Assembly (NCBI GenBank): GCA_025997595.1
Contig: BNUU01000006.1
Span: 8,388 to 72,387 of the forward strand
Source of the DNA: Spirochaetia bacterium
Lineage (GTDB): Bacteria; Spirochaetota; Spirochaetia; Treponematales; Breznakiellaceae
Direction: 5' to 3'
Length of the DNA: 64,000 nt
Each line of letters starts with the position of its first letter. The stretch's first letter is position 1. Under the pieces are notes generated by a model. That model was not told the DNA's origin and did no database searches. It worked only from the letters and a program-made list of their open reading frames with translations. Shown piece after piece: positions 1-64,000 of the stretch. A program made the position numbers and the translations under genes.

Positions 1-1083
1 GTCTGTGTAGAGGGTGCCCTGGGCAAGGAAACAGGAATCCGGAAGGCCGAGGCGGGCCACTTCCCGCTCCTGTATGGTAATGAAAAGATCGCCGATGGCC
101 CTGCGCTTGGCCTCCGGTTCCTCAAGGCCCTTGAGGGCCTCAAGAAATTCTTCTTCGCACTGAATGATGTGAAGGTGCCTGGCGCCGAGTTTTTCCAGGG
201 CGGCCTTTACGGTTTTGGTTTCGTCCTTCCGCATGAGCCCGGTGTCCATGTACATCAAATGCACCTGATCGCTTTTCAGGGTTTTTAACAGGAGCGCCCC
301 GGCCACCGTGGAATCAACGCCACCTGAGATCAGCAGCAGTACCGGGTTATCCCCTACCCGCTTTGCGAGGGATGCACGGACCTCCTCCACGTACTGCTCC
401 ATGGTCCACCCGGCTGCTGCGCCGCAGACGCCGAACACAAAGGCTGAGAGAATCTTGGTCCCCCCTTCGCAGTGGGTTACTTCCGGGTGAAACTGAAGGC
501 CGAAGTAAGGCTTGGTATCGTGGATCACCACCGCGGGATATCCGGTGTCGCTGATCCCGTATTCGCGGAAACCGTCCGCAAGTGTCGTAAGGGTGTCGCC
601 GTGGCTCATCCAGGCGGTAAACGATGGGGCAAAACCGGCAAGGAATAGCGCAACCAAATTACTATTCACAGTATTACTGTTTTTAACATCACTGTTCGTA
701 GTGTTACTGTCATCAGCATTACTGTTTTTGTTATTAATCTTTACACCGATCCTGCCGTATTCCCGTTTCGGCAATGGCTCCACCTTGCCGCCCTGATCGT
801 GGTTCATGCGCTGGAGGCCGTAGCAGATCCCCAGCAGGGGGAGGCCGCAGGTGTAGATCTTCTGATCGGGAACGGCCCCTTCTTTGGTGTAGACCGATTC
901 GGGGGAACCGGAAAGGATGATACCGCGAACTTTGTCGGGGCCCTTACCATTGCTGTTGAGAATTTCATCGGTAAGGGGGGTGTCGCCGGGGATGACTTCA
1001 GAGTAGACACCCATGTCCCGGACGCGGCGGCCGATGAGCTGGGTGGTCTGGCTGCCGAAGTCCAGGACGATTATTTTATCCAT
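1..1083 (-). CDS. guaA: GMP synthase (glutamine-hydrolysing), C-terminus beyond window
   Basis: Converts XMP to GMP with ATP and glutamine, the last step of guanine nucleotide synthesis, in the cytoplasm. The frame opens with MDKIIVLDFGSQTTQLIGRR and stays open to the window edge, so the C-terminal part is missing. Visible are the class I glutamine amidotransferase nucleophile region GICYG, the QFHPEV histidine motif, and the ATP-pyrophosphatase P-loop SGGVDST near residue 253. Start: ATG at 1083, overlapping the purA stop as TAATG, so the two are translationally coupled. Oddity: about 22 residues rich in Asn and Ser (near residues 116-137) are inserted in the amidotransferase domain just before the WMSHGD motif; most GuaA proteins have a short loop there. 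Family call is secure. Confidence 0.95.
   Translation of the reverse strand, partial: MDKIIVLDFGSQTTQLIGRRVRDMGVYSEVIPGDTPLTDEILNSNGKGPDKVRGIILSGSPESVYTKEGAVPDQKIYTCGLPLLGICYGLQRMNHDQGGKVEPLPKREYGRIGVKINNKNSNADDSNTTNSDVKNSNTVNSNLVALFLAGFAPSFTAWMSHGDTLTTLADGFREYGISDTGYPAVVIHDTKPYFGLQFHPEVTHCEGGTKILSAFVFGVCGAAAGWTMEQYVEEVRASLAKRVGDNPVLLLISGGVDSTVAGALLLKTLKSDQVHLMYMDTGLMRKDETKTVKAALEKLGARHLHIIQCEEEFLEALKGLEEPEAKRRAIGDLFITIQEREVARLGLPDSCFLAQGTLYTD
660..738 (-). repeat. Low-complexity Asn/Ser-coding repeat inside guaA
   Basis: An AT-rich stretch of degenerate tandem units built on the core ATTACTGTT or GTTACTGT (plus strand) lies within guaA and is read as repeated Asn-Ser-Asn. It is in frame and falls between the EYGRIGVKI strand and the WMSHGD motif, which are normally close together. 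It looks like a slippage-type expansion in a surface loop. Confidence 0.7.
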
Positions 1084-2309
1084 TACTTTGTCCAGGGGCT
1101 TTTGCGAATAATAGTTGCCTTGCGGTCATAACCCACGGAAACAATGTCGATGGGGGTCTCGCAGAACCGCTCAATAAACTCGATGTACTCCATGGCCTCC
1201 ACGGGAAATTCTTCGTAGGTGAGGGCGTTTGCCAAAGATTTTTTCCAGCCGGGGAAGGAGCGCAGCACCGGCTCGGCGTTGTTGAGGTCTTCGATGGAGG
1301 CGGGGAAGTTTTCCACGATTTTGCCGCCGATGCGATAGGCGATGCAGGCCTTGATGTCCGCCAAGGTGTCGTAAACGTCAAGGTGGGTCATCACCAGTGA
1401 ATCAATGGAGTTGGTGAGGCAGGCGTAGCGGAGGGAAACCAGGTCCAGGTAGCCGCAGCGCCGGGGCCGCCCGGTGGTGACCCCGTATTCACGGCCGGTG
1501 TCCCGCACAAAATGGCAGAGCTCGTCCTCGGAATCGGGATCAAACTCACTGGGCAGGGGACCGTTTCCCACCCGGGTGGAATAGGCCTTGAAGACCCCCA
1601 AAACTTTGTCGATGGCCCGGGGGCCGATACAGCCGCCCACCGCCGCCCCGGCGGCGCAGGACATGCCGCTTGAAACATAGGGGTAGGTCCCCAGGTCAAG
1701 ATCGAGGAGGGTCCCCTGTGCGCCCTCAAAAAGGACCTGGTAGTTTTTACGGTGCATCAAATAAGAAGAAAGGTCGATGGACATGGCCTGCAGTTTTTCA
1801 ATATAGGGTTCAAGGAAGTCCCGGTCACCCTTGTCAAGTTCGGCGAGTTTTTCCTTCCAGGAAAGGTCCGCGATGCGGATGCCGTCCCGGTCGCTTTTCA
1901 TGGAATAGGTGATCCCGATACCCCGGCCCGTGGTGCCGATGGGCTTCTTCCGGGCGGCGTCCCGGTCCTTGTCAATCTGGATGTACCGGGGCAGCACGAT
2001 GTGGGCCCGGTCAGAAATAAAGACCCGCCCGTCCGTATCGATCCCCCGCTCATTCAGCATGGCGATTTCCTGAAAAAGGGCCACGGGGTCGATCACCATG
2101 CCGGCCCCCAGGATCACGATCTTGTCGGAATAAAAGACCCCCGAAGGAATCAGGTGCAGGGCGTACTGTTCACCGCCAATCACGATGGTGTGTCCCGCAT
2201 TGGCGCCCCCGGCATAACGGACGATTATCTGGGCCTCATTGGCCAGATAATCAACGATCTTTCCCTTCCCCTCATCACCCCATTGGGCGCCGATTACGAC
2301 TACTTTCAT
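1083..2309 (-). CDS. purA: Adenylosuccinate synthetase
   Basis: GTP-dependent ligation of aspartate to IMP, first committed step from IMP to AMP. The protein (408 aa, slightly shorter than the usual ~430) begins MKVVVIGAQWGDEGKGK, containing the GDEGKGK phosphate-binding loop with the catalytic Asp. NAGHTIV supplies the catalytic His, and TTGRGIG and the STRVGNGP motif follow. The start ATG at 2309 has a purine-rich AGG upstream and lies 17 nt after the guaB stop; the stop overlaps the guaA start. guaB-purA-guaA therefore form one operon holding both branches from IMP. Confidence 0.96.
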   Translation of the reverse strand: MKVVVIGAQWGDEGKGKIVDYLANEAQIIVRYAGGANAGHTIVIGGEQYALHLIPSGVFYSDKIVILGAGMVIDPVALFQEIAMLNERGIDTDGRVFISDRAHIVLPRYIQIDKDRDAARKKPIGTTGRGIGITYSMKSDRDGIRIADLSWKEKLAELDKGDRDFLEPYIEKLQAMSIDLSSYLMHRKNYQVLFEGAQGTLLDLDLGTYPYVSSGMSCAAGAAVGGCIGPRAIDKVLGVFKAYSTRVGNGPLPSEFDPDSEDELCHFVRDTGREYGVTTGRPRRCGYLDLVSLRYACLTNSIDSLVMTHLDVYDTLADIKACIAYRIGGKIVENFPASIEDLNNAEPVLRSFPGWKKSLANALTYEEFPVEAMEYIEFIERFCETPIDIVSVGYDRKATIIRKSPWTK

Positions 2310-2326
2310 CCGATACCTGCCTTTGC

Positions 2327-3763
2327 TTAGGACCTGGAATAGTTGGGCGCCTCCTGGGTGATGGACACATCATGGGCATGACTTTCCTTAAGGCCCGCTG
2401 CAGTTATCTTACAGAAATTCCGGTACTTCTTCAACTCGTCTATGGTCCTGCAGCCGCAATAGCCCATGCCCTTCCGCAGCCCCGAAACAAGCTGATTCAG
2501 GTATTCCCGCAGTTCCCCCTTGTAGGGCACCCGGCCTTCGATACCCTCGGGCACCGGGGTTTCGTCCTTGGACATCTGGTAGCGATCCCCGCTGCCATCG
2601 GCGATGGCGCCTATGCTCCCCATGCCCCGGTATTCCTTGTAGATCCGGCCGTCGAAAATAATTTCACTCCCCGGCGCCTCCTTGAGTCCGGCGAACAAAT
2701 TTCCGATCATCACCGTGCTGGCCCCCGCGCCGATGGCCTTGGTCACATCTCCGGAAAACTTGATCCCCCCGTCGGCGATGACGGGGATACCCGATTTGGC
2801 GGCTTCCTCGGCGCAATCCCACACTGCGGAAAACTGGGGCACCCCGACCCCCGCCACGATCCGGGTGGTACAGATTGATCCCGGCCCAATGCCAACCTTG
2901 ACCGCATCGGCCCCGGCATCGATGAGCCTGCGGGTTCCCTCTTTGGAAGCCACGTTCCCGCCGATAACGGGGACATTGAATTTCGACTTGATCCCCCGCA
3001 CCGCATCCATCACATTTTTTGAATCACCATGGGCGGTGTCCAGGACCACAAAATCGATCTTCGCATTTTGAAGAAGGGGCATACGTACCGGATAATCCTG
3101 GGGAGAAACCGCCGCTCCAACAATAAGCCGGCCCTGTTTGTCCGTGGCGGCCTGGGGGAAGCTGGCATGTTTTTCCATATCCTTTACGGTGATAAGCCCC
3201 GTGAGGCGGCCGTTGCCGTCCACCACGGGAAGCTTTTCGATCCGGTGCCTGCCGAATTTTTCACGGGCACTGGAAACCGATGGGGTCCCCTGCTCGGTCA
3301 CGGGATCTTTGGTCATTACATCCCGCACAGCGATGCTATCATCCTGACAGAACTTCAGATCCCGGCTGGTGATGATCCCCACCAAGATTCCATCCTTGTT
3401 CAACACCGGCATCCCCGAAAAATTGTAACGATCCCGAAGGTTCTTCACGTCCCTTACCAAAGCGTCATCTGTCACGGTGATCGGAGAATCAATAATCCAG
3501 TTGAGGTAGCGTTTCACATTTCCTGCCTGCCGCGCCTGCTCCTCGGGACTGAGGTTCCGGTGGATCACCCCCGCGCCCCCTTCCAGCGCAATGGCGATGG
3601 CAAGTTTTTCCTCGGTAACCGTATCCATGGCTGCGGAAATAATCGGCACATTCAGGTACACCCCGGTGCAGAGCATTGTTTTAACATCGCACTCCCTGGG
3701 GAGGATGTCAGAATAACCCGGCAGTAAAAGCACGTCATCGTAAGATAAAGCTTCGGTAAACAT
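2327..3763 (-). CDS. guaB: IMP dehydrogenase
   Basis: NAD-dependent oxidation of IMP to XMP, the rate-limiting step of guanine nucleotide synthesis. 478 aa, near the usual length. The N-terminal barrel strand ([17 protein letters not shown]) is followed by a tandem CBS (Bateman) domain at roughly residues 90-200. The active-site loop GPGSICTTR carries the catalytic Cys near residue 297. The flap region YRGMGSIGA and the later [12 protein letters not shown] segment follow. Start ATG at 3763 has an AAGGAG ribosome-binding site seven bases upstream. First gene of the guaB-purA-guaA operon. Confidence 0.97.
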
Positions 3764-3804
3764 ATTATAACTCCTTCTAATTACTAATAATTAAGATTAA
3801 TATT

Positions 3805-3876
3805 AACCACAGAGGGCACAGAGGAAGATTAAAAATTCTCTGTGTCCTCTGTGCCTCCTCTGCGTTCTCTGTGGTT
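3805..3876. repeat. Imperfect inverted repeat of ACAGAG motifs between purB and guaB
   Basis: Left arm around AACCACAGAGGGCACAGAGG (3805-3824) pairs with a right arm ending TCTCTGTGGTT at 3876; the right arm carries an extra CTCTG unit. It fills much of the 125-bp gap between the purB stop and the guaB start. Such CACAGAG palindromes recur as intergenic repeats in many genomes. It may end purB transcription, but there is no clear U-tract. Confidence 0.6.
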
Positions 3877-3888
3877 GATCTTCTCTCT

Positions 3889-5367
3889 TCATTTCTTCTG
3901 CATTAAGACCCGGTATTTTACAGCAAGGGCCTTCGCCTTCTTTACCGCAAGCCCGTTGTACTGTTCCGGTTTTTCAAACCATGAAAGGGCATCCGTAGCA
4001 TTACTAACCAGTCCCAGTTCCGCCATCTTTTTTCCGATGCGGGAAAGGACTTCACTTTCGGCGGAAAGGGCCGCAGCAAAACTGAGGTTTTCTTTTTCAG
4101 CTTTCAGCGTAATCTTTCTGATTACCTCGTGGGCATCGGAGACGCCGCTTTCCGCCAGCAGTATATATGCGGGCTCCGCCAATACACCGCCGCTGATGCC
4201 GCCGGAACTTCCGGCGGAGCTCCCCCCGGATGCGTCACCCCGCAGATTTTTCAGGAGCCGCTCACGATCCGCGCCGAGTCCTTCGATGACCCCGGACATA
4301 CGGCTTATGGCAAGGCAGAAACCGGCCACATAGTCGGCGATGAAACGCTGGCTTGCGGAATTGGAAAGGTCCCGCTGGTGTTCGCTTATCTGGTCCATGA
4401 AGAAAGTCGTCACCCGGGGCATGAATGCCTTCCAGAGGCTTTTGACGTGCTCCGAATTCCAGGGGTTTCGTTTTTGGGGCATGGTGGATGAGCCCACCTG
4501 ATCCGCCGCGAAGCCTTCCCGCAGTTCCCCGATTTCACTGCGCTGCAAATTGCGGAGGTCGTCGGCAAGGTTGGCGATGATCCCAAAGGCCACGTTGAAT
4601 TCCAACAGCAACCGCAGAAGGTATTCAGGCTCCACCAGTTGGGTGGAATGTTCCGAGGGCTCAAGGCCCAATTCGGCAAGGTAGAGCCGTTCCAGTTCTT
4701 CCGGGTCCTTGACGATCATGCTGGTGGCGTTGTAGGCCCCTACCGCCCCGGCGAGCTTTCCCTTGAGCTCTGCCACAAGGCGCTCGATCTCCAGGATCGA
4801 CTTCCCCAGCCGGGAAACGTATTCCGCAATGGCAAAGCCCACGGTGATGGGCACCGCATGCTGGCCGTGGGTGCGGCCCACCTGCGGAGTGGCCGCCTCT
4901 TTTTCGGCAAAGTTGCAGAGGAGGATTTCCAGCTTTTTGAGATGGGGCAATACCACTTCACGGGTCACCCCCCGGATGCGGTACGAAAGGCTGGTATCCA
5001 GAATGTCCACGCTGGTTGCCCCCAGGTGCACCAGGGGGGCGGTTTCCACGGGGACCTTCCGTTTGATCACATTCACCAGTGCCCGGATATTGTGCCGGGT
5101 CTTTTCTTCCTCCGCGTAAACCTCCGCCGGATCAACCGCAGCAACGGCTTTTTCAAGCTCCGCCTTGAGGGCCGGTGTCAACGTACCCCGGACACTGAGG
5201 TGGGCGATCATCAGGGCGATCTCCGCCCTGACACAGGCCGCCACCGAGGCTTCCTCGGAGATCCAGGGAACCAGGGAATCAAAGAGGGCTTCTTCAGAAA
5301 TTGAATACCGGTGATCGATGGGGGAGATATTGCGGAAAATGTTACGAGACGCTATTGAGGCTTCCAT
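3889..5367 (-). CDS. purB: Adenylosuccinate lyase
   Basis: Cleaves adenylosuccinate to AMP and fumarate, and SAICAR to AICAR, in purine synthesis. 492 aa from ATG 5367 (a GTG at 5382 would add five residues); the protein then starts MEASIASRNIFRNISPIDHR. Fumarase/aspartase-superfamily signatures are clear: GRTHGQHAVPIT with the catalytic His, and the signature loop GSSTMPQKRNP. A glycine/serine-rich stretch (DASGGSSAGSSGGISGG) interrupts the C-terminal half and is not typical of the family. It lies just upstream of guaB in the same orientation, so IMP-to-AMP and IMP-to-GMP genes are clustered. Confidence 0.94.
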   Translation of the reverse strand: MEASIASRNIFRNISPIDHRYSISEEALFDSLVPWISEEASVAACVRAEIALMIAHLSVRGTLTPALKAELEKAVAAVDPAEVYAEEEKTRHNIRALVNVIKRKVPVETAPLVHLGATSVDILDTSLSYRIRGVTREVVLPHLKKLEILLCNFAEKEAATPQVGRTHGQHAVPITVGFAIAEYVSRLGKSILEIERLVAELKGKLAGAVGAYNATSMIVKDPEELERLYLAELGLEPSEHSTQLVEPEYLLRLLLEFNVAFGIIANLADDLRNLQRSEIGELREGFAADQVGSSTMPQKRNPWNSEHVKSLWKAFMPRVTTFFMDQISEHQRDLSNSASQRFIADYVAGFCLAISRMSGVIEGLGADRERLLKNLRGDASGGSSAGSSGGISGGVLAEPAYILLAESGVSDAHEVIRKITLKAEKENLSFAAALSAESEVLSRIGKKMAELGLVSNATDALSWFEKPEQYNGLAVKKAKALAVKYRVLMQKK

Positions 5368-5409
5368 GTTCAATACTGACACAAAGGCCGGCTAAATGTC
5401 AAGCTCTTA

Positions 5410-6057
5410 TCATTCCACCGGCGTTTTAAAAAGCGCAGTGAAAAGCTTGTCCCGGTTGATGTGGTACACGTAACGGAGGTGACATCCCAAATGGCCCGCG
5501 TCCATGCACCCTGGCCCCCATCGGCCAGTGATGGGTGTTGCCCCCAGCCAGATAATTACGATACGATCTTTTATTTCAGGCTTTATGAGCAGCGCCGACG
5601 CAACATTGGTGATGGTACCGATGGCGATCACATAGAGGGGGTTATCTTCAGAATAATGCATAGCCAGTCCCGCAAGGTTCCGGGCCGCAGAGGAATCCGC
5701 CGTTTCTGTCTCCGATGACAGGAATGCTGTTGAACCTTTTTTCACCAGCGATTTAAGATCGTCCCGCTTTAAGAGTAGACTTGTTCAATAACTGAAGTTA
5801 TTGAACAACTTTAGTGAAAGGGCCCGGATAATTTCTTCATAGCTTTTCTCCATACCATCACCGGGGTCGGATGATTTCTTGTTGAAAAAAGGCGCGGTAT
5901 GAATTGCCTTTAGCCTGAGCTTCCCGCCGGATTTGACAAGAAAAGACAAGGCGGATTGATCATCAATCTCGTTGTAGGTATCCGTGTCCAACACCACATC
6001 AACCACACCGGCGGGTTTGCGGAGCCACTGCAATAAACCTTCATTACCCTGCTCCAT
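5410..6057 (-). pseudogene. Nucleoside hydrolase pseudogene interrupted by a hairpin repeat
   Basis: Frame from ATG 6057 (with GGGAG upstream) encodes the N-terminus of a nucleoside hydrolase, including the metal-binding motif DTDTYNEIDDQ. It stops at a TGA (5785-5787) lying inside a short palindrome. The same frame resumes immediately after the palindrome (LLLKRDDLKSLVKKGS, then GTITNVASALL) and runs to 5410. The segment after IVIIWLGA jumps directly to a C-terminal-like end (YHINRDKLFTALF), so a large internal block is also missing: about 210 codons remain of the usual 310 or more. The insertion keeps the frame, so only the stop plus the deletion inactivate it. An intact paralogue-like gene lies at 22483-23403. 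Confidence 0.85.
5781..5808. repeat. Hairpin repeat inserted in the nucleoside hydrolase pseudogene
   Basis: Twelve-base perfect arms TTGTTCAATAAC (5781-5792) and GTTATTGAACAA (5797-5808) with a 4-base loop. The sequence resembles the intergenic hairpins at 36098-36134 and 36173-36202. It introduces a TGA stop in the reading frame of the host gene. Confidence 0.8.
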
Positions 6058-6148
6058 TTTGATTCTCCCTATCTTATACTATCACATTGAAGAATAAAAT
6101 TCTTTGCCGCAGTCTGTACTGATGCAAAAGCAAAACCTGGTATTCTGT

Positions 6149-6182
6149 AAAAGGCAAATTGTCTAATTTGGTTTTGCCTTTT
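6149..6182. terminator. Bidirectional hairpin downstream of the CRISPR array
   Basis: Arms AAAAGGCAAA (6149-6158) and TTTTGCCTTTT (6172-6182) with A- and T-rich ends. It lies 110 bases beyond the trailer repeat, in the direction in which the array is transcribed, and upstream of the nucleoside hydrolase pseudogene. It probably ends the pre-crRNA. The remainder of 6058-6291 shows no gene. Confidence 0.5.
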
Positions 6183-6291
6183 CGACAGACTTCTTGGTTT
6201 GGTCAAACATCTTAGTCAAACAAAGCCGCTTCCCAGATTTATTCCAAGAAATTATATAATCCACACTTGCGGATTCCAAGTCAGGTAAACT

Positions 6292-12003
<5,712 letters not shown>

Positions 12004-12219
12004 TTACATAACACTATATCCTTATCATACAACAAGTTAAAGCCCCATATTTGCGAACACCTGTATAATAGGTGTAAAAATACTCAAATTTCCCTTCTCT
12101 AACTTGTCAAAGACCTATCCCGTAAGGAGTTACAGTTTCCGCGAACCTGCCGGGGTATTCTGTGCCATTAGGGTTCGCAAAAATAGAAGACAGCCTGCAA
12201 AAGGCTGAAATGAGAGGAT
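12004..12219 (-). promoter_or_regulatory. CRISPR leader between cas2 and the array
   Basis: AT-rich 216 bp without a gene, between the cas2 stop and the first (newest) repeat. On the minus strand a possible promoter is TTAACT, 16 bases, TATAGT just before the first repeat. An inverted repeat GCGAACC (12141-12147) / GGTTCGC (12172-12178) lies in the cas2-proximal half. Being leader-adjacent, it is the expected site of spacer integration. The promoter assignment is tentative. Confidence 0.7.
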
Positions 12220-12510
12220 TTAGACGATTAATGGACTATCCACATCATAGGAAGGTTTTGCTCCCACGTGCTCTACCCGCCGTTTATAGTTAGCGCCAAG
12301 GTAATAATAGCGCAAACTATCTTTTTTATCATCTATGATCTTTTCAAGGATGTTTTTGAGCTGCACCCACTGAGCCGGATCGATGACGCATTCAAACACC
12401 GAATGCTGGACCCTCTGGCCATAGTTTGTACAGGCCTTTGCCACCTTTCGGAGTCGACCCGGGCCGCCGGGGCTGGTTACCATCACATCGTAGCTCACCA
12501 GAACCATCAT
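12220..12510 (-). CDS. cas2: CRISPR-associated endonuclease Cas2 (type I-C)
   Basis: Small dimeric ferredoxin-fold protein that bridges two Cas1 dimers in the spacer-integration complex. 96 aa from ATG 12510: MMVLVSYDVMV, with the conserved Asp after the first beta-strand (SYDV), then RRLRKVAK-type helix, QHSVFECVID and a C-terminal YYLGANYKRRVEHVG segment typical of I-C Cas2. Start chosen because GGAGGTGA lies just upstream; the longer frame to 12621 only reads the cas1 end in another frame. Four bases separate it from the cas1 stop. Last gene of the cas operon, adjacent to the leader. Confidence 0.95.
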   Translation of the reverse strand: MMVLVSYDVMVTSPGGPGRLRKVAKACTNYGQRVQHSVFECVIDPAQWVQLKNILEKIIDDKKDSLRYYYLGANYKRRVEHVGAKPSYDVDSPLIV

Positions 12511-12514
12511 AGCC

Positions 12515-13546
12515 TCACCTCCAGAAGAACGGTGGATATCCGTCAATATCACCACGGATATGACGGGCCAGCAAATTTGCCTGAATAAAAAAAAGCAGCC
12601 CAATGGGAACCGTTTCCTCAATATATGGATGAGTCACCTCATCCTGTTTGCGGTTCTGATATTCGGTGAGTACCGTTTTCCGAGTGGCATCATCCATAAT
12701 TACCGCGCCGCTTGCTGCTTTGGTGAATCCACTCTTGCCGATTTGACGCCGGTTGATAAGGGAAAGGACAAGCCGATCCGCAATAACCGGACGAAACTCC
12801 TCCATGATATCAAGAGCCAATCCCGGCCGACCGGGCCGGTCCCGGTGAAGGAATCCCACCGCAGGATCAAGGCCGACCGTTTCCAGAGCGGAACGTACAT
12901 CATGGGCAAGCAGGGTATAAATAAATGAAAGCAGGGCATTTACCTCGTCCAGGGGCGGCCGCCGGTTACGTTCGGTAAAAACAAAATCGGTTTTCTGTTC
13001 AATTATCAAATGATTGAATACTTTAAAATATTCCGCCGCCGCCTGTCCCTCAAAACCACGAACCTCATCGGTGCTCTCAGCCTTTGGAATCCGATCCATA
13101 ATCCGGTCAATCGCCGTAGAAGCAGCCTTCAATGCTGTTGCATCAACCTTGGCGGCATGATCCCGAATCGTCCGATTCATAACAATCCGGCAGTTTGCCA
13201 ATTTCCCGCTCACTACTTGTGCTGCAATCCGCCGGGTCGCCTCTTCATCATCAGCCATCCGGTACTGACGCCGTCGCAAAAGGACATTCCCGCTCACCGG
13301 TCCCCGTACCGATGCAAGAAATCGGCCGTGTTCACTTAAAAAAGACACCGCCACATCCCGCTCGGCACAGAATCCAAGCAGAAAGGGTGAACACAGCACA
13401 TTGCCGAAACATACAATACCGCCGATGGTATGAATGGGAATCTGCAACACCTTCTGCTTATCTTTCTCAATCACCACGGTTTCCCCTTCCTGATGAAGAT
13501 ACGCCCCCTGGGAACTTACATAAAGGGTATTAAGCAGCTTTCGCAT
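12515..13546 (-). CDS. cas1: CRISPR-associated integrase Cas1 (type I-C)
   Basis: Metal-dependent integrase that inserts new spacers at the leader end. 343 aa from ATG 13546 (MRKLLNTLYVSSQGAYLHQEG), preceded by GGGAG; an in-frame ATG at 13564 gives six extra residues and is less likely. The N-terminal beta-sandwich precedes the helical catalytic domain. Conserved elements visible are FEGQAAAEYF, NALLSFIYTLLAHD, the metal-ligand His in VGFLHRD and the acidic cluster LALDIMEEFRP. It sits between cas4 and cas2, the usual I-C adaptation order. Confidence 0.97.
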   Translation of the reverse strand: MRKLLNTLYVSSQGAYLHQEGETVVIEKDKQKVLQIPIHTIGGIVCFGNVLCSPFLLGFCAERDVAVSFLSEHGRFLASVRGPVSGNVLLRRRQYRMADDEEATRRIAAQVVSGKLANCRIVMNRTIRDHAAKVDATALKAASTAIDRIMDRIPKAESTDEVRGFEGQAAAEYFKVFNHLIIEQKTDFVFTERNRRPPLDEVNALLSFIYTLLAHDVRSALETVGLDPAVGFLHRDRPGRPGLALDIMEEFRPVIADRLVLSLINRRQIGKSGFTKAASGAVIMDDATRKTVLTEYQNRKQDEVTHPYIEETVPIGLLFFIQANLLARHIRGDIDGYPPFFWR

Positions 13547-13579
13547 TTCCGTTTCTCCCATCATACAAAAACGTAAATT

Positions 13580-14272
13580 TTATGATTCGTTTTTCTCGGC
13601 GGCACAGGTTTGTTTTACCAACCGCAGCTGGTTTTTGATAAAAGCATCAACCCTTTTGCTTTCTGCCCCGGTACTCCTAGGCATACAAATATCAGCAAGG
13701 GAACACCGGTCGCATTTCCGTTTATCATAATCAGCCGCCGGTGTTATACCGGCTTCTTCAATCGTTCTAATACGGTTGATCAAATCACAGGTTTTTTTCC
13801 GCAGCTCCGCATCCAGAATCACATCGCTTCGTCGGTGTTCCTGAAGATAATACAACTGCCCGGTTTCAATCACCATGCCGCGAACTTCAGTTCGAAACAT
13901 CTCCTCCAGGCACAGGGCCTGAGCGCAGATCTGCACCCGATCCACATCGTTCTCTTTTTCCCGGCCCCGTTTAAATTCAACCGGAGACACCCGCTTTACA
14001 CCGCCGTCATCAGAGAGCCATAGTTCTACCAGATCGCATTTTCCGATAAGCCCCAGCTCCAGTGACCGCACCGCCATATCGTATTCCTGCCGGAACAGGC
14101 GGCGGGATTCATGATGTTCCACATGAACCCGTTCGTGCAGTACCTTTCCTTCGGCGGTAAACTGATTTTCGGCCCATATCTGTTCCAAATGAATCAGCGC
14201 ATACTGCCGTTCACAGAACAGGACATGCTGCAATGCGGAAATCGGGATCAGGTCGTCTTCGGAGAAGGGCAT
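13580..14272 (-). CDS. cas4: CRISPR-associated exonuclease Cas4 (type I-C)
   Basis: RecB-family nuclease that trims prespacers and selects the PAM end during adaptation. 230 aa. Features in order: ISALQHVLFCERQYAL with the first cluster Cys, the PD-(D/E)XK core (KCDLVELW, then PVEFKRG supplying the catalytic Glu-x-Lys), the QICAQALCLEEM helix, and the C-terminal cluster CDRCSLADIC for a 4Fe-4S centre. It starts two bases after the stop of the YhcG-like gene, so it is translated from the same message. Spacer pairs in the array that keep a fixed PAM-proximal end agree with an active Cas4-dependent adaptation module. Confidence 0.95.
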   Translation of the reverse strand: MPFSEDDLIPISALQHVLFCERQYALIHLEQIWAENQFTAEGKVLHERVHVEHHESRRLFRQEYDMAVRSLELGLIGKCDLVELWLSDDGGVKRVSPVEFKRGREKENDVDRVQICAQALCLEEMFRTEVRGMVIETGQLYYLQEHRRSDVILDAELRKKTCDLINRIRTIEEAGITPAADYDKRKCDRCSLADICMPRSTGAESKRVDAFIKNQLRLVKQTCAAEKNES

Positions 14273-14274
14273 AA

Positions 14275-15267
14275 CTACAATTCCTGTTCCGCAAGCTGGG
14301 TCAATTCGCGCAATTTTTGCTGCAACAATTTTTTATCGGGCAATTTCGCCGTGTATTCGGCAACCAGCACCGGCGAAAGGCTGCGGCTCATTGTGAATTC
14401 AACTATTTCATCGTCCTTATCCGCGCACAAAATGATACCAACGCTCGGGTTTTCGTGCTCCTTCCTGTATTCGCGATCAAGCGCTTCAAGATAAAAATTC
14501 ATCTTACCCACATATTCCGGCTTAAAGGCGCCGATTTTCAACTCGAACGCGACCAAACACTGTAAATCACGATGATAAAAAAGCAGGTCGATATAGAAAT
14601 CCCCGCCGCCGACTTGCACCCGGTATTCCTCACCAATAAAGGTAAACCCCCGTCCAATTTCAAGCAAAAAATCTTTTAGATTTTGTGTAATCCCTTTTCT
14701 AAAGTCCGTTTCCGAATATTGACGCGGCAAATTGAGAAAATCAAGCACATAGTTATCCAGAAATTGTTCTTTGACATATTTTTCAACCGGGACCGGGGCA
14801 AGCGCTGTCGCCGATAGCATCGCACGCTCATAGTAGCTACTTTCAAGCTGACGATCCAATTCACGGGTACTATAGTGTTCTTTTATGCACAGATTTATAT
14901 AGAAATGCCGTTCCTCAGGCGTTTTCGCCCGCGCCAAAATTTTGAGGTGATTTGTCCAGCTCAATTGTGTCAGCAGTGATGACACAATCTCATCGTCCTT
15001 GTAGGTTTCATAAAACTGCCGCATCCGGTACAACCCGCGGCGGGTAAAACCCTTCAAATCCGGGTATTGCGCCGCAATAAAGCGGGCAATTTCATCGACA
15101 TACGCGTCCCCATAGCCATGCGCGGCGCTTTCCCTGCTGATATACTCGCCTACATGGTAGTAGAGCATAATCAGCTCCTCGTTCACCTTGCGGAGCGCGT
15201 TTTGCCGTGCGTCCTCAATAAGGCGGATGAGGTCGGGGAAGGTAGCGGTGGGGGGTGGATTAGTCAT
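14275..15267 (-). CDS. YhcG/DUF1016-family PD-(D/E)XK nuclease embedded in the cas operon
   Basis: 330 aa from ATG 15267 (an in-frame TTG at 15294 would overlap cas7c by 14 nt). The N-terminal DUF1016 helical domain (FPDLIRLIEDARQNALRKVN through the NHLKILARAKTPEERHFY region) is followed by the YhcG C-terminal nuclease fold: DFYIDLLFYH, LVAFELKIG and FKPEYVGKMNFYLEALD, giving Asp plus Glu-Leu-Lys active-site residues. It is not a known cas gene. Standard I-C order runs cas7c-cas4 directly; here this gene fills the gap with 13 nt on one side and 2 nt on the other. It is presumably cytoplasmic and co-expressed with the cas genes. Function in immunity is unknown. A relative sits inside the Wadjet operon at 62654-63694. 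Confidence 0.9.
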   Translation of the reverse strand: MTNPPPTATFPDLIRLIEDARQNALRKVNEELIMLYYHVGEYISRESAAHGYGDAYVDEIARFIAAQYPDLKGFTRRGLYRMRQFYETYKDDEIVSSLLTQLSWTNHLKILARAKTPEERHFYINLCIKEHYSTRELDRQLESSYYERAMLSATALAPVPVEKYVKEQFLDNYVLDFLNLPRQYSETDFRKGITQNLKDFLLEIGRGFTFIGEEYRVQVGGGDFYIDLLFYHRDLQCLVAFELKIGAFKPEYVGKMNFYLEALDREYRKEHENPSVGIILCADKDDEIVEFTMSRSLSPVLVAEYTAKLPDKKLLQQKLRELTQLAEQEL

Positions 15268-15280
15268 TTTACTTTGCAAC

Positions 15281-16159
15281 TCATGTGGAAACAACCGTTT
15301 TAAATTCCCTGAGTTCTTTCCCGTCTAAACTTATCGTATAGGCTGAAAAATCTCTGGCCGGTAGTTCCTTGTCATTATCCCTTCGTATTACCGTTACCCG
15401 GTCAAACAATTCCTGAGCGGGCTTATTTCCCATAAAAGAAGCATGCTCAAATATGATAAGCCGTTGTGCGCTCATCAGTCCCCGAGCAGCAGAACGATCA
15501 TGCTCAAACATATTCTGTAAGGCTTCCCAAAAGAGAGTCAAGTCCTCCTCTGAAAATCCCGTCTGATTTGCCAAGGGCGCGGAAATAAAACCATAGGTAC
15601 GGTAAAGCCCGTAGGGAATGGTAAACTTGCGTCCCATGGTACGGTTATCCCCGCCCTGTTTCTCAGCTTCCTTTTCCGTAGTAACTGCCATACGAGTAAT
15701 ACTATGTTCAGAAGAAATTACCGGATCAATTGAGCGGGCAAAAGTAAGCTGTATTGGTCCCCGGACCTGTCCACAATTAACCCCGGTAGACATGACCGCG
15801 CCAAATGTTCTGACATCATAAAAATTTTGACACATCCATTTTCGGGCATCTTCAGTCTTATCTCCGCCCTTCCGCTTGCCTTCATCTCCGCTTAAATCAA
15901 TACCCAACGCCTTATAAGCCCGCTCATGCTGATTATTAAGCACCGCCTTCTCTTTTACATAAATCTCATAAGGGGGCTGTTCATCCTTTACCAAGCCGAC
16001 ATAGTTACGAACCTTTCGTTTTAAACAAACGTCCGTTACCAGGCCATTTCCGGTTTCCGCATCCACCCGGGGAAGATTACCCGCATCGGGGTCTCCATTG
16101 GGGTTTCCGTCTTTGACATCAAAGAGGTAAATAAAATCATAACGCTTTTTCAGTTCCAT
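15281..16159 (-). CDS. cas7: Cascade backbone protein Cas7c (Csd2)
   Basis: RAMP-fold subunit that polymerises along the crRNA spacer in the type I-C Cascade. 292 aa, normal length. Begins [20 protein letters not shown] with the [15 protein letters not shown] motif characteristic of Csd2/Csh2 proteins; later FGAVMSTG and [11 protein letters not shown]. Start ATG 16159 has AAGGAG six bases upstream, 17 nt after the cas8c stop. Followed by the YhcG-like gene instead of cas4. Confidence 0.97.
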
Positions 16160-16176
16160 AGTCTGCTCCTTAAAAA

Positions 16177-16542
16177 TTAATTTCTTTCTTCATTCTTTGC
16201 AGTAAAGAAATCCTGCCGCTGATGATAATAACCAATGGCGAATTTTCCCTGTTCGTGTAAATTCAGATGAGAAGGAAAATCATTGTAATGTCCCATGATT
16301 TCACTGATGATTTTCTCCAAATTAACACCCCGGCCCTTGTTTTCCAACTTTGCGATATGATGATTTTTAAGCCGCAACAATGTCGGAAATACCGTTACCG
16401 GTGCACCACAGGCAGCCCCATAATACCTTTCACGAATTGTTGCGTTAAGTCCCGGATTTGCTTCCTCCTGAATTTTTTCAAGGACCGCAAACAGACGTCC
16501 AAGCTGATAACCAATTGAAGATTGCTCCGTATCAAGCGCCAC
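16177..16542 (-). CDS. cas11c: Cas11c small subunit from an internal start in cas8c
   Basis: In known I-C systems the small subunit is made from an internal start within cas8c. Here an in-frame GTG at 16542 (Cas8c residue 455) is preceded by a strong AAGGAGGAG ribosome-binding site about eight bases upstream. It would give a 121-aa product starting (M)[20 protein letters not shown]. The length and the [12 protein letters not shown] segment fit Cas11c. Internal initiation is inferred from the sequence and is not otherwise proven. Confidence 0.75.
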
Positions 16543-17904
16543 TTTTATCTCCTCCTTTTTATAGTACCGGTTTAAATATGCCTTAATCAAAGCCGCCCGG
16601 ACCGGTTTTACCCGATTTTCCGTATCGCTTCGTATTCGCCGTAATACTGCCTGCAATAATGTTGCCGGATAAGGCGTCCCGTCAATAATGGAACACATAA
16701 AGTCCCCCGCGATATTGGGAGGAATATTCTCACTCTTATCCTGAACTGCCGTATTTACCAGGAGCCGCCATAGTGAGTAATATTCCGGTTCATTTTTAGG
16801 CTTAACGATTTTAAGATCCTCAAAATGCTGACGGATATGATCGGCAAATTCGCCGACTGTTCCCTGCCGCCAAAACCGAATGGAAATCCGCGCTGCGTTT
16901 GGTGCAAGGCCGAGAATATAAAATTTCTCTTTCCCGGCATCTTCAATATACGTCCCTGTCCATAGAGAATCTATCAAATTTTTGACTCGCTCCGTCCCCG
17001 CATCAGGATCATCCTTTGCCGGTTCCGAAAAAATATACGCAAAATCTTCCTCGAATTGTGTTTTATTTGCAGACCAAAAAACCGTTGAGGCGTCTCCAAT
17101 TTGTATACGCTGCCTGGAATCCCGGCTCAAAAGAGTATTGAGGGCAGTGGTATAGGCAAACATGGCGGCCTCACCCACCGGCGCATTCTTGCCCTGTTCT
17201 TTGCCGAATGAACGAAAGGCATCTTTATTAAAAGAAACGATATTTGCCCCGGAAGATTGGGCGCCCCATACTCCTTTTATGGATGTATGTAAGGTACTTA
17301 TCTGATCCTTTTCGCCGGTAATAAGACAGATACTATCATATTTTTTAGAACTATCCTTTCCGGCCAAAGCATTCTTAATTTCTTCGGTCTCACAATAGAG
17401 TTCATACTCACCATCAAAACGGAAACTGATATTGGGGTTTGTCCGGTAAATATCTTCCCATTGAGGGATCTTTTCTAACTCTGCACGCTCGACAGCAGAT
17501 AAAAAAGCCAGGAGCGCTTTTTTTCTTGGGGTATTGGGCAATTCATTCTGAATGCGTTCAATAAAGGCTTTTTTCTGATCCGGAAGCCGCGACAGTTTTC
17601 GCTTCTTGTCTTCTTCTTTCAAACCTTCAACATCCAAGATTCCGAATACATACCCGGCAACATCCCAAAGCAAATTCGCTGCAACTCCAGATGTTTTTTT
17701 AACGCCCTGCGGAACCAGAAAGGCCCTTCCCCTCTTTTTAATTCCCTCTCCTTCACGGGTATCTTCAATTTGCAGCAGGGAGCCTTTTTCATTCAAAACA
17801 ACAACAAAGGATATCTCCTTTACTTCCCAGCCATCGGGAGCAATCCCGCTCGCCGGGTCCGCCGCTTTTCTGTCGTAGTATCCCTTTAGAGCCTGTAATA
17901 TCAT
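16177..17904 (-). CDS. cas8c: Cascade large subunit Cas8c (Csd1)
   Basis: Large subunit of the I-C effector; recognises the PAM and recruits Cas3. 575 aa starting [20 protein letters not shown], which with [19 protein letters not shown] is typical of Csd1. The start overlaps the cas5c stop as ATGA, implying translational coupling and stoichiometric expression. The C-terminal ~120 residues are also encoded as a separate small subunit from an internal GTG (see cas11c). No frameshift seen. Confidence 0.96.
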
Positions 17905-18632
17905 GACCTGACCTCCAGGGACCGCCGGTCAGTATTGACCACATTATTTTTCAGCCGCGCCCGGAAAAATTCAGGTTTAGGATTGGCAGGATCATCATAG
18001 TTCATATCATAAAGCATCCAGCCCAGGTCACTATCCTCATTGATCTTTTCTGTTATCGGTGAATGCTCTTCAACCAGACGAAAATCACAGGCAAACTCCC
18101 GGCATCCCAGGTAAGGACGATGGAAACACTGTCCCTTCTTTGCCCGGCGCTCAAACATGGCCGCATATTTTGCCTCGGTCTCGTCTGATCGGACATGAGT
18201 TACCTGTTCTTCATTATCCGCCCAGTATTCACCGTATCTATGAAAATTTGCCTTTCTTTTTTCGGGAGGAATGAACTCAAACCATCCATATATACGATAC
18301 CGGACGTCCCGAAGAAAAAGTCCAGCCCGCTGTTGCCGTTGTTCTTCAATAAAAAAGCCTGTTGGACTACCATCTTTACCATCAAGCTGCGCCTGTGTCG
18401 GCTCACCCGCAATCCTTCCCACCTCATTACGCCGGACGCTTATCCAACGGATCGGATTCAATACCTCAATTTTGGTTATATGCCAGAAAATCGCCGGCTT
18501 CCACAAAATTGCGTCAAAAATCGCACGGGCTGCGGAGGGGGTCATAATGTCATAGCTGACTCGCTCTACCTTCATCTCCGGACGAGTAAATGAAGCATAA
18601 TCTCCCCATATTTCAAGACACCAATCTTTCAT
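17901..18632 (-). CDS. cas5c: Cas5c/Cas5d, crRNA-processing RNase and Cascade subunit
   Basis: In type I-C, which lacks Cas6, this protein cuts pre-crRNA at the base of the repeat hairpin and holds the 11-nt 5' handle. 243 aa starting MKDWCLEIWGDYASFTRPEM, with the family segments VERVSYDIMTPSAARAIFDAILWKPAI and the later RPYLGCREFACDF. First gene of the effector operon. ATG 18632 has AGAGG upstream and lies about 27 nt after the predicted transcription start of a good sigma70-like promoter. The gene's own promoter region is the apparent target of the crRNA-like RNA at 18712-18804. Confidence 0.96.
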   Translation of the reverse strand: MKDWCLEIWGDYASFTRPEMKVERVSYDIMTPSAARAIFDAILWKPAIFWHITKIEVLNPIRWISVRRNEVGRIAGEPTQAQLDGKDGSPTGFFIEEQRQQRAGLFLRDVRYRIYGWFEFIPPEKRKANFHRYGEYWADNEEQVTHVRSDETEAKYAAMFERRAKKGQCFHRPYLGCREFACDFRLVEEHSPITEKINEDSDLGWMLYDMNYDDPANPKPEFFRARLKNNVVNTDRRSLEVRS

Positions 18633-18646
18633 CTTTTTCCTCTACT

Positions 18647-18663
18647 TACATTCTAACATAACT
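18647..18663 (-). promoter_or_regulatory. Partial protospacer matching the mini-CRISPR spacer at the cas5c transcription start
   Basis: On the minus strand AGTTATGTTAGAATGTA follows directly after TTT and the -10 box. The first 17 bases of the mini-CRISPR spacer read AGTTAAGTGAGAATGTA. Matches are at positions 1-5, 7-8 and 10-17; mismatches are at 6 and 9. Beyond position 17 pairing is lost. The TTT occupies the PAM position; TTC is the usual I-C PAM, so this is near-canonical. Limited complementarity with a matched seed predicts binding without Cas3 cleavage. Confidence 0.8.
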
Positions 18664-18665
18664 AA

Positions 18666-18694
18666 AGTATATCATGTTCTTTGAAAACTGTCAA
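18666..18694 (-). promoter_or_regulatory. Sigma70-like promoter of the cas5c-cas8c-cas7c operon
   Basis: On the minus strand a perfect -35 TTGACA (18694-18689) is separated by 17 bases from a -10 TATACT (18671-18666). Expected transcription start is near 18659, an A. It lies between the mini-CRISPR and cas5c, so Cascade genes have a promoter independent of cas3. Confidence 0.85.
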
Positions 18695-18711
18695 GTACTT
18701 TTATGAAAAAA

Positions 18712-18804
18712 GTAAAAAATCCACGCGCCCAAAAGGGCGCGACTAAGCAAAAAACTACATTCTCACTTAACTGTTTCAATCCACAACTTCTTCCAAAGTA
18801 TGAC
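18712..18804 (-). ncRNA. One-spacer mini-CRISPR encoding a putative cas-regulating crRNA-like RNA (CreR type)
   Basis: Two diverged 32-nt repeats flank a 29-nt spacer (18744-18772). Upstream pseudo-repeat 18773-18804 keeps the last 12 bases of the array repeat (GTGGATTGAAAC on the minus strand, covering the 11-nt handle). Its stem has changed sequence but can still fold (CATA-CTT with AAG-TGTG and one bulge). Downstream pseudo-repeat 18712-18743 keeps the stem as CGCGCCC-TTTT-GGGCGCG, with a compensating G-C for A-T change relative to the array stem. It has lost the handle to a T run (TGGATTTTTT), so it can also act as a terminator. The RNA begins one base after the cas3 stop; a TATAGT box at 18815-18810 could drive it. 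The spacer pairs with the cas5c promoter. Confidence 0.82.
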
Positions 18805-18805
18805 G

Positions 18806-21034
18806 TCAGACTATAAAATTTTCTGGATCATTCGGCATTTCATCAATAAACAGACCTATCTCTTTATCGTATTCCACGGTAGTGGTCAGCGCGAATACTC
18901 CGGGAAAAATCTCTTCCAATGAACCGCGCTTTTGCATTGTGTCAAACTGATTCACATATATAGTTATAGTGTATCTTTGCAATTTACGTAACAGTTTTTT
19001 CGCAGATATCAAATTTTTTTTCAAAAGCCGGATGTACAGCTCTCCTTTTTTATACGGTACCACAACCGTCCGTTGGTTTTTATCATCAATGAGCTTAAAC
19101 AATTCGGCGGCGCTCCTAAACTGGATTCCAAGACCGGGGGTCGGCTTTAATAAATTGATGATTCCCTTAGCATCCAAAGAATTAGCCTTCCAGTATAGTT
19201 CGGTAAAATAGGGCGTAAAGACACGCTGATCAATAGGATTTTCCAGGCCCTGTTTACACATCCGCTCTGCCGTTTCCGCCGCTTTTCTGAGTGTTCCGGC
19301 GGGGGCTCTGCGGGGCGCATTGAAGACTACCACCTTACCAAGCTTCCCCTCGGCATTGAGTTTCCCTTCCCGGTTGCACCTTCCTGCGGCCTGCGCGACG
19401 GAATCCAGCCCTGCCATGGCCCGGTATACAACCGGAAAATCAATATCAACCCCCGCCTCAACCAACTGGGTACTGATAACCCGAACAGATTCTCCCCTAT
19501 GCAATTTATCTTTAATCTCGGCGATCGCGTCACTGCGGTGCTGGGCGCACATAAGCGCAGAAAGATGATATGTCCCTTTGGGCATTAGGGCATGAAGCTC
19601 CCGGCAGCTTTTCCGATCAGATACTATACAAAGCACCTGATCAACATCCGATAAATCGGCGGCTAAATCATGCCATTCCACCGGATCGGAATTTTTTTTT
19701 GGAAGGAATACTTCAACCCGGTTTAGATTTTTATACAAATCCGGAACATCCTGAATAATTTCCCTGACCGAACCTTTCGGTAAACCGGGGAATTGGGGGA
19801 AATTTTTCTGCGCTTCAAAAACAGGCTGCGTTGCGGTACAGATAACAAAACTTACCCGGTAATGTTCTGTCAAAAGTCTCATGGCTTCCAAAATGGGCGA
19901 TAAGAACTCAATGGGAACCAGTTGTGCTTCATCAAGAATTATCACACTATCCGCGATGTTATGAAGCTTCCTGCATCGGCTGGTTTTTGCGGCGAAAAGG
20001 GATTCAAAAAACTGAACTGCGGTAGTTATAATTATCGGCGCATCCCAATTTTCTGTTGCAAGCCGGGACCGCGGGGTAGAATCTTCCTCATCAAGACTTG
20101 CATGGTGTTCAACGATCTCGCCGTCACCAAAAACATTCCGGAATACATCAGCATTCTGTTCTATAATGCTTGTATAGGGGATAACATAAATTATTCGCTT
20201 CTTGTTATATTTTTCCGCATGCCTTAAAGCAAAAGCCATACTGGAGAGGGTCTTCCCACCACCGGTTGGAACGGTTAATGAGAAAAATCCCGGAACCATC
20301 TCCGCCGCTATCCGGCAATCCATCAGAACCTGTTGACGGGCTTTATATACAGTATCATCGGCTGTTTTGGAGGATCGTTTTGTTTTGGTCTCCATATAAG
20401 AAGTAAAGCGTTGCTGTAATTCAACCATAGAAAGATACCCTTTGCGTTTCTTATTCTTTTCCGAGTCCATATATTCTTCCGTATTTAAACGATCCGCATC
20501 AACAAGACAAGAAAAAAGCATTCGTATCCAAAGCGATATATCAAGTCCATTTGGATTAAATTGCCATGAAAAGCCTTTGGGACATAGCGGAGGAAGCAGG
20601 TTTTTGAATTTATCGGCTACATTCTCAGTTTTTACCTTCTGTAATCTAAATTCCAGGGCGCCAGGAGAACCACTCCAGTCAGGCAAACCTGCATGATGAC
20701 CGGCTATACAGTATGACAGGAATCGGCCCATTCCCTTACCAAATATTTCCTCCATCAGTTTTGCAGCGGGACCGGAATGTTCCAATTTTCCTTGGGATGT
20801 TACAGAAGAGGCATCCTCATCATAGCCGCTGTTATTCAGTATATACTTTTGCCATTCAGATGTACCCTTGCCGCAATCATGCCCCATACCAAGGGCATAC
20901 GCCCATTCTGACGAATCAAAGCTTTTTGCAAACTCTTTCGCTAATTCTGCGGTCCCCCGCAAATGCGATTCCAGAGACTGAGGCGTCGCCCATTCACCAT
21001 TACCCAATTCCCGTACATGCGCGATATATTCCAT
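18806..21034 (-). CDS. cas3: CRISPR-associated helicase-nuclease Cas3 (HD plus helicase)
   Basis: Degrades target DNA after Cascade binding. 742 aa. N-terminal HD nuclease with LESHLRGTAELAKEFAK, MGHDCGKGTSEWQKY and AGHHAGLPDW. Then superfamily 2 helicase: Walker A in VPTGGGKTLSSMAFALRHA, motif II as LDEAQLVP (DEAQ in place of DEAH), CTATQPVFEA, and motif VI in AQAAGRCNREGK. Starts MEYIAHVRELGNGEWATPQSL as I-C Cas3 does. ATG 21034 is three bases after the MATE gene's stop, so cas3 appears to be the last gene of a YhcH-nucleoside hydrolase-MATE operon. It is separated from the Cascade genes by the mini-CRISPR and a new promoter. Confidence 0.96.
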   Translation of the reverse strand: MEYIAHVRELGNGEWATPQSLESHLRGTAELAKEFAKSFDSSEWAYALGMGHDCGKGTSEWQKYILNNSGYDEDASSVTSQGKLEHSGPAAKLMEEIFGKGMGRFLSYCIAGHHAGLPDWSGSPGALEFRLQKVKTENVADKFKNLLPPLCPKGFSWQFNPNGLDISLWIRMLFSCLVDADRLNTEEYMDSEKNKKRKGYLSMVELQQRFTSYMETKTKRSSKTADDTVYKARQQVLMDCRIAAEMVPGFFSLTVPTGGGKTLSSMAFALRHAEKYNKKRIIYVIPYTSIIEQNADVFRNVFGDGEIVEHHASLDEEDSTPRSRLATENWDAPIIITTAVQFFESLFAAKTSRCRKLHNIADSVIILDEAQLVPIEFLSPILEAMRLLTEHYRVSFVICTATQPVFEAQKNFPQFPGLPKGSVREIIQDVPDLYKNLNRVEVFLPKKNSDPVEWHDLAADLSDVDQVLCIVSDRKSCRELHALMPKGTYHLSALMCAQHRSDAIAEIKDKLHRGESVRVISTQLVEAGVDIDFPVVYRAMAGLDSVAQAAGRCNREGKLNAEGKLGKVVVFNAPRRAPAGTLRKAAETAERMCKQGLENPIDQRVFTPYFTELYWKANSLDAKGIINLLKPTPGLGIQFRSAAELFKLIDDKNQRTVVVPYKKGELYIRLLKKNLISAKKLLRKLQRYTITIYVNQFDTMQKRGSLEEIFPGVFALTTTVEYDKEIGLFIDEMPNDPENFIV

Positions 21035-21037
21035 CCC

Positions 21038-22483
21038 TCACCCTTTGATCACCGTCTTCCACTTCCCCGAATTGTAGCGCACAAGCACTAAAAGTGATCG
21101 GAGCAGCTGATCGAGGATGAGTGCGATCCATGCGCCCCACAGGCTCCAATTAAGGACCATCACCGTAATGCCCGCAATGCCGGGGCGTACCAAAAGGACG
21201 GTAATAAAGGTGATCGCAGCAATACTGCGGGTGTCCCCCGCGCCCCGCAGGGCGCCGGCAAGGATGAACTGTGAGGACTGGAAGGGCAGCATGATGGCGA
21301 CCATGCGCAGAATACGGGAGCCCGTTTCGATGATCTGCAAACTTTCAGGATCGCGTCCCACATAGAGGGCCATGATCTGGCGGCCGAGGAAAACAAAAAT
21401 CAGGGCCAAAACAACGGAGACCGCCAGCCCGATGCGGCGGGTGCGGCTGGTGTACTGCTCGGCCATGTCGGGCCGGCGTTTCCCCAGGCTCTGGCCGGTC
21501 AGGGCGGTGGCGGATACCGCAAAGGCCTGGCCTATCATAAAGGACATGGCCTGAATGTTCATGCAGGCCATATGGGTAGCGTAAAGCATGGTCCCCAGGG
21601 AAGTTACGATCTTGGTATAGCTTATCATCCCCGTCCGCATGATGGCCTGCTCGGCCAGGGCAGGAAGGCCGATGCGGAAAATTGAATTGATGGTTTCCCG
21701 GTTGGGCCTGAAGCTGTCGGTGAACCTCAGCCTGATATAGTTTCTGCCCTTCAAAAGGGTAATCATGGCAAGGGCGAGGGCCACAAACTGCCCGATGATG
21801 GTCGCCACCGATGCGCCCATCACTTCCCAGCGGGGAAAACCGAAATTGCCGTAAATCAAAAGGTAATTGAAGATCACGTTAACTATATTGGCAACGATGT
21901 TGTAGACCATGGAGGTGCGGGAATTCCCCACACCCCTCAAAGTCGCCGTGGCGGTACTGGTCAGGGAAACGCTTAAGAGGCCGATACACTGCCATTGAAA
22001 ATAAACGGTTCCCCCCGCAAGGGAAGCGGCATCGGGGGCGCCCATGAAGCGGATAAGGTCTTCGGCAAAAATATAACCCGCCACGGAACTTGCAATGCCA
22101 AGGATAAAATTGAGGAGTAGGGCCTGGCGCAGAACCATGTTTGCCTTTTCAGGATTCCCGGCGCCCCGGTAGCGGGCAACCATGGCGGTGGCCCCCACGT
22201 TCATGGCCATGAAAAGTATCATCACCAAAAATTTCGGCTGAGTCGCAAGCCCCACGGAAGTCAGCGCCCAGGGCCCCAGCTGGCCCACCATCATGAGGTC
22301 CACCATGGACGCCAGCTGGACAAGAACCATCTCCCCCATGGAAGGGAAGGCGATCTTTACCACATCGCGGTAGAGCATTTTTGAGGTGATGCCCTCGGGA
22401 AGGGCGCGGCCATCGGACCGGACAGGTCCCGCTTCCACCCGGTCAAGGGCGGTCTCCCAGTTGGGACCTTTTTTTCCGTCCAT
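21038..22483 (-). CDS. MATE-family efflux transporter
   Basis: Cation-coupled exporter of drugs or metabolites in the inner membrane. 481 aa with about 12 hydrophobic helices. The MATE repeats are visible (FPSMGEMVLVQLASMVDLMMVGQLGPWALTSVGLATQP, and the second half LPALAEQAIMRTGM). ATG 22483 overlaps the stop of the upstream nucleoside hydrolase as TAATG; a GTG at 22492 is an alternative. Substrate cannot be told from sequence. Its stop is only three bases from cas3. Confidence 0.93.
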   Translation of the reverse strand: MDGKKGPNWETALDRVEAGPVRSDGRALPEGITSKMLYRDVVKIAFPSMGEMVLVQLASMVDLMMVGQLGPWALTSVGLATQPKFLVMILFMAMNVGATAMVARYRGAGNPEKANMVLRQALLLNFILGIASSVAGYIFAEDLIRFMGAPDAASLAGGTVYFQWQCIGLLSVSLTSTATATLRGVGNSRTSMVYNIVANIVNVIFNYLLIYGNFGFPRWEVMGASVATIIGQFVALALAMITLLKGRNYIRLRFTDSFRPNRETINSIFRIGLPALAEQAIMRTGMISYTKIVTSLGTMLYATHMACMNIQAMSFMIGQAFAVSATALTGQSLGKRRPDMAEQYTSRTRRIGLAVSVVLALIFVFLGRQIMALYVGRDPESLQIIETGSRILRMVAIMLPFQSSQFILAGALRGAGDTRSIAAITFITVLLVRPGIAGITVMVLNWSLWGAWIALILDQLLRSLLVLVRYNSGKWKTVIKG

Positions 22484-23403
22484 TAGGGGCACCGCTTCAA
22501 CGCTGAAAGCAGCCAGTCCCTGAACACCGCTCCGTTAATATCCACACACACCTTTGCGTTGGGCCTTTGTTTGAGATAGCCCTTCAGATCCACCACGGTT
22601 GTTCCCGCAGTCAGTGTTCCTGTGGTTTCCACCGCCACATAGGTCTCGGCGACTTCAAACATTTCCGGCCGCAGAAGATACGCGACGGCGCAGCTGTCAT
22701 ACATTTTAAGGCCCCTGTTGATATCACCGCTGCGGTAATGCTGCAGCAGTGCGTAGATCATTTCGCCGGTGCGGCCCATGGACTTAATCCTCGCCGCATC
22801 CTCCGGGTGCACCAGCGCCCTCCGGCCCACATCCAAAGGCGCCATCACAAGCGGCAGACCGCTCTCGAACACTATCCGCGCGGCCTCGGGATCACAGGCC
22901 ATATTGAACTCCGACATCACCCCCTTGTTACCCCGGGTAACGCTGCCGCCCATGAGGACAACCGCTTCAATCTTTTCCTTTACACCGGGGTACATCCGCA
23001 GAAGCAATGCAATGTTGGTAAGGGGGCCGATGGGGACCAGGGTGATTTTTTCCGCGCTTTCATTAAGGGTTTTATAAATGGCGTTGACCGCGTGTTCCGT
23101 TAAAAGATTGCTCCGGTCCGGGTCCGGAAAATTGTAGCCGTCCATGCCGCTTGCGCCGTGGACATCCTCCGCATTCGTGGGGGCCGCCAGCAGGGGCCGG
23201 TCTGCGCCGCGGGCCACCGGGACAGCCTTGCCCCAAAAAGTCAGAAGTTTAAGGGCGTTATTGGTGGTCTTCTCCAGGCCGACATTCCCGGCAACGGTGC
23301 TTATCAGGCGGATATCCAGCTCCTCCGAAAAGAGGGCAATAGCGAGGGCTATGGCATCGTCAATCCCCGGATCAGTATCGATGATGATCGGCCGTTTTTT
23401 CAT
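22483..23403 (-). CDS. Inosine/uridine-preferring nucleoside hydrolase (Rih-like)
   Basis: Hydrolyses the N-glycosidic bond of ribonucleosides to free base and ribose. 306 aa, full length. N-terminal calcium-binding motif IIDTDPGIDDAIALAIAL is intact. LVPIGPLTNIALLL and the VVLMGGSVTRGNKGVMSEFNMACDPEAA block carry active-site residues. The start overlaps the yhcH stop as ATGA and its stop overlaps the MATE start. It is unrelated in position to the broken nucleoside hydrolase near 5.4-6.1 kb but belongs to the same fold family. Confidence 0.93.
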   Translation of the reverse strand: MKKRPIIIDTDPGIDDAIALAIALFSEELDIRLISTVAGNVGLEKTTNNALKLLTFWGKAVPVARGADRPLLAAPTNAEDVHGASGMDGYNFPDPDRSNLLTEHAVNAIYKTLNESAEKITLVPIGPLTNIALLLRMYPGVKEKIEAVVLMGGSVTRGNKGVMSEFNMACDPEAARIVFESGLPLVMAPLDVGRRALVHPEDAARIKSMGRTGEMIYALLQHYRSGDINRGLKMYDSCAVAYLLRPEMFEVAETYVAVETTGTLTAGTTVVDLKGYLKQRPNAKVCVDINGAVFRDWLLSALKRCP

Positions 23404-23894
23404 GTCAGGGCGACTTTAATTACCAGCTTACCGACCTGCGAAGGCTGTCCCGAAACAGCAAGGCTGGGTTTATGGGCGTCCTCCGGGAAAAGGATCGCCG
23501 CCGTCGGCCCTTTCAAAATAATCTGATGAACCGGCGCAGGGCTGCCTTCAAGAGGGGAACCTTCGGTTGAGGCCTCAAGAAAATCTATGTCCTTTTCAGG
23601 CGAATAGGGAACCGTTACTTTCAAAGCTTCCCGGTTACACACCAGGATCATTTCAGCGCCCTGTATAAGCATCTGAATATCCCCATACCGGCGATGGCTT
23701 TCATATTGGGCTTCCCCGGGCAGTTTGGTCTTATAGCTTGAACGAAGGGCATAGACCTTTGCCCCGTCTATTTCGAATTTCCCTTCCGGCAGATCCTTCC
23801 AGCTTTCCCCTTTCAGCCAGGCCAGGGCCTTTTCCCAGTTGGGGTTCATGAATTTTTCGGGAACAATCAAATCTTTATAAGAAGCGCAAACCAT
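23400..23894 (-). CDS. YhcH/YjgK/YiaL family protein (DUF386)
   Basis: Cupin-like small cytoplasmic protein; relatives (NanQ, EbgC) act as sugar anomerases, often in sialic-acid or beta-galactoside operons. 164 aa from ATG 23894, which has GAGGG just upstream. Recognised by KFEIDGAKVYALRSSYKTK, the ESHRRYGDIQMLIQGAE block and FPEDAHKPSLA, with the conserved His and Glu metal ligands. A small insert ASTEGSPLEGSP interrupts the central region and shares its DNA core with an insert in the divergent FadR gene. First gene of the operon ending in cas3. Confidence 0.9.
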   Translation of the reverse strand: MVCASYKDLIVPEKFMNPNWEKALAWLKGESWKDLPEGKFEIDGAKVYALRSSYKTKLPGEAQYESHRRYGDIQMLIQGAEMILVCNREALKVTVPYSPEKDIDFLEASTEGSPLEGSPAPVHQIILKGPTAAILFPEDAHKPSLAVSGQPSQVGKLVIKVALT

Positions 23895-23925
23895 CTTTCC
23901 CTCTTTTTTACGGTATTTGATTGAT

Positions 23926-23954
23926 ATCCTAGCGCATCCTTTGTTTCCTGACAA
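23926..23954 (-). promoter_or_regulatory. Promoter of the yhcH-nucleoside hydrolase-MATE-cas3 operon
   Basis: Minus-strand TTGTCA (23954-23949), 17-base spacer, TAGGAT (23931-23926), about 30 bases before the yhcH start. No better promoter was noticed closer to cas3, though one inside the MATE gene cannot be excluded. Confidence 0.6.
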
Positions 23955-24007
23955 GGATCAAAAAGATTCCGCAAATTTTTCTTGACAGGCGGGAAAAACC
24001 ATGTGAT

Positions 24008-24026
24008 CCTATACCTGTATGATAGG
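24008..24026. promoter_or_regulatory. Inverted repeat, candidate FadR-type operator
   Basis: CCTAT (24008-24012) and ATAGG (24022-24026) flank nine bases in the divergent region between yhcH and the GntR/FadR gene, 33 bases before the regulator's start. A TTGACA at 23982 lies upstream. Position suits autoregulation and control of the divergent operon; binding is inference. Confidence 0.4.
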
Positions 24027-24058
24027 TGGACAGTTGTTATGGCTGGCAAGAGGTTTTA

Positions 24059-24826
24059 ATGGACAAAATTGATTATACGGTGACTAAAACAAATCTCTAT
24101 GAGCAGATTGCAGACAGCCTGGAACGGGCCATCATGCGCTCCGAGTCAAAATTTGGGACCATAACCGGGCCGCAAAGCAGCGTCGAACCTTCGGTTCGCG
24201 GTTCTCCTCTTGCAAAACTGCCCTCCGAGCAGGAGCTTTCCAAACGTTTTAATGTCTCAAGGACCGTCATACGGGAAGCTCTCAAGGTGTTAAAGGAACG
24301 GGGGCTCATCCAGAGCCGTAATGGGGAAGGTTCCTACATTTCCAGGCCGAGTGCGGATACCATTTCCAGCGCTGTGAACCGTATTGTTCAGATGGATAAT
24401 ATCAGCAACGATAATCTCCACAGCATGCGGCTTATTCTGGAAACCGCCGGCGCCCGACTTGCGGCGATTCAGGCAAAGCCGGTTGACCTTGAACATCTTG
24501 AATACATTCTGGAGAAAATGGCCGACGAAAATTTGCCCCTCGACGAACGCATCAATCTTGACGCGGAATTTCATATCACCATCGCCCGTGCAAGCGGAAA
24601 TGAATTGGTCGGAATGTTTGTCGATGTCATGACCATGCTGCTCAATGAATATATGGCCAAGGGGGTATTCGGTCTGCTGGGGATTAAGAAAACCTGCGTC
24701 CAGCACCGCCATATTCTGGAAGCGATCCGGGGCGGGGATCCTGATCGGGCGGAGGCGGCCATTCGCGGTCATCTCAACGCGTCCAGGGAAAACGTGGTCA
24801 AATATGAACAAGCCGGGGTTTTGTAA
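24059..24826 (+). CDS. GntR/FadR-family transcriptional regulator
   Basis: 255 aa from ATG 24059 with AGAGG upstream (an ATG at 24026 would add 11 residues). Winged helix-turn-helix: LPSEQELSKRFNVSRTVIREALKVLKERGLIQSRNGEGSYI. FCD ligand-binding domain: MRLILETAGARLAA, DAEFHITIARASGN with metal-ligand Asp and His, and HRHILEAIRGGDPDRAEAAIRGHL. Between the first helix and LPSE lies an unusual insert of about 20 residues (TGPQSSVEPSVRGSPLA) containing the DNA palindrome at 24184-24198. It probably responds to the sugar acid handled by the downstream TRAP/aldolase operon and may also act on the divergent yhcH...cas3 operon. Confidence 0.93.
   Translation: MDKIDYTVTKTNLYEQIADSLERAIMRSESKFGTITGPQSSVEPSVRGSPLAKLPSEQELSKRFNVSRTVIREALKVLKERGLIQSRNGEGSYISRPSADTISSAVNRIVQMDNISNDNLHSMRLILETAGARLAAIQAKPVDLEHLEYILEKMADENLPLDERINLDAEFHITIARASGNELVGMFVDVMTMLLNEYMAKGVFGLLGIKKTCVQHRHILEAIRGGDPDRAEAAIRGHLNASRENVVKYEQAGVL
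24184..24198. repeat. Palindromic insert in the FadR-type gene, shared with yhcH
   Basis: CGAACC-TTC-GGTTCG is a perfect hairpin inside coding sequence. It is followed by GGTTCTCCTCTTG. A closely similar block occurs in yhcH around 23551-23568 (minus strand ACCGAAGGTTCCCCTCTTG). Both are read as (R/E)GSPL in the same frame. Confidence 0.55.
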
Positions 24827-24883
24827 ATTGGTATCCACGGCGCGTAAACGCCGGTAAAATATTTTATCTTTATGGAGGAGTTT

Positions 24884-25903
24884 ATGAAGAAAATTATCGT
24901 TGGAGTGGCGTTGTTTGCCGCTGCGGGTCTGCTCTTTGCGGGCGGAAAAAGTGATTCCCAGGGTTCTGCATCCCAAACGGCGAAACCGGTTGAACTTGTC
25001 TACAGTATGACTGCGGTTCCCACCGATGCCCATGCGGGGGCCATGATGGTATTCAAAGAAACCGTAGAACGGGTTTCCGGCGGGAACATCAAGGTACTCA
25101 CCTATGATTCGGCTTCCCTGTTTAAACAGGAACAGGAAGTTTCGGCAGTAAAATCAGGCCAGGCGGATATTTCCGCAGTGGCGGCGTCCTGGCTTACCGA
25201 CGGGTCCCCCTGGATATCCATGTTCACCGCCGGTTATATCTTCCAGAGCTACGATCACATGACCAAGGTATTGAATGGCGATATCGGAAAACAAGCCTTT
25301 GAACGGATCGCAAAAGAGCAGGGAGTCAGGCCCCTGGGCGCAGAGTATCTGGGGACCCGGCAGATCAACCTGGTGGAAGACCGGGCCATTAAGACCCCGG
25401 CGGATCTTCGGGGCGTAAACCTGCGCATGCCCAATTCTGACTCATGGATTTTCCTTGGTAAATCAATGGGCGCCAATCCTACGCCTATTTCTTTCTCCGA
25501 ACTTTACATGGCCCTCCAGACCAAAACCGTTGACGGGCAGGAAAACCCCCTGCCCACTGACAAGAATGCAAAGTTCTACGAAGTAACCAAGTCTATTACC
25601 ATCACCAACCACCTGGTAGACAGCGTGTGGCCCGCCATTAATGAAGCAAAGTGGCAGTCCCTTACTGCCCAGCAGAAAGAATGGGTCCTGGAAGGGGTTC
25701 GGGCGGGGATCAAGTACTGCGACGAAACCAACCTCAAGGCCGAAGCGGAACTGATACAGTTCTTCAAGGATGCGGGGCTTAAGGTCTACGAAGCGGACCT
25801 TAATGCCTTTGCCACCCATGTGCTGGATCAGTACCTCAAATCGGATTTTGCCAAGACCTGGGATATGGACGTATACAAGAAAGTCGTAGACGCGGCGAAG
25901 TAA
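24884..25903 (+). CDS. dctP: TRAP transporter substrate-binding protein (DctP)
   Basis: Periplasmic receptor that captures an organic or sugar acid for the DctQM permease. 339 aa from ATG 24884 (GGAGG upstream). Signal peptide MKKIIVGVALFAAAGLLFA is followed by GGKSDSQ. DctP family features are GQADISAVAASWL, RQINLVEDRAIKTPADLRGVNLRMPNS with the carboxylate-binding Arg, and the ALQTKTVDGQENPLPT helix. Ligand is likely a C4 to C9 acid; the neighbouring aldolases and kinase suggest a sugar acid. First structural gene after the regulator. Confidence 0.93.
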   Translation: MKKIIVGVALFAAAGLLFAGGKSDSQGSASQTAKPVELVYSMTAVPTDAHAGAMMVFKETVERVSGGNIKVLTYDSASLFKQEQEVSAVKSGQADISAVAASWLTDGSPWISMFTAGYIFQSYDHMTKVLNGDIGKQAFERIAKEQGVRPLGAEYLGTRQINLVEDRAIKTPADLRGVNLRMPNSDSWIFLGKSMGANPTPISFSELYMALQTKTVDGQENPLPTDKNAKFYEVTKSITITNHLVDSVWPAINEAKWQSLTAQQKEWVLEGVRAGIKYCDETNLKAEAELIQFFKDAGLKVYEADLNAFATHVLDQYLKSDFAKTWDMDVYKKVVDAAK

Positions 25904-25923
25904 ATTGTCCTTTTAATCCTAAT

Positions 25924-25951
25924 CGGGGACGCTGAAAACTCATCGTCCCCG
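25924..25951 (+). terminator. Hairpin between dctP and dctQ, likely attenuator or RNA stabiliser
   Basis: Arms CGGGGACG (25924-25931) and CGTCCCCG (25944-25951), followed by a T-rich stretch (GTTTAAGGTTTGTTGTTTT). It sits 20 bases after the dctP stop, as expected where the receptor is made in excess of the permease. Confidence 0.6.
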
Positions 25952-25986
25952 GTTTAAGGTTTGTTGTTTTCTTATAGGGAGAATCC

Positions 25987-26553
25987 ATGAAAAGAATTCT
26001 GTTGTTTATCAGGGATATTATTGAAATTTATACCCCGGTTGTTTCATTTGTTGTTATGTTTTTAACTTTTATCCTGCAGGTATTTTCACGGTATGTTCTC
26101 CGCAACCCCATAGTCTGGTCCATGGAAATTATTGTTATCGGCTTCGTTTGGACCGTAATCTTCGGCGCCTGCTATACCATGCGGCGGAGATCCCATGTAA
26201 AATTCACCATGATCTATGACCGTCTCTCTCCCCGCCCGGCGGCGCTTATCCGGATGCTGGGGAATTTAATTATAGCAGGAACCTTCCTGAGTCTTGTTTA
26301 TGCGTCTTATAAATATTCCTTCTTTATCGGATTTCAAAAGACCGCTGTTTTCAGAGTATCCTATACCCTGGTTTTTCTGCCCTTTGTATATTTTCTCTTA
26401 TCCATTACCGGATATACCATCATGGAAATAATAGAAGATATCAAAATAATTAAGGGGACGCTCCCCGACAGTGTGGATCACAAAACAGCGATGACTGCCG
26501 CCGTACAGGCGGATTCTTCAGATCAAAGTTCCCCCCGGGAGGTGCAAAAATGA
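25987..26553 (+). CDS. dctQ: TRAP transporter small membrane subunit (DctQ)
   Basis: 188 aa with four hydrophobic helices. The family signature region VFSRYVLRNPIVWSMEIIVIGFVWTVIFGACYTMRRRSHVKFTM is clear, followed by a polar C-terminal tail. ATG 25987 has GGGAG upstream; the stop overlaps dctM as ATGA. Forms the inner-membrane complex with DctM. Confidence 0.93.
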   Translation: MKRILLFIRDIIEIYTPVVSFVVMFLTFILQVFSRYVLRNPIVWSMEIIVIGFVWTVIFGACYTMRRRSHVKFTMIYDRLSPRPAALIRMLGNLIIAGTFLSLVYASYKYSFFIGFQKTAVFRVSYTLVFLPFVYFLLSITGYTIMEIIEDIKIIKGTLPDSVDHKTAMTAAVQADSSDQSSPREVQK

Positions 26554-27839
26554 GTTTAGCCCTGATAGTATGTCTGGCGATCTTTGTGCTGATCTTTATT
26601 TTAAGAATGCCCATCGCCCTGGGAATGATCTCCGCAGCAACCGCATACCTGCTTATAAAAGGTGCGGACCTGAGCCTGGTGACGAACCAGATAATAAATA
26701 CCTACTATACCAATTATGTGATCATCGCGGTGCCCCTCTTCATCTTTACCGCCAATGTGATGAACACCGGAAAAGTTACCGACATGATCTACTCCTTTGC
26801 CCACGCCCTCTGCGGCAGGATGCGGGGAGCCCTGGGTCATGTCAACATCCTGGGCTCCCTCATTTTTGCGGGGATGACCGGTTCCGCCATTGCCGACGCC
26901 GCCGGGCTCGGCAAAATCGAGATCGAAGCCATGACCGATGCGGGATATGAACCGGCCTTTGCCTGCTCCCTTACTTCATCGTCGGCGACCCTGGGACCAA
27001 CCTTTCCCCCCAGTATCCCCCTGGTCATCTACGCCATGCTTTCGGGGACTTCCGTGGGCGCCCTGTTCCTTGGGGGAATGATCCCCGCCATAGTCCTGTC
27101 CATCGCGCTGATGATCTATGTGGCGATTATTGCCAAAAAACGAAATTATCCCCGGGGAGAAAAAATTCAAATCCGGACTTTTCTGGCGTCAACCTTTAAA
27201 TCCCTGCCTGCCCTTTTAACCCCGGTAATACTTCTTGTGGGAATTTATACCGGCGTCATGACCCCCACCGAAGCCGGGGCCGTCGCGGGATTTTACGCGG
27301 TGCTGATTTCGGTTATCGCCTACCATGGCTTTGGCCCCAAGGACTTCTTCAAGGTGGTGATAGATTCCATCAAAGATATAGGCGCCACCAGTATCATGAT
27401 CGGAGCCGCGGCGATTATTTCTTATATCGTTGCCCGTGAGCAGGTTGCGTCGAATCTGGGCGCCTGGATCATCTCCATCTCGGAAAGTAAATACTTCTTC
27501 CTCTTCCTGACCAATGTGGTGATCCTTGTCCTGGGTATGTTTATTGATACTTCCACCATCCAGTTGATTTTTATTCCCATCCTGATTCCGGTGGCCAAAG
27601 CCATGGGCATAGACCTGATCCATTTCGGCGTGGTGGTTACCTTTAACATGATGATCGGCCTCTGCACGCCCCCCTTCGGGATGCTGCTCTTTATTACCTC
27701 CGGCATTTCCGGGACGCCCCTCAAGGATATCATCCGGGAAATTATGCCCCAGCTGGTGGTCATGCTCATTGTTTTAATTATTTTAACCTATCTGCCCCAA
27801 ACAGTATTATTTATTCCGAAATTATTAGGCATGATGTAA
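26550..27839 (+). CDS. dctM: TRAP transporter large membrane subunit (DctM)
   Basis: Sodium-coupled permease subunit, 429 aa, roughly 12 helices. DctM hallmarks: PIALGMISAATAYLL, AGMTGSAIADAAGLGKIEIEAM, SSSATLGPTFPPSIPLVIYAMLSGTSVGALFLGG and GLCTPPFGMLLFITSGI. Overlaps dctQ by four bases and is followed 11 bases later by the first aldolase gene. Confidence 0.95.
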   Translation: MSLALIVCLAIFVLIFILRMPIALGMISAATAYLLIKGADLSLVTNQIINTYYTNYVIIAVPLFIFTANVMNTGKVTDMIYSFAHALCGRMRGALGHVNILGSLIFAGMTGSAIADAAGLGKIEIEAMTDAGYEPAFACSLTSSSATLGPTFPPSIPLVIYAMLSGTSVGALFLGGMIPAIVLSIALMIYVAIIAKKRNYPRGEKIQIRTFLASTFKSLPALLTPVILLVGIYTGVMTPTEAGAVAGFYAVLISVIAYHGFGPKDFFKVVIDSIKDIGATSIMIGAAAIISYIVAREQVASNLGAWIISISESKYFFLFLTNVVILVLGMFIDTSTIQLIFIPILIPVAKAMGIDLIHFGVVVTFNMMIGLCTPPFGMLLFITSGISGTPLKDIIREIMPQLVVMLIVLIILTYLPQTVLFIPKLLGMM

Positions 27840-27850
27840 GGAGTGTCAAA

Positions 27851-28768
27851 ATGGCAAAAGATTTTTCAGGCTGCTGGCCTACGATGATCACCCCCTTTAC
27901 CGATGACAACAAAATCGATTTTAAGGCGGTGAAGGGTTTAACCGAATGGTATATTGCGAAGGGCTGCGACGGCATCTTTGCGGTATGCCAGTCCAGCGAA
28001 ATGTTTTTTCTGTCAGAGCAGGAAAAGATCGATCTCGCCAAAGCGGTAAAGGACGCCGCCGCCGGGAAGGTCAAGGTGATCGCATCGGGACATACCGCCG
28101 ACGATAAGTCGAAACAGATTGAGGAGCTGGGGCGCATGGCGGAAACCGGCGTTGACGCGGTGGTCCTGGTGAGTAACCGTTTCGCAAAACAGGATGAAGG
28201 GGAAGAGGTATTTGAAAAAAACTTTAACGATATTCTGCGGCAGCTTCCCAATGTTACCTTCGGTCTGTATGAATGTCCCTATCCGTACCTCAGACTTTTA
28301 ACGACACCTTTCCTCTCTGACTGTGCAAAAACAGGAAAACTGGTTTTCCTCAAGGACGTAAGCTGCGCCAATGCAATACAGGAAGAACGTATCGCCGCAG
28401 TTGCCGGGACAAAGATATCATTGTTCAACGCCAATACCGCAACCCTGCTTGATTCTTTGATCGCCGGTTATGACGGGTTTAACGGGGTCATGGCCAACTT
28501 CCATATTGATATCTACAAATGGATGTACACCCATTTTAAGGCCGAGCCGGAACTTGCCCGGGAAGTCAGCGATTTCCTCACCGTTGCGGCGGTCAGCGAA
28601 GCCCGGGCCTATCCGGTCAATGCCAAGTATCATCAGAATACTGCGGATGTACCCATGAGCCTGCATACCCGCAGCAAAGATAAGGGCATACTGAACGAGA
28701 ATGCCCGCCGCGAAATTGACAGCCTTATCCGCATGGAAAAGGCAATGAGGAAAAAATTGGGATTATGA
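27851..28768 (+). CDS. DapA/NanA-family aldolase or dehydratase
   Basis: Class I (Schiff-base) lyase family handling 2-keto acids. 305 aa. Beta-barrel N-terminus MAKDFSGCWPTMITPFTDDNKIDF. The usual GTTGE signature is replaced by CQSSEMFFLSEQEK. The Tyr motif YECPYPY and the Schiff-base Lys in VFLKDVSCANAI are present. The QSSE variant means it is probably not dihydrodipicolinate synthase; a keto-acid sugar aldolase is more likely. Translationally coupled (ATGA) to the next aldolase gene. Confidence 0.85.
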   Translation: MAKDFSGCWPTMITPFTDDNKIDFKAVKGLTEWYIAKGCDGIFAVCQSSEMFFLSEQEKIDLAKAVKDAAAGKVKVIASGHTADDKSKQIEELGRMAETGVDAVVLVSNRFAKQDEGEEVFEKNFNDILRQLPNVTFGLYECPYPYLRLLTTPFLSDCAKTGKLVFLKDVSCANAIQEERIAAVAGTKISLFNANTATLLDSLIAGYDGFNGVMANFHIDIYKWMYTHFKAEPELAREVSDFLTVAAVSEARAYPVNAKYHQNTADVPMSLHTRSKDKGILNENARREIDSLIRMEKAMRKKLGL

Positions 28769-29547
28769 AAAACTACGGCAGCGAATGGAAACGCAGGTTA
28801 CGGGCCGGAGAATTCCTTCATGGGGGACATATATTCCTTCCCAATCCTGCCATGGCCGAGGCCATGATCTGTTTCGGTTATGAATATCTCTGGATCGATG
28901 GGGAACACGGAAGCTTCGATAAAGAACAAATTCTTGCCCATATCACCGCAGTAAACGGCGCCGGAGCGGGAGCCTTTGTGCGGGTAACTTCGGGGGACCC
29001 TGGGGTGATCAAACCGGTGCTTGAAATGGGTCCCGACGGCATTATCATACCCATGGTAAACAGCGCCGCGGAAGCGGAAAAGATCATCTCGGCCTGTACC
29101 TATCCGCCCAGGGGTACGAGAGGTTTCGGTCCCCGCCGGGCAAACCGCTACGGGGTCATAAGCGACCGGGAATATCTTGATACCATTGACGATGCATTGG
29201 TTAAAATCATCCAGATAGAACACAAGGACGCTGCGGATCATATCGATGAGATCCTGGAGGTAAAGGGAATAGACGGGGTGGTAATCGGCCCCTATGATCT
29301 TTCGGGCTCCATGGATCTTTTGGGACAACTGCAGCATCCCGACGTTCAGGCCAAATGTGAAAAAGTCGTCACCCGCTGTAAAGCCCACAAAATACCCTGC
29401 GGGCCTTCCATAGGGCCGGCAAACCAGGAGTATATTCAGTATTGGCTCGATCTAAAAACAGAATTCCTGTTTTGCGGCGATGATCTTACTTTTGTCAAAA
29501 TGGGAACCGAGTCCGCCATTACGAAAATTAAGGGGTTAAGAAAATAA
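28765..29547 (+). CDS. HpcH/HpaI-family class II aldolase
   Basis: Metal-dependent aldolase of the 2-keto-3-deoxy-L-rhamnonate / 4-hydroxy-2-oxoheptanedioate type, 260 aa. Visible: LWIDGEHGSFDKEQI, GPDGIIIPMVNSAAEAEKIISACTYPPRGTRGFGPRRANRY with the pyruvate-binding Arg, and GVVIGPYDLSGSMDLLGQLQHP. Overlaps the upstream aldolase and is followed by a ribokinase-like gene. Cleaves a 2-keto acid to pyruvate and an aldehyde; exact substrate not determinable. Confidence 0.88.
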   Translation: MKNYGSEWKRRLRAGEFLHGGHIFLPNPAMAEAMICFGYEYLWIDGEHGSFDKEQILAHITAVNGAGAGAFVRVTSGDPGVIKPVLEMGPDGIIIPMVNSAAEAEKIISACTYPPRGTRGFGPRRANRYGVISDREYLDTIDDALVKIIQIEHKDAADHIDEILEVKGIDGVVIGPYDLSGSMDLLGQLQHPDVQAKCEKVVTRCKAHKIPCGPSIGPANQEYIQYWLDLKTEFLFCGDDLTFVKMGTESAITKIKGLRK

Positions 29548-29554
29548 GGGAATT

Positions 29555-30439
29555 ATGAAGATTCTTGTGTTCGGTTCTTTAAACATCGATCTGATTTTTT
29601 CTGTTGATCATATCGTGCGTCCCGGTGAAACCATCAGCTCAAGCGCACTGGAAAGGAGCGCCGGGGGCAAGGGGGCCAACCAGGCGGCAAGCCTTGCAAA
29701 GGCAGGGATGGATGTGTACATGGCGGGGAAGATCGGCAGCGATGGAAAATTTCTCCTGGAGCTTTTGGAATCCTATGGGGTACATACGGATCATGTCGCC
29801 CAATACGAGGGGGCCACCGGGCAGGCTTTGATTCAGCTTGATAAAAATCGGCAGAACGCCATTGTACTTTTTTCCGGGGGGAACGCCCGTATCACGGATG
29901 ACGAAATAAACGGCGCCCTGTCACAATTTGGTTCCGGTGATATCGTAGTGTTACAAAACGAAATAAACCGCACCGCAGAGGTTATGCGGTGTGCAAAAAA
30001 ACGGGGCCTCAAAATTTACCTGAACCCATCGCCATACGATGAAGGAATCGCCAAACTGCCCCTGAATTTGGCGGACGCCTTTTTTGTCAACGAAATTGAG
30101 GGAGCCGCCCTGGCGGATCTGCCGCCGGAAACAGCCTTTCCCACAATCCGGGAAAGGCTGGTCAAAAAATTCCCCCATGTTGAAATTATCTTAACAGCAG
30201 GGAAGGACGGCGCTTTTTACGGTTTCAACGCAGTACGGGAAAAGGGAAACATCATCGACCTGCCCGTTGCGGACACCACCGCCGCAGGGGATACCTTTAC
30301 CGGTTACTTCATCGCCGCCCGTGCCCGGGACTTACCCATACAGGAAGCGCTGACAATCGCCTGCAAAGCCGCTTCCATCGCGGTCTCCCGGAAGGGGGCC
30401 ATGGCGTCCATTCCATTCGCAGAAGAAGTATTCGATTAA
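29555..30439 (+). CDS. PfkB-family sugar kinase (ribokinase-like)
   Basis: Phosphorylates a sugar or sugar acid with ATP in the cytoplasm. 294 aa. Both PfkB signatures are present: GGKGANQAASLAKAG near residue 38 and DTTAAGDTFTGYF with the catalytic Asp. N-terminus MKILVFGSLNIDLIFSVDHIVRPGET is typical of ribokinase. Eight bases after the HpaI-type gene, last of the TRAP-aldolase-kinase run. Substrate could be ribose or a deoxy-keto sugar acid. Confidence 0.9.
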   Translation: MKILVFGSLNIDLIFSVDHIVRPGETISSSALERSAGGKGANQAASLAKAGMDVYMAGKIGSDGKFLLELLESYGVHTDHVAQYEGATGQALIQLDKNRQNAIVLFSGGNARITDDEINGALSQFGSGDIVVLQNEINRTAEVMRCAKKRGLKIYLNPSPYDEGIAKLPLNLADAFFVNEIEGAALADLPPETAFPTIRERLVKKFPHVEIILTAGKDGAFYGFNAVREKGNIIDLPVADTTAAGDTFTGYFIAARARDLPIQEALTIACKAASIAVSRKGAMASIPFAEEVFD

Positions 30440-30485
30440 AGAGTCAGATGGCACTGCGGGGGTTATACAAATCCTGCTTTATGTT

Positions 30486-30491
30486 TATAAT
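30486..30491 (+). promoter_or_regulatory. TATAAT box upstream of the flavoprotein gene
   Basis: A consensus -10 TATAAT lies 32 bases before the ATG at 30524, in the 84-bp gap after the kinase gene. No convincing -35 at 17 bases. The flavoprotein gene may therefore be transcribed on its own as well as by read-through. Confidence 0.4.
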
Positions 30492-30523
30492 ACAAAATAT
30501 CGTTTTATTTTTTAGGAGGAACT

Positions 30524-32248
30524 ATGTTCAGAAAAGGTGTAGTTTTTACAGTTACTATGTCTCTACTTCTTGGTTTGGTTTTAGCCTGCGGATCTACCGG
30601 ATCCGCCAAGGCTAATATGACGCCCGGTACGTATGTTACGGAAGCGCGGGGGTATGTGAATCAAATCAAAGTTGAAACCGTGGTAAGTTCTTCAAAGATC
30701 CTTTCGGTAAAGATCCTGGAGCATAACGAAACTAACGGGATCGGCTCCTTTGCGATAGCCTGGCTTCCGGATCGTATAGTCCAGGCACAATCGGTGGGGA
30801 TCGATGGTGTCAGCGGCGCGTCCTTCTCCAGCCGCGCCATACTTGGCTCTGTTACCGAAGCCCTGAAACAGGCAAACGCCGATATAGGCAAATTTACCAC
30901 GCCCCCTCCCACGCCTAAGGCGAAAGACCAGGAGCTGTCTGCGGATATTGTCATCGTCGGCGCAGGCGGAGCGGGTTTATCCGCCGGGATTGAAGCGAGG
31001 AACAAGGGAAAGAGTACTATCATTATTGAAAAGATGGATATTCCCGGGGGAAACACTATCCGTTCTTCCGGTGGATTTAATGTGGCGGGAAGTCCCGAAC
31101 AGATCGCCGCCAATAAAGGCCGTACCAGCGTCGAAAAATTTATTGAATTTACCATGGAGGGCGGCCACAACATTAATAACCGCGAATTGGTCACTTTTAT
31201 GATAAAGAATTCCGCCGGTGTGGTGGATTGGCTCAAGGGTCAGGGTATGGATCCTGTGATTGGTGAGACTTATACCGGTTATAACGTACCCGGTGAAGCC
31301 AAAGGACTTATCCTGAGTTTGCTCGCCCGCTATGAATCCCTGGGCGGAAACATTATGTACGGTGTTCGGGGTACCGATATTATTGTTGATCAGGGCAGGG
31401 CCACCGGTATTATTGCTACGGATAAACTGGGGGCTAAGGTTACCATCCGTGCCAAGGCCGTCATTCTTGCCTCCGGCGGTTTTGGGGGTGATTTGGAAAT
31501 GTGCGCCCGCCTGGACCCCAGGTTAAAGGGATTTGTTACGGACAACAGCCTGGGCGCCACCGGGGATGGTATCAAGATGGCTGAAGCCATTGGAGCCGCC
31601 ACCGTAGATATGGAACAAATCCAGAGTCATCCCACCATCCACCAGGCAAGCTCCACCATGTTGACCGAAGGTATCCGCAATTCCGGCGGCATTCTCCTTA
31701 ATACCGCAGGAAAACGTTTTACCGATGAAAACAATTACCGGGATGTAGTTTCCGCTGCTATTCTGAAACAGGATAAGGCCACAGCCGTTATTCTGTACAA
31801 CAAGGAACTGATGGACAACAACGCCAATGTGCTGGGTTATTACCGACAGGGCCTGGTGACCCAGTACGAAACCCTGGACGATGTGGCAAAGTATATGAAT
31901 GTGGACCCTGCAGTTTTAAAACAGACCGTGGATACCTGGAACGGTTATGTGGCTAACAAGAATGATCCTGAATTCCACAGCCAATTCTCCTGGATTCGCA
32001 ATCTGAGTAAGGGCCCCTACTACGCCCTGTGGGTCGCACCCGGGATTCATCACACCATGGGGGGTGTAAAGATCAATGTGGACACCGAAGTAATTTCCAC
32101 CTCGGGATCAAAGATTCCCGGACTTTTTGCCGCCGGTGAAGTTACCGGAGGCGTACATGGCGGGAACCGCGTCGGAGGAAATGCCATCCTGGACATTCTC
32201 CTCTATGGACGGGTCGCCGGTGATAATGCTGCGGCGTATATCAAATAA
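30524..32248 (+). CDS. Periplasmic FMN/FAD-dependent fumarate- or urocanate-reductase-like flavoprotein
   Basis: 574 aa. Signal sequence MFRKGVVFTVTMSLLLGLVLACG has a lipobox-like LVLAC, so it is probably a lipoprotein. An FMN-binding domain follows, with DGVSGASFSSRA, the site where flavin is attached covalently to a Ser/Thr by ApbE-type transferases. Then comes the fumarate reductase flavoprotein domain: ADIVIVGAGGAGLSAGIEARNKG, GGNTIRSSGGFN, QSHPTIHQ, and the FAD-binding end HHTMGGVKINVDTEV...GLFAAGEVTGGVHGGNRVGGNA. It would reduce an alpha,beta-unsaturated acid as electron acceptor. AGGAGG precedes the ATG. Confidence 0.9.
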   Translation: MFRKGVVFTVTMSLLLGLVLACGSTGSAKANMTPGTYVTEARGYVNQIKVETVVSSSKILSVKILEHNETNGIGSFAIAWLPDRIVQAQSVGIDGVSGASFSSRAILGSVTEALKQANADIGKFTTPPPTPKAKDQELSADIVIVGAGGAGLSAGIEARNKGKSTIIIEKMDIPGGNTIRSSGGFNVAGSPEQIAANKGRTSVEKFIEFTMEGGHNINNRELVTFMIKNSAGVVDWLKGQGMDPVIGETYTGYNVPGEAKGLILSLLARYESLGGNIMYGVRGTDIIVDQGRATGIIATDKLGAKVTIRAKAVILASGGFGGDLEMCARLDPRLKGFVTDNSLGATGDGIKMAEAIGAATVDMEQIQSHPTIHQASSTMLTEGIRNSGGILLNTAGKRFTDENNYRDVVSAAILKQDKATAVILYNKELMDNNANVLGYYRQGLVTQYETLDDVAKYMNVDPAVLKQTVDTWNGYVANKNDPEFHSQFSWIRNLSKGPYYALWVAPGIHHTMGGVKINVDTEVISTSGSKIPGLFAAGEVTGGVHGGNRVGGNAILDILLYGRVAGDNAAAYIK

Positions 32249-32276
32249 ATTTTCACTTGCCTAAAAAAGCGGCCCG

Positions 32277-32312
32277 GACTTGTTCGGCAACTAACCGTTT
32301 GCCGAACAAGTC
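32277..32312. terminator. GACTTGTTC-type hairpin between convergent genes
   Basis: Perfect 14-base arms GACTTGTTCGGCAA (32277-32290) and TTGCCGAACAAGTC (32299-32312). It lies between the flavoprotein (+) and HAD (-) stops and so can end both transcripts. Member of the repeat family also found at 35994, 36098, 53164 and, less closely, 5781. Confidence 0.75.
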
Positions 32313-32314
32313 TA

Positions 32315-33163
32315 TTAAAGAAAGGTTTCTTCCAGAAAGGCCGCAACCCCGTCTTCCGTATTGGGGCCAATGATGAGGTCCGCCTCGGCCTTCACCGAGT
32401 CCTTGGCGTTGGCGGGGGCAATGGCAAAGCCCGTTGCGCCGAACATGGGGAGGTCGTTTTCTTCGTCCCCAAAGGCTATCACCTGAGCCGGCTCCAGGCC
32501 ACGGCGCTGCAGGGCAATTTTGAGTCCCTCACCCTTGGAAGCATTGGGATTCATGATTTCCAGAAAGGTCCGCAGGGTTCGGGCTATGTAAAGACTTTTT
32601 CCAAAACGTTCTTCAATTTTTGGCCGTATCGCGTCCTGCACTTCGGGCTCCGCCAGGAACATGCTCTTGATACAACCGGTGAGCCCCGGTGCGGCCAGGG
32701 CCTGCTTCAGGTCCCCGATTTCGGCCTGTATTCCCGTATGCTTAAAGTACATCTCGGTTTCAGCGGACTGCCGTTCCGCGATCAGACGCTGCCGGGGGAT
32801 TGCGGTGGTTCCCGGCAGAAAGACCTGGTAATAAACTCCGGTACTGCGGGAAAGGTCAATGCAGAAATTCACCGCCTCCAAATCCAGCAGGGTTGCGCTG
32901 AGGATTTTACCGCCGGGCATGTCCGCCACCACCGCGCCGTTAAAGTACACCATGGGCCCCTCGGCCCCCAGGGGGATGCGGAACCGTTCTCCCGCTTCAA
33001 CGGCCCGCCCGGTAGCAATGATGACGGCCAGGCCCTTTTCCCGGCAGGCATTGATCGCCCGGATAGTACGCTCCGTTAAGACCGCGCCGGGCGCAAGGAC
33101 GGTCCCATCAAGATCAATGGCAAGGGCTTTTATAGCAGATGGATCAAATGTTCGCTTTTGCAT
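32315..33163 (-). CDS. Cof-type HAD-superfamily phosphatase
   Basis: 282 aa. HAD motif I IDLDGTVLAPGA with nucleophile Asp, motif II in VIIATGRAVEAGERF, motif III/IV in IAFGDEENDLPMFGATGFAIAPANAKD, plus a C2-type cap domain. Such enzymes dephosphorylate sugar phosphates or flavin/pyridoxal phosphates. Lies downstream of the ABC permease gene with a 54-base gap; the link to transport is unclear. Confidence 0.88.
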   Translation of the reverse strand: MQKRTFDPSAIKALAIDLDGTVLAPGAVLTERTIRAINACREKGLAVIIATGRAVEAGERFRIPLGAEGPMVYFNGAVVADMPGGKILSATLLDLEAVNFCIDLSRSTGVYYQVFLPGTTAIPRQRLIAERQSAETEMYFKHTGIQAEIGDLKQALAAPGLTGCIKSMFLAEPEVQDAIRPKIEERFGKSLYIARTLRTFLEIMNPNASKGEGLKIALQRRGLEPAQVIAFGDEENDLPMFGATGFAIAPANAKDSVKAEADLIIGPNTEDGVAAFLEETFL

Positions 33164-33217
33164 GAGAAGATTGTACCTTTTTCCCCGCCCTGTTTACAAG
33201 CTGATAATGCATCGAAT

Positions 33218-34864
33218 CTACATATTCAGTTCCCGCTTCCCCGTCACTTTAAAGAAGATCAAAAGGGAAATAACGGTTATCAGCGAAAGGATTGATGAAA
33301 GAGCGGCGGCGGTTCCGTAGTTGCCCCGGAGCACTTCGGTATAAATCGCAATCGTCATGGTGCGGGTCGCGGTGGTATACAAAAGGATCGACGTGCTCAG
33401 CTCCGTCAGTATGGATACCCAGCTGAGTATGGCCCCGGAGAACACGCCGGGGAGCATCGCAGGAACGGTGATCCGGGTAAAGGTTTTGAATTTGGAAGCC
33501 CCCAGGCTGATGGCCGCCTCTTCCGTACTGACACTAATCTGATGCAGGATGGCGCTGCTGGAACGGATGGTATAGGGAAGGCGGCGGATCGTAAAGGCCA
33601 GGACCAAAATAAACGCAGTGCCGCTTAAATACATGGGCTGCTTGTTAAAGGTCATCAGCAGGGCGATACCAAGAATTGAACCGGGCACGATATAGGGGAA
33701 CATCGTTGCAATATCAAGAATATTGGTCAGGGCGCTGGGCCTGCGGACCGTAACATAGGCCACCAGTGACGCAATGACCACGATGATTGCGAGGGCCGAA
33801 AGGGCCAGCACAAAGGTATTGGTGATGGCGTCCCCGATTTTTGAAAAGGCCGTAATATAACTGTCAAGGGAATAACCGGGGACAAACATCTTTCCCCTGG
33901 TTTTAAGAAAAGAAGTATAGGCCACATAGGCCTGGGGCATAATGGCCAGGATTACATAGATATATATAAACGCATGGGCCAGAATATTCCGCAGCCCCTT
34001 TTCTTTTTTCGGCTGAATGGGCCGCAGGGATGTGGTGGTATAGGATTTTTTTTCCGCAACAAATTTCTGCACCAAAAATATGGAAGTGGCGAATACCACG
34101 ACCATAATACTGATCGCCGCAGCAAAACTGTCGTCGTCCCCCATCTCACTGATAAACTCATTAAAGATGAGCACCGGGATCGTGCGGTAGCCCTCCCCTA
34201 TCAGCATGGGGGTGCCGAAATCCGCCAGGGCGCGCATAAACACCAACAGGCTCCCCGCAAGAATCGTAGGCAGGATAAGGGGGGCGGTGATCCGGATCAT
34301 TTTTTTTACCCCCGTGCAGTTCATACTTTCGGAGGCTTCGATTAAAGAACTGTCCACGGTCTTAAGGGCCCCGGAAACATACATAAAAATAAGCGGGGTA
34401 AGCTGCAGGGTCAGCACCAGCAGTATTCCGTTAAAGCCGTAAATGTCCGGCGTGGCAATGCCGAAAACATCCCGGAAAAAAACCGTGATGACCCCGCTTC
34501 TGCCCAAAAGCAATATCCAGGAATAGGCGCCGATAAAGGGCGCGCTGGTGGAGGATATCAATATAAGGATCTGAATGGCCGCGGCAAAACGTATCTTGAC
34601 GGTGTTCATCACATAGGCAAGGGGAACCGCCAGTACAACGGTTAAAAGGGTAACACTAAAGGTAACCCTCAGGCTGTTTACAATCGTTCCGTAATAATAT
34701 TTTGATGAAAAAAACTTTTGAAAAGATGCAAGGGAAAAACCCTCAGGGCCGATCAGGCTTTTCGCAAACAGGGTGATCAGGGGATACAAAAGAAACACAA
34801 TATAGATTAAAAATACTGCGCCGGTGATTACGGTCCAGGCGTCTTTTTTGCGGGGCTCGTTCAT
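33218..34864 (-). CDS. ABC importer permease, fused two-domain Fbp/Sfu type
   Basis: 548 aa inner-membrane protein with about 12 helices in two homologous halves. Each half carries an EAA loop facing the ATPase: SSLIEASESMNCTGVKKMIRITAPLILP in the first, VSTEEAAISLGASKFKTFTRITVPAMLPG in the second. This fused arrangement is typical of iron(III)/2-aminoethylphosphonate-type importers. The start overlaps the ATPase stop as ATGA. Confidence 0.92.
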   Translation of the reverse strand: MNEPRKKDAWTVITGAVFLIYIVFLLYPLITLFAKSLIGPEGFSLASFQKFFSSKYYYGTIVNSLRVTFSVTLLTVVLAVPLAYVMNTVKIRFAAAIQILILISSTSAPFIGAYSWILLLGRSGVITVFFRDVFGIATPDIYGFNGILLVLTLQLTPLIFMYVSGALKTVDSSLIEASESMNCTGVKKMIRITAPLILPTILAGSLLVFMRALADFGTPMLIGEGYRTIPVLIFNEFISEMGDDDSFAAAISIMVVVFATSIFLVQKFVAEKKSYTTTSLRPIQPKKEKGLRNILAHAFIYIYVILAIMPQAYVAYTSFLKTRGKMFVPGYSLDSYITAFSKIGDAITNTFVLALSALAIIVVIASLVAYVTVRRPSALTNILDIATMFPYIVPGSILGIALLMTFNKQPMYLSGTAFILVLAFTIRRLPYTIRSSSAILHQISVSTEEAAISLGASKFKTFTRITVPAMLPGVFSGAILSWVSILTELSTSILLYTTATRTMTIAIYTEVLRGNYGTAAALSSILSLITVISLLIFFKVTGKRELNM

Positions 34865-35961
34865 TTGTTTCCGCCCGCAGTTAAGTTACGCTCGCCGCCT
34901 GCATCAAATATATTGATCCTGTCCCGGTGTATTTTAAGAAAAACATCTTCACCGTTTTTATAGATTTTTTCCGATGCGGATTGTTCAACAATTTCAACAT
35001 GCTGCCCGCTTTCCAGGGCAATAAAGTAATGGGTATTCAGGCCAAGGAACATGGCGTTAAGGATCTTCCCCTTGAGTCCGCTGTCAGCCTTCCCTTCGGC
35101 GATGTAGAATTCTTCGGGACGTACCGACACTTTGACCGGCGCTTCTCCGTCCCCTCCGGCAAGGGGGCTCTCAAAATCTTCGGCGTAGCTTCCGATGGAC
35201 AGCCGCGCCGCGTTCCCCTTCCGTTTAAGGGTTCCCTCCAGCACATTGGTATGCCCGATAAAGGTTGCCACAAAAAGATTTGCGGGGCGGCGGTAAATTT
35301 CACGGGGGCTCCCGATATGCTGGATAACACCCCTGTTCATAATGGCGATCCGGTCGGAAACCGCCATGGCCTCCTCCTGATCATGGGTAACATAAATCGT
35401 AGTAATTTGAATGGCGTTCTGTATTTCCTTAATGGCGTTCCGCATATCCACCCGCAGTTTGGCGTCCAGGTTGGAGAGGGGCTCGTCCATGAGAAGCACG
35501 TCAGGCTCAATGACAATGGCCCGCGCAAGGGCGACCCGCTGCTGCTGTCCCCCGGAAAGGCTTTCGGGCATGCGGTCCCTGTATTCTGTAATTTTTACGG
35601 TATCAAGTATTTTTTCAACACGCTTTTCAATTTCATCCTTGGGGATAGCGCGGTTGGTAAGGCCGAAGGCGACATTTTGTTTTACATTCATGTGGGGAAA
35701 GATGGCGTAGTTCTGAAAGACCATGCCGATGTTCCGCTTTCCCGGCGACAAATTGTTTATTACCTTATCGTTAAAACTGATGGTCCCCGCTTCTATGGAG
35801 TTGAATCCCGCAACCATCCGCAGTAAGGTTGTTTTGCCGCACCCCGAAGGCCCCAGAAGGGTAAAGAATTCTCCCTCTTTTACTTCCAGGGAAAGATCCG
35901 GAATAACCGTTGTTTCCCCGTATTTTTTTGTCACATTCTGAAACTGAATTTTTACGCTCAT
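34861..35961 (-). CDS. ABC importer ATPase, Fbp/Pot type
   Basis: 366 aa. Walker A LLGPSGCGKTTLL, Q-loop FQNYAIFPHM, signature ESLSGGQQQRVALARAI, Walker B VLLMDEPLSNLDAKLR, and H-loop YVTHDQEEAMAVSDRI. A TOBE-like regulatory domain forms the C-terminal third. Energises the adjacent permease. It is separated from the binding-protein gene by 242 bases holding several hairpins. Confidence 0.94.
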   Translation of the reverse strand: MSVKIQFQNVTKKYGETTVIPDLSLEVKEGEFFTLLGPSGCGKTTLLRMVAGFNSIEAGTISFNDKVINNLSPGKRNIGMVFQNYAIFPHMNVKQNVAFGLTNRAIPKDEIEKRVEKILDTVKITEYRDRMPESLSGGQQQRVALARAIVIEPDVLLMDEPLSNLDAKLRVDMRNAIKEIQNAIQITTIYVTHDQEEAMAVSDRIAIMNRGVIQHIGSPREIYRRPANLFVATFIGHTNVLEGTLKRKGNAARLSIGSYAEDFESPLAGGDGEAPVKVSVRPEEFYIAEGKADSGLKGKILNAMFLGLNTHYFIALESGQHVEIVEQSASEKIYKNGEDVFLKIHRDRINIFDAGGERNLTAGGNK

Positions 35962-35993
35962 GGGGAGAACCTCCGCACCGTTAAATTAAAATA

Positions 35994-36202
35994 GACTTGT
36001 TCGACAAAGGGTTAGTTGCCGAACAAGTCCAATGCCGGACCGATTTTTTCGGCCCGGTATCAGGAAGCGCCTGAGCGCCCTTCAAAAACGTTTATTGGAC
36101 TTGTTCAACAACCCGGTTGGTTGTTGAACAAGTCTTGCAAAATACTCCGCATTTTGCCGTCTTTAAGCGGTTGTTGTTCAGAAACTTCAGTTTCTGAACA
36201 AC
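35994..36202. repeat. Cluster of three long hairpins between binding-protein and ATPase genes
   Basis: Three palindromes in a row: 35994-36007 with 36016-36029 (GACTTGTTCGACAA / TTGCCGAACAAGTC, one mismatch); 36098-36113 with 36119-36134 (GACTTGTTCAACAACC / GGTTGTTGAACAAGTC, perfect 16 bp); 36173-36185 with 36190-36202 (GTTGTTCAGAAAC / GTTTCTGAACAAC, perfect). A smaller GC hairpin lies near 36034-36056. The 242-bp gap holds no gene. Likely role: attenuation or mRNA protection so the receptor outnumbers the permease. Confidence 0.75.
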
Positions 36203-36203
36203 T

Positions 36204-37241
36204 CTATTGAACCGAAGTAAGTATGGTCCGGTAACGCTCAATGATTTCGCTGCGGTGGGCGGTAACATAGGCGCCGTCTTCAACGAGAAGTTTTATATCC
36301 TTCATGGGGACCATGTGGGTACCTGTCACCGCGTCTGAACGCACCGGCCTTGCGGTCAGTTCGTTGCCGTAGACAGCCTGCGCCTCCGGGCTGAGGATAA
36401 AATCAATAAACTTCTTGGCGTTGTCAAGATTTTTTGCGCCCTTCACAATCGCCGTGGCGGCTCCCAAAAATACCGCGCCTTCCCTGGGGTATACGACCTT
36501 TACCGGAGCGCCGTCCCGCACATAACTGACCGAAGGATCTTCGTAAGTTAAAGCAACCGCATATTCGCCCTGGGCAGCGCCGCGGTGTACCGCGGAGGAA
36601 CTCTGTGCGATCTTGCCGTCAAGATTGATAAGCAGGCTTTTCACATAATCCCAGCCCCTGGCCGAGGTGTAGTCCCCGCCTACCGCAAGGAGTATGTTGG
36701 TGAGCTGCGCAAAGGCGGAACTGGAACTGGTGGGGTCACCCATGATGAGCTTGCCCTTGAGGGCGGGGTTAAGCAGATCGGCGTAACTTTCAACGGTGAT
36801 GCCCCTGGCTACATTGGTGTTCACCAGAAGATTACTGCCGTCCAGACAATAGAGGGTAAGTTTTCCGCCGATGTTCTGGTATTGCTGTATAACGTCCCCA
36901 TTATACTTTGATACATATGGTTCAAAAAGATCGATCTGGGCGCTGAGGACCGCATTGCCGCCGCCCCACATAACATCCGCATAGGGGCTGTTTTTTTCCG
37001 ATTCAACCCTCTTGAGTAATTCGCCGGTTCCCGCAGAGATGATCTCAACCTTGATGCCCGTCTGCGATTCAAACAGGGGGATAATTTTGGTCACCATATC
37101 CTCGGTATTGGGTGAATAGATGACGAGCTTTCCCGCATCCGCGCTTCCGGCCGGGGCGGCCTTTTGCTGGCCACCCGTTGCGAAGGCAGAGGAAACTGCA
37201 AGGATTCCAATCAGTAAACCAATTAACGCCTTTCTTTGCAT
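36204..37241 (-). CDS. ABC importer periplasmic substrate-binding protein (FbpA/AfuA-like)
   Basis: 345 aa, signal peptide MQRKALIGLLIGILAVSSAFA then TGGQQK. Family 1 extracellular binding-protein features: KLVIYSPNTEDMVTKIIPLFESQTGIKVEI, YADVMWGGGNAVL and IMGDPTSSSSAF, the last near the anion- or iron-binding site. First gene of the importer, with AAGGAG and a TATAAT box upstream. Likely ligand ferric iron or a small organophosphonate or anion; sequence alone does not decide. Confidence 0.88.
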   Translation of the reverse strand: MQRKALIGLLIGILAVSSAFATGGQQKAAPAGSADAGKLVIYSPNTEDMVTKIIPLFESQTGIKVEIISAGTGELLKRVESEKNSPYADVMWGGGNAVLSAQIDLFEPYVSKYNGDVIQQYQNIGGKLTLYCLDGSNLLVNTNVARGITVESYADLLNPALKGKLIMGDPTSSSSAFAQLTNILLAVGGDYTSARGWDYVKSLLINLDGKIAQSSSAVHRGAAQGEYAVALTYEDPSVSYVRDGAPVKVVYPREGAVFLGAATAIVKGAKNLDNAKKFIDFILSPEAQAVYGNELTARPVRSDAVTGTHMVPMKDIKLLVEDGAYVTAHRSEIIERYRTILTSVQ

Positions 37242-37274
37242 TTTTTTCTCCTTGAAAAATAAAACATATTTTAC

Positions 37275-37280
37275 ATTATA
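37275..37280 (-). promoter_or_regulatory. TATAAT box upstream of the binding-protein gene
   Basis: Minus-strand TATAAT about 34 bases before the ATG, in a very AT-rich 51-bp gap. The -35 region falls in the 3' end of the racemase gene and is weak. Confidence 0.45.
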
Positions 37281-37292
37281 ACATAAATATTA

Positions 37293-38054
37293 TTATCCTG
37301 CTAGTTTTCCCGGATCAGCCAGCGTAATGAGCCGCCGGGCGGCAATCAAAGCCGGATTAAGCAGGGGCAGGGGGAAATCGGCCTTTTTTTCTACCGCCAG
37401 GGGCAGCTCGGTACAGCCGAGTACAACCGCCTCTGCGCCCCGGCCGGCCAGGGTGAGGATGGCCTTGGACAAGGTCTCCTTCGCCCTTGGGCTTACCGGC
37501 GAAGAATGGGCCTTGATGCCGTATTCTTTATTATAGATGAGATCATGAACCGCTTCCTGTTCTTCGTTATCGGGTTCCAGCAGGGTAATGCCCTCCGCAG
37601 CCTTAAAGTATTCCCGGTACACGCCGCTGACGTGGGTTCCCCTGGTGGCCAAAAGTCCGATGCGGGTAAAGCCAAGCGCCTCCCTTACATAGGAGGCGCA
37701 GGTCTCAAGCATATTAACGATGGTGAGCCCCGGAAGCTTCTCCGCAACCATGGCGCTGTAGGGCCCAAAGATGGGAGCCGCGTGGGCGGTATTGCAGGCA
37801 ACGGTGACGAAACGGGCCCCCGCATCGTACAGCATCTTTGCACAGGCAAACATACCGTAGGCGGGATTGTCCTTTTCGTCATGCTTGTTCAACAAAAAAT
37901 CGGTCCGGTCGGGGATCAGGGAGGGGCAGGATATCAACACCGTGTTCAGATGCTCCTGATCGGTCACCGCGCGGGTATTGTCAAAAATGTTTCTGACAAA
38001 ATCCAAACCCGCGTAGGGACCCACCCCCCCAATCACCCCGATCACAGGCTTCAC
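37293..38054 (-). CDS. Aspartate/glutamate racemase family protein
   Basis: Cofactor-independent racemase using two cysteines. About 253 aa if started at GTG 38054, which overlaps the upstream symporter stop as GTGA behind GGAG; a GTG at 38078 is the alternative. Both catalytic Cys motifs are present: VACNTAHA near the middle and VLGCTELPLA near the end. N-terminal VIGVIGGVGPYAGLDF is typical of the aspartate racemase branch. Coupling to a dicarboxylate/amino-acid symporter suggests interconversion of imported D/L-aspartate or glutamate. Confidence 0.88.
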   Translation of the reverse strand: MKPVIGVIGGVGPYAGLDFVRNIFDNTRAVTDQEHLNTVLISCPSLIPDRTDFLLNKHDEKDNPAYGMFACAKMLYDAGARFVTVACNTAHAAPIFGPYSAMVAEKLPGLTIVNMLETCASYVREALGFTRIGLLATRGTHVSGVYREYFKAAEGITLLEPDNEEQEAVHDLIYNKEYGIKAHSSPVSPRAKETLSKAILTLAGRGAEAVVLGCTELPLAVEKKADFPLPLLNPALIAARRLITLADPGKLAG

Positions 38055-39367
38055 GCGCTTTTCTTCTCCTTCTCCCACTTGGACATGTCCATAAGGCCCA
38101 TTTTTTTGGAAACGCAGGCAGTACAGGCAAGGTCACCCGATACGTTAAGCGCCGTCCGGCCCATGTCGAGGATCGCGTCAATACCCAGAATCATGGCATA
38201 AGCGCCCGCAACCAGAGAACCGGCAGTAACCGGCAGACCTACTGCGTCCAGCACCATGAGGAGCATGATGGCCCCCGCGCCGGGAACGCCCGCCGTGCCG
38301 ATTGAGGCAAGGGTTGCGGTCAGTACGATAACCCCCATCTCCTGAAGACTAAACGTCCCCCTTCCTACCGAAAGGGCGATGAAGGTGGCGCAAACCCCCT
38401 GATAAATGGCGGTTCCGTCCATGTTGATGGTTGCGCCCAGGGGCAGGGAGAAGGAATACACTTCCTTGGAAACGCCGAGATTGGCAGCCGACTTCATGGT
38501 GACGGGCAGGGTTCCGTTGGAACTCCTGGTGACAAAGGCGGTAATAAAGGGGTCCTTGGCATCCCTTAAATACCGGCCAAGGGGCAGCCTGCCGTAGAAC
38601 TTGACCAGAGCGAAGTATACAAAAAAGACATGGATGGCATAGCCGGAGAAACAGGCCGCCGTTACAATCCCCAGAGACCCGATGACCTTGGGGCCGTTGT
38701 CGGCAAAAACCACCGAAACCAGGGCCAGGACGCCGATGGGGGCGTACTCCATAATCCACTTGATGACCATGGTAATGACTTCCGCAACCCCTTCCCAGAA
38801 GGAAAACACGACTTCCCCGGCATGTTTGAGCCGCGGATCGTCGGAACCTTTGGCATAGGAAATTCCCAGGCCGAACACCAGGGCGAAGAAGATCACCGCC
38901 AAGACGTTTTCGCTCACAATGGCCGAGGCAACGCTGGTGGGGACAATGTTCAATATAATGTCGCTTGGTGCAAGCGTCGGGGCTACCCTTGCTGCCGCCG
39001 CACTTGCCAATTCGTTGATTTGGTTTAGTTCCGCCGAAGGACGGAAAATTGTGCCCATGAGCAGCCCGATAACCACCGCAAACGCAGAAGTAGCAAGGTA
39101 GAAAACAATAACCCGCACCCCTACCTTTCCAAGGCTCGCGGGGCTGACCGAAGACGCGCCCACAATAAGGGTGGACAGGATGATGGGCATCATGATCATC
39201 TTGAGCAGCCGCACAAAGATGTCCCCAAAGGGTTTAATCCAGAGGATCTTCTCCCTGAAAACCAGCCCCAGGACGATACCAAGCGCCAATCCGATAAGGA
39301 TACGGTACAACAGGTTGAAGTTGAAATACCAACCCAACAAACCGCCTTTCTTTTTCTGTTCGCTCAT
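38051..39367 (-). CDS. Dicarboxylate/amino acid:cation symporter (DAACS, GltP-like)
   Basis: 438 aa inner-membrane transporter for glutamate, aspartate or C4-dicarboxylates. Re-entrant loop serine motif RSSNGTLPVTMKSA and the conserved NMDGTAIYQG cation/substrate motif are present; later GVPGAGAIMLLMVLDAVGLP. ATG 39367 has GGAGGAG upstream. Divergent from the asparaginase gene and coupled to an Asp/Glu racemase. Confidence 0.94.
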   Translation of the reverse strand: MSEQKKKGGLLGWYFNFNLLYRILIGLALGIVLGLVFREKILWIKPFGDIFVRLLKMIMMPIILSTLIVGASSVSPASLGKVGVRVIVFYLATSAFAVVIGLLMGTIFRPSAELNQINELASAAAARVAPTLAPSDIILNIVPTSVASAIVSENVLAVIFFALVFGLGISYAKGSDDPRLKHAGEVVFSFWEGVAEVITMVIKWIMEYAPIGVLALVSVVFADNGPKVIGSLGIVTAACFSGYAIHVFFVYFALVKFYGRLPLGRYLRDAKDPFITAFVTRSSNGTLPVTMKSAANLGVSKEVYSFSLPLGATINMDGTAIYQGVCATFIALSVGRGTFSLQEMGVIVLTATLASIGTAGVPGAGAIMLLMVLDAVGLPVTAGSLVAGAYAMILGIDAILDMGRTALNVSGDLACTACVSKKMGLMDMSKWEKEKKSA

Positions 39368-39473
39368 AATTCACTCCTCCTAAACCTTGACTTTAGATGT
39401 TAAATTTTATTGTAAGACCAAACCGAAAAAAAGTAAAATAAATTCGATAAAAAGACAGGAAAAACACGAAAAT

Positions 39474-39502
39474 TTGACAGAGTTACCGGAGTCGCGTAAA
39501 AT
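39474..39502 (+). promoter_or_regulatory. Promoter of the asparaginase gene
   Basis: TTGACA (39474-39479), 17 bases, TAAAAT (39497-39502), 17 bases before the ATG at 39520, with AAGGAG between. The start of transcription would leave a very short leader. Confidence 0.65.
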
Positions 39503-39519
39503 TTTGTAAGGAGTATAAA

Positions 39520-40518
39520 ATGGCAGTAACAAAGGAACATGAAGGAAGGGTCATCGTTTTTACCACCGGTGGGACAATCGCCATGGCAAACGACAGCGAA
39601 AAGGGGGGATCGGTTCCCGTGGTTACCGGTCAGGATCTGATAAGATCCGTACCGCCCCTGGCTGCGGTCTGTGATGTGGAGGTGCGGGAATTCGCCAATA
39701 TTCCAAGCGGGCACATGACCTTTGAACTGATGAAAAAGCTGGGGGATCAGATTGATGAGGCCCTGGAAGCGGAGGATGTATTGGGCGCGGTGGTAACCCA
39801 CGGCACCGACACCCTGGAAGAAACCGCCTATTTTCTGGACCTTTACCTGAAAACCAAAAAACCGGTCTGCTGCACCGCCGCCATGCGGAACGCCGAGGAA
39901 GTAAGCGCCGACGGCCCCATCAATATCCTTTCTGCGGTACGCACCGCCTCGGCGGACGAAGCAACGGACATGGGCGTATTTGTGGTATTAAACGAACAAA
40001 TACAGGCCGCGCGGGAGGTGACCAAGACCCATTCCGGTAATGTGGCCACCTTCGACTCGCCATTTTGGGGGCCCCTGGGCTATGTGGACGAGGACCGGAT
40101 CATTTTCAGGCGCGTCAACCTGAAGCCCCTGAAAATACATCCCCCCCGGATCGAGAACGATATTCACCTGATAAAAACCCACACCGGCATTGATGATTTT
40201 TTCTTTAACTGCCTGATCCAAAAAAAGGCAAAGGGGATTGTGGTGGAAGGATTGGGCCGGGGCAATGTTCCGCCCAAAGCCATGGAGGGCATCAAAAATG
40301 CGGTAAAGGCCGGAATACCCGTCGTCATAGCGACCCGCTGCCTCGGCGGACGGGTGGCGCCGGTCTATGCCTATGAAGGCGGGATCGTTCAGGTACTGGC
40401 CGCGGGGGCAGTCTCCGCAGGGGAACTGAACGGCCAAAAGGCCCGGATCAAACTGGGGCTCGTGCTGGGCCTGAACCCAACGCCAAAAGATATTTCTGTC
40501 TATTTTGACAATCCATGA
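39520..40518 (+). CDS. L-asparaginase (asparaginase/glutaminase family)
   Basis: Hydrolyses asparagine to aspartate and ammonia. 332 aa without signal peptide, so cytoplasmic. Both active-site threonine motifs are present: VFTTGGTIAMAND near the N-terminus and VVTHGTDTLEETAYFLDL near residue 90. AAGGAG precedes ATG 39520. The stop overlaps the next gene as ATGA. Fits the local Asp/Glu theme of racemase, symporters and glutamate dehydrogenase. Confidence 0.93.
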   Translation: MAVTKEHEGRVIVFTTGGTIAMANDSEKGGSVPVVTGQDLIRSVPPLAAVCDVEVREFANIPSGHMTFELMKKLGDQIDEALEAEDVLGAVVTHGTDTLEETAYFLDLYLKTKKPVCCTAAMRNAEEVSADGPINILSAVRTASADEATDMGVFVVLNEQIQAAREVTKTHSGNVATFDSPFWGPLGYVDEDRIIFRRVNLKPLKIHPPRIENDIHLIKTHTGIDDFFFNCLIQKKAKGIVVEGLGRGNVPPKAMEGIKNAVKAGIPVVIATRCLGGRVAPVYAYEGGIVQVLAAGAVSAGELNGQKARIKLGLVLGLNPTPKDISVYFDNP

Positions 40519-41756
40519 CTATTCGTCCAAGTAACGCAAAAAAGGGGATCATGGCCATAGCGGGCCATGCGGGGAGCGGTCACTGCCATAGCCACAGCCA
40601 GTATTTGCAGGATGATTCCGGCGGGCTTGCCGCAGTGTTGGCCCTGTTTCAGGAAGCGGCAAATATTTCCCTGACCATCAAGGAAATTCAGGTGACCCCC
40701 GGTATTGCCGGTTCCATACGGGTGGAAACCATGTCCGGCGGCGTCGGGGTCTGCGCTCCCCGGCGGGGCATAACCCTGCAGGAAGCGCGGCTTGCCAAGG
40801 GTCTTGAGGGCCGGGATGCAATCCGTACCCAGGCCCTGGTCATGGAAGCTTTCGGACGGGTTTACGGGCAGGGGGTACATGAAACTCCGGTTGCCCTGCA
40901 AACAGCCATAGCTAACGCGGCGATGGACAGTTTTTGCAAAAATTTTCCGGAACAATTCATCGGTGCAGAAGAAAACACCCCCCACGGCCATGGGCGGATA
41001 GCCGGAACCGTGCTTGATTTTGACGGCGCCCCTGTTTCAGTCCTGGCCACCGTCAATGGCACGGACAACGGAACCGGGCCGGTAGAGGATCTGGAAGGAA
41101 ACGTCTTTGGGGGCTCAAAAAAAATCCCCATGCGGGCCCTTGGGATGGATACGCTTCCCACTATAGTAATCGAAGGCAAGGTTTATTCCCCCGGCTTTTC
41201 CGATTCCGCAGAGGCCCCCTATTTCCTGGTCCGCGCCGATCCCCGTGATGATAATCCTGTGGTGGGCAATGCCCTTATCCTGGCGGGGAAGGCCCTGGGG
41301 TATCCCATCCGCCTTCGGGATGACGTTTTACGGCGCATCCCCGGTGCACTGGAAAAAAGTACCCGGGCCCTGGGAGACGCCATTATCGCCGGGGGAACGG
41401 AACTGAAACAGGCCCGTTTTTCCCACGAAAAAGTTGCGGCCCTGGCCAAACTTGCCGCCCTGATCAGCGAGGACGGGGCGGGGATCAGCTTCATGTCCGA
41501 CAGGCTGCATGAAATTGTCGGCGGCGTGGGGCTCATGCCCGGTACCGCGGCGGTACTCAGCCTCATTGTTCCCAAGGCATACCGTGACCGCTATGTATTC
41601 CCCGCCCTGACGGAAGATGATCTGCCGCGTTATGTAAATATCATCAAGACCGCAGTCAGGGAACTGCGTCCCCTGCTGCCCGAAGCTGAAGCCCACCTTA
41701 AGGCCCACGCATGGCAGGGCGATCTCGACAGCCTGCTCAGTATCAGCAATACCTAA
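40515..41756 (+). CDS. Conserved-looking protein of unknown function, coupled to asparaginase
   Basis: 413 aa; I do not recognise the family. Near the N-terminus is a His-rich stretch GHAGSGHCHSHSQ that could bind metal, followed by the SGGVGVCAPRRGITLQEARLAKGLEGRDAIRTQ region and TPHGHGRIAGTVLDFDGAPVSVLATVNGTDNGTGPVEDLEGN. No signal peptide or membrane helix is apparent. Codon use matches its neighbours and it overlaps the asparaginase stop by four bases, so it is a real gene probably acting in the same amino-acid pathway. A metal-dependent hydrolase or racemase-like role is speculation. Confidence 0.75.
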   Translation: MTIRPSNAKKGIMAIAGHAGSGHCHSHSQYLQDDSGGLAAVLALFQEAANISLTIKEIQVTPGIAGSIRVETMSGGVGVCAPRRGITLQEARLAKGLEGRDAIRTQALVMEAFGRVYGQGVHETPVALQTAIANAAMDSFCKNFPEQFIGAEENTPHGHGRIAGTVLDFDGAPVSVLATVNGTDNGTGPVEDLEGNVFGGSKKIPMRALGMDTLPTIVIEGKVYSPGFSDSAEAPYFLVRADPRDDNPVVGNALILAGKALGYPIRLRDDVLRRIPGALEKSTRALGDAIIAGGTELKQARFSHEKVAALAKLAALISEDGAGISFMSDRLHEIVGGVGLMPGTAAVLSLIVPKAYRDRYVFPALTEDDLPRYVNIIKTAVRELRPLLPEAEAHLKAHAWQGDLDSLLSISNT

Positions 41757-41761
41757 AAAAG

Positions 41762-41799
41762 GGGAGTTTCTTCAAAACATCAGTTTTGAAGAAACTCCC
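41762..41799. terminator. Perfect 17-bp hairpin between convergent genes
   Basis: Arms GGGAGTTTCTTCAAAAC (41762-41778) and GTTTTGAAGAAACTCCC (41783-41799) with a 4-base loop, preceded by an A run. Placed between the unknown gene (+) and the symporter (-), suited to bidirectional termination. Confidence 0.75.
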
Positions 41800-41826
41800 T
41801 GCCTGTTTCAGAAAGACGCCTCAGAC

Positions 41827-43089
41827 TTAGGTTATTGCGCCCTTCTTTGCGTTGAAGGTTTCCCTGTCCAGGTCACCCAACACGGCGGCGGTGGTTACCA
41901 TACCAACGGTGTCACCGGTGATGTTCAACATGGTATTGGGCATATCGATCAAACGATAAATACCGGCAATCCAGGGTACGATGGTCAGGGGCAGCCCCAT
42001 GGTCTGCATCATAATTGCGGACATCATAATACCGCCGCCGGGAACACCGGCCACACCCGCAGCCATGATAACCCCCAGCAGGATGATAACCACTAACTGA
42101 CCGGCCCCCAGGTGAATACCGAATAACTGGGCTGCAAAAATAGCGTAGATGGGCATTTCCGCACAGCAGGCCTGCATGTTGATCGTCGCAGCAGGGGGCG
42201 CCAGAAGGTCCACGGTTTCGTTGGGAACACCGGCCCGTTCCTTGGTGCACTTCATGGTTAAGGGCAGGGTAGCGCTGGAACTACAGGTGGAAAAGGCCAG
42301 TAACATGGCGGGATAAATGTTCTGGTAATGCTTTAGCGGGTTTACCTTGGCGATAAACTTGAGGAGCAGGGGGAAGACCACAATCAGCAGCGTGGCATAG
42401 GAGGCATACTGGGTGAGCAGCATCTTGCCAAGACCCACCAATACTTCCTGTCCCAGGGTACCGGTTACATCCGCCATAAGACAAAAAACGCCGAGGGGGG
42501 CAAAGCCCATGACAATCTCGACGATCCGGATCATCACCGTATTACCGCCGACGAAAAATTTGACCAGCCCTTCCTTGGCTTTGACCGTATCGTGAAGCAG
42601 GGCGATGGCGATACCCATGAAAAGGGCAAAAACAATTACCTGCAGGATGTTAAACTGGGCAAAGGAGGCTCCCACATTGTCGGGGACCCAACGGACCAGA
42701 CTCTCAATAATACTGACCCCCGCTGTGGAGTACTCCCCTCCCCCGGATAAATCTATCCCAATCCCGGGCTTAATAATATACGCCCAGGCAATACCGCAAA
42801 GAGCGGCCAGGACGGAAGCCATGGCCCAGAAAGCCACAAAGGTTCCCCCAATTTTTCGAAGACTCCGCAGGTCGGCGACACCGGACACCCCGGAAACAAT
42901 GGAAAAGAAGATAAGCGGAAGGATCGTCATCTTCAAAAGACGGATAAAGACCTCACCAATAGGGCCCGTTACCTGCCCCCATGCAGCCTGGCTGCCCTTA
43001 AAAATAAACCCAAGACCGGCGCCAAGCACCATGGCCAACAATATCTTTGTTGCCAATCCAATTTTTATTTTCTTTTTTGCATCTGACAT
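41827..43089 (-). CDS. Dicarboxylate/amino acid:cation symporter with altered cation motif
   Basis: 420 aa DAACS-family transporter, GGAGG before ATG 43089. The serine-rich re-entrant loop is present (TCSSSATLPLTMKCT). The usual NMDGTA motif, which helps bind the cation and substrate, reads NMQACCAEMPIYAIFAAQ. This is a marked change, suggesting a different ligand or coupling ion. The later GVAGVPGGGIMMSAIMMQTMGLP is conserved. Lies downstream of glutamate dehydrogenase in the same direction. Confidence 0.92.
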   Translation of the reverse strand: MSDAKKKIKIGLATKILLAMVLGAGLGFIFKGSQAAWGQVTGPIGEVFIRLLKMTILPLIFFSIVSGVSGVADLRSLRKIGGTFVAFWAMASVLAALCGIAWAYIIKPGIGIDLSGGGEYSTAGVSIIESLVRWVPDNVGASFAQFNILQVIVFALFMGIAIALLHDTVKAKEGLVKFFVGGNTVMIRIVEIVMGFAPLGVFCLMADVTGTLGQEVLVGLGKMLLTQYASYATLLIVVFPLLLKFIAKVNPLKHYQNIYPAMLLAFSTCSSSATLPLTMKCTKERAGVPNETVDLLAPPAATINMQACCAEMPIYAIFAAQLFGIHLGAGQLVVIILLGVIMAAGVAGVPGGGIMMSAIMMQTMGLPLTIVPWIAGIYRLIDMPNTMLNITGDTVGMVTTAAVLGDLDRETFNAKKGAIT

Positions 43090-43162
43090 AGAAACCTCCA
43101 GAATTTTTAGGTCGAATTACATCGACCTCATGACAATATCTTCGTTTAATCCGTACTACCCG

Positions 43163-44416
43163 TCAAGGGAATACTCCACGGGCCTTCTTCGCCCTGACCA
43201 GCTTGGAAATAGCCACCATATAGGCGGCAATGCGGAAGGATACGGATTTTTCGTTCACGATTGCCTCCACATCTTTGAAGCTGCGGACCATGATCTTTTC
43301 CAGGGTCGCGTTGATCTGCTCTTCTTCCCAGGTAAGTTCCTGAATGTTCTGAACCCACTCGAAGTAGGAAACCACCACGCCCCCGGCGTTTGCCAGAATG
43401 TCGGGAATACTCGGGATGCCCCGTTTTGCCAAAATCTCATCGGCTTCCACCGTGACAGGCCCGTTGGCGCCTTCCACAACCAGTTTTGCCTTTACGGCCC
43501 CGGCATTTTCCGCGGTAAGCTGGTTTTGAAGGGCGCAGGGGACAAGAACGTCACATTCGCAGGCTAAAAGTTCCGCATTGGTGATCTTTTTTACGCCCGG
43601 CGCAGTATAGCCCTCCAGGGATTGTTTGTGGCCGGCAAGATAGGTCAGTATGGCCGGAATATCAAGGCCATCGGGGTTGTAGCACCCCCCATTCACATCG
43701 CTCACCCCCACTATTTTATGTCCCATCTCGTGGAGCAGTTTTGCGCTGATGCTGCCCACGTTGCCCATGCCCTGTATGGCGATTTTTACCTTGCCGTCCA
43801 TCTTAAAGTGCCTCAGCGCCTCACGGGTGACGAAACTTACCCCGCGGCCGGTTGCTTCGGGGCGGCCCAGGGAACCGCCGATATCCACGGACTTCCCGGT
43901 AACAACCCCGGGAATGGCATAGCCGTGGAGCATACTGTAGGTGTCCATGATCCAGCCCATGATCTCCGCATTGGTGTTCACGTCCGGGGCGGGGATGTCC
44001 TTTTCCGGGCCGATAATGGGCATAATCGCCGTGGTAAAGCGCCGGGTCATCCGTTCCAGTTCACCCCTGGAGAGTTTTGCGGGATCAACCTTTACCGCGC
44101 CCTTGGCGCCGCCGTAGGGAATATTCACCACCGCGCACTTAAAGGTCATCCAGGCGGCCAGGGCCTTTACTTCATCAATATCAACATGGGGATGGTAGCG
44201 GATACCGCCCTTACAGGGACCACGGGAACTGGAATGCTGCACCCGGTAGCCCTCAAACACCTGCAGTTCGCCGTTATCCATCTTAACGGGAATGGATACC
44301 TTGAGCTCACGTTCCGGATACTTGAGCGCCTCATAGTCCTTTCTTTCCAGCCCCAGTTTCTGGGCTGCCGATTCCAACACCGACAACATGTTGTCATAGG
44401 GATTGTAATTAGCCAT
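43163..44416 (-). CDS. gdhA: Glutamate dehydrogenase
   Basis: Interconverts glutamate with 2-oxoglutarate and ammonia. 417 aa, the short hexameric class. Substrate domain: GYRVQHSSSRGPCKGGIRYHP, then WMTFKCAVVNIPYGGAKGAV with the catalytic Lys. Nucleotide-binding domain: VKIAIQGMGNVGSISAKLLHEMG. The C-terminal end is NEKSVSFRIAAYMVAISKLV. Start has GGAGGAG upstream. The symporter is downstream and an aminotransferase upstream across a terminator. A different, degraded GDH gene is found at 60348-60437. Confidence 0.95.
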   Translation of the reverse strand: MANYNPYDNMLSVLESAAQKLGLERKDYEALKYPERELKVSIPVKMDNGELQVFEGYRVQHSSSRGPCKGGIRYHPHVDIDEVKALAAWMTFKCAVVNIPYGGAKGAVKVDPAKLSRGELERMTRRFTTAIMPIIGPEKDIPAPDVNTNAEIMGWIMDTYSMLHGYAIPGVVTGKSVDIGGSLGRPEATGRGVSFVTREALRHFKMDGKVKIAIQGMGNVGSISAKLLHEMGHKIVGVSDVNGGCYNPDGLDIPAILTYLAGHKQSLEGYTAPGVKKITNAELLACECDVLVPCALQNQLTAENAGAVKAKLVVEGANGPVTVEADEILAKRGIPSIPDILANAGGVVVSYFEWVQNIQELTWEEEQINATLEKIMVRSFKDVEAIVNEKSVSFRIAAYMVAISKLVRAKKARGVFP

Positions 44417-44446
44417 ACCTTACTCCTCCAATAATGATGATAAAAA

Positions 44447-44472
44447 TACGGGTTTTCAAAAGAAAACCCGTA
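44447..44472 (-). terminator. Rho-independent terminator after the aminotransferase gene
   Basis: Minus-strand stem TACGGGTTTTC / GAAAACCCGTA with a 4-base loop followed by TTTTTAT. It separates the aminotransferase from gdhA, 20 bases after the aminotransferase stop. Confidence 0.8.
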
Positions 44473-44492
44473 ATAGTAAACCGTGTATTGTT

Positions 44493-45782
44493 TTACATCT
44501 CCGCCGCTGTTTTGTAGATAGTACCGAATATTTCCGGAATCTGCACCTCCTCCAGGGGAGAAAAGGCCACCCTGAATATTCCCGATCCCAAGGCTATGGT
44601 TCCTATGGCGCAATCCGTAAGGAGCCGTTTCCGCAGGGCCTCCGCGTCTATGCCCTTGCAGCGGAAACTCATGAAGTAGCCTGAGTTAAAGGGCATGGGG
44701 ATCAGTTTGGGGTGATCCGGGTTCTTCTTGAGAAAATCCTTAACCGCCCGGTAACGTCCCCGGAGCAGCTCAAAGTTGGCCTTTTTCTCACCGGCGGAGC
44801 GGGGATCGGAAAGGGATTTGATGAGCAGGTACTGGGCCGGGGTATTGGAGCAGGACACGGATGAACGGATGGTCCCCATGAGTTTTTTACCCAGAGCGTC
44901 ATAGTGTTCCGGCTTTAAACCGGGGCAGCCGAAGGTGACAAAGGCAGTCCGCAGCCCCCAGGCAAAATCTTCCTTGGTGGGGCCGTCGATCTTGATCGCC
45001 AGAACCCGCTCGTGGAGGACCGAAAGCCGGCCAAAGAGGGATTCCCTGTAGATATCGTCCTCAAAGAAAAGCCCGAAATAGGCGTCGTCGCAGATCACCA
45101 GCACATCCGCGCCCCCTTCGGCAGCCTCCCGGATGAGGTTCACCAGTGCCTCTGCTTCGGCCTTGGTGGGGGAATAGCCTGCGGGGTTGTTGGGGAAGTT
45201 GAGGATGATCCGCACGGACCCGGTCTTGGCTTCCTCCCGCACCGCCTTGCCGATGGCGTCAATGTCCAGCCCCGGACCGTTTCCCAGGAAGGGAACCAGC
45301 CGGATTTTGGCGTCCCGGCGGTCCTCAAAGATAAGGCTGTAATTGTCCCAGCAGGGATCGCTGGCAATAAGGGTGGCGCCGGGGCCGAAAAAAAGATCCG
45401 CCGTGTAGGATATCCCGGCGGAAAGTCCGGGAACCACCGCCGGCAGGCTTATACTGTCCGGCTTTATGGAAGGATTTTTTTGGGCTATCGCCTCTTTCCA
45501 TGCCTTGCGGACTTCCTCAACCCCCGCGGTGGGGGCATAGGTAACCGCCTCCTTTGCGCTCAGGGTAGGCATACCCTCCGCAATGGCCGACAGGATCAGC
45601 GGCTCCCCATTATGAAAGGCCATGCCGATGGTGCCGTTTTTGGCCGGGGCAAACTTCTTGGCCTCCGCGCCCTGTGCAATAATCCCCTTGGGAAAATAAA
45701 GGCGGCGGCCAAGATCCGACAGGAGCCGTCCGACAACGGTTCCATCCAGCGCGGTATTAAGTTCATTCGCCAATGTATTCAT
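44493..45782 (-). CDS. PLP-dependent class I/II aminotransferase
   Basis: 429 aa fold-type I enzyme. Visible: YAPTAGVEEVRKAWKEAI, LPAVVPGLSAGISYTADLFF, the NFPNNPAGYSPTKAEAEAL motif, ICDDAYFGLFFEDD with the pyridine-ring Asp, and the PLP Lys in IKIDGPTKEDFAWGLR, followed by a C-terminal carboxylate-binding region near IFRVAFSPLEE. Similar to aromatic/aspartate-type transaminases that use glutamate or 2-oxoglutarate, which fits neighbouring gdhA. No clear ribosome-binding site ahead of ATG 45782. Confidence 0.9.
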   Translation of the reverse strand: MNTLANELNTALDGTVVGRLLSDLGRRLYFPKGIIAQGAEAKKFAPAKNGTIGMAFHNGEPLILSAIAEGMPTLSAKEAVTYAPTAGVEEVRKAWKEAIAQKNPSIKPDSISLPAVVPGLSAGISYTADLFFGPGATLIASDPCWDNYSLIFEDRRDAKIRLVPFLGNGPGLDIDAIGKAVREEAKTGSVRIILNFPNNPAGYSPTKAEAEALVNLIREAAEGGADVLVICDDAYFGLFFEDDIYRESLFGRLSVLHERVLAIKIDGPTKEDFAWGLRTAFVTFGCPGLKPEHYDALGKKLMGTIRSSVSCSNTPAQYLLIKSLSDPRSAGEKKANFELLRGRYRAVKDFLKKNPDHPKLIPMPFNSGYFMSFRCKGIDAEALRKRLLTDCAIGTIALGSGIFRVAFSPLEEVQIPEIFGTIYKTAAEM

Positions 45783-45816
45783 GTTTTTAATACTAAGGCC
45801 GGATATGGGCTAAGTC

Positions 45817-45840
45817 AAGAAAAATAGCGCTATTTTTCTT
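45817..45840. terminator. 24-bp perfect palindrome overlapping the pepD stop
   Basis: AAGAAAAATAGC (45817-45828) and GCTATTTTTCTT (45829-45840) without a loop gap; the pepD stop codon lies inside. Gives a stem followed by a pyrimidine-poor end; probable terminator between pepD and the aminotransferase gene. Confidence 0.55.
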
Positions 45841-47287
45841 TATTCTCCAGTGTCGTTACCAGCAAATTCCAGGTGTTAATGAACGATGCGATTTCGACCC
45901 GTTCATTACTGGTATGGGCTTCAAGGATGGTGGGGCCAAAGGAAACCATATCCAGGTCCGGTTTTTTCAAGGTCATAAGGGCGCATTCCAGACCGCCGTG
46001 TATGGACGCCGCCTCAGGCGCTTTGCCGGTGAGCTTTAAATAGGCCTTTGTACAAAGCTCCCGTAAAGCGGAATCTTTACGGAATTCCCAGGCGGGATAG
46101 CTGCTCGGTACGTTTATGGCTGCCCCCAGTGTTTCTCCAAAATATTGTATCCGGGAAAGGATGTCGTCCATTTTTGAATTAGTATTACTGCGGAGAAAAA
46201 GCGAAAGCACGGCCCTTTCGCCCTTCATTTCCAGTGCGCCCAAATTGCAAGATACGTCCAACACATCCTTCATATATTGGCTAAAGCCCAATACGCCGTT
46301 GGGCAGCAGGAAAATAGCGGCCAGCAAATGACGCAGGGTTTGTATTGAAAGAACCTGCCCGCCCCCGGGGGAAGATTTTTGGAGGGTCAAACTCAAACCA
46401 GGCTCGGACATGCGATACTCTGCCGAAAAAATTTCGTTGATACGGGCCGTCTCCAAAATCATTTTTTCCGCATCCGCCTCTTTAAGCCAAAGCAGGGCGG
46501 AAGCGTCATGGGGGATCACGTTCATCTTGCCGCCGCAAAATAAATCGCCCACCGGCAGTTCGGTTTTTTTACCCAGCAGATCAATGGCCCGCGCTAAAAG
46601 AACGATGGCGTTTGCCCGGTTCCGGTTTATGTCTATGCCGGAATGGCCTCCGGCAAGCCCCTGTATGCGCAGGGTATAGGGGCTTCTGTCCGCAGATGCC
46701 GGAACATAGGTCACCGGCAGTTCCACAAAAATCCGCGTTCCCCCGGCGCAGCTGGTAAACAGTTTCCCCTCTTCGTCGGCGTCGAGGTTGATCATCCGCG
46801 TCCCTTCAAGATCGGATGCATCCAGGGCCGACATACCCTTCATGCCGACTTCTTCGTTGGTGGTAATTACCGCTTCTATGGGGGGATGGGGTATTTTGGC
46901 ATCATCCAGAATCGCCAAAATATAGGACATACCCACCGCATTATCAGCGCCAAGGGTGGTCCGGTCGGCGGTGATATACCCATCTTCTTCCCGCGGGGAA
47001 ATCGGATCATGGAGAAAGTCATGTTTACAGTCCGCGGTTTTTTCACAGACCATATCCATGTGGGCCTGCAGGATAAGCGGCGGCTCCCCCGCATAACCGG
47101 GGGACGCATTTTTTTTAATAACAATATTCAGGGCCTTATCCTGCCTGCACACAAGGCCACGCTCCGCAGCAAAGCGGACAAGATAATCGCTGATCCCTTT
47201 CTCATTGCCGCTTTCCCGGGGAATGGCGCAGATTTGCTGAAAAAAATCATAGAAGCGGAACCCGGTTAAATCTGCCAATGTAGACAT
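45830..47287 (-). CDS. pepD: Aminoacyl-histidine dipeptidase (M20 family, PepD)
   Basis: Zinc dipeptidase that hydrolyses Xaa-His and other dipeptides in the cytoplasm. 485 aa from ATG 47287 (GGAGG upstream; ATG 47302 is less likely). Metal-binding motifs: LILQAHMDMVCEK, TTLGADNAVGMSY and ITTNEEVGMKGMSALD, later LAGGHSGIDINRNRANAI and IHGGLECAL. Follows the OPT transporter gene by 17 bases, so imported oligopeptides would be cut here. Confidence 0.94.
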   Translation of the reverse strand: MSTLADLTGFRFYDFFQQICAIPRESGNEKGISDYLVRFAAERGLVCRQDKALNIVIKKNASPGYAGEPPLILQAHMDMVCEKTADCKHDFLHDPISPREEDGYITADRTTLGADNAVGMSYILAILDDAKIPHPPIEAVITTNEEVGMKGMSALDASDLEGTRMINLDADEEGKLFTSCAGGTRIFVELPVTYVPASADRSPYTLRIQGLAGGHSGIDINRNRANAIVLLARAIDLLGKKTELPVGDLFCGGKMNVIPHDASALLWLKEADAEKMILETARINEIFSAEYRMSEPGLSLTLQKSSPGGGQVLSIQTLRHLLAAIFLLPNGVLGFSQYMKDVLDVSCNLGALEMKGERAVLSLFLRSNTNSKMDDILSRIQYFGETLGAAINVPSSYPAWEFRKDSALRELCTKAYLKLTGKAPEAASIHGGLECALMTLKKPDLDMVSFGPTILEAHTSNERVEIASFINTWNLLVTTLENKEK

Positions 47288-47304
47288 GATAATTGCCTCC
47301 ACTA

Positions 47305-48972
47305 TCAGAATATCCGCTTCTTTATCGTACGGATAGTACCATTCATAAAACTGAATACCGATGATCCGACAATGAACCCTGCGGCGGAAATAGCAAGGGT
47401 GTTCTCGATTTTCTCACCGAAGACCTTCTTAAGAATTACCCGCGCCACAATGGCTGTCAATGCTGCGATACCGCCGAAGGGACTTCCGATCAATAAACCG
47501 GTGGCGAAGAGGACGCCGATTTGTCGCTTTGTGCCGCCAATGGCCTGTATAATACCGCCGACTACCGCGAAGATAAGCAGGTTCTTAAGAATTTCAGGGG
47601 AAGTCCCGGCCTGAATGGTAGCGGCAAATACTTTTGCTGCGGGCGGGATAAGCCCCTCGTTAAAATACCGCTGGTAGGATAAAATCGCCACGATGATGCC
47701 AATCACTACGCCCAAAAATTCCGCGTGGAATTGCTGCCTTCTCCCCTCAAGCTCAAAGACTTTATTTGAGCCCCGCCTGCGCAGGATCCATCCGGTTTTC
47801 AGATCATAACCCATATCGGCAAATGCGGGACCGGTACAAACCTTATACCCAACCAGGAGCGCCAGTGCTACCGGCGGGAAGCGAAGCAGCATACCCAGAA
47901 CCAGGAAAATCAGGGATGTTGCCATGGCGGGAAACCAGCCCGCGTGCATTGCCGCTGTTCCGATCAACAGTTCTGCTATAACCGAAGTAAGTCCGGTGAA
48001 TAAAATCCATAAAATAAACATGGGGATACTCATGGATGAATATACACCGGCTACAATGGCCATGATGATCGCCCCGGCGAGAAAAAGAACGGCCCCCCTC
48101 TGCAATGCCACTCCTGTTTCTTTGGAGCTTTTGGTTGGAACATAGACTTCCTTATCGGCGGTCTGTTCACCGGCGTCTTCTTTCTTGCTTTTCTTTATGA
48201 GCAAAATGCCAAGCTGGATCAGGGCAACAATACCTGCGCCGATCATGATGCCGTGGGGAACATAGAGATCTCCTATTTTGAATCCGAATATTTTTGTGGA
48301 ATATCCGGCGATGAGCAAGCCGATACCAAACATCAAAAGCGCCCAGATATTGCCGATCCAACATACGCCGAAAATATCCATGGGGATTCTAAAGTACTGT
48401 CCCACGGCTCCGGCCACAGAGGTCACCACCAACAGCAGGGATCGCTTTCCGCGGCGCGCCACAGAAATGATGGTCTCGGCGGTGGCGATACCGGCCGGCC
48501 ATGTGCCGCTGGCAGGAAAAGCGGGGGTGTCAAATAACCAGTACATGACCGCAATGTCTATGATAACGCCGATTGAGCAGCCGATTATCATGGGGAGGAT
48601 CAGATCCTTTTCTCCCAAAAACCAAATCGTTCCCAGGGCCAGCATAAAAACATTGCCCGCCGTAAAGGTAGAAGCGGAGATGGAGGTCTCTACCAGGTTT
48701 TGCCGGTGTATGTTCTGAAAATGATTAAACGCCTTGATGGGAATTAAACCGATCATCACCGCAATCAGGGCGCCGATGATGGATGTATTGGCGGAAATAC
48801 CAAGGTTAACCATGAGCTCCATACCGATAATGGCCCCAAGAATGCCCGTAATCAGTATAACAAAAAGCGTGCCCACCTCTTTCAATGTTTGAGGATGGGG
48901 TTTTGCACATTGTTCCTTTAGGAATTCATCAACCTCCGCATCTCCACCCTTGAATTGATTCTCCTGTGACAT
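47305..48972 (-). CDS. OPT-family oligopeptide transporter
   Basis: 555 aa with about 14-16 hydrophobic segments. OPT/YSL character is seen in LVETSISASTFTAGNVFMLALGTIWFLGE, the YWLFDTPAFPASGTWPAGIATAETI block and the C-terminal GTKRQIGVLFATGLLIGSPFGGIAAL. ATG 48972 is preceded by GGGGGAT. Between a peptidase-like gene upstream and pepD downstream, so peptide import is the best guess; a metal-chelate role, as in YSL relatives, is possible. Confidence 0.85.
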   Translation of the reverse strand: MSQENQFKGGDAEVDEFLKEQCAKPHPQTLKEVGTLFVILITGILGAIIGMELMVNLGISANTSIIGALIAVMIGLIPIKAFNHFQNIHRQNLVETSISASTFTAGNVFMLALGTIWFLGEKDLILPMIIGCSIGVIIDIAVMYWLFDTPAFPASGTWPAGIATAETIISVARRGKRSLLLVVTSVAGAVGQYFRIPMDIFGVCWIGNIWALLMFGIGLLIAGYSTKIFGFKIGDLYVPHGIMIGAGIVALIQLGILLIKKSKKEDAGEQTADKEVYVPTKSSKETGVALQRGAVLFLAGAIIMAIVAGVYSSMSIPMFILWILFTGLTSVIAELLIGTAAMHAGWFPAMATSLIFLVLGMLLRFPPVALALLVGYKVCTGPAFADMGYDLKTGWILRRRGSNKVFELEGRRQQFHAEFLGVVIGIIVAILSYQRYFNEGLIPPAAKVFAATIQAGTSPEILKNLLIFAVVGGIIQAIGGTKRQIGVLFATGLLIGSPFGGIAALTAIVARVILKKVFGEKIENTLAISAAGFIVGSSVFSFMNGTIRTIKKRIF

Positions 48973-49028
48973 TTTAATATCCCCCTTCATTTATTTATTT
49001 CCCTCAAAAAAGAGAAAAATATAAAACT

Positions 49029-50093
49029 CTAATAACCGGATACACCCAGCTTTTTGCACAAACTCCGGGCTGTTTCATCCATATAAACGCCGTCCTGTTC
49101 AAACACTTTTCCGTCAAGAATGATGCTTGGCCGCAGCACCGTTCCATCGGTGTGGGAAGCCGCTGTCCAGAATGCGCCCATGATCGCCTTGCCCTGACTG
49201 CCGATGCCGAATTCCATGCAGCCGAATACCCGTTCGTCCTCTACAATGCGTCCGGTAATGGCGCGCACCCCCGGATTAAAGCCCAGGGAATAGTGGGCCA
49301 GGCGGTACATGTTTTCGTCACCGAATCCGTCGATCCATGCGCGGAACACCGCCGCATCCGCTCCGCCGGAAATATCCTTTACCCGGCCTTCCTTAAACTC
49401 AAGCTTGACGGGGGCTTTTAATTTGCCGATTTCCAAAGGGGGCCACAGGGCTCCGTCAAATACCAAGGTTCCTTCGATGGTTTCTTCCACGGGACACCAG
49501 CTTATCTGTCCGCCCAGCATGATGGGATATCCCTTGCGGGTAGCCTTTTGTCCCGAGTGGCGTACTTTCCTTCCCCGGTTGTACGCCTTAAGCTTGGTAC
49601 CATTTTGCGCAGTAACAATAACCTCATCCGCTTTTTCAAGGGTATCTTTCATATATTCGCCAAGCTCGATCATGGCGTCGTAATCCACGCGGGAAACGGT
49701 TTTTACAATCATCTCCACATCCATGCCGGTCAAACAGATATAGCGTGTTCCAAAGTCCATGGAATCGCGGAACGCCTTTGAGTGCATGATGTAGGAATAT
49801 GCCAGCTCGATCCAAACATCCGCTTTTCCCACCGCCGCCCCAATCGGGGCAGGGGGTTCCATACATGCGTTCGGCGCGGTGGCATAGTTGATGACGGTGG
49901 GTATACCCCCAATCGCGTAAACCGCCTGGGAGACCGCGTCAACCACCCGGCGGTCCGACGAAGTATCCCCGGTGATGACAACATTTTCTCCGGGCTTCAC
50001 CAGCATAACGTCCTTGACCAGTGTCATGGCCCCCTTCATCAATTCCAGATACAAGTACTCATCTCTTGTCTCAACGCCCAAATTCAGTTCCAT
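49029..50093 (-). CDS. M29-like aminopeptidase / NicX-type metalloenzyme
   Basis: 354 aa. N-terminal MKGAMTLVKDVMLVKPGENVVITGDTSSDRRVVDAVSQAVYA resembles the M29 (thermophilic aminopeptidase) and 2,5-dihydroxypyridine dioxygenase family. Possible metal ligands sit in the later half: CMEFGIGSQGKAIMGAFWTAASHTDGTVLRPSIILDG has the conserved His-x-Asp (SHTDG). GGAGG precedes ATG 50093. The operon setting with OPT and PepD favours a peptidase. Confidence 0.8.
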   Translation of the reverse strand: MELNLGVETRDEYLYLELMKGAMTLVKDVMLVKPGENVVITGDTSSDRRVVDAVSQAVYAIGGIPTVINYATAPNACMEPPAPIGAAVGKADVWIELAYSYIMHSKAFRDSMDFGTRYICLTGMDVEMIVKTVSRVDYDAMIELGEYMKDTLEKADEVIVTAQNGTKLKAYNRGRKVRHSGQKATRKGYPIMLGGQISWCPVEETIEGTLVFDGALWPPLEIGKLKAPVKLEFKEGRVKDISGGADAAVFRAWIDGFGDENMYRLAHYSLGFNPGVRAITGRIVEDERVFGCMEFGIGSQGKAIMGAFWTAASHTDGTVLRPSIILDGKVFEQDGVYMDETARSLCKKLGVSGY

Positions 50094-50117
50094 GATCCCA
50101 ATCCTCCGTTTTATTTT

Positions 50118-51314
50118 TTAGCCTGCGGCCAGGGTGAACAAACGAAACATAAAGTTTGCCGAAATTCCCGCAGCGAGTCCCCCGATGGTATGTGAAAAAA
50201 TGGCCTTCCCCGTAAGCCGGCGGTAACCGAGGGCCTCCATCATGGCCACATGGGTGCTCAGATATCCGCTCCAGCACATGCACATTGCGGTGAATACCGC
50301 CACATCCCCCGCATGGGCCGCGCCTGTGGCGAGCAGTTTTGGTATCAATGTCATTGCCGCCCCGGCTGCGCCAAGGGCCGTAATGGGCACCGCAAGGCAT
50401 TGGGGGTCCTGAAAACCAAAGAGGGGCTTAATGATAAACTGAATCTTTCCCCCCAGCATGGGCAGTAATCCTATTCCCTCATAGGCGCCGCCGGTATACC
50501 CTCCTGAGGGAGCGCCGTTGGTAAGCAATAACACAAAGGTGCAAATGATCAATACGCCGGGAATAATCGTCATTCCCATGGTAACGCCGGACTTGCCCCC
50601 ATCAAGGGCGGCTTCCAAAAAACGGGAAGCCGCAGATCCATGCCTCACCCTGCGCATATCCGTAAGGGGTTCTGCGAACCCTTGTTCTGTAAACCCCTGT
50701 CCTTCAGTTTGATGATCATCCTGTCTGCCAATGGCTTTTTTCGTAAAGACCAGCATAATCCTTGTACTGACAATGCTTCCTATTACGGCGCCAAGATTGC
50801 CGATCAAAGCGGCCAAAAACAAATTTTCTCCCGCCGGCGCGGAGATGCTTATGACGAATGTGGTTACAATCAGTCCCATGCCAAAGGCGGTACCAAGATT
50901 GGTAAGCGCCGGAACCTGGTATGGGGCAAAATATTTTCTGAAATTTTTACTTTCCGCCAGGGTAAGAATGGCCGGATTATCCGAAAGATAGGTACTGACA
51001 ATTCCCAGGGCGCTCGCGCCGGGCAGCCCGTAGATCGGCTTGATTAAGGGCGACAGGACCTTGTGTATCAACGCAACGACGCCGAATTCCGAGAGCAGTT
51101 CCGAGAGCGCGCCCATGATAACGGCAATTGCCATTATGTAAAAAACGGTTGACATCAAAATATCGTAGGCGGTTTTTATCAGCGTATTGATCAGGTTTGT
51201 GCCGCCCATCCTCATTCCCAGAAGAATAAAAAGGGCGGCCAAGCTCCCGAGAAACACGAAGCTTTCCGGACTAACGGAGCGTTTATATAAAACCGATTCT
51301 TCTTTTGCGTTCAA
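50118..51314 (-). CDS. YjiH-like membrane protein with nucleoside-recognition (Gate) domains
   Basis: 398 aa integral membrane protein with Gate-domain helices: MAIAVIMGALSELLSEFGVVALIHKVLSPLIKPIYGLPGASALGIVSTYLSDNPAILTLAE and SGVTMGMTIIPGVLIICTFVLLL. Probably a transporter of small metabolites. Start appears to be TTG 51314 behind GGGGAT. The hydrophilic middle (TEGQGFTEQGFAEPL) is encoded by a DNA palindrome and looks inserted. First gene of the leftward peptide operon, divergent from the LysR gene. Confidence 0.8.
   Translation of the reverse strand: MNAKEESVLYKRSVSPESFVFLGSLAALFILLGMRMGGTNLINTLIKTAYDILMSTVFYIMAIAVIMGALSELLSEFGVVALIHKVLSPLIKPIYGLPGASALGIVSTYLSDNPAILTLAESKNFRKYFAPYQVPALTNLGTAFGMGLIVTTFVISISAPAGENLFLAALIGNLGAVIGSIVSTRIMLVFTKKAIGRQDDHQTEGQGFTEQGFAEPLTDMRRVRHGSAASRFLEAALDGGKSGVTMGMTIIPGVLIICTFVLLLTNGAPSGGYTGGAYEGIGLLPMLGGKIQFIIKPLFGFQDPQCLAVPITALGAAGAAMTLIPKLLATGAAHAGDVAVFTAMCMCWSGYLSTHVAMMEALGYRRLTGKAIFSHTIGGLAAGISANFMFRLFTLAAG
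50664..50698. repeat. Palindromic element inside the YjiH-like gene
   Basis: Outer arms AGGGGTT (50665-50671) and AACCCCT (50692-50698) enclose an alternative inner hairpin AAGGGGTTC-TGC-GAACCCTT (50664-50683). It encodes the polar GFTEQGFAEPL loop in frame. Confidence 0.5.
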
Positions 51315-51371
51315 ACAATCATCCCCATAAATGACACTTTCAAAAATTCAATATATCGGGTAACATTCTTG

Positions 51372-51428
51372 ATAAGATTATATGGGGGATCTTATAATAC
51401 TGCTAATCAATAGTTTTTATCGATTGAT
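51372..51428. promoter_or_regulatory. Two inverted repeats in the yjiH-lysR divergent region, candidate LysR sites
   Basis: ATAAGAT (51372-51378) / ATCTTAT (51389-51395) and ATCAAT (51406-51411) / ATTGAT (51423-51428). Both fit the spaced dyad (T-N11-A style) bound by LysR-type regulators and lie between the two divergent starts. Binding is inferred. Confidence 0.5.
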
Positions 51429-51463
51429 AAAAAACATTGATATACATGGAAGGGGGAGAACTG

Positions 51464-52402
51464 ATGAATTTACAACAATTGCAATACTTTAAAACAGTTG
51501 CGGAAATTGGTCATGTCACTGAATCCTCTGAAATATTGCATATATCGCAGCCCGCAATAAGCATGGCAATATCGAATTTGGAAGCGGAACTTGAGGTTCC
51601 TTTGTTCAAAAAAGGCGGACACCGGTTACAACTAACCCCCTATGGCAAAATATTACTTGAGCATGTGTCGGTTGTCATTCAGGAAATAAATACTGCGGTG
51701 ACCGAAATCAATAATCTTGCATTGTCTGAAAAACAGGTCCTGCGCATTGCCTCTACCTACTCCTTAAGCAGTTCCTTGCTGCCCTCTGTCATTCAGCCAT
51801 TTATTGAAGAAAATCCAAGCACCATTATCCAAATTAAACAGGGGCCCAATCTGGAACTGTTAAAAGGTATTGCCAATGAGGAATATGATTTTATTTTTGG
51901 ACGCATTTTACCGAACCAGGAAATATCAAAATATATTCAGCATTTATCACTGTACACCGAGGAGTTAGCAATACTACTCAACAGCAACCACCCCCTGGCC
52001 GATAAGGATGAACTTGAACTGGGAGATTTAAAAAACGAGGATTTTATTTTTTTTCACGAGTCCACCGGTTTTCATCTTTTGGTAATGAATTTATTCCAGG
52101 CGGCGGGCTATAAGCCGAATATCCGGTATCAAGTTTACGATAACGCGTCCTGTGCAAACATGGTTGCCGCAAATCTGGGGGTAGCGCTGGTCGGCCCCAC
52201 GCCCGGCTATGATCATAACCGGGTACGCCAAATCAAATTGAAACCCTCAAAGGAAAACCAGACCAGCATTTTTCTGCTCTGGAATTCAAAACACGAATGG
52301 GAACCATCGGGCTTGCGTGCAAAATTTTTTAAACATATTCAGAAGTTATACGAAATTGGGAATGTCCCGAATTTTTTTCAAAAAAGTGCAAAAAACACTT
52401 GA
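51464..52402 (+). CDS. LysR-family transcriptional regulator
   Basis: 312 aa from ATG 51464 with GGGGGAG upstream. Winged helix: MNLQQLQYFKTVAEIGHVTESSEILHISQPAISMAISNLEAELEVPLFKKGGHRLQLTPYGK. Effector domain: TYSLSSSLLPSVIQPFIEENPSTIIQIKQG and later ANLGVALVGPTPG. Lower G+C than its neighbours. Divergent from the yjiH...pepD operon, which it most likely controls in response to an amino acid or peptide. Confidence 0.93.
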   Translation: MNLQQLQYFKTVAEIGHVTESSEILHISQPAISMAISNLEAELEVPLFKKGGHRLQLTPYGKILLEHVSVVIQEINTAVTEINNLALSEKQVLRIASTYSLSSSLLPSVIQPFIEENPSTIIQIKQGPNLELLKGIANEEYDFIFGRILPNQEISKYIQHLSLYTEELAILLNSNHPLADKDELELGDLKNEDFIFFHESTGFHLLVMNLFQAAGYKPNIRYQVYDNASCANMVAANLGVALVGPTPGYDHNRVRQIKLKPSKENQTSIFLLWNSKHEWEPSGLRAKFFKHIQKLYEIGNVPNFFQKSAKNT

Positions 52403-52447
52403 CCTGGAGCGAACCCCGGACTATATATTATGAATATGGAGGTTTAC

Positions 52448-53110
52448 ATGGTTAAACAACGTTCTTTCACAATAGTGAAGGGTTTTATGATAGCGGCGGT
52501 ATTGATGTTTTTCGTATGTCTAACGGTGTCTGCACAGGGGCAGAACACCGCAAGAAAAATCCTTATCGTGTATTTTAGCAATCCTGAAAACACGGACGGT
52601 ACAGACGCGGTTTCAGGCGCGAGCGTCCAAATCGTCAGCGGCAGGAAAGTTGGGAATGTACAAATGGTTGCCGAGATAATCCAACGGACAACTGGCGGGG
52701 ATTTATTCCCGATTCAAACGCAAAGCCCCTATCCCAAAACGCACAAGGAGTTACTTGATTATGTCAAACAGGAACAGGAAACCAACACCCGCCCTGTTCT
52801 TTCAACACAGGTCAGAAACATGGCGGAGTATGATACTATTTTCTTAGGCTACCCAATATGGTGGTATACGTTGCCTTTAGCGGTGTCAAGTTTTTTGGAA
52901 GAATACAACCTTTCAGGGAAAACAATCATTCCTTTTTGTGTTCACGGCGGCAGCGGATGGGCCAACACCATTGAAATAATTACAAAATTGGAGCCGCAGG
53001 CAACGATAAAAGACGGATTTACTGTTTCAAGAAACACCGTTGCAAGATCAGAACGGGACGTAAGCGCCTGGCTTCGCAGACTTGGAATGGTGAGGCAGGG
53101 GAAACAATGA
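52448..53110 (+). CDS. Exported flavodoxin-like protein
   Basis: 220 aa from ATG 52448 (GGAGG upstream). N-terminal hydrophobic segment SFTIVKGFMIAAVLMFFVCLTVSAQG is a signal peptide or anchor. The flavodoxin fold follows: KILIVYFSNPENTDGT (phosphate loop region), then IFLGYPIWWYTLPLAVSSFLEEYNLSGKTIIPFCVHGGSG. It belongs to the family of secreted flavodoxins common in anaerobes. The stop overlaps a truncated merR-like frame as ATGA, a frequent pairing for redox-responsive flavodoxins. Confidence 0.88.
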   Translation: MVKQRSFTIVKGFMIAAVLMFFVCLTVSAQGQNTARKILIVYFSNPENTDGTDAVSGASVQIVSGRKVGNVQMVAEIIQRTTGGDLFPIQTQSPYPKTHKELLDYVKQEQETNTRPVLSTQVRNMAEYDTIFLGYPIWWYTLPLAVSSFLEEYNLSGKTIIPFCVHGGSGWANTIEIITKLEPQATIKDGFTVSRNTVARSERDVSAWLRRLGMVRQGKQ

Positions 53111-53259
53111 CCATTGCAGAGGTCGGCAAAAAATATGACCTTTCCGTTGATACACTACGATATTATGGACTTGTTTGGCAACCAACCGGGGTGTCGATCA
53201 AGTCCATAACCATATTGGACCACTTACAACATAACACCAAAAAATCCCTTTTAATATAG
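53107..53259 (+). pseudogene. Truncated MerR-family regulator
   Basis: The frame starts MTIAEVGKKYDLSVDTLRYYG, a clear MerR helix-turn-helix start (normally continuing RYYE and about 100-140 residues more). It is cut after LRYY by a GACTTGTT-type hairpin (53164-53208), continues as unrelated sequence and stops after 50 codons. The start overlaps the flavodoxin stop as ATGA. Almost certainly non-functional as a DNA-binding dimer. Confidence 0.8.
53164..53208. repeat. GACTTGTT-type hairpin truncating merR
   Basis: Outer arms TATGGACTTG (53164-53173) and CAAGTCCATA (53199-53208); the interior GGCAACCAACCG resembles the interior of the element at 32277-32312 (GGCAACTAACCG). The right arm also forms the last codons of the convergent unknown gene. 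Confidence 0.65.
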
Positions 53260-53791
53260 TCACATATTGAATATTATTAATTTCGTATTTTACCGTAAAT
53301 TCAGTTTCATATTCTGTATCTTTTAATTTGCTAATACCAAATAAACTATCAAACAAATGTTCCGGCGCAAAATCATCAACGACTATTTCATACCATATAT
53401 AATTTTTCCCATCTTTAGTAGTGCTTTTTCTATAATTTAATTTTTCATTTTCATAATTTTGTTCGTGAGAATATTTTAATCCTTTGTTTTCAAATTTACA
53501 TTTATCAATACTTATATTTGATATATTTTCTGCTGTTTCAAATGCAATGTAAAACCGAGCGCCTCGATGTGGCTTTTGACCGTTAATTACTGATTTGAAC
53601 ACTATGCTGTTACAATCATAATGAAATTGTATCCCGTTTTCTTCATATACAATTTCTCTTTGTTCTTTGCCCAAGATAGCATTGTAATTTTCAGGTACTT
53701 TCGCCGTATAGTAAATCGCCGTTTGGCTAAATATTTGACTGCCGGCAATGAGTATCACAACAATAATGGTTATCACTAAAAATTTCTTCAT
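53198..53791 (-). CDS. AT-rich exported or membrane-anchored protein of unknown function
   Basis: 197 aa. N-terminal hydrophobic segment MKKFLVITIIVVILIAGSQIFS, then a soluble region with many Asn, Lys, Tyr and Ile; no family recognised. Base composition is strikingly lower in G+C than the flanks, suggesting recent acquisition. The C-terminal codons (VSGPIWLWT) are supplied by the hairpin element, so the natural end may have been lost. Confidence 0.6.
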   Translation of the reverse strand: MKKFLVITIIVVILIAGSQIFSQTAIYYTAKVPENYNAILGKEQREIVYEENGIQFHYDCNSIVFKSVINGQKPHRGARFYIAFETAENISNISIDKCKFENKGLKYSHEQNYENEKLNYRKSTTKDGKNYIWYEIVVDDFAPEHLFDSLFGISKLKDTEYETEFTVKYEINNIQYVTILKGIFWCYVVSGPIWLWT

Positions 53792-53877
53792 ATTATATTC
53801 CCAAATATGTTAGGACAAATGGCATATAATATACAGTTTACGTTATACGCAAACAAATTTACCACCTGATCTCCATT

Positions 53878-55329
53878 CTACAAAGTTCTGATAATCGCCT
53901 CCGCTGCGGCCCGTCCTTCGGCAATGGCGCGGACCACCAGGCTTGCGCCGGTCTTGGCGTCCCCGGCGGCCCAGACCTTGGGGTTCGAGGTATGGAAACT
54001 TCCCCGTGTGCGGATATTGCCCCGCTCGTCGGTTACGAGCCCCAGATCCTCCACAACGCCCTGCTGCACCACATGGGTAAAGCCCATGGCCAGCAGCACC
54101 AGATCCGCGCCGATCTCAAAGTCGGAACCCGCAATCTCGCTCATGTTCCAGCGGCCGTCCTGATTAACCCAATCCACTTTGCAGGCATGGATCGAATCTA
54201 CTTTGCCGTCCCTTCCGTTAAAGGCCTTGGTGTTCACCGACCAGAACCGCTCCCCCCCTTCCAGATGGGAACTGGATGTCTTGAGCACCTTGGGCCAGAG
54301 GGGCCAGGGCTCCTCGTCGGGCCGGTGTTCCGGGGGGCAGGGCAGCACCTCGATTTGGGTGACATGCTTGGCCCCCTGACGGTTGGCGGTTCCCACGCAG
54401 TCAGAACCGGTGTCCCCCCCGCCGATAACCACCACCCGCTTGCCCCAGGCGGTGATGGGCTCAAGCCCCTCGTTGTCCTCGCCGCCCAAACTGCGGTTCT
54501 GCAGGGCAAGGAAATCCAGGGCCTGCACGATGCCGGCGTTCTCCCGGCCCGGCGCTTTAAGATCCCGGGCCTCCCGCGCGCCGATGGTAAGGAGGACCAG
54601 ATCGTTGGAAGATTCCAGTTCTTTTGGATCGATAAATTCCCCGTCTTTCCCCAGGGTGCCGAATCCGTATTGGGCGGAGCCGACACGGGTATTGGTCTTA
54701 AAGATCACCCCTTCGGCTTCCATGATCTTGACCCGCCTGTCGATAAAACTCTTGTCCAGTTTGAAGTCCGGGATGCCGTAGCGGAGGTAGCCGCCCACTT
54801 TCCGGTCCCCCTCGTAGACGGTGACGGTGAAGCCCTCCCGGTTCAGGTACCAGGCCGCCGAAAGTCCCGCAGGGCCCGCTCCAACTACAGCGACTTTCTT
54901 GCCGTTCCGGTGCTTGGGGGGCCGGGGGACCACGACCCCCAGGCTAAAGGCCTTCTCGATCACCGCAAGCTCATTCTGCCGGATCGTGACCGGTTCGTCG
55001 GTGGCCCCCAGCACGCAGGAGGCCTCGCAGAGGGCGGGGCAGACCCGGCCGGTAAATTCCGGAAAGGGGTTGGTATCCTGCAGGGCGGCCCATGCGCCGA
55101 CCCAGTCGTTGCGGTAGAGTCGATCCTGCCATTCGGGCATCGTATTGCTAATCGGACAGGCCCAATGGCAGAAGGGCACCCCGCAGTCCATGCAGCGGCT
55201 GGCCTGGAGCCGCCTGTCCTCATCGGGAAGCTGAACCTCAACCTCGCTGTAATCGTTGATCCGTTCCTCAACGGGCCTATAGCCCGCGCTTTTCCGCTGT
55301 ACCTTTAAAAATCCCTTTGGGTCGCCCAT
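53878..55329 (-). CDS. gltD: Glutamate synthase small subunit
   Basis: 483 aa, NAD(P)H-oxidising partner of GltB. N-terminal ferredoxin-like Cys cluster CMDCGVPFCHWACPISNTMPEW and CPALCEASCVLG bind 4Fe-4S centres. FAD site: KKVAVVGAGPAGLSAAWYLNREG. NAD(P)H site: KRVVVIGGGDTGSDCVGTANRQGA. C-terminal FAD contact: VWAAGDAKTGASLVVRAIAEGRAAA. The start overlaps the gltB stop as TAATG. Confidence 0.97.
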   Translation of the reverse strand: MGDPKGFLKVQRKSAGYRPVEERINDYSEVEVQLPDEDRRLQASRCMDCGVPFCHWACPISNTMPEWQDRLYRNDWVGAWAALQDTNPFPEFTGRVCPALCEASCVLGATDEPVTIRQNELAVIEKAFSLGVVVPRPPKHRNGKKVAVVGAGPAGLSAAWYLNREGFTVTVYEGDRKVGGYLRYGIPDFKLDKSFIDRRVKIMEAEGVIFKTNTRVGSAQYGFGTLGKDGEFIDPKELESSNDLVLLTIGAREARDLKAPGRENAGIVQALDFLALQNRSLGGEDNEGLEPITAWGKRVVVIGGGDTGSDCVGTANRQGAKHVTQIEVLPCPPEHRPDEEPWPLWPKVLKTSSSHLEGGERFWSVNTKAFNGRDGKVDSIHACKVDWVNQDGRWNMSEIAGSDFEIGADLVLLAMGFTHVVQQGVVEDLGLVTDERGNIRTRGSFHTSNPKVWAAGDAKTGASLVVRAIAEGRAAAEAIIRTL

Positions 55330-58300
55330 TAATATACTCCAATCGAAAGGTCTTCACGCCGGCGGATCTCGTAGATCTTCTGGTCCAGTTCCGCCAGTTT
55401 GGCCATGTCCAGGGCCATTTTGTATTCCACCGGCAGCACCTTGATGAACTTGGGCCTGTTTTCCGGCCATGCGTCCAGAATGGCCTTGGCATAGGCCGAA
55501 CCGGTCCAGTAGATGTGCTTGCGGATCATATCCTTGACGAAGTTTTCATCGGCGTCATTGTCGAGGCCGGAAAGTTCCACCATCCCCCGGTTGAGGAAGT
55601 ATTCGAAGTTACCGTTCACGTTGAGCACATAGGCGATACCCCCGGACATACCGGCGGCAAAGTTCCGGCCCACAGCCCCCAGCACCACGAGCCGGCCCCC
55701 GGTCATGTACTCGGCGCAGTGATCCCCGGTACCTTCCACCACCGCCACGGCCCCGGAGTTCCGCACGCAGAACCGCTCCCCGGCAACCCCGGCAACGTAG
55801 AGCTCCCCGGCGGTGGCGCCGTAAAGCACGGTGTTCCCCACGATGATGTTCTCGTTGGTCTTAAAGCTTGAACCTTCAGGCGGGGCCACCACGATGCGGC
55901 CGCCGGAAAGTCCCTTGCCCAGGTAGTCGTTGGTGTCCCCCGCAACCCGGAAGGTGATGCCCTTGGCGAGGAATGCGCCGAAGCTCTGCCCGGCGGAACC
56001 GGCAAAGTCCACGGTAACGAAATTTTCCGGCAAACCCTCTCCCCCAAAGCGTTTTGACACTTCATAAGAGAGCATGGCCCCCACCGCCCGATCGGTGTTC
56101 TTGATGGGCAACCTAAAGGTTGTTGGGGTCTTCCGGTCCAGGGCGACCAGGCACTTGTCGATAAGCTGGCGGTCCAGAATACTATCGATTTTGTGGATCT
56201 GATCCTGGACGCAGCGCCGCTCGGTCCCGCCGGGGATGTCCGCGGGGCCTTCAGCCTTGTAAAGCAGTGCAGAAAGGTCCACCCCGGCGGATTTGGGCTT
56301 GCCGCTTTTCCGTTGGGTCAAGAGGTCCGCCCGGCCTACGAGGTCGTCAAAGTGCTTAAACCCAAGGGAGGCCATGATTTCCCGTGTTTCTTCGGCGATA
56401 AAGCGGAAAAAGTTGATGAGATACTCGCTCTTGCCCGCAAACCGCTTCCGCAGCTCCGGGTCCTGGGTGGCAACCCCCATGGGGCAGGTGTTTTCGTGGC
56501 ACTTCCGCATCATCACACAGCCCAGAACGATGAGGGTTGAGGTGCCGAAGCCGAATTCCTCGGCCCCCAGCATCCCGGCGATGACGATGTCCCGGCCGGT
56601 TTTGAGCTGGCCGTCGGTCTGGAGCCGCACCCGGCCCCGGAGGCCGTTCCGCACCAGCACCTGATGGGTCTCCGCAAGTCCCAGTTCCCAGGGGATACCC
56701 GCGTGGCGGATGCTGCTCTGGGGGCTGGCCCCGGTACCGCCGTCATAACCTGAAATCAGGATATTGTCCGCGTGGGCCTTGGCGACCCCGGCGGCAATGG
56801 TCCCCACCCCGCTTTCGGACACAAGTTTGACGCTGATCCGGGCTGCCGGGTTGGCGTTTTTCAAATCGAAGATCAATTCAGCCAAATCTTCTATAGAATA
56901 AATATCATGATGGGGCGGCGGACTGATCAGGGTGACCCCGGTGGTGGAATGCCGGGTCCGGGCAATGGGGCCCGCAACCTTGTCACCGGGGAGCTGACCG
57001 CCCTCGCCGGGCTTGGCCCCCTGGGCAATCTTGATCTGGAGTTCCGAAGCGTTGGCCAGGTATTCGCTGGTAACCCCGAAACGGGCGGAAGCCACCTGTT
57101 TGATGGCGCTGCGGACCCAGGTCCCGTCGGGGCGCAGCGGAAAACGTTCCGGGTCCTCCCCGCCTTCGCCGGAGTTTGACCGGCTCTTGATGGCGTTCAT
57201 CGCAGCCGCAATGGTTTCGTGGGCTTCTTTGGAAATAGAACCGAAGGACATGGCCCCGGTGGTGAACCGCTTCATGATGGCTTCCACGCTTTCCACCTGG
57301 TCCAGGGGAATTGCCCCGGACGGGGCGCCTGGGATGGCCTTGCCATCCCTTACCGTTCCCGGCTGGACAAAATCCAGGAGGCCCCGGATCACATGGGGGT
57401 TTTGATTCAGGGTATTGGCTGCGGCGGAAAACTGTTTGAACCTGTTGTAGTCCCCGGTCCGGGTTGCCCATTGGAGCAGGTGGATGGTGTCGGGGTTCCA
57501 GGCGTGTTTTTCGCCGTACTTGCGCCAGCGGTACTGCCCCACCCCGTCCAACAGGTAATCCGATACCGCGGGGGCTTCCTCAGCTTTGGCATACGCTTCT
57601 TTTGCCTGCCTGTAATGGTCCAAAATTTCCGCTTCCAGTTCCGTAAAGCCCGCGCCGGCAATGCGGCTGGTGGTTCCCCGGAAGCACTTTTCGATCACCT
57701 CGGGCCCCAGGCCCAATGCCTCAAAAATCTGAGCTCCCCGGTAGGAACGGAGGGTACTGGTCCCCATCTTGGACATCACCTTGAGGACGGCCTTCTGGAT
57801 GCCCTTGAGGTAGTTCTTTTTGGCGTGGGCAAAATCCCCGATTTTCTCCCCATCCGCCCCCCGGCAAATCGCCGCGATGGAGGCCAGGGCCCCGTAGGGC
57901 ACGATCAAATCCGCGCCGTAGCCGAAGAGCAGGGCAAAGTGCATAAGTTCCCGGGGCTCCGCGGATTCAATAATGATGGAAAGTTTCATCCGCAGGCCCT
58001 TTTTGATGAGCCCGTGATGTACCGCCCCCGCCGCGAGGAGCGCCGGAATGGCAACCCGCCCGCTTTCGGGGGACAGAGCTGAGCGATCCGATAAAATCAG
58101 GAGCGAAATCCCCTCGTTTGCCACTTTCACGGCTTCGGAGATCAATAAATCCAGGGATTGCTCCAACGCAGAGGGCTGTTGACCCGCAGCATCCCTCTTC
58201 ATATTGTAAAATGTTGCGTCCAAAGTCCGGGATTTAAAGGTTTCAGGTTTCAGATCCTTTAGAGCGTCCAAATCGGCAGGGGTGAGGACGGGATTCATCA

Positions 58301-60140
58301 CCTTGATCCGGCGGCAGTGCTCCTCGGTTTCGGCGAGGAGGTTTTCCTGGGGGCCCACAAAGCTGGTCAGGGTCATGACCAGGTCTTCCCGGATGGAGTC
58401 GATGGGGGGGTTGGTAACCTGGGCAAAAACCTGCTTGAAATAGGCGTAGACCCGCTGGCTCTTGTCGGAAAACACCGCAATGGGGGTGTCGGTGCCCATG
58501 GAACTGGTGGGCTCCGCTCCGGTCCGGGCCATCACCGCCAAAAGGTTGTCCCGGTCTTCACGGGTATAACCGAAGGCCCGCTCCATGAAGAGCACATCCC
58601 CTTCGTTCCTGATCTGGGGATCCCCAAATATGGCGCCCCCGCCGGCCGAAACCGCGCCTTCCGTTCCCTGTCCGGGACCGTCCGCCGCATCCAGTTCCTG
58701 CTTGAGGGTGACCACCTGTCGGGACACCCATTCGGAATAGGGCTTATGCTGACACACCTCCCGCTTGACTTCAGTGTCGGGGATGATGCGGCCCTCCTGC
58801 AGGTCCACCAGGAGGAGTTTTCCCGGCATAAGTCGGCCCTTGTAGGCCACTTCTTCAGGCTTGAAGGCCTGGACCCCGGTTTCGGAGCCCATCACGATAA
58901 GGTCGTCTTTGGTGACGGTGTACCGGGAGGGCCGCAGCCCGTTCCGGTCCAGGGTACCCCCCACGTAGCGGCCATCGCAGAAGACCATGGAGGCCGGGCC
59001 GTCCCAGGGTTCCATCATGCAGGCGTGGTATTCGTAAAAATCCATCAGTTCCTGGGGGATGGGGTTCTTGCCGTTCCAGGATTCGGGGATCAGCATCATC
59101 AGGGCATGGGGCAGGCTGCGGCCGGACATGACCAGCAGTTCCAACACATTGTCGAAACTGGCGGAATCGCTGCGGTCAGGCTCAACTATGGGGAGGATGT
59201 CCTTTAGGGCGCCGCCAAAACGGGGATGGGCAAAGAGGGCCTCCCGCGCGGCCATCCAGAAACGGTTTCCCTTGACGGTGTTAATCTCACCGTTGTGGGC
59301 TACCATGCGGAAAGGCTGGGCCAGGGGCCACGCAGGGAAGGTATTGGTGGAAAAACGGGAATGGACCAGGGCAACCGCAGTCTTGAGTCCCTCATCCTTG
59401 AGCTCCGGGTAGTAATCCTTGAGCTGGGTGGGCATCAACATGCCTTTGTAGACGATGATCCGGGAAGAAAGGGAGGGAAAATAGCACTCGGCGCCGGGGG
59501 TATGGGTGGCGGCCCCGGCTTTTTGCGGGGTTTCGTTGGCCCGCAGGACCTTTTCAAGCTTTTTGCGGAAAATGTAGAGCTGCAATTCAAGATCCGGTAC
59601 TTCGTCCCCTGCATTTGGGGCCGAATTCGGTGTTTTATTTCCGGCAGCCCTGGCTTTTTGGGGTACAAGCACCAACTGTTTAACCGCCGGCTCCGCAGTT
59701 TTGGCGATGGAACCGATTGCGCCGTTTTCGACAGGCACATCCCGCAGGGCAAGCACCGAAAGCCCCAGGGCTTTTGCGGTATCCTCAATGGCGGCGGTCA
59801 CTATCTGCTGATTTTCTTTGGGGAAAAAGGCCAGGCCCGTGCCGTAGGAGCCGGGTTCGGGAAGGCCAGGTATCAATTTTTTATAAAATTCATGGGGAAT
59901 TTGCAGGAGCGCCCCGGAACCGTCGCCGGTCTTGTTGTCGGCGCTTTCGGCGCCCCGGTGCTCCATCCGTTCCAGGACCTCAAGGCCCCGTTTCAATATG
60001 TCATGGGAGGCCCGGCCCTTGATATCCGCGACAAAGCCGATACCGCAGGAATCGTGCTCATCTTCTTTCCGGTATAAACCGGCAAGGGGACCTGCGATCT
60101 CCCGGGGACATTGGCCGGTCTCCTCCTCATGTTCACCCAT
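55329..60140 (-). CDS. gltB: Glutamate synthase large subunit
   Basis: Makes two glutamates from glutamine and 2-oxoglutarate. 1603 aa from ATG 60140 (AAGGAG upstream); the frame to 60257 adds 39 unlikely residues. The N-terminal amidotransferase nucleophile is Cys32 in [19 protein letters not shown], so a propeptide is removed. FMN/synthase domain: [19 protein letters not shown], then the 3Fe-4S cluster region [21 protein letters not shown]. C-terminal beta-helix: [10 protein letters not shown] and [28 protein letters not shown]. An Ala/Pro/Asn-rich segment (about residues 165-225, [20 protein letters not shown]) looks like an extra loop. Confidence 0.96.
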   Translation of the reverse strand: [1603 protein letters not shown]

Positions 60141-60180
60141 AGTGGCTCCTTGATGCAAATTGGGTTGATATTTTTTTATA

Positions 60181-60209
60181 ATAATACCGAAAGGGGTGGT
60201 TTTAAGCAA
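60181..60209 (-). promoter_or_regulatory. Promoter of gltBD
   Basis: Minus-strand TTGCTT (60209-60204), 17 bases, TATTAT (60186-60181), about 40 bases before the gltB ATG. The -10 is good; the -35 matches only in its first three bases. Confidence 0.55.
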
Positions 60210-60215
60210 TAAGAT

Positions 60216-60256
60216 AAAAAAATGCCGCCGCCGAAAGGAGGAAAACGGCGACGGCA
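60216..60256 (-). terminator. GC-rich hairpin with U-tract upstream of the gltB promoter
   Basis: Minus-strand arms GCCG-T-CGCCG and CGGCG-G-CGGC (60224-60256) followed by seven T (60222-60216). It would stop leftward transcription before the gltB promoter. No gene is present to its right on this strand, so it may be a leftover of a lost gene or insulate against antisense transcripts. Confidence 0.6.
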
Positions 60257-60347
60257 CAGAAGGGAATATCTTCTTGAGATTCTTACCTATACAACCACGG
60301 GAAGGGGCTGCGGTTACAGGATAATACTAAAAATCAAGGAATACCTC

Positions 60348-60437
60348 CGGCCCAGGGCGGGCAACCTGGCTGCGGGCGCCAATATCGCCGGATTCCTCCG
60401 GGTTGCGGATGCCATGATCGCCCAAGGGGTGGTGTAG
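60348..60437 (+). pseudogene. C-terminal remnant of an NADP-type glutamate dehydrogenase
   Basis: The frame ends GANIAGFLRVADAMIAQGVV and stop. This is the characteristic C-terminus of the ~450-aa NADP-specific glutamate dehydrogenase (GANIAGF-KVADAM-AQGV in enterobacterial GdhA). Upstream only a few more compatible residues (AGNLAA) remain; the rest is gone. A good terminator follows at 60456, as for an intact gene. It is a different GDH class from the intact gene at 43163-44416. The rest of 60141-60529 holds the gltB promoter and the terminators listed separately. Confidence 0.8.
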
Positions 60438-60455
60438 GCCGCAAAAATCAGTCTG

Positions 60456-60487
60456 CCGCCGCTCAAGAAACCGGGCGGCGGTTTTTT
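60456..60487 (+). terminator. Rho-independent terminator of the lost glutamate dehydrogenase gene
   Basis: Arms CCGCCGC (60456-60462) and GCGGCGG (60475-60481) followed by TTTTTT. It lies 19 bases after the remnant's stop and 43 bases before jetA. Confidence 0.85.
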
Positions 60488-60529
60488 CTGCTCCTTTACC
60501 CTGAATCATTTTCCCATTATTATCACGAT

Positions 60530-62053
60530 ATGCCCCTTGGTACCGGTGTGTTTGCTACCCTGCCTGAAAATTTCTTTTCTCCGCTGGCACGGGCAAACCG
60601 CGAACATTACGCAAACCTTCTGCTTATCTATTACCGCCTCTTCCAGGAAAACGCCCGGGGCATTGAACGTGAACAGGTGGTGCGTTCCTTCATTGATTAT
60701 CTGGGCCTCCACCGGAATACCCTGATAGATGAAACACCCGCCGACGAATCATCCGATACGGGGGATGGCTCCCCTGACGGGGCTATTGAGAACGATGCCG
60801 ATCTTCTGACGCCGGAGCTGGATTTCGATAATGAAGATGATGAACCCTCCCCCGCAGAACCTTCAGACAAATCTCCCGCTGTTCCGAATTTCCTGAATGA
60901 CCGCGCGCTGGCAAGCCGTTTCCTCCGCAGGCTCATCAATGCGGGCTGGCTCAGTGAGGAAACCCTGGCCGACTACACAAAGGTCATCAATATCACTCCC
61001 TACGGGCGGCCTTTTCTGGAGGCCCTCGCAAAGGTTGATGAGGGCCTTAAAACCGAATACGAAAGCCATGTGGTTGCCATCTATTCCCTGCTCTGCACCG
61101 ACGCGGTTACCGACAACGGCCATTACGCGGTGCGGAACGCCTATAGCCAAACCCTGGCCCTCCTCGATTCCCTTAAGGTGCTGTCGCAGAGCATTAAAGG
61201 ATACTACGACAGGATTAGTGTTGATGCTGCGGAATTCGGCATTTCCGGCATACTTCATTTGCAATACGATGAATATGCCCCCCAGATTCTTGACGCCGCG
61301 TACAAACGTTTAAAAACCTCGGATAACCTTTCCCGCTACCGGCCGAAAATTCTGGAACAGGTGGGGGATCTTCTGCGTAACGATGCATGGCTGGACGCGA
61401 GCGCCCGGAAACTTGTGGTGATGAAAGCACAAACTCAAGCGGAATGCCGAAGACAGCTTGAGGATATGCTCGAAGAAATCCGCAGTACTTTAAACGCGGT
61501 AGATCCCCTGCTGCGCGAAATCGATCACCGGAACAGCCTGTATGCGCGATCCAGTACCGAACGGATCAAAGTGCTGCTGGAACCTGATTCCACCATTGCG
61601 GGAAAAATCGGCGCCCTGGTTAAGGAAATTCACCGCGGGAATAAGGGCCTCTATCATCGGCTGTCCCACCGGCTGCACCGGATCAGAACCTTTGCGCCTG
61701 AGTCTCTGTATAGACGGCAGAAAAAAGAGGCGCCCGATTTTATCCAGGCCGCAGCGTCGACGGACAATGCCGCCCTCGAAAGAGCAGAAACACTGTTCAT
61801 GGACCGGCTGCTCAATCAACTCGGCGTTAAGCGGGTAGGTAACTGGCTTGATGAACAGGGCGGACGGGAGGGGCTTCTTGCCTCCACAGACCTTGTGCAG
61901 GACGAAGCTTCTTTTATCCGCTTTATCTATTCAGTGCTGTACGCCGATTCACGGCAGAGCTTTGATTATACCATCGAGGAAAAACCTGAATATGAATCCA
62001 TCGACGCCGCAGGGTATGCGGTGCCGGATCTTTTGTTAAGGAGAAAAGGATGA
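60530..62053 (+). CDS. jetA: Wadjet defence protein JetA
   Basis: JetA is the MukF/kleisin-like subunit of the SMC-type Wadjet system that cleaves closed circular plasmids. 507 aa beginning MPLGTGVFATLPENFFSPLARANREHYANLLLIYYRLF, the JetA start (normally F..IPENFF). Helical repeats follow, with the conserved QEEVIxSI-like region near YGRPFLEALAKVDEGL. An acidic low-complexity linker (about residues 65-115, rich in Asp, Glu, Ser, Pro) is unusual. No strong ribosome-binding site; GTG 60548 is an alternative start. The stop overlaps jetB by four bases. Confidence 0.85.
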   Translation: MPLGTGVFATLPENFFSPLARANREHYANLLLIYYRLFQENARGIEREQVVRSFIDYLGLHRNTLIDETPADESSDTGDGSPDGAIENDADLLTPELDFDNEDDEPSPAEPSDKSPAVPNFLNDRALASRFLRRLINAGWLSEETLADYTKVINITPYGRPFLEALAKVDEGLKTEYESHVVAIYSLLCTDAVTDNGHYAVRNAYSQTLALLDSLKVLSQSIKGYYDRISVDAAEFGISGILHLQYDEYAPQILDAAYKRLKTSDNLSRYRPKILEQVGDLLRNDAWLDASARKLVVMKAQTQAECRRQLEDMLEEIRSTLNAVDPLLREIDHRNSLYARSSTERIKVLLEPDSTIAGKIGALVKEIHRGNKGLYHRLSHRLHRIRTFAPESLYRRQKKEAPDFIQAAASTDNAALERAETLFMDRLLNQLGVKRVGNWLDEQGGREGLLASTDLVQDEASFIRFIYSVLYADSRQSFDYTIEEKPEYESIDAAGYAVPDLLLRRKG

Positions 62054-62667
62054 TTCAGGATCTGCAGGGCTTGTCCCTTATCACCGAATTAACCGCCGCC
62101 GATTTTGATATGTTTAAAACAGCGGTACGCACACTTCTTGCAAAGACATTTATCATCCGGGGCATCGAAAAAGAACGGGAGCTCTACGATTTCACCATAC
62201 GCAACGGTTCACTTTTTGACGCATGGTTTTCCTGCATGGACGCATATTTAGTACGGGACGAAAGCCTTGGTGTGGTAAGTTTTCGTGGAGGCGGTGACAC
62301 CCGGCTGCGTCTTGGCCGCGAAGAAACCTGCGCCTTTCTCGTGGCCCGGCTCCTCTACGAAGAAAAGCGGGCCGAACTTTTCCTCACCGCTTTTCCCACG
62401 GTGAGCATCGGCGATTTTGTTGACCGCTACAACGCCATGGCCGACGAAAAACTCAAAAAGACCCGGCAAAAAGAAATCTTCCGCCGCCTCCAGTCCTATA
62501 AAGTGATAGCCTTTGATACTTCCGACTTTGCGGACCCCGAAGGTACGATGATACTCTACCCCAGCCTCGCCATGGGCATTGACCGTGACGGCATTGACGA
62601 ACTTATGACGCAGATTTCGCCAGTAACGGCGGCGAAAAGCGATGGAGAAAAAAATGAACTTAATTAA
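62050..62667 (+). CDS. jetB: Wadjet defence protein JetB (DUF4194)
   Basis: MukE-like winged-helix partner of JetA and JetC. 205 aa; DUF4194 elements AVRTLLAKTFIIRGIEKERELYDFTIRNGSLFDAWFSCMDAYLVRDESLGVVSFRGG and RLRLGREETCAFLVARLLYEEKR are clear. The start overlaps the jetA stop (ATGA). The stop lies 14 nt inside the following YhcG-like gene, so that gene is translationally coupled to the defence operon. Confidence 0.88.
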   Translation: MIQDLQGLSLITELTAADFDMFKTAVRTLLAKTFIIRGIEKERELYDFTIRNGSLFDAWFSCMDAYLVRDESLGVVSFRGGGDTRLRLGREETCAFLVARLLYEEKRAELFLTAFPTVSIGDFVDRYNAMADEKLKKTRQKEIFRRLQSYKVIAFDTSDFADPEGTMILYPSLAMGIDRDGIDELMTQISPVTAAKSDGEKNELN

Positions 62668-63694
62668 ATTCCAAAATATTTTTTATAAAGAAATACGAGA
62701 CCTCATTGAGAAAAGCCGGAACAAAGTCGCCCAATCAGTCAATGCAGAAATAACTATGCTCAATTGGTATGTCGGCAAAAGGATTCAAGCAAAGGCTTTG
62801 TCCAGTGAACGGGCGGAATACGGCAAACAAACAATTATTTTTCTTTCCCGGAAATTAACTGAAGAATATGGCCGGGGATGGAGTACCAAACAACTATGGC
62901 ATTGCGTTCATTTTGCCGAAATTTTTCCTGACAGGAAGATTGTCTCTACATTGTGGAGACAATTGAACTGGAGTCAGATAAAAATTATAATGTATCTTGA
63001 TGGATCGATAAAACGGGATTTTTATATTGAAATGACTAAATTGGAACGATGGGATGTCAGAACCTTGCAGGCTCGGGTTGATTCCATGCTTTTCGAACGA
63101 ACCGCTGTCAGCAAAAAACCAGACACAGTAATAACACAAGATCTAGCCTTATTAAAGGAAGAAGGCAAACTAACTCCCGACCTCGTATTCCGTGATCCCT
63201 ATTTCCTGGATTATCTTGGGTTATCAGATGTATATTCTGAAAAGGATCTTGAATCAGCCATCCTGGCGGAATTGACAAAATTTATTATCGAACTTGGAAC
63301 CGATTTTGCCTTTATGGCGCGTCAAAAGAGAATCACCATTGATAACGAAGATTACTATATTGATTTGCTTTTTTATCACCGGCGGTTAAAATGTCTTGTA
63401 GCAATTGACTTAAAACTGGGGAAATTTAAGGCTGCTTATAAAGGACAGATGGAACTCTATCTACGCTGGCTTGAAAAGTATGAAGTGCAGGAAGGTGAAA
63501 ATCAGCCCATCGGCTTAATTTTATGCTCGGGTAAGAACCAGGAACATATCGAGTTAATGCAGCTTGATAAAAGTAATATCAAAGTTGCCGATTACTTAAC
63601 AAAGCTTCCTGATATGAAATTATTAGAAACAAAGCTAAAACAATCCATTGAACGGGCAAAAAACCGACTGGATCAGGTAAAGGACACAGAATGA
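62654..63694 (+). CDS. YhcG/DUF1016-family PD-(D/E)XK nuclease embedded in the Wadjet operon
   Basis: 346 aa from ATG 62654, with GGAG six bases upstream; an ATG at 62642 is possible. N-terminal DUF1016 domain: IEKSRNKVAQSVNAEITMLNWYVGKRIQ to RQLNWSQIKIIMYLDGSIKRDFYIEM. C-terminal nuclease: EDYYIDLLFYHRRLKCLVAIDLKLGKFKAAYKGQMELYLRWLEK, with Asp-Leu-Lys where the cas-operon relative has Glu-Leu-Lys. The gene is visibly more AT-rich than jetA and jetB, indicating later insertion. It is not a standard Wadjet component (jetABCD). The same family is inserted in the cas operon at 14275-15267. Confidence 0.9.
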   Translation: MNLIKFQNIFYKEIRDLIEKSRNKVAQSVNAEITMLNWYVGKRIQAKALSSERAEYGKQTIIFLSRKLTEEYGRGWSTKQLWHCVHFAEIFPDRKIVSTLWRQLNWSQIKIIMYLDGSIKRDFYIEMTKLERWDVRTLQARVDSMLFERTAVSKKPDTVITQDLALLKEEGKLTPDLVFRDPYFLDYLGLSDVYSEKDLESAILAELTKFIIELGTDFAFMARQKRITIDNEDYYIDLLFYHRRLKCLVAIDLKLGKFKAAYKGQMELYLRWLEKYEVQEGENQPIGLILCSGKNQEHIELMQLDKSNIKVADYLTKLPDMKLLETKLKQSIERAKNRLDQVKDTE

Positions 63695-63746
63695 ACACTC
63701 AACCGACGAATGTTCGGACTAAAGTGCGCGTGAGGAGGTTCCCCTC

Positions 63747-64000
63747 ATGATCACCCTTGAACGTGTACGCCTGGTAAATTGGCATAACTTTGAAGACACC
63801 TCCATCGACATTGGAAACCGTTGTCTTTTTTCGGGGGATAACGGTTCAGGCAAAACGACCATACTCGACGCCATTCAATACGCCATGGCGGCGGATCTCC
63901 GCAAGGCAAAATTCAACGCAGCAGCGGGGGAACGCAAAAGCGGCCGGGACCTTTTGGGATATGTACGCTGCAAACTTGGCAGTGATACTACCGAGTACCT
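63747..64000 (+). CDS. jetC: Wadjet SMC-like ATPase JetC, N-terminal part only
   Basis: The frame opens MITLERVRLVNWHNFEDTSID at ATG 63747, with GAGGAGG eight bases upstream, and is open to the window end (84 codons). Walker A FSGDNGSGKTTILDAIQYA is intact; the remainder is the MukB/SMC-type head start. JetC is the motor that extrudes plasmid DNA in Wadjet. jetD, the nuclease, should lie just beyond the window. Confidence 0.88.
   Translation, partial: MITLERVRLVNWHNFEDTSIDIGNRCLFSGDNGSGKTTILDAIQYAMAADLRKAKFNAAAGERKSGRDLLGYVRCKLGSDTTEY

Follow-up and report, generated by a model that had tools for sequence, protein, structure and literature searches.

A degenerate mini-CRISPR with a single spacer lies between cas3 and cas5c in a type I-C operon of a Spirochaetia bacterium, and comparison of its sequence with other loci indicates that it is very probably a CreR of type I-C, repressing its own operon through the predicted cas5c promoter. 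The DNA analysed, referred to here as the window, is a stretch of 64,000 nucleotides (GenBank assembly GCA_025997595.1, contig BNUU01000006.1, positions 8,388 to 72,387), numbered from its first letter. Since the spacer partly matches the predicted promoter of the system's own cas genes, the system likely turns itself down. The preliminary description had proposed such an autorepressor from this one locus. The proposal now finds support beyond it: 28 of 266 distinct cas5c loci, the window included, carry a solitary repeat handle with a PAM-adjacent match nearby, and the mismatches fall mostly at spacer positions 6 and 12. If the 27 other loci work alike, self-control would be a recurring feature of type I-C, which is both common and compact and has found use in genome editing. 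How type I-C sets its own expression is little known.

According to one review, CreR elements have been reported for types I-B, I-E and V-A (PMC13131331); a second review names type I and type V-A (PMC12737573). As the accessible text of these two papers presents them, the elements of types I-B, I-E and V-A are crRNA-like RNAs encoded by degenerate mini-CRISPRs beside cas genes, with partial complementarity to a cas promoter and predicted autorepression, and the window element shares these properties, with a predicted RNA. That it works like CreR is supported by the defining features that can be tested in sequence. It differs in belonging to a type I-C Cascade, with likely processing by Cas5c, and in lying between cas3 and cas5c and targeting the predicted cas5c promoter; complementarity in the type I-C elements spans about 16–17 nt, with positions 6 and 12 free. 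No type I-C precedent was known to the preliminary description, and no report of a type I-C CreR was found among the literature matches listed from openly readable papers. Two further kinds of RNA are comparable, as far as the available portions of the papers describe them. CreA of the CreTA module (type I-B, haloarchaea) has two degenerate repeats, or one followed by a terminator, a TTC PAM, and a seed at positions 1–5 and 7–11 with 6 and 12 dispensable; the type I-C elements are alike in all of this, whereas the target of CreA is the promoter of a toxin RNA and that of the window element is the predicted cas5c promoter (PMC8501985). Racr RNA anti-CRISPRs are solitary repeat-like RNAs, as in the window, but their genes are viral and they imitate the repeats of arrays, whereas the window element lies in the host cas operon and its spacer matches a site beside it (PMC10651486).

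The window contains a complete type I-C operon on its minus strand, in the order cas3, gap, cas5c, cas8c, cas7, a DUF1016/YhcG-like nuclease gene, cas4, cas1, cas2 and array (Table 1). The array repeat, in crRNA sense, is GTCGCACCCTGCGCGGGTGCGTGGATTGAAAC. The nuclease gene (DUF1016_N/YhcG_C, a PDDEXK nuclease; 14275–15294, minus strand) sits between cas7 and cas4 and overlaps the end of cas7. Several spacers of the array are present twice (9529, 9799, 10366–10597, 11204, 11672, 11738), at least one pair with a base change, suggestive of duplicated array segments. A cas3 promoter is not evident because a co-oriented MATE transporter gene ends only a few bases before cas3 starts (21034–21038); at the closely related locus L002 the sequence 5′ of cas3 differs from that of the window. 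To our knowledge, type I-C systems are without Cas6, so the guide is likely processed by Cas5c. In another type I-C system, cas5 is required for pre-crRNA processing, according to the part of that study available (PMC8406640), and by analogy Cas5c is likely also the crRNA-processing enzyme at the window locus.

Table 1. Positions of the mini-CRISPR, its predicted target and the surrounding cas genes in the window
Feature	Position	Strand	Family match or remark
cas3	18806..21034	-	TIGR01587, TIGR01596
psi-R1, first degenerate repeat	18773..18804	-	GTCATACTTTGGAAGAAGTTGTGGATTGAAAC; keeps GTGGATTGAAAC, the prospective 5′ handle of the guide RNA
Spacer, 29 nt	18744..18772	-	AGTTAAGTGAGAATGTAGTTTTTTGCTTA
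psi-R2, second degenerate repeat	18712..18743	-	GTCGCGCCCTTTTGGGCGCGTGGATTTTTTAC; strong 7-bp stem; handle decayed to GATTTTTTAC
psi-R2 stem-loop, then TGGATTTTTT	18724..18741	-	terminator-like (consensus match only); may end the cas3–CreR transcript
Predicted sigma-70 promoter of cas5c, TTGACA-17-TATACT	18666..18694	-	consensus
TTT at the PAM position	18664..18666	-	
Target (protospacer)	18647..18663	-	spacer positions 1–17, 15/17 matched; spans the expected transcription start
cas5c, first gene past the target	17901..18632	-	TIGR01876
cas8c	16177..17904	-	TIGR01863
cas7c	15281..16159	-	TIGR02589
cas4	13580..14272	-	TIGR00372
cas1c	12515..13564	-	TIGR03640
Open frame containing cas2 (match to residues 38–131)	12220..12621	-	TIGR01573
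CRISPR array, canonical repeats (part examined; extends below 9000)	9026..12003	-	

Two diverged repeats flanking a 29-nt spacer had been described between cas3 and cas5c, and both repeats and spacer were recovered on the minus strand. As in CreR, the mini-CRISPR is degenerate, linked to cas genes and retains the repeat handle. A canonical CRISPR array was rejected for the element, its repeats being diverged and its spacer matching the neighbouring promoter. The stem reported for both repeats holds for psi-R2, which folds at -15.4 kcal/mol (z -3.6), and not for psi-R1, whose fold is weak (-4.3 kcal/mol, z -0.86; 42 of 200 shuffles as good). The psi-R2 hairpin with the Ts behind it scores as terminator-like, a consensus match only, for which shuffles average 0.4. 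A promoter for the CreR RNA was sought in the 250 nt 5′ of the element and none was found.

The match between spacer and promoter region was found as first described. Spacer sequence AGTTAAGTGAGAATGTA and target AGTTATGTTAGAATGTA are identical at 15 of 17 positions, with mismatches at 6 and 9 and TTT in front, and the match is lost past position 17. The TTGACA-17-TATACT promoter attributed to cas5c is likewise present; it agrees with the consensus at 11 of 12 positions, has TG before the -10 element and is the sole promoter-like site in 18560–19060, a scan that proves nothing alone because shuffles of the same stretch average 1.7 sites. None of 20,000 dinucleotide-shuffled spacers reached the observed score beside TTC, TTT, CTC or CTT (280 nt, both strands), and when the PAM requirement was dropped 0.09% of them equalled it. 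The target, with a score of 13, is the best non-self match in the window, the next non-self site scoring 8; this local score forgives position 6 and was chosen after the finding was seen, unlike the criterion used below for the signature counts, which treats all positions equally. Across the assembly (2.26 Mb, 79% complete), a search allowing up to three mismatches gave nothing beyond the target, the spacer and one site with three mismatches, and the backwards control pattern gave one site. Sharing its sense with the cas5c leader, the spacer RNA can pair with template DNA and not with cas5c mRNA. Limited, PAM-flanked seed complementarity to the own cas promoter, as in CreR, is thus found in the window with a TTT PAM, an additional mismatch at position 9 and a promoter recognised by consensus only. 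At 15 of 17 positions, with the match lost beyond them, the complementarity also stays below the length at which interference would set in, judged by thresholds taken from other systems.

Together these features suggest how the element might act. CreR RNA would probably be transcribed together with cas3, since no separate promoter was found, and would be cut by Cas5c at the repeats into a crRNA-like guide. Loaded on the locus's own Cascade, the guide would lead it to the cas5c promoter, where an R-loop over about 15 bp at -10/+1 would block RNA polymerase and thereby repress, without cleavage, the operon that encodes Cascade. The match would be too short for attack by Cas3: in the accessible parts of the respective studies, a type I-C system needs a 27 bp match for killing (PMC8406640) and type I-E needs more than 18 bp for interference (PMC5904413), both above the 15 pairs at the target. 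Canonical crRNAs, or phage anti-CRISPR proteins, could draw Cascade away and relieve the repression. If this is correct, type I-C senses its own free Cascade by means of a guide RNA, and crRNA supply together with anti-CRISPR proteins sets cas expression. Several features of the window locus count against the CreR reading, namely the mismatch at position 9, the TTT PAM, the weak stem of psi-R1, the lack of an own promoter and the absence of the element from relatives. Data from E. coli type I-E, where repression by promoter-bound Cascade falls strongly with six PAM-distal mismatches in the excerpt available (PMC5904413), also count against it.

The closest loci, L002 and L003, have cas5c genes 94% and 92% identical to that of the window, and in both cas3 abuts cas5c with no element between them. 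In the family of the window, 19 of 195 genomes, the window's included, have a match to the Cas5c family, and the 20 other loci of this family that were scanned, those from the L002 and L003 genomes among them, contain no such element. It was therefore recurrence, not conservation of this one element, that could be assessed. Viral contigs scanned with Cas5c yielded nothing, and no element was detected at eight named plasmid loci drawn from 48 matching plasmid records (Treponema saccharophilum, Parabacteroides, Nitratidesulfovibrio, Leptolinea, Brevibacillus, Zymomonas, Thermus and Acidisoma). Scanning 60 loci from named genomes over their whole length, which reaches as far as 5 kb upstream of cas5c if the contig is long enough, gave the window, L043, L046, L054 and L055, all near cas5c, and beyond these one weak match only, that of a repeat in the window's own array, with a GTC triplet.

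The survey of cas5c loci combined these 60 loci with five genome samples: the window's family (195 genomes), the L054 family (300), the L043 class (229), the L054 class (391) and the window's phylum (392). A further sample, the L046 family (16 genomes), contributed L046 alone. All listed places in the samples were taken in, including a few matches under the family cut-off; L299, one of the 28, has such a match. The 299 loci reduced to 298 with a recognisable cas5c, 270 distinct places and 266 with at least 100 nt upstream. A handle-like 12-mer occurred within 900 nt upstream in 70 of the 266; of the 84 handles in all, 47 were loose ones with three mismatches, which the counts retain. To qualify, a site had to match 12 or more of spacer positions 1–16 and lie beside TTC, TTT, CTC or CTT. 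The resulting 28 of 266 replaces the 17 of 160 obtained earlier from a smaller set; two hits in one locus (L043, L216) were counted once, and L055 was merged with L054, the sequence around the cas5c starts being identical, and entered only the paired-change comparison and the tree.

Shuffled spacers gave a mean of 1.15 loci and a maximum of 4 in 300 rounds, against the 28 observed, and spacers compared at the same threshold with the loci of other members matched in 22 of 756 pairs; on these figures about one of the 28 may be a chance match. At 84 handles, at least 12, 13 and 14 of 16 positions matched in 28, 24 and 20 cases; at 872 random positions near handles the corresponding numbers were 16, 1 and 0. 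Qualifying sites also followed the quality of the handle. They accompanied 5 of 8 handles identical to GTGGATTGAAAC, 16 of 19 with one mismatch (21 of 27 up to this point), 7 of 10 with two and none of 47 with three. Homologous loci whose spacers vary without a local match had been named beforehand as the case that would speak against the proposal. The outcome was the opposite, the spacers forming 26 clusters among 28 loci and every one of the 28 matching a PAM-flanked site near its own cas5c; 9 of the 37 handles with up to two mismatches have none.

The comparison of loci, which supplies the decisive evidence, also shows where the guides fail to match. Over the 28 loci the match fraction is 0.96–1.0 at positions 1–5, 0.39 at 6, 0.89–1.0 at 7–11, 0.36 at 12 and 0.86–0.96 at 13–15, and it reaches background by 18. 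Positions 6 and 12 take 35 of the 55 mismatches in the first 16 positions (17 loci at 6, 18 at 12); the positional p-values (9e-19) treat loci as independent, and collapsing alike spacers to 26 left the same pattern, with a mismatch at 6 in 15 and at 12 in 17. When 6 and 12 were omitted, 12 of the 37 handles had a perfect 14 of 14 beside TTC and 19 had at least 13, compared with one perfect and 10 or 11 with at least 13 for each control pair (1/7, 2/8, 3/9, 4/10, 5/11). In type I Cascade every sixth guide base is flipped out, in the portion of the source available (PMC5904413), and the pattern is therefore the one expected for a guide held by such a complex. It also equals the tolerance measured for type I-B CreA, which can dispense with nucleotides 6 and 12 but needs all ten others among the first twelve, according to the text at hand (PMC8501985). 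If the CreR reading is right, mismatch clustering at the flipped bases 6 and 12 could serve as a signature by which to search type I genomes in general for such regulators. Position 9, which is not a flipped base, is mismatched in 3 of 28 loci, the window among them, and L131 has mismatches at 6, 7 and 12. The PAMs are TTC in 23 loci and TTT in 5, placing the window in the minority; with the PAM filter removed, 20 of 30 sites with at least 13 of 16 matches had TTC and 4 had TTT. TTC is the PAM of a tested type I-C system, according to the part of that report available (PMC8406640). In two related pairs, L054/L055 and L130/L131, spacer and target show the same A-to-G change at position 10.

The 28 loci vary in anatomy. 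In 23 of the 27 others the guide RNA runs antiparallel to cas5c, and several, judged by eye, have one repeat followed by a terminator-like hairpin and no second repeat, like the one-repeat form of CreA described in the available text (PMC8501985). Target positions range from just upstream of -35, through the promoter itself, to the vicinity of the transcription and translation starts. The footprint overlaps the best predicted promoter (-45 to +20) in 22 of 28, with 9.2 expected by random placement; no promoter was found in one of the remaining loci and there was no overlap in five. The window, with its guide on the cas5c strand, two repeats and a target at -10/+1, is unlike most. L289, whose genome belongs to the window's class, also has its guide on the cas5c strand and a TTT PAM, with a footprint off the predicted promoter. 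A Cas8c gene follows cas5c on its 3′ side in all 10 loci tested from the 27, eight above the curated cut-off and two (L210 and L214) below it, both running off the end of the locus. On a cas5c tree of 262 tips, from which L174 is missing as its cas5c is too short, the distribution of the 28 marked tips takes 21 changes to explain, whereas shuffled labels took 27.0 on average and never fewer than 23; the elements are scattered over the tree with some inheritance. If the CreR reading is true, autorepression of this kind extends to another subtype, which suggests many origins or spreads.

Other explanations were weighed against these results. The element might be a functionless remnant of a dead array, or a spacer acquired from the own genome, its match inherited from acquisition or due to chance. 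Degenerate repeats, the weak psi-R1 stem and absence in relatives would suit this, yet a recent self-spacer should match over its full length, and the window match stops at 17. A relic should moreover lose matches evenly, whereas the 28 loci lose them at 6, 12 and past 17, and chance is made unlikely by the spacer shuffles, the locus survey and the control positions; we regard a remnant as highly improbable. Action at the RNA level, with Cas5c cleavage or termination at psi-R2 processing the cas3–cas5c mRNA and the promoter match secondary, strikes us as extremely unlikely. The terminator-like psi-R2 and the orientation of the element in the direction of cas3–cas5c transcription are in keeping with it, and it may hold additionally. 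It leaves the PAM, the seed match and the 6/12 pattern unexplained, however, and the window RNA, of the same sense as the cas5c leader, cannot pair with it, while most of the other guides run opposite to cas5c.

There is very little probability that the window element is the CreA-type antitoxin of a CreTA/CrePA module, in which the target of repression is a toxin RNA or small toxin gene and not the cas genes. The target begins 31 nt 5′ of the cas5c start codon with no gene between, which leaves no room for a toxin gene, and each small frame found in the gap either starts 5′ of where transcription is expected to begin or is encoded on the opposite strand. A CreA at the window was rejected on these grounds: the target is no toxin promoter, and no frame fits between it and cas5c. 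The antitoxin reading fits some of the surveyed loci better, L046 with HicA and L043 and L154 with small hydrophobic frames, where the guides may serve a toxin gene instead of cas5c.

For type I-C CreR a bolder version can be formulated, which we consider an even call. Type I-C systems across phyla would repeatedly have evolved CreR self-repression, with selection keeping only the pairing bases (1–5, 7–11 and 13–16). In the window, the guide would be cut from the 3′ end of cas3 mRNA, the dose of repressor would report nuclease expression, and psi-R2 would now be a terminator parting cas3 from the cas5c promoter.

Three surveyed loci contain further frames of interest, and one locus lies outside the count. 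At L105, a full repeat lies about 140 nt upstream of cas5c and its spacer matches a GTC-flanked site at 18 of 22 positions (mismatches 2, 6, 12 and 17); left out of the 28 for its GTC triplet, it probably belongs to the group and was lost to the PAM filter. At L043 (around 4810–4970) and L154, frames encoding about 50 residues, each with a hydrophobic segment seen by eye, lie between target and cas5c; neither has a Pfam match, and both are possible toxins under guide control. At L046 (4160–4560), a mini-CRISPR with a TTC-flanked site beside it, mismatched at position 6, is followed by a HicA toxin gene (PF07927, 8.6e-15), possibly a protein toxin repressed by Cascade within a type I-C locus.
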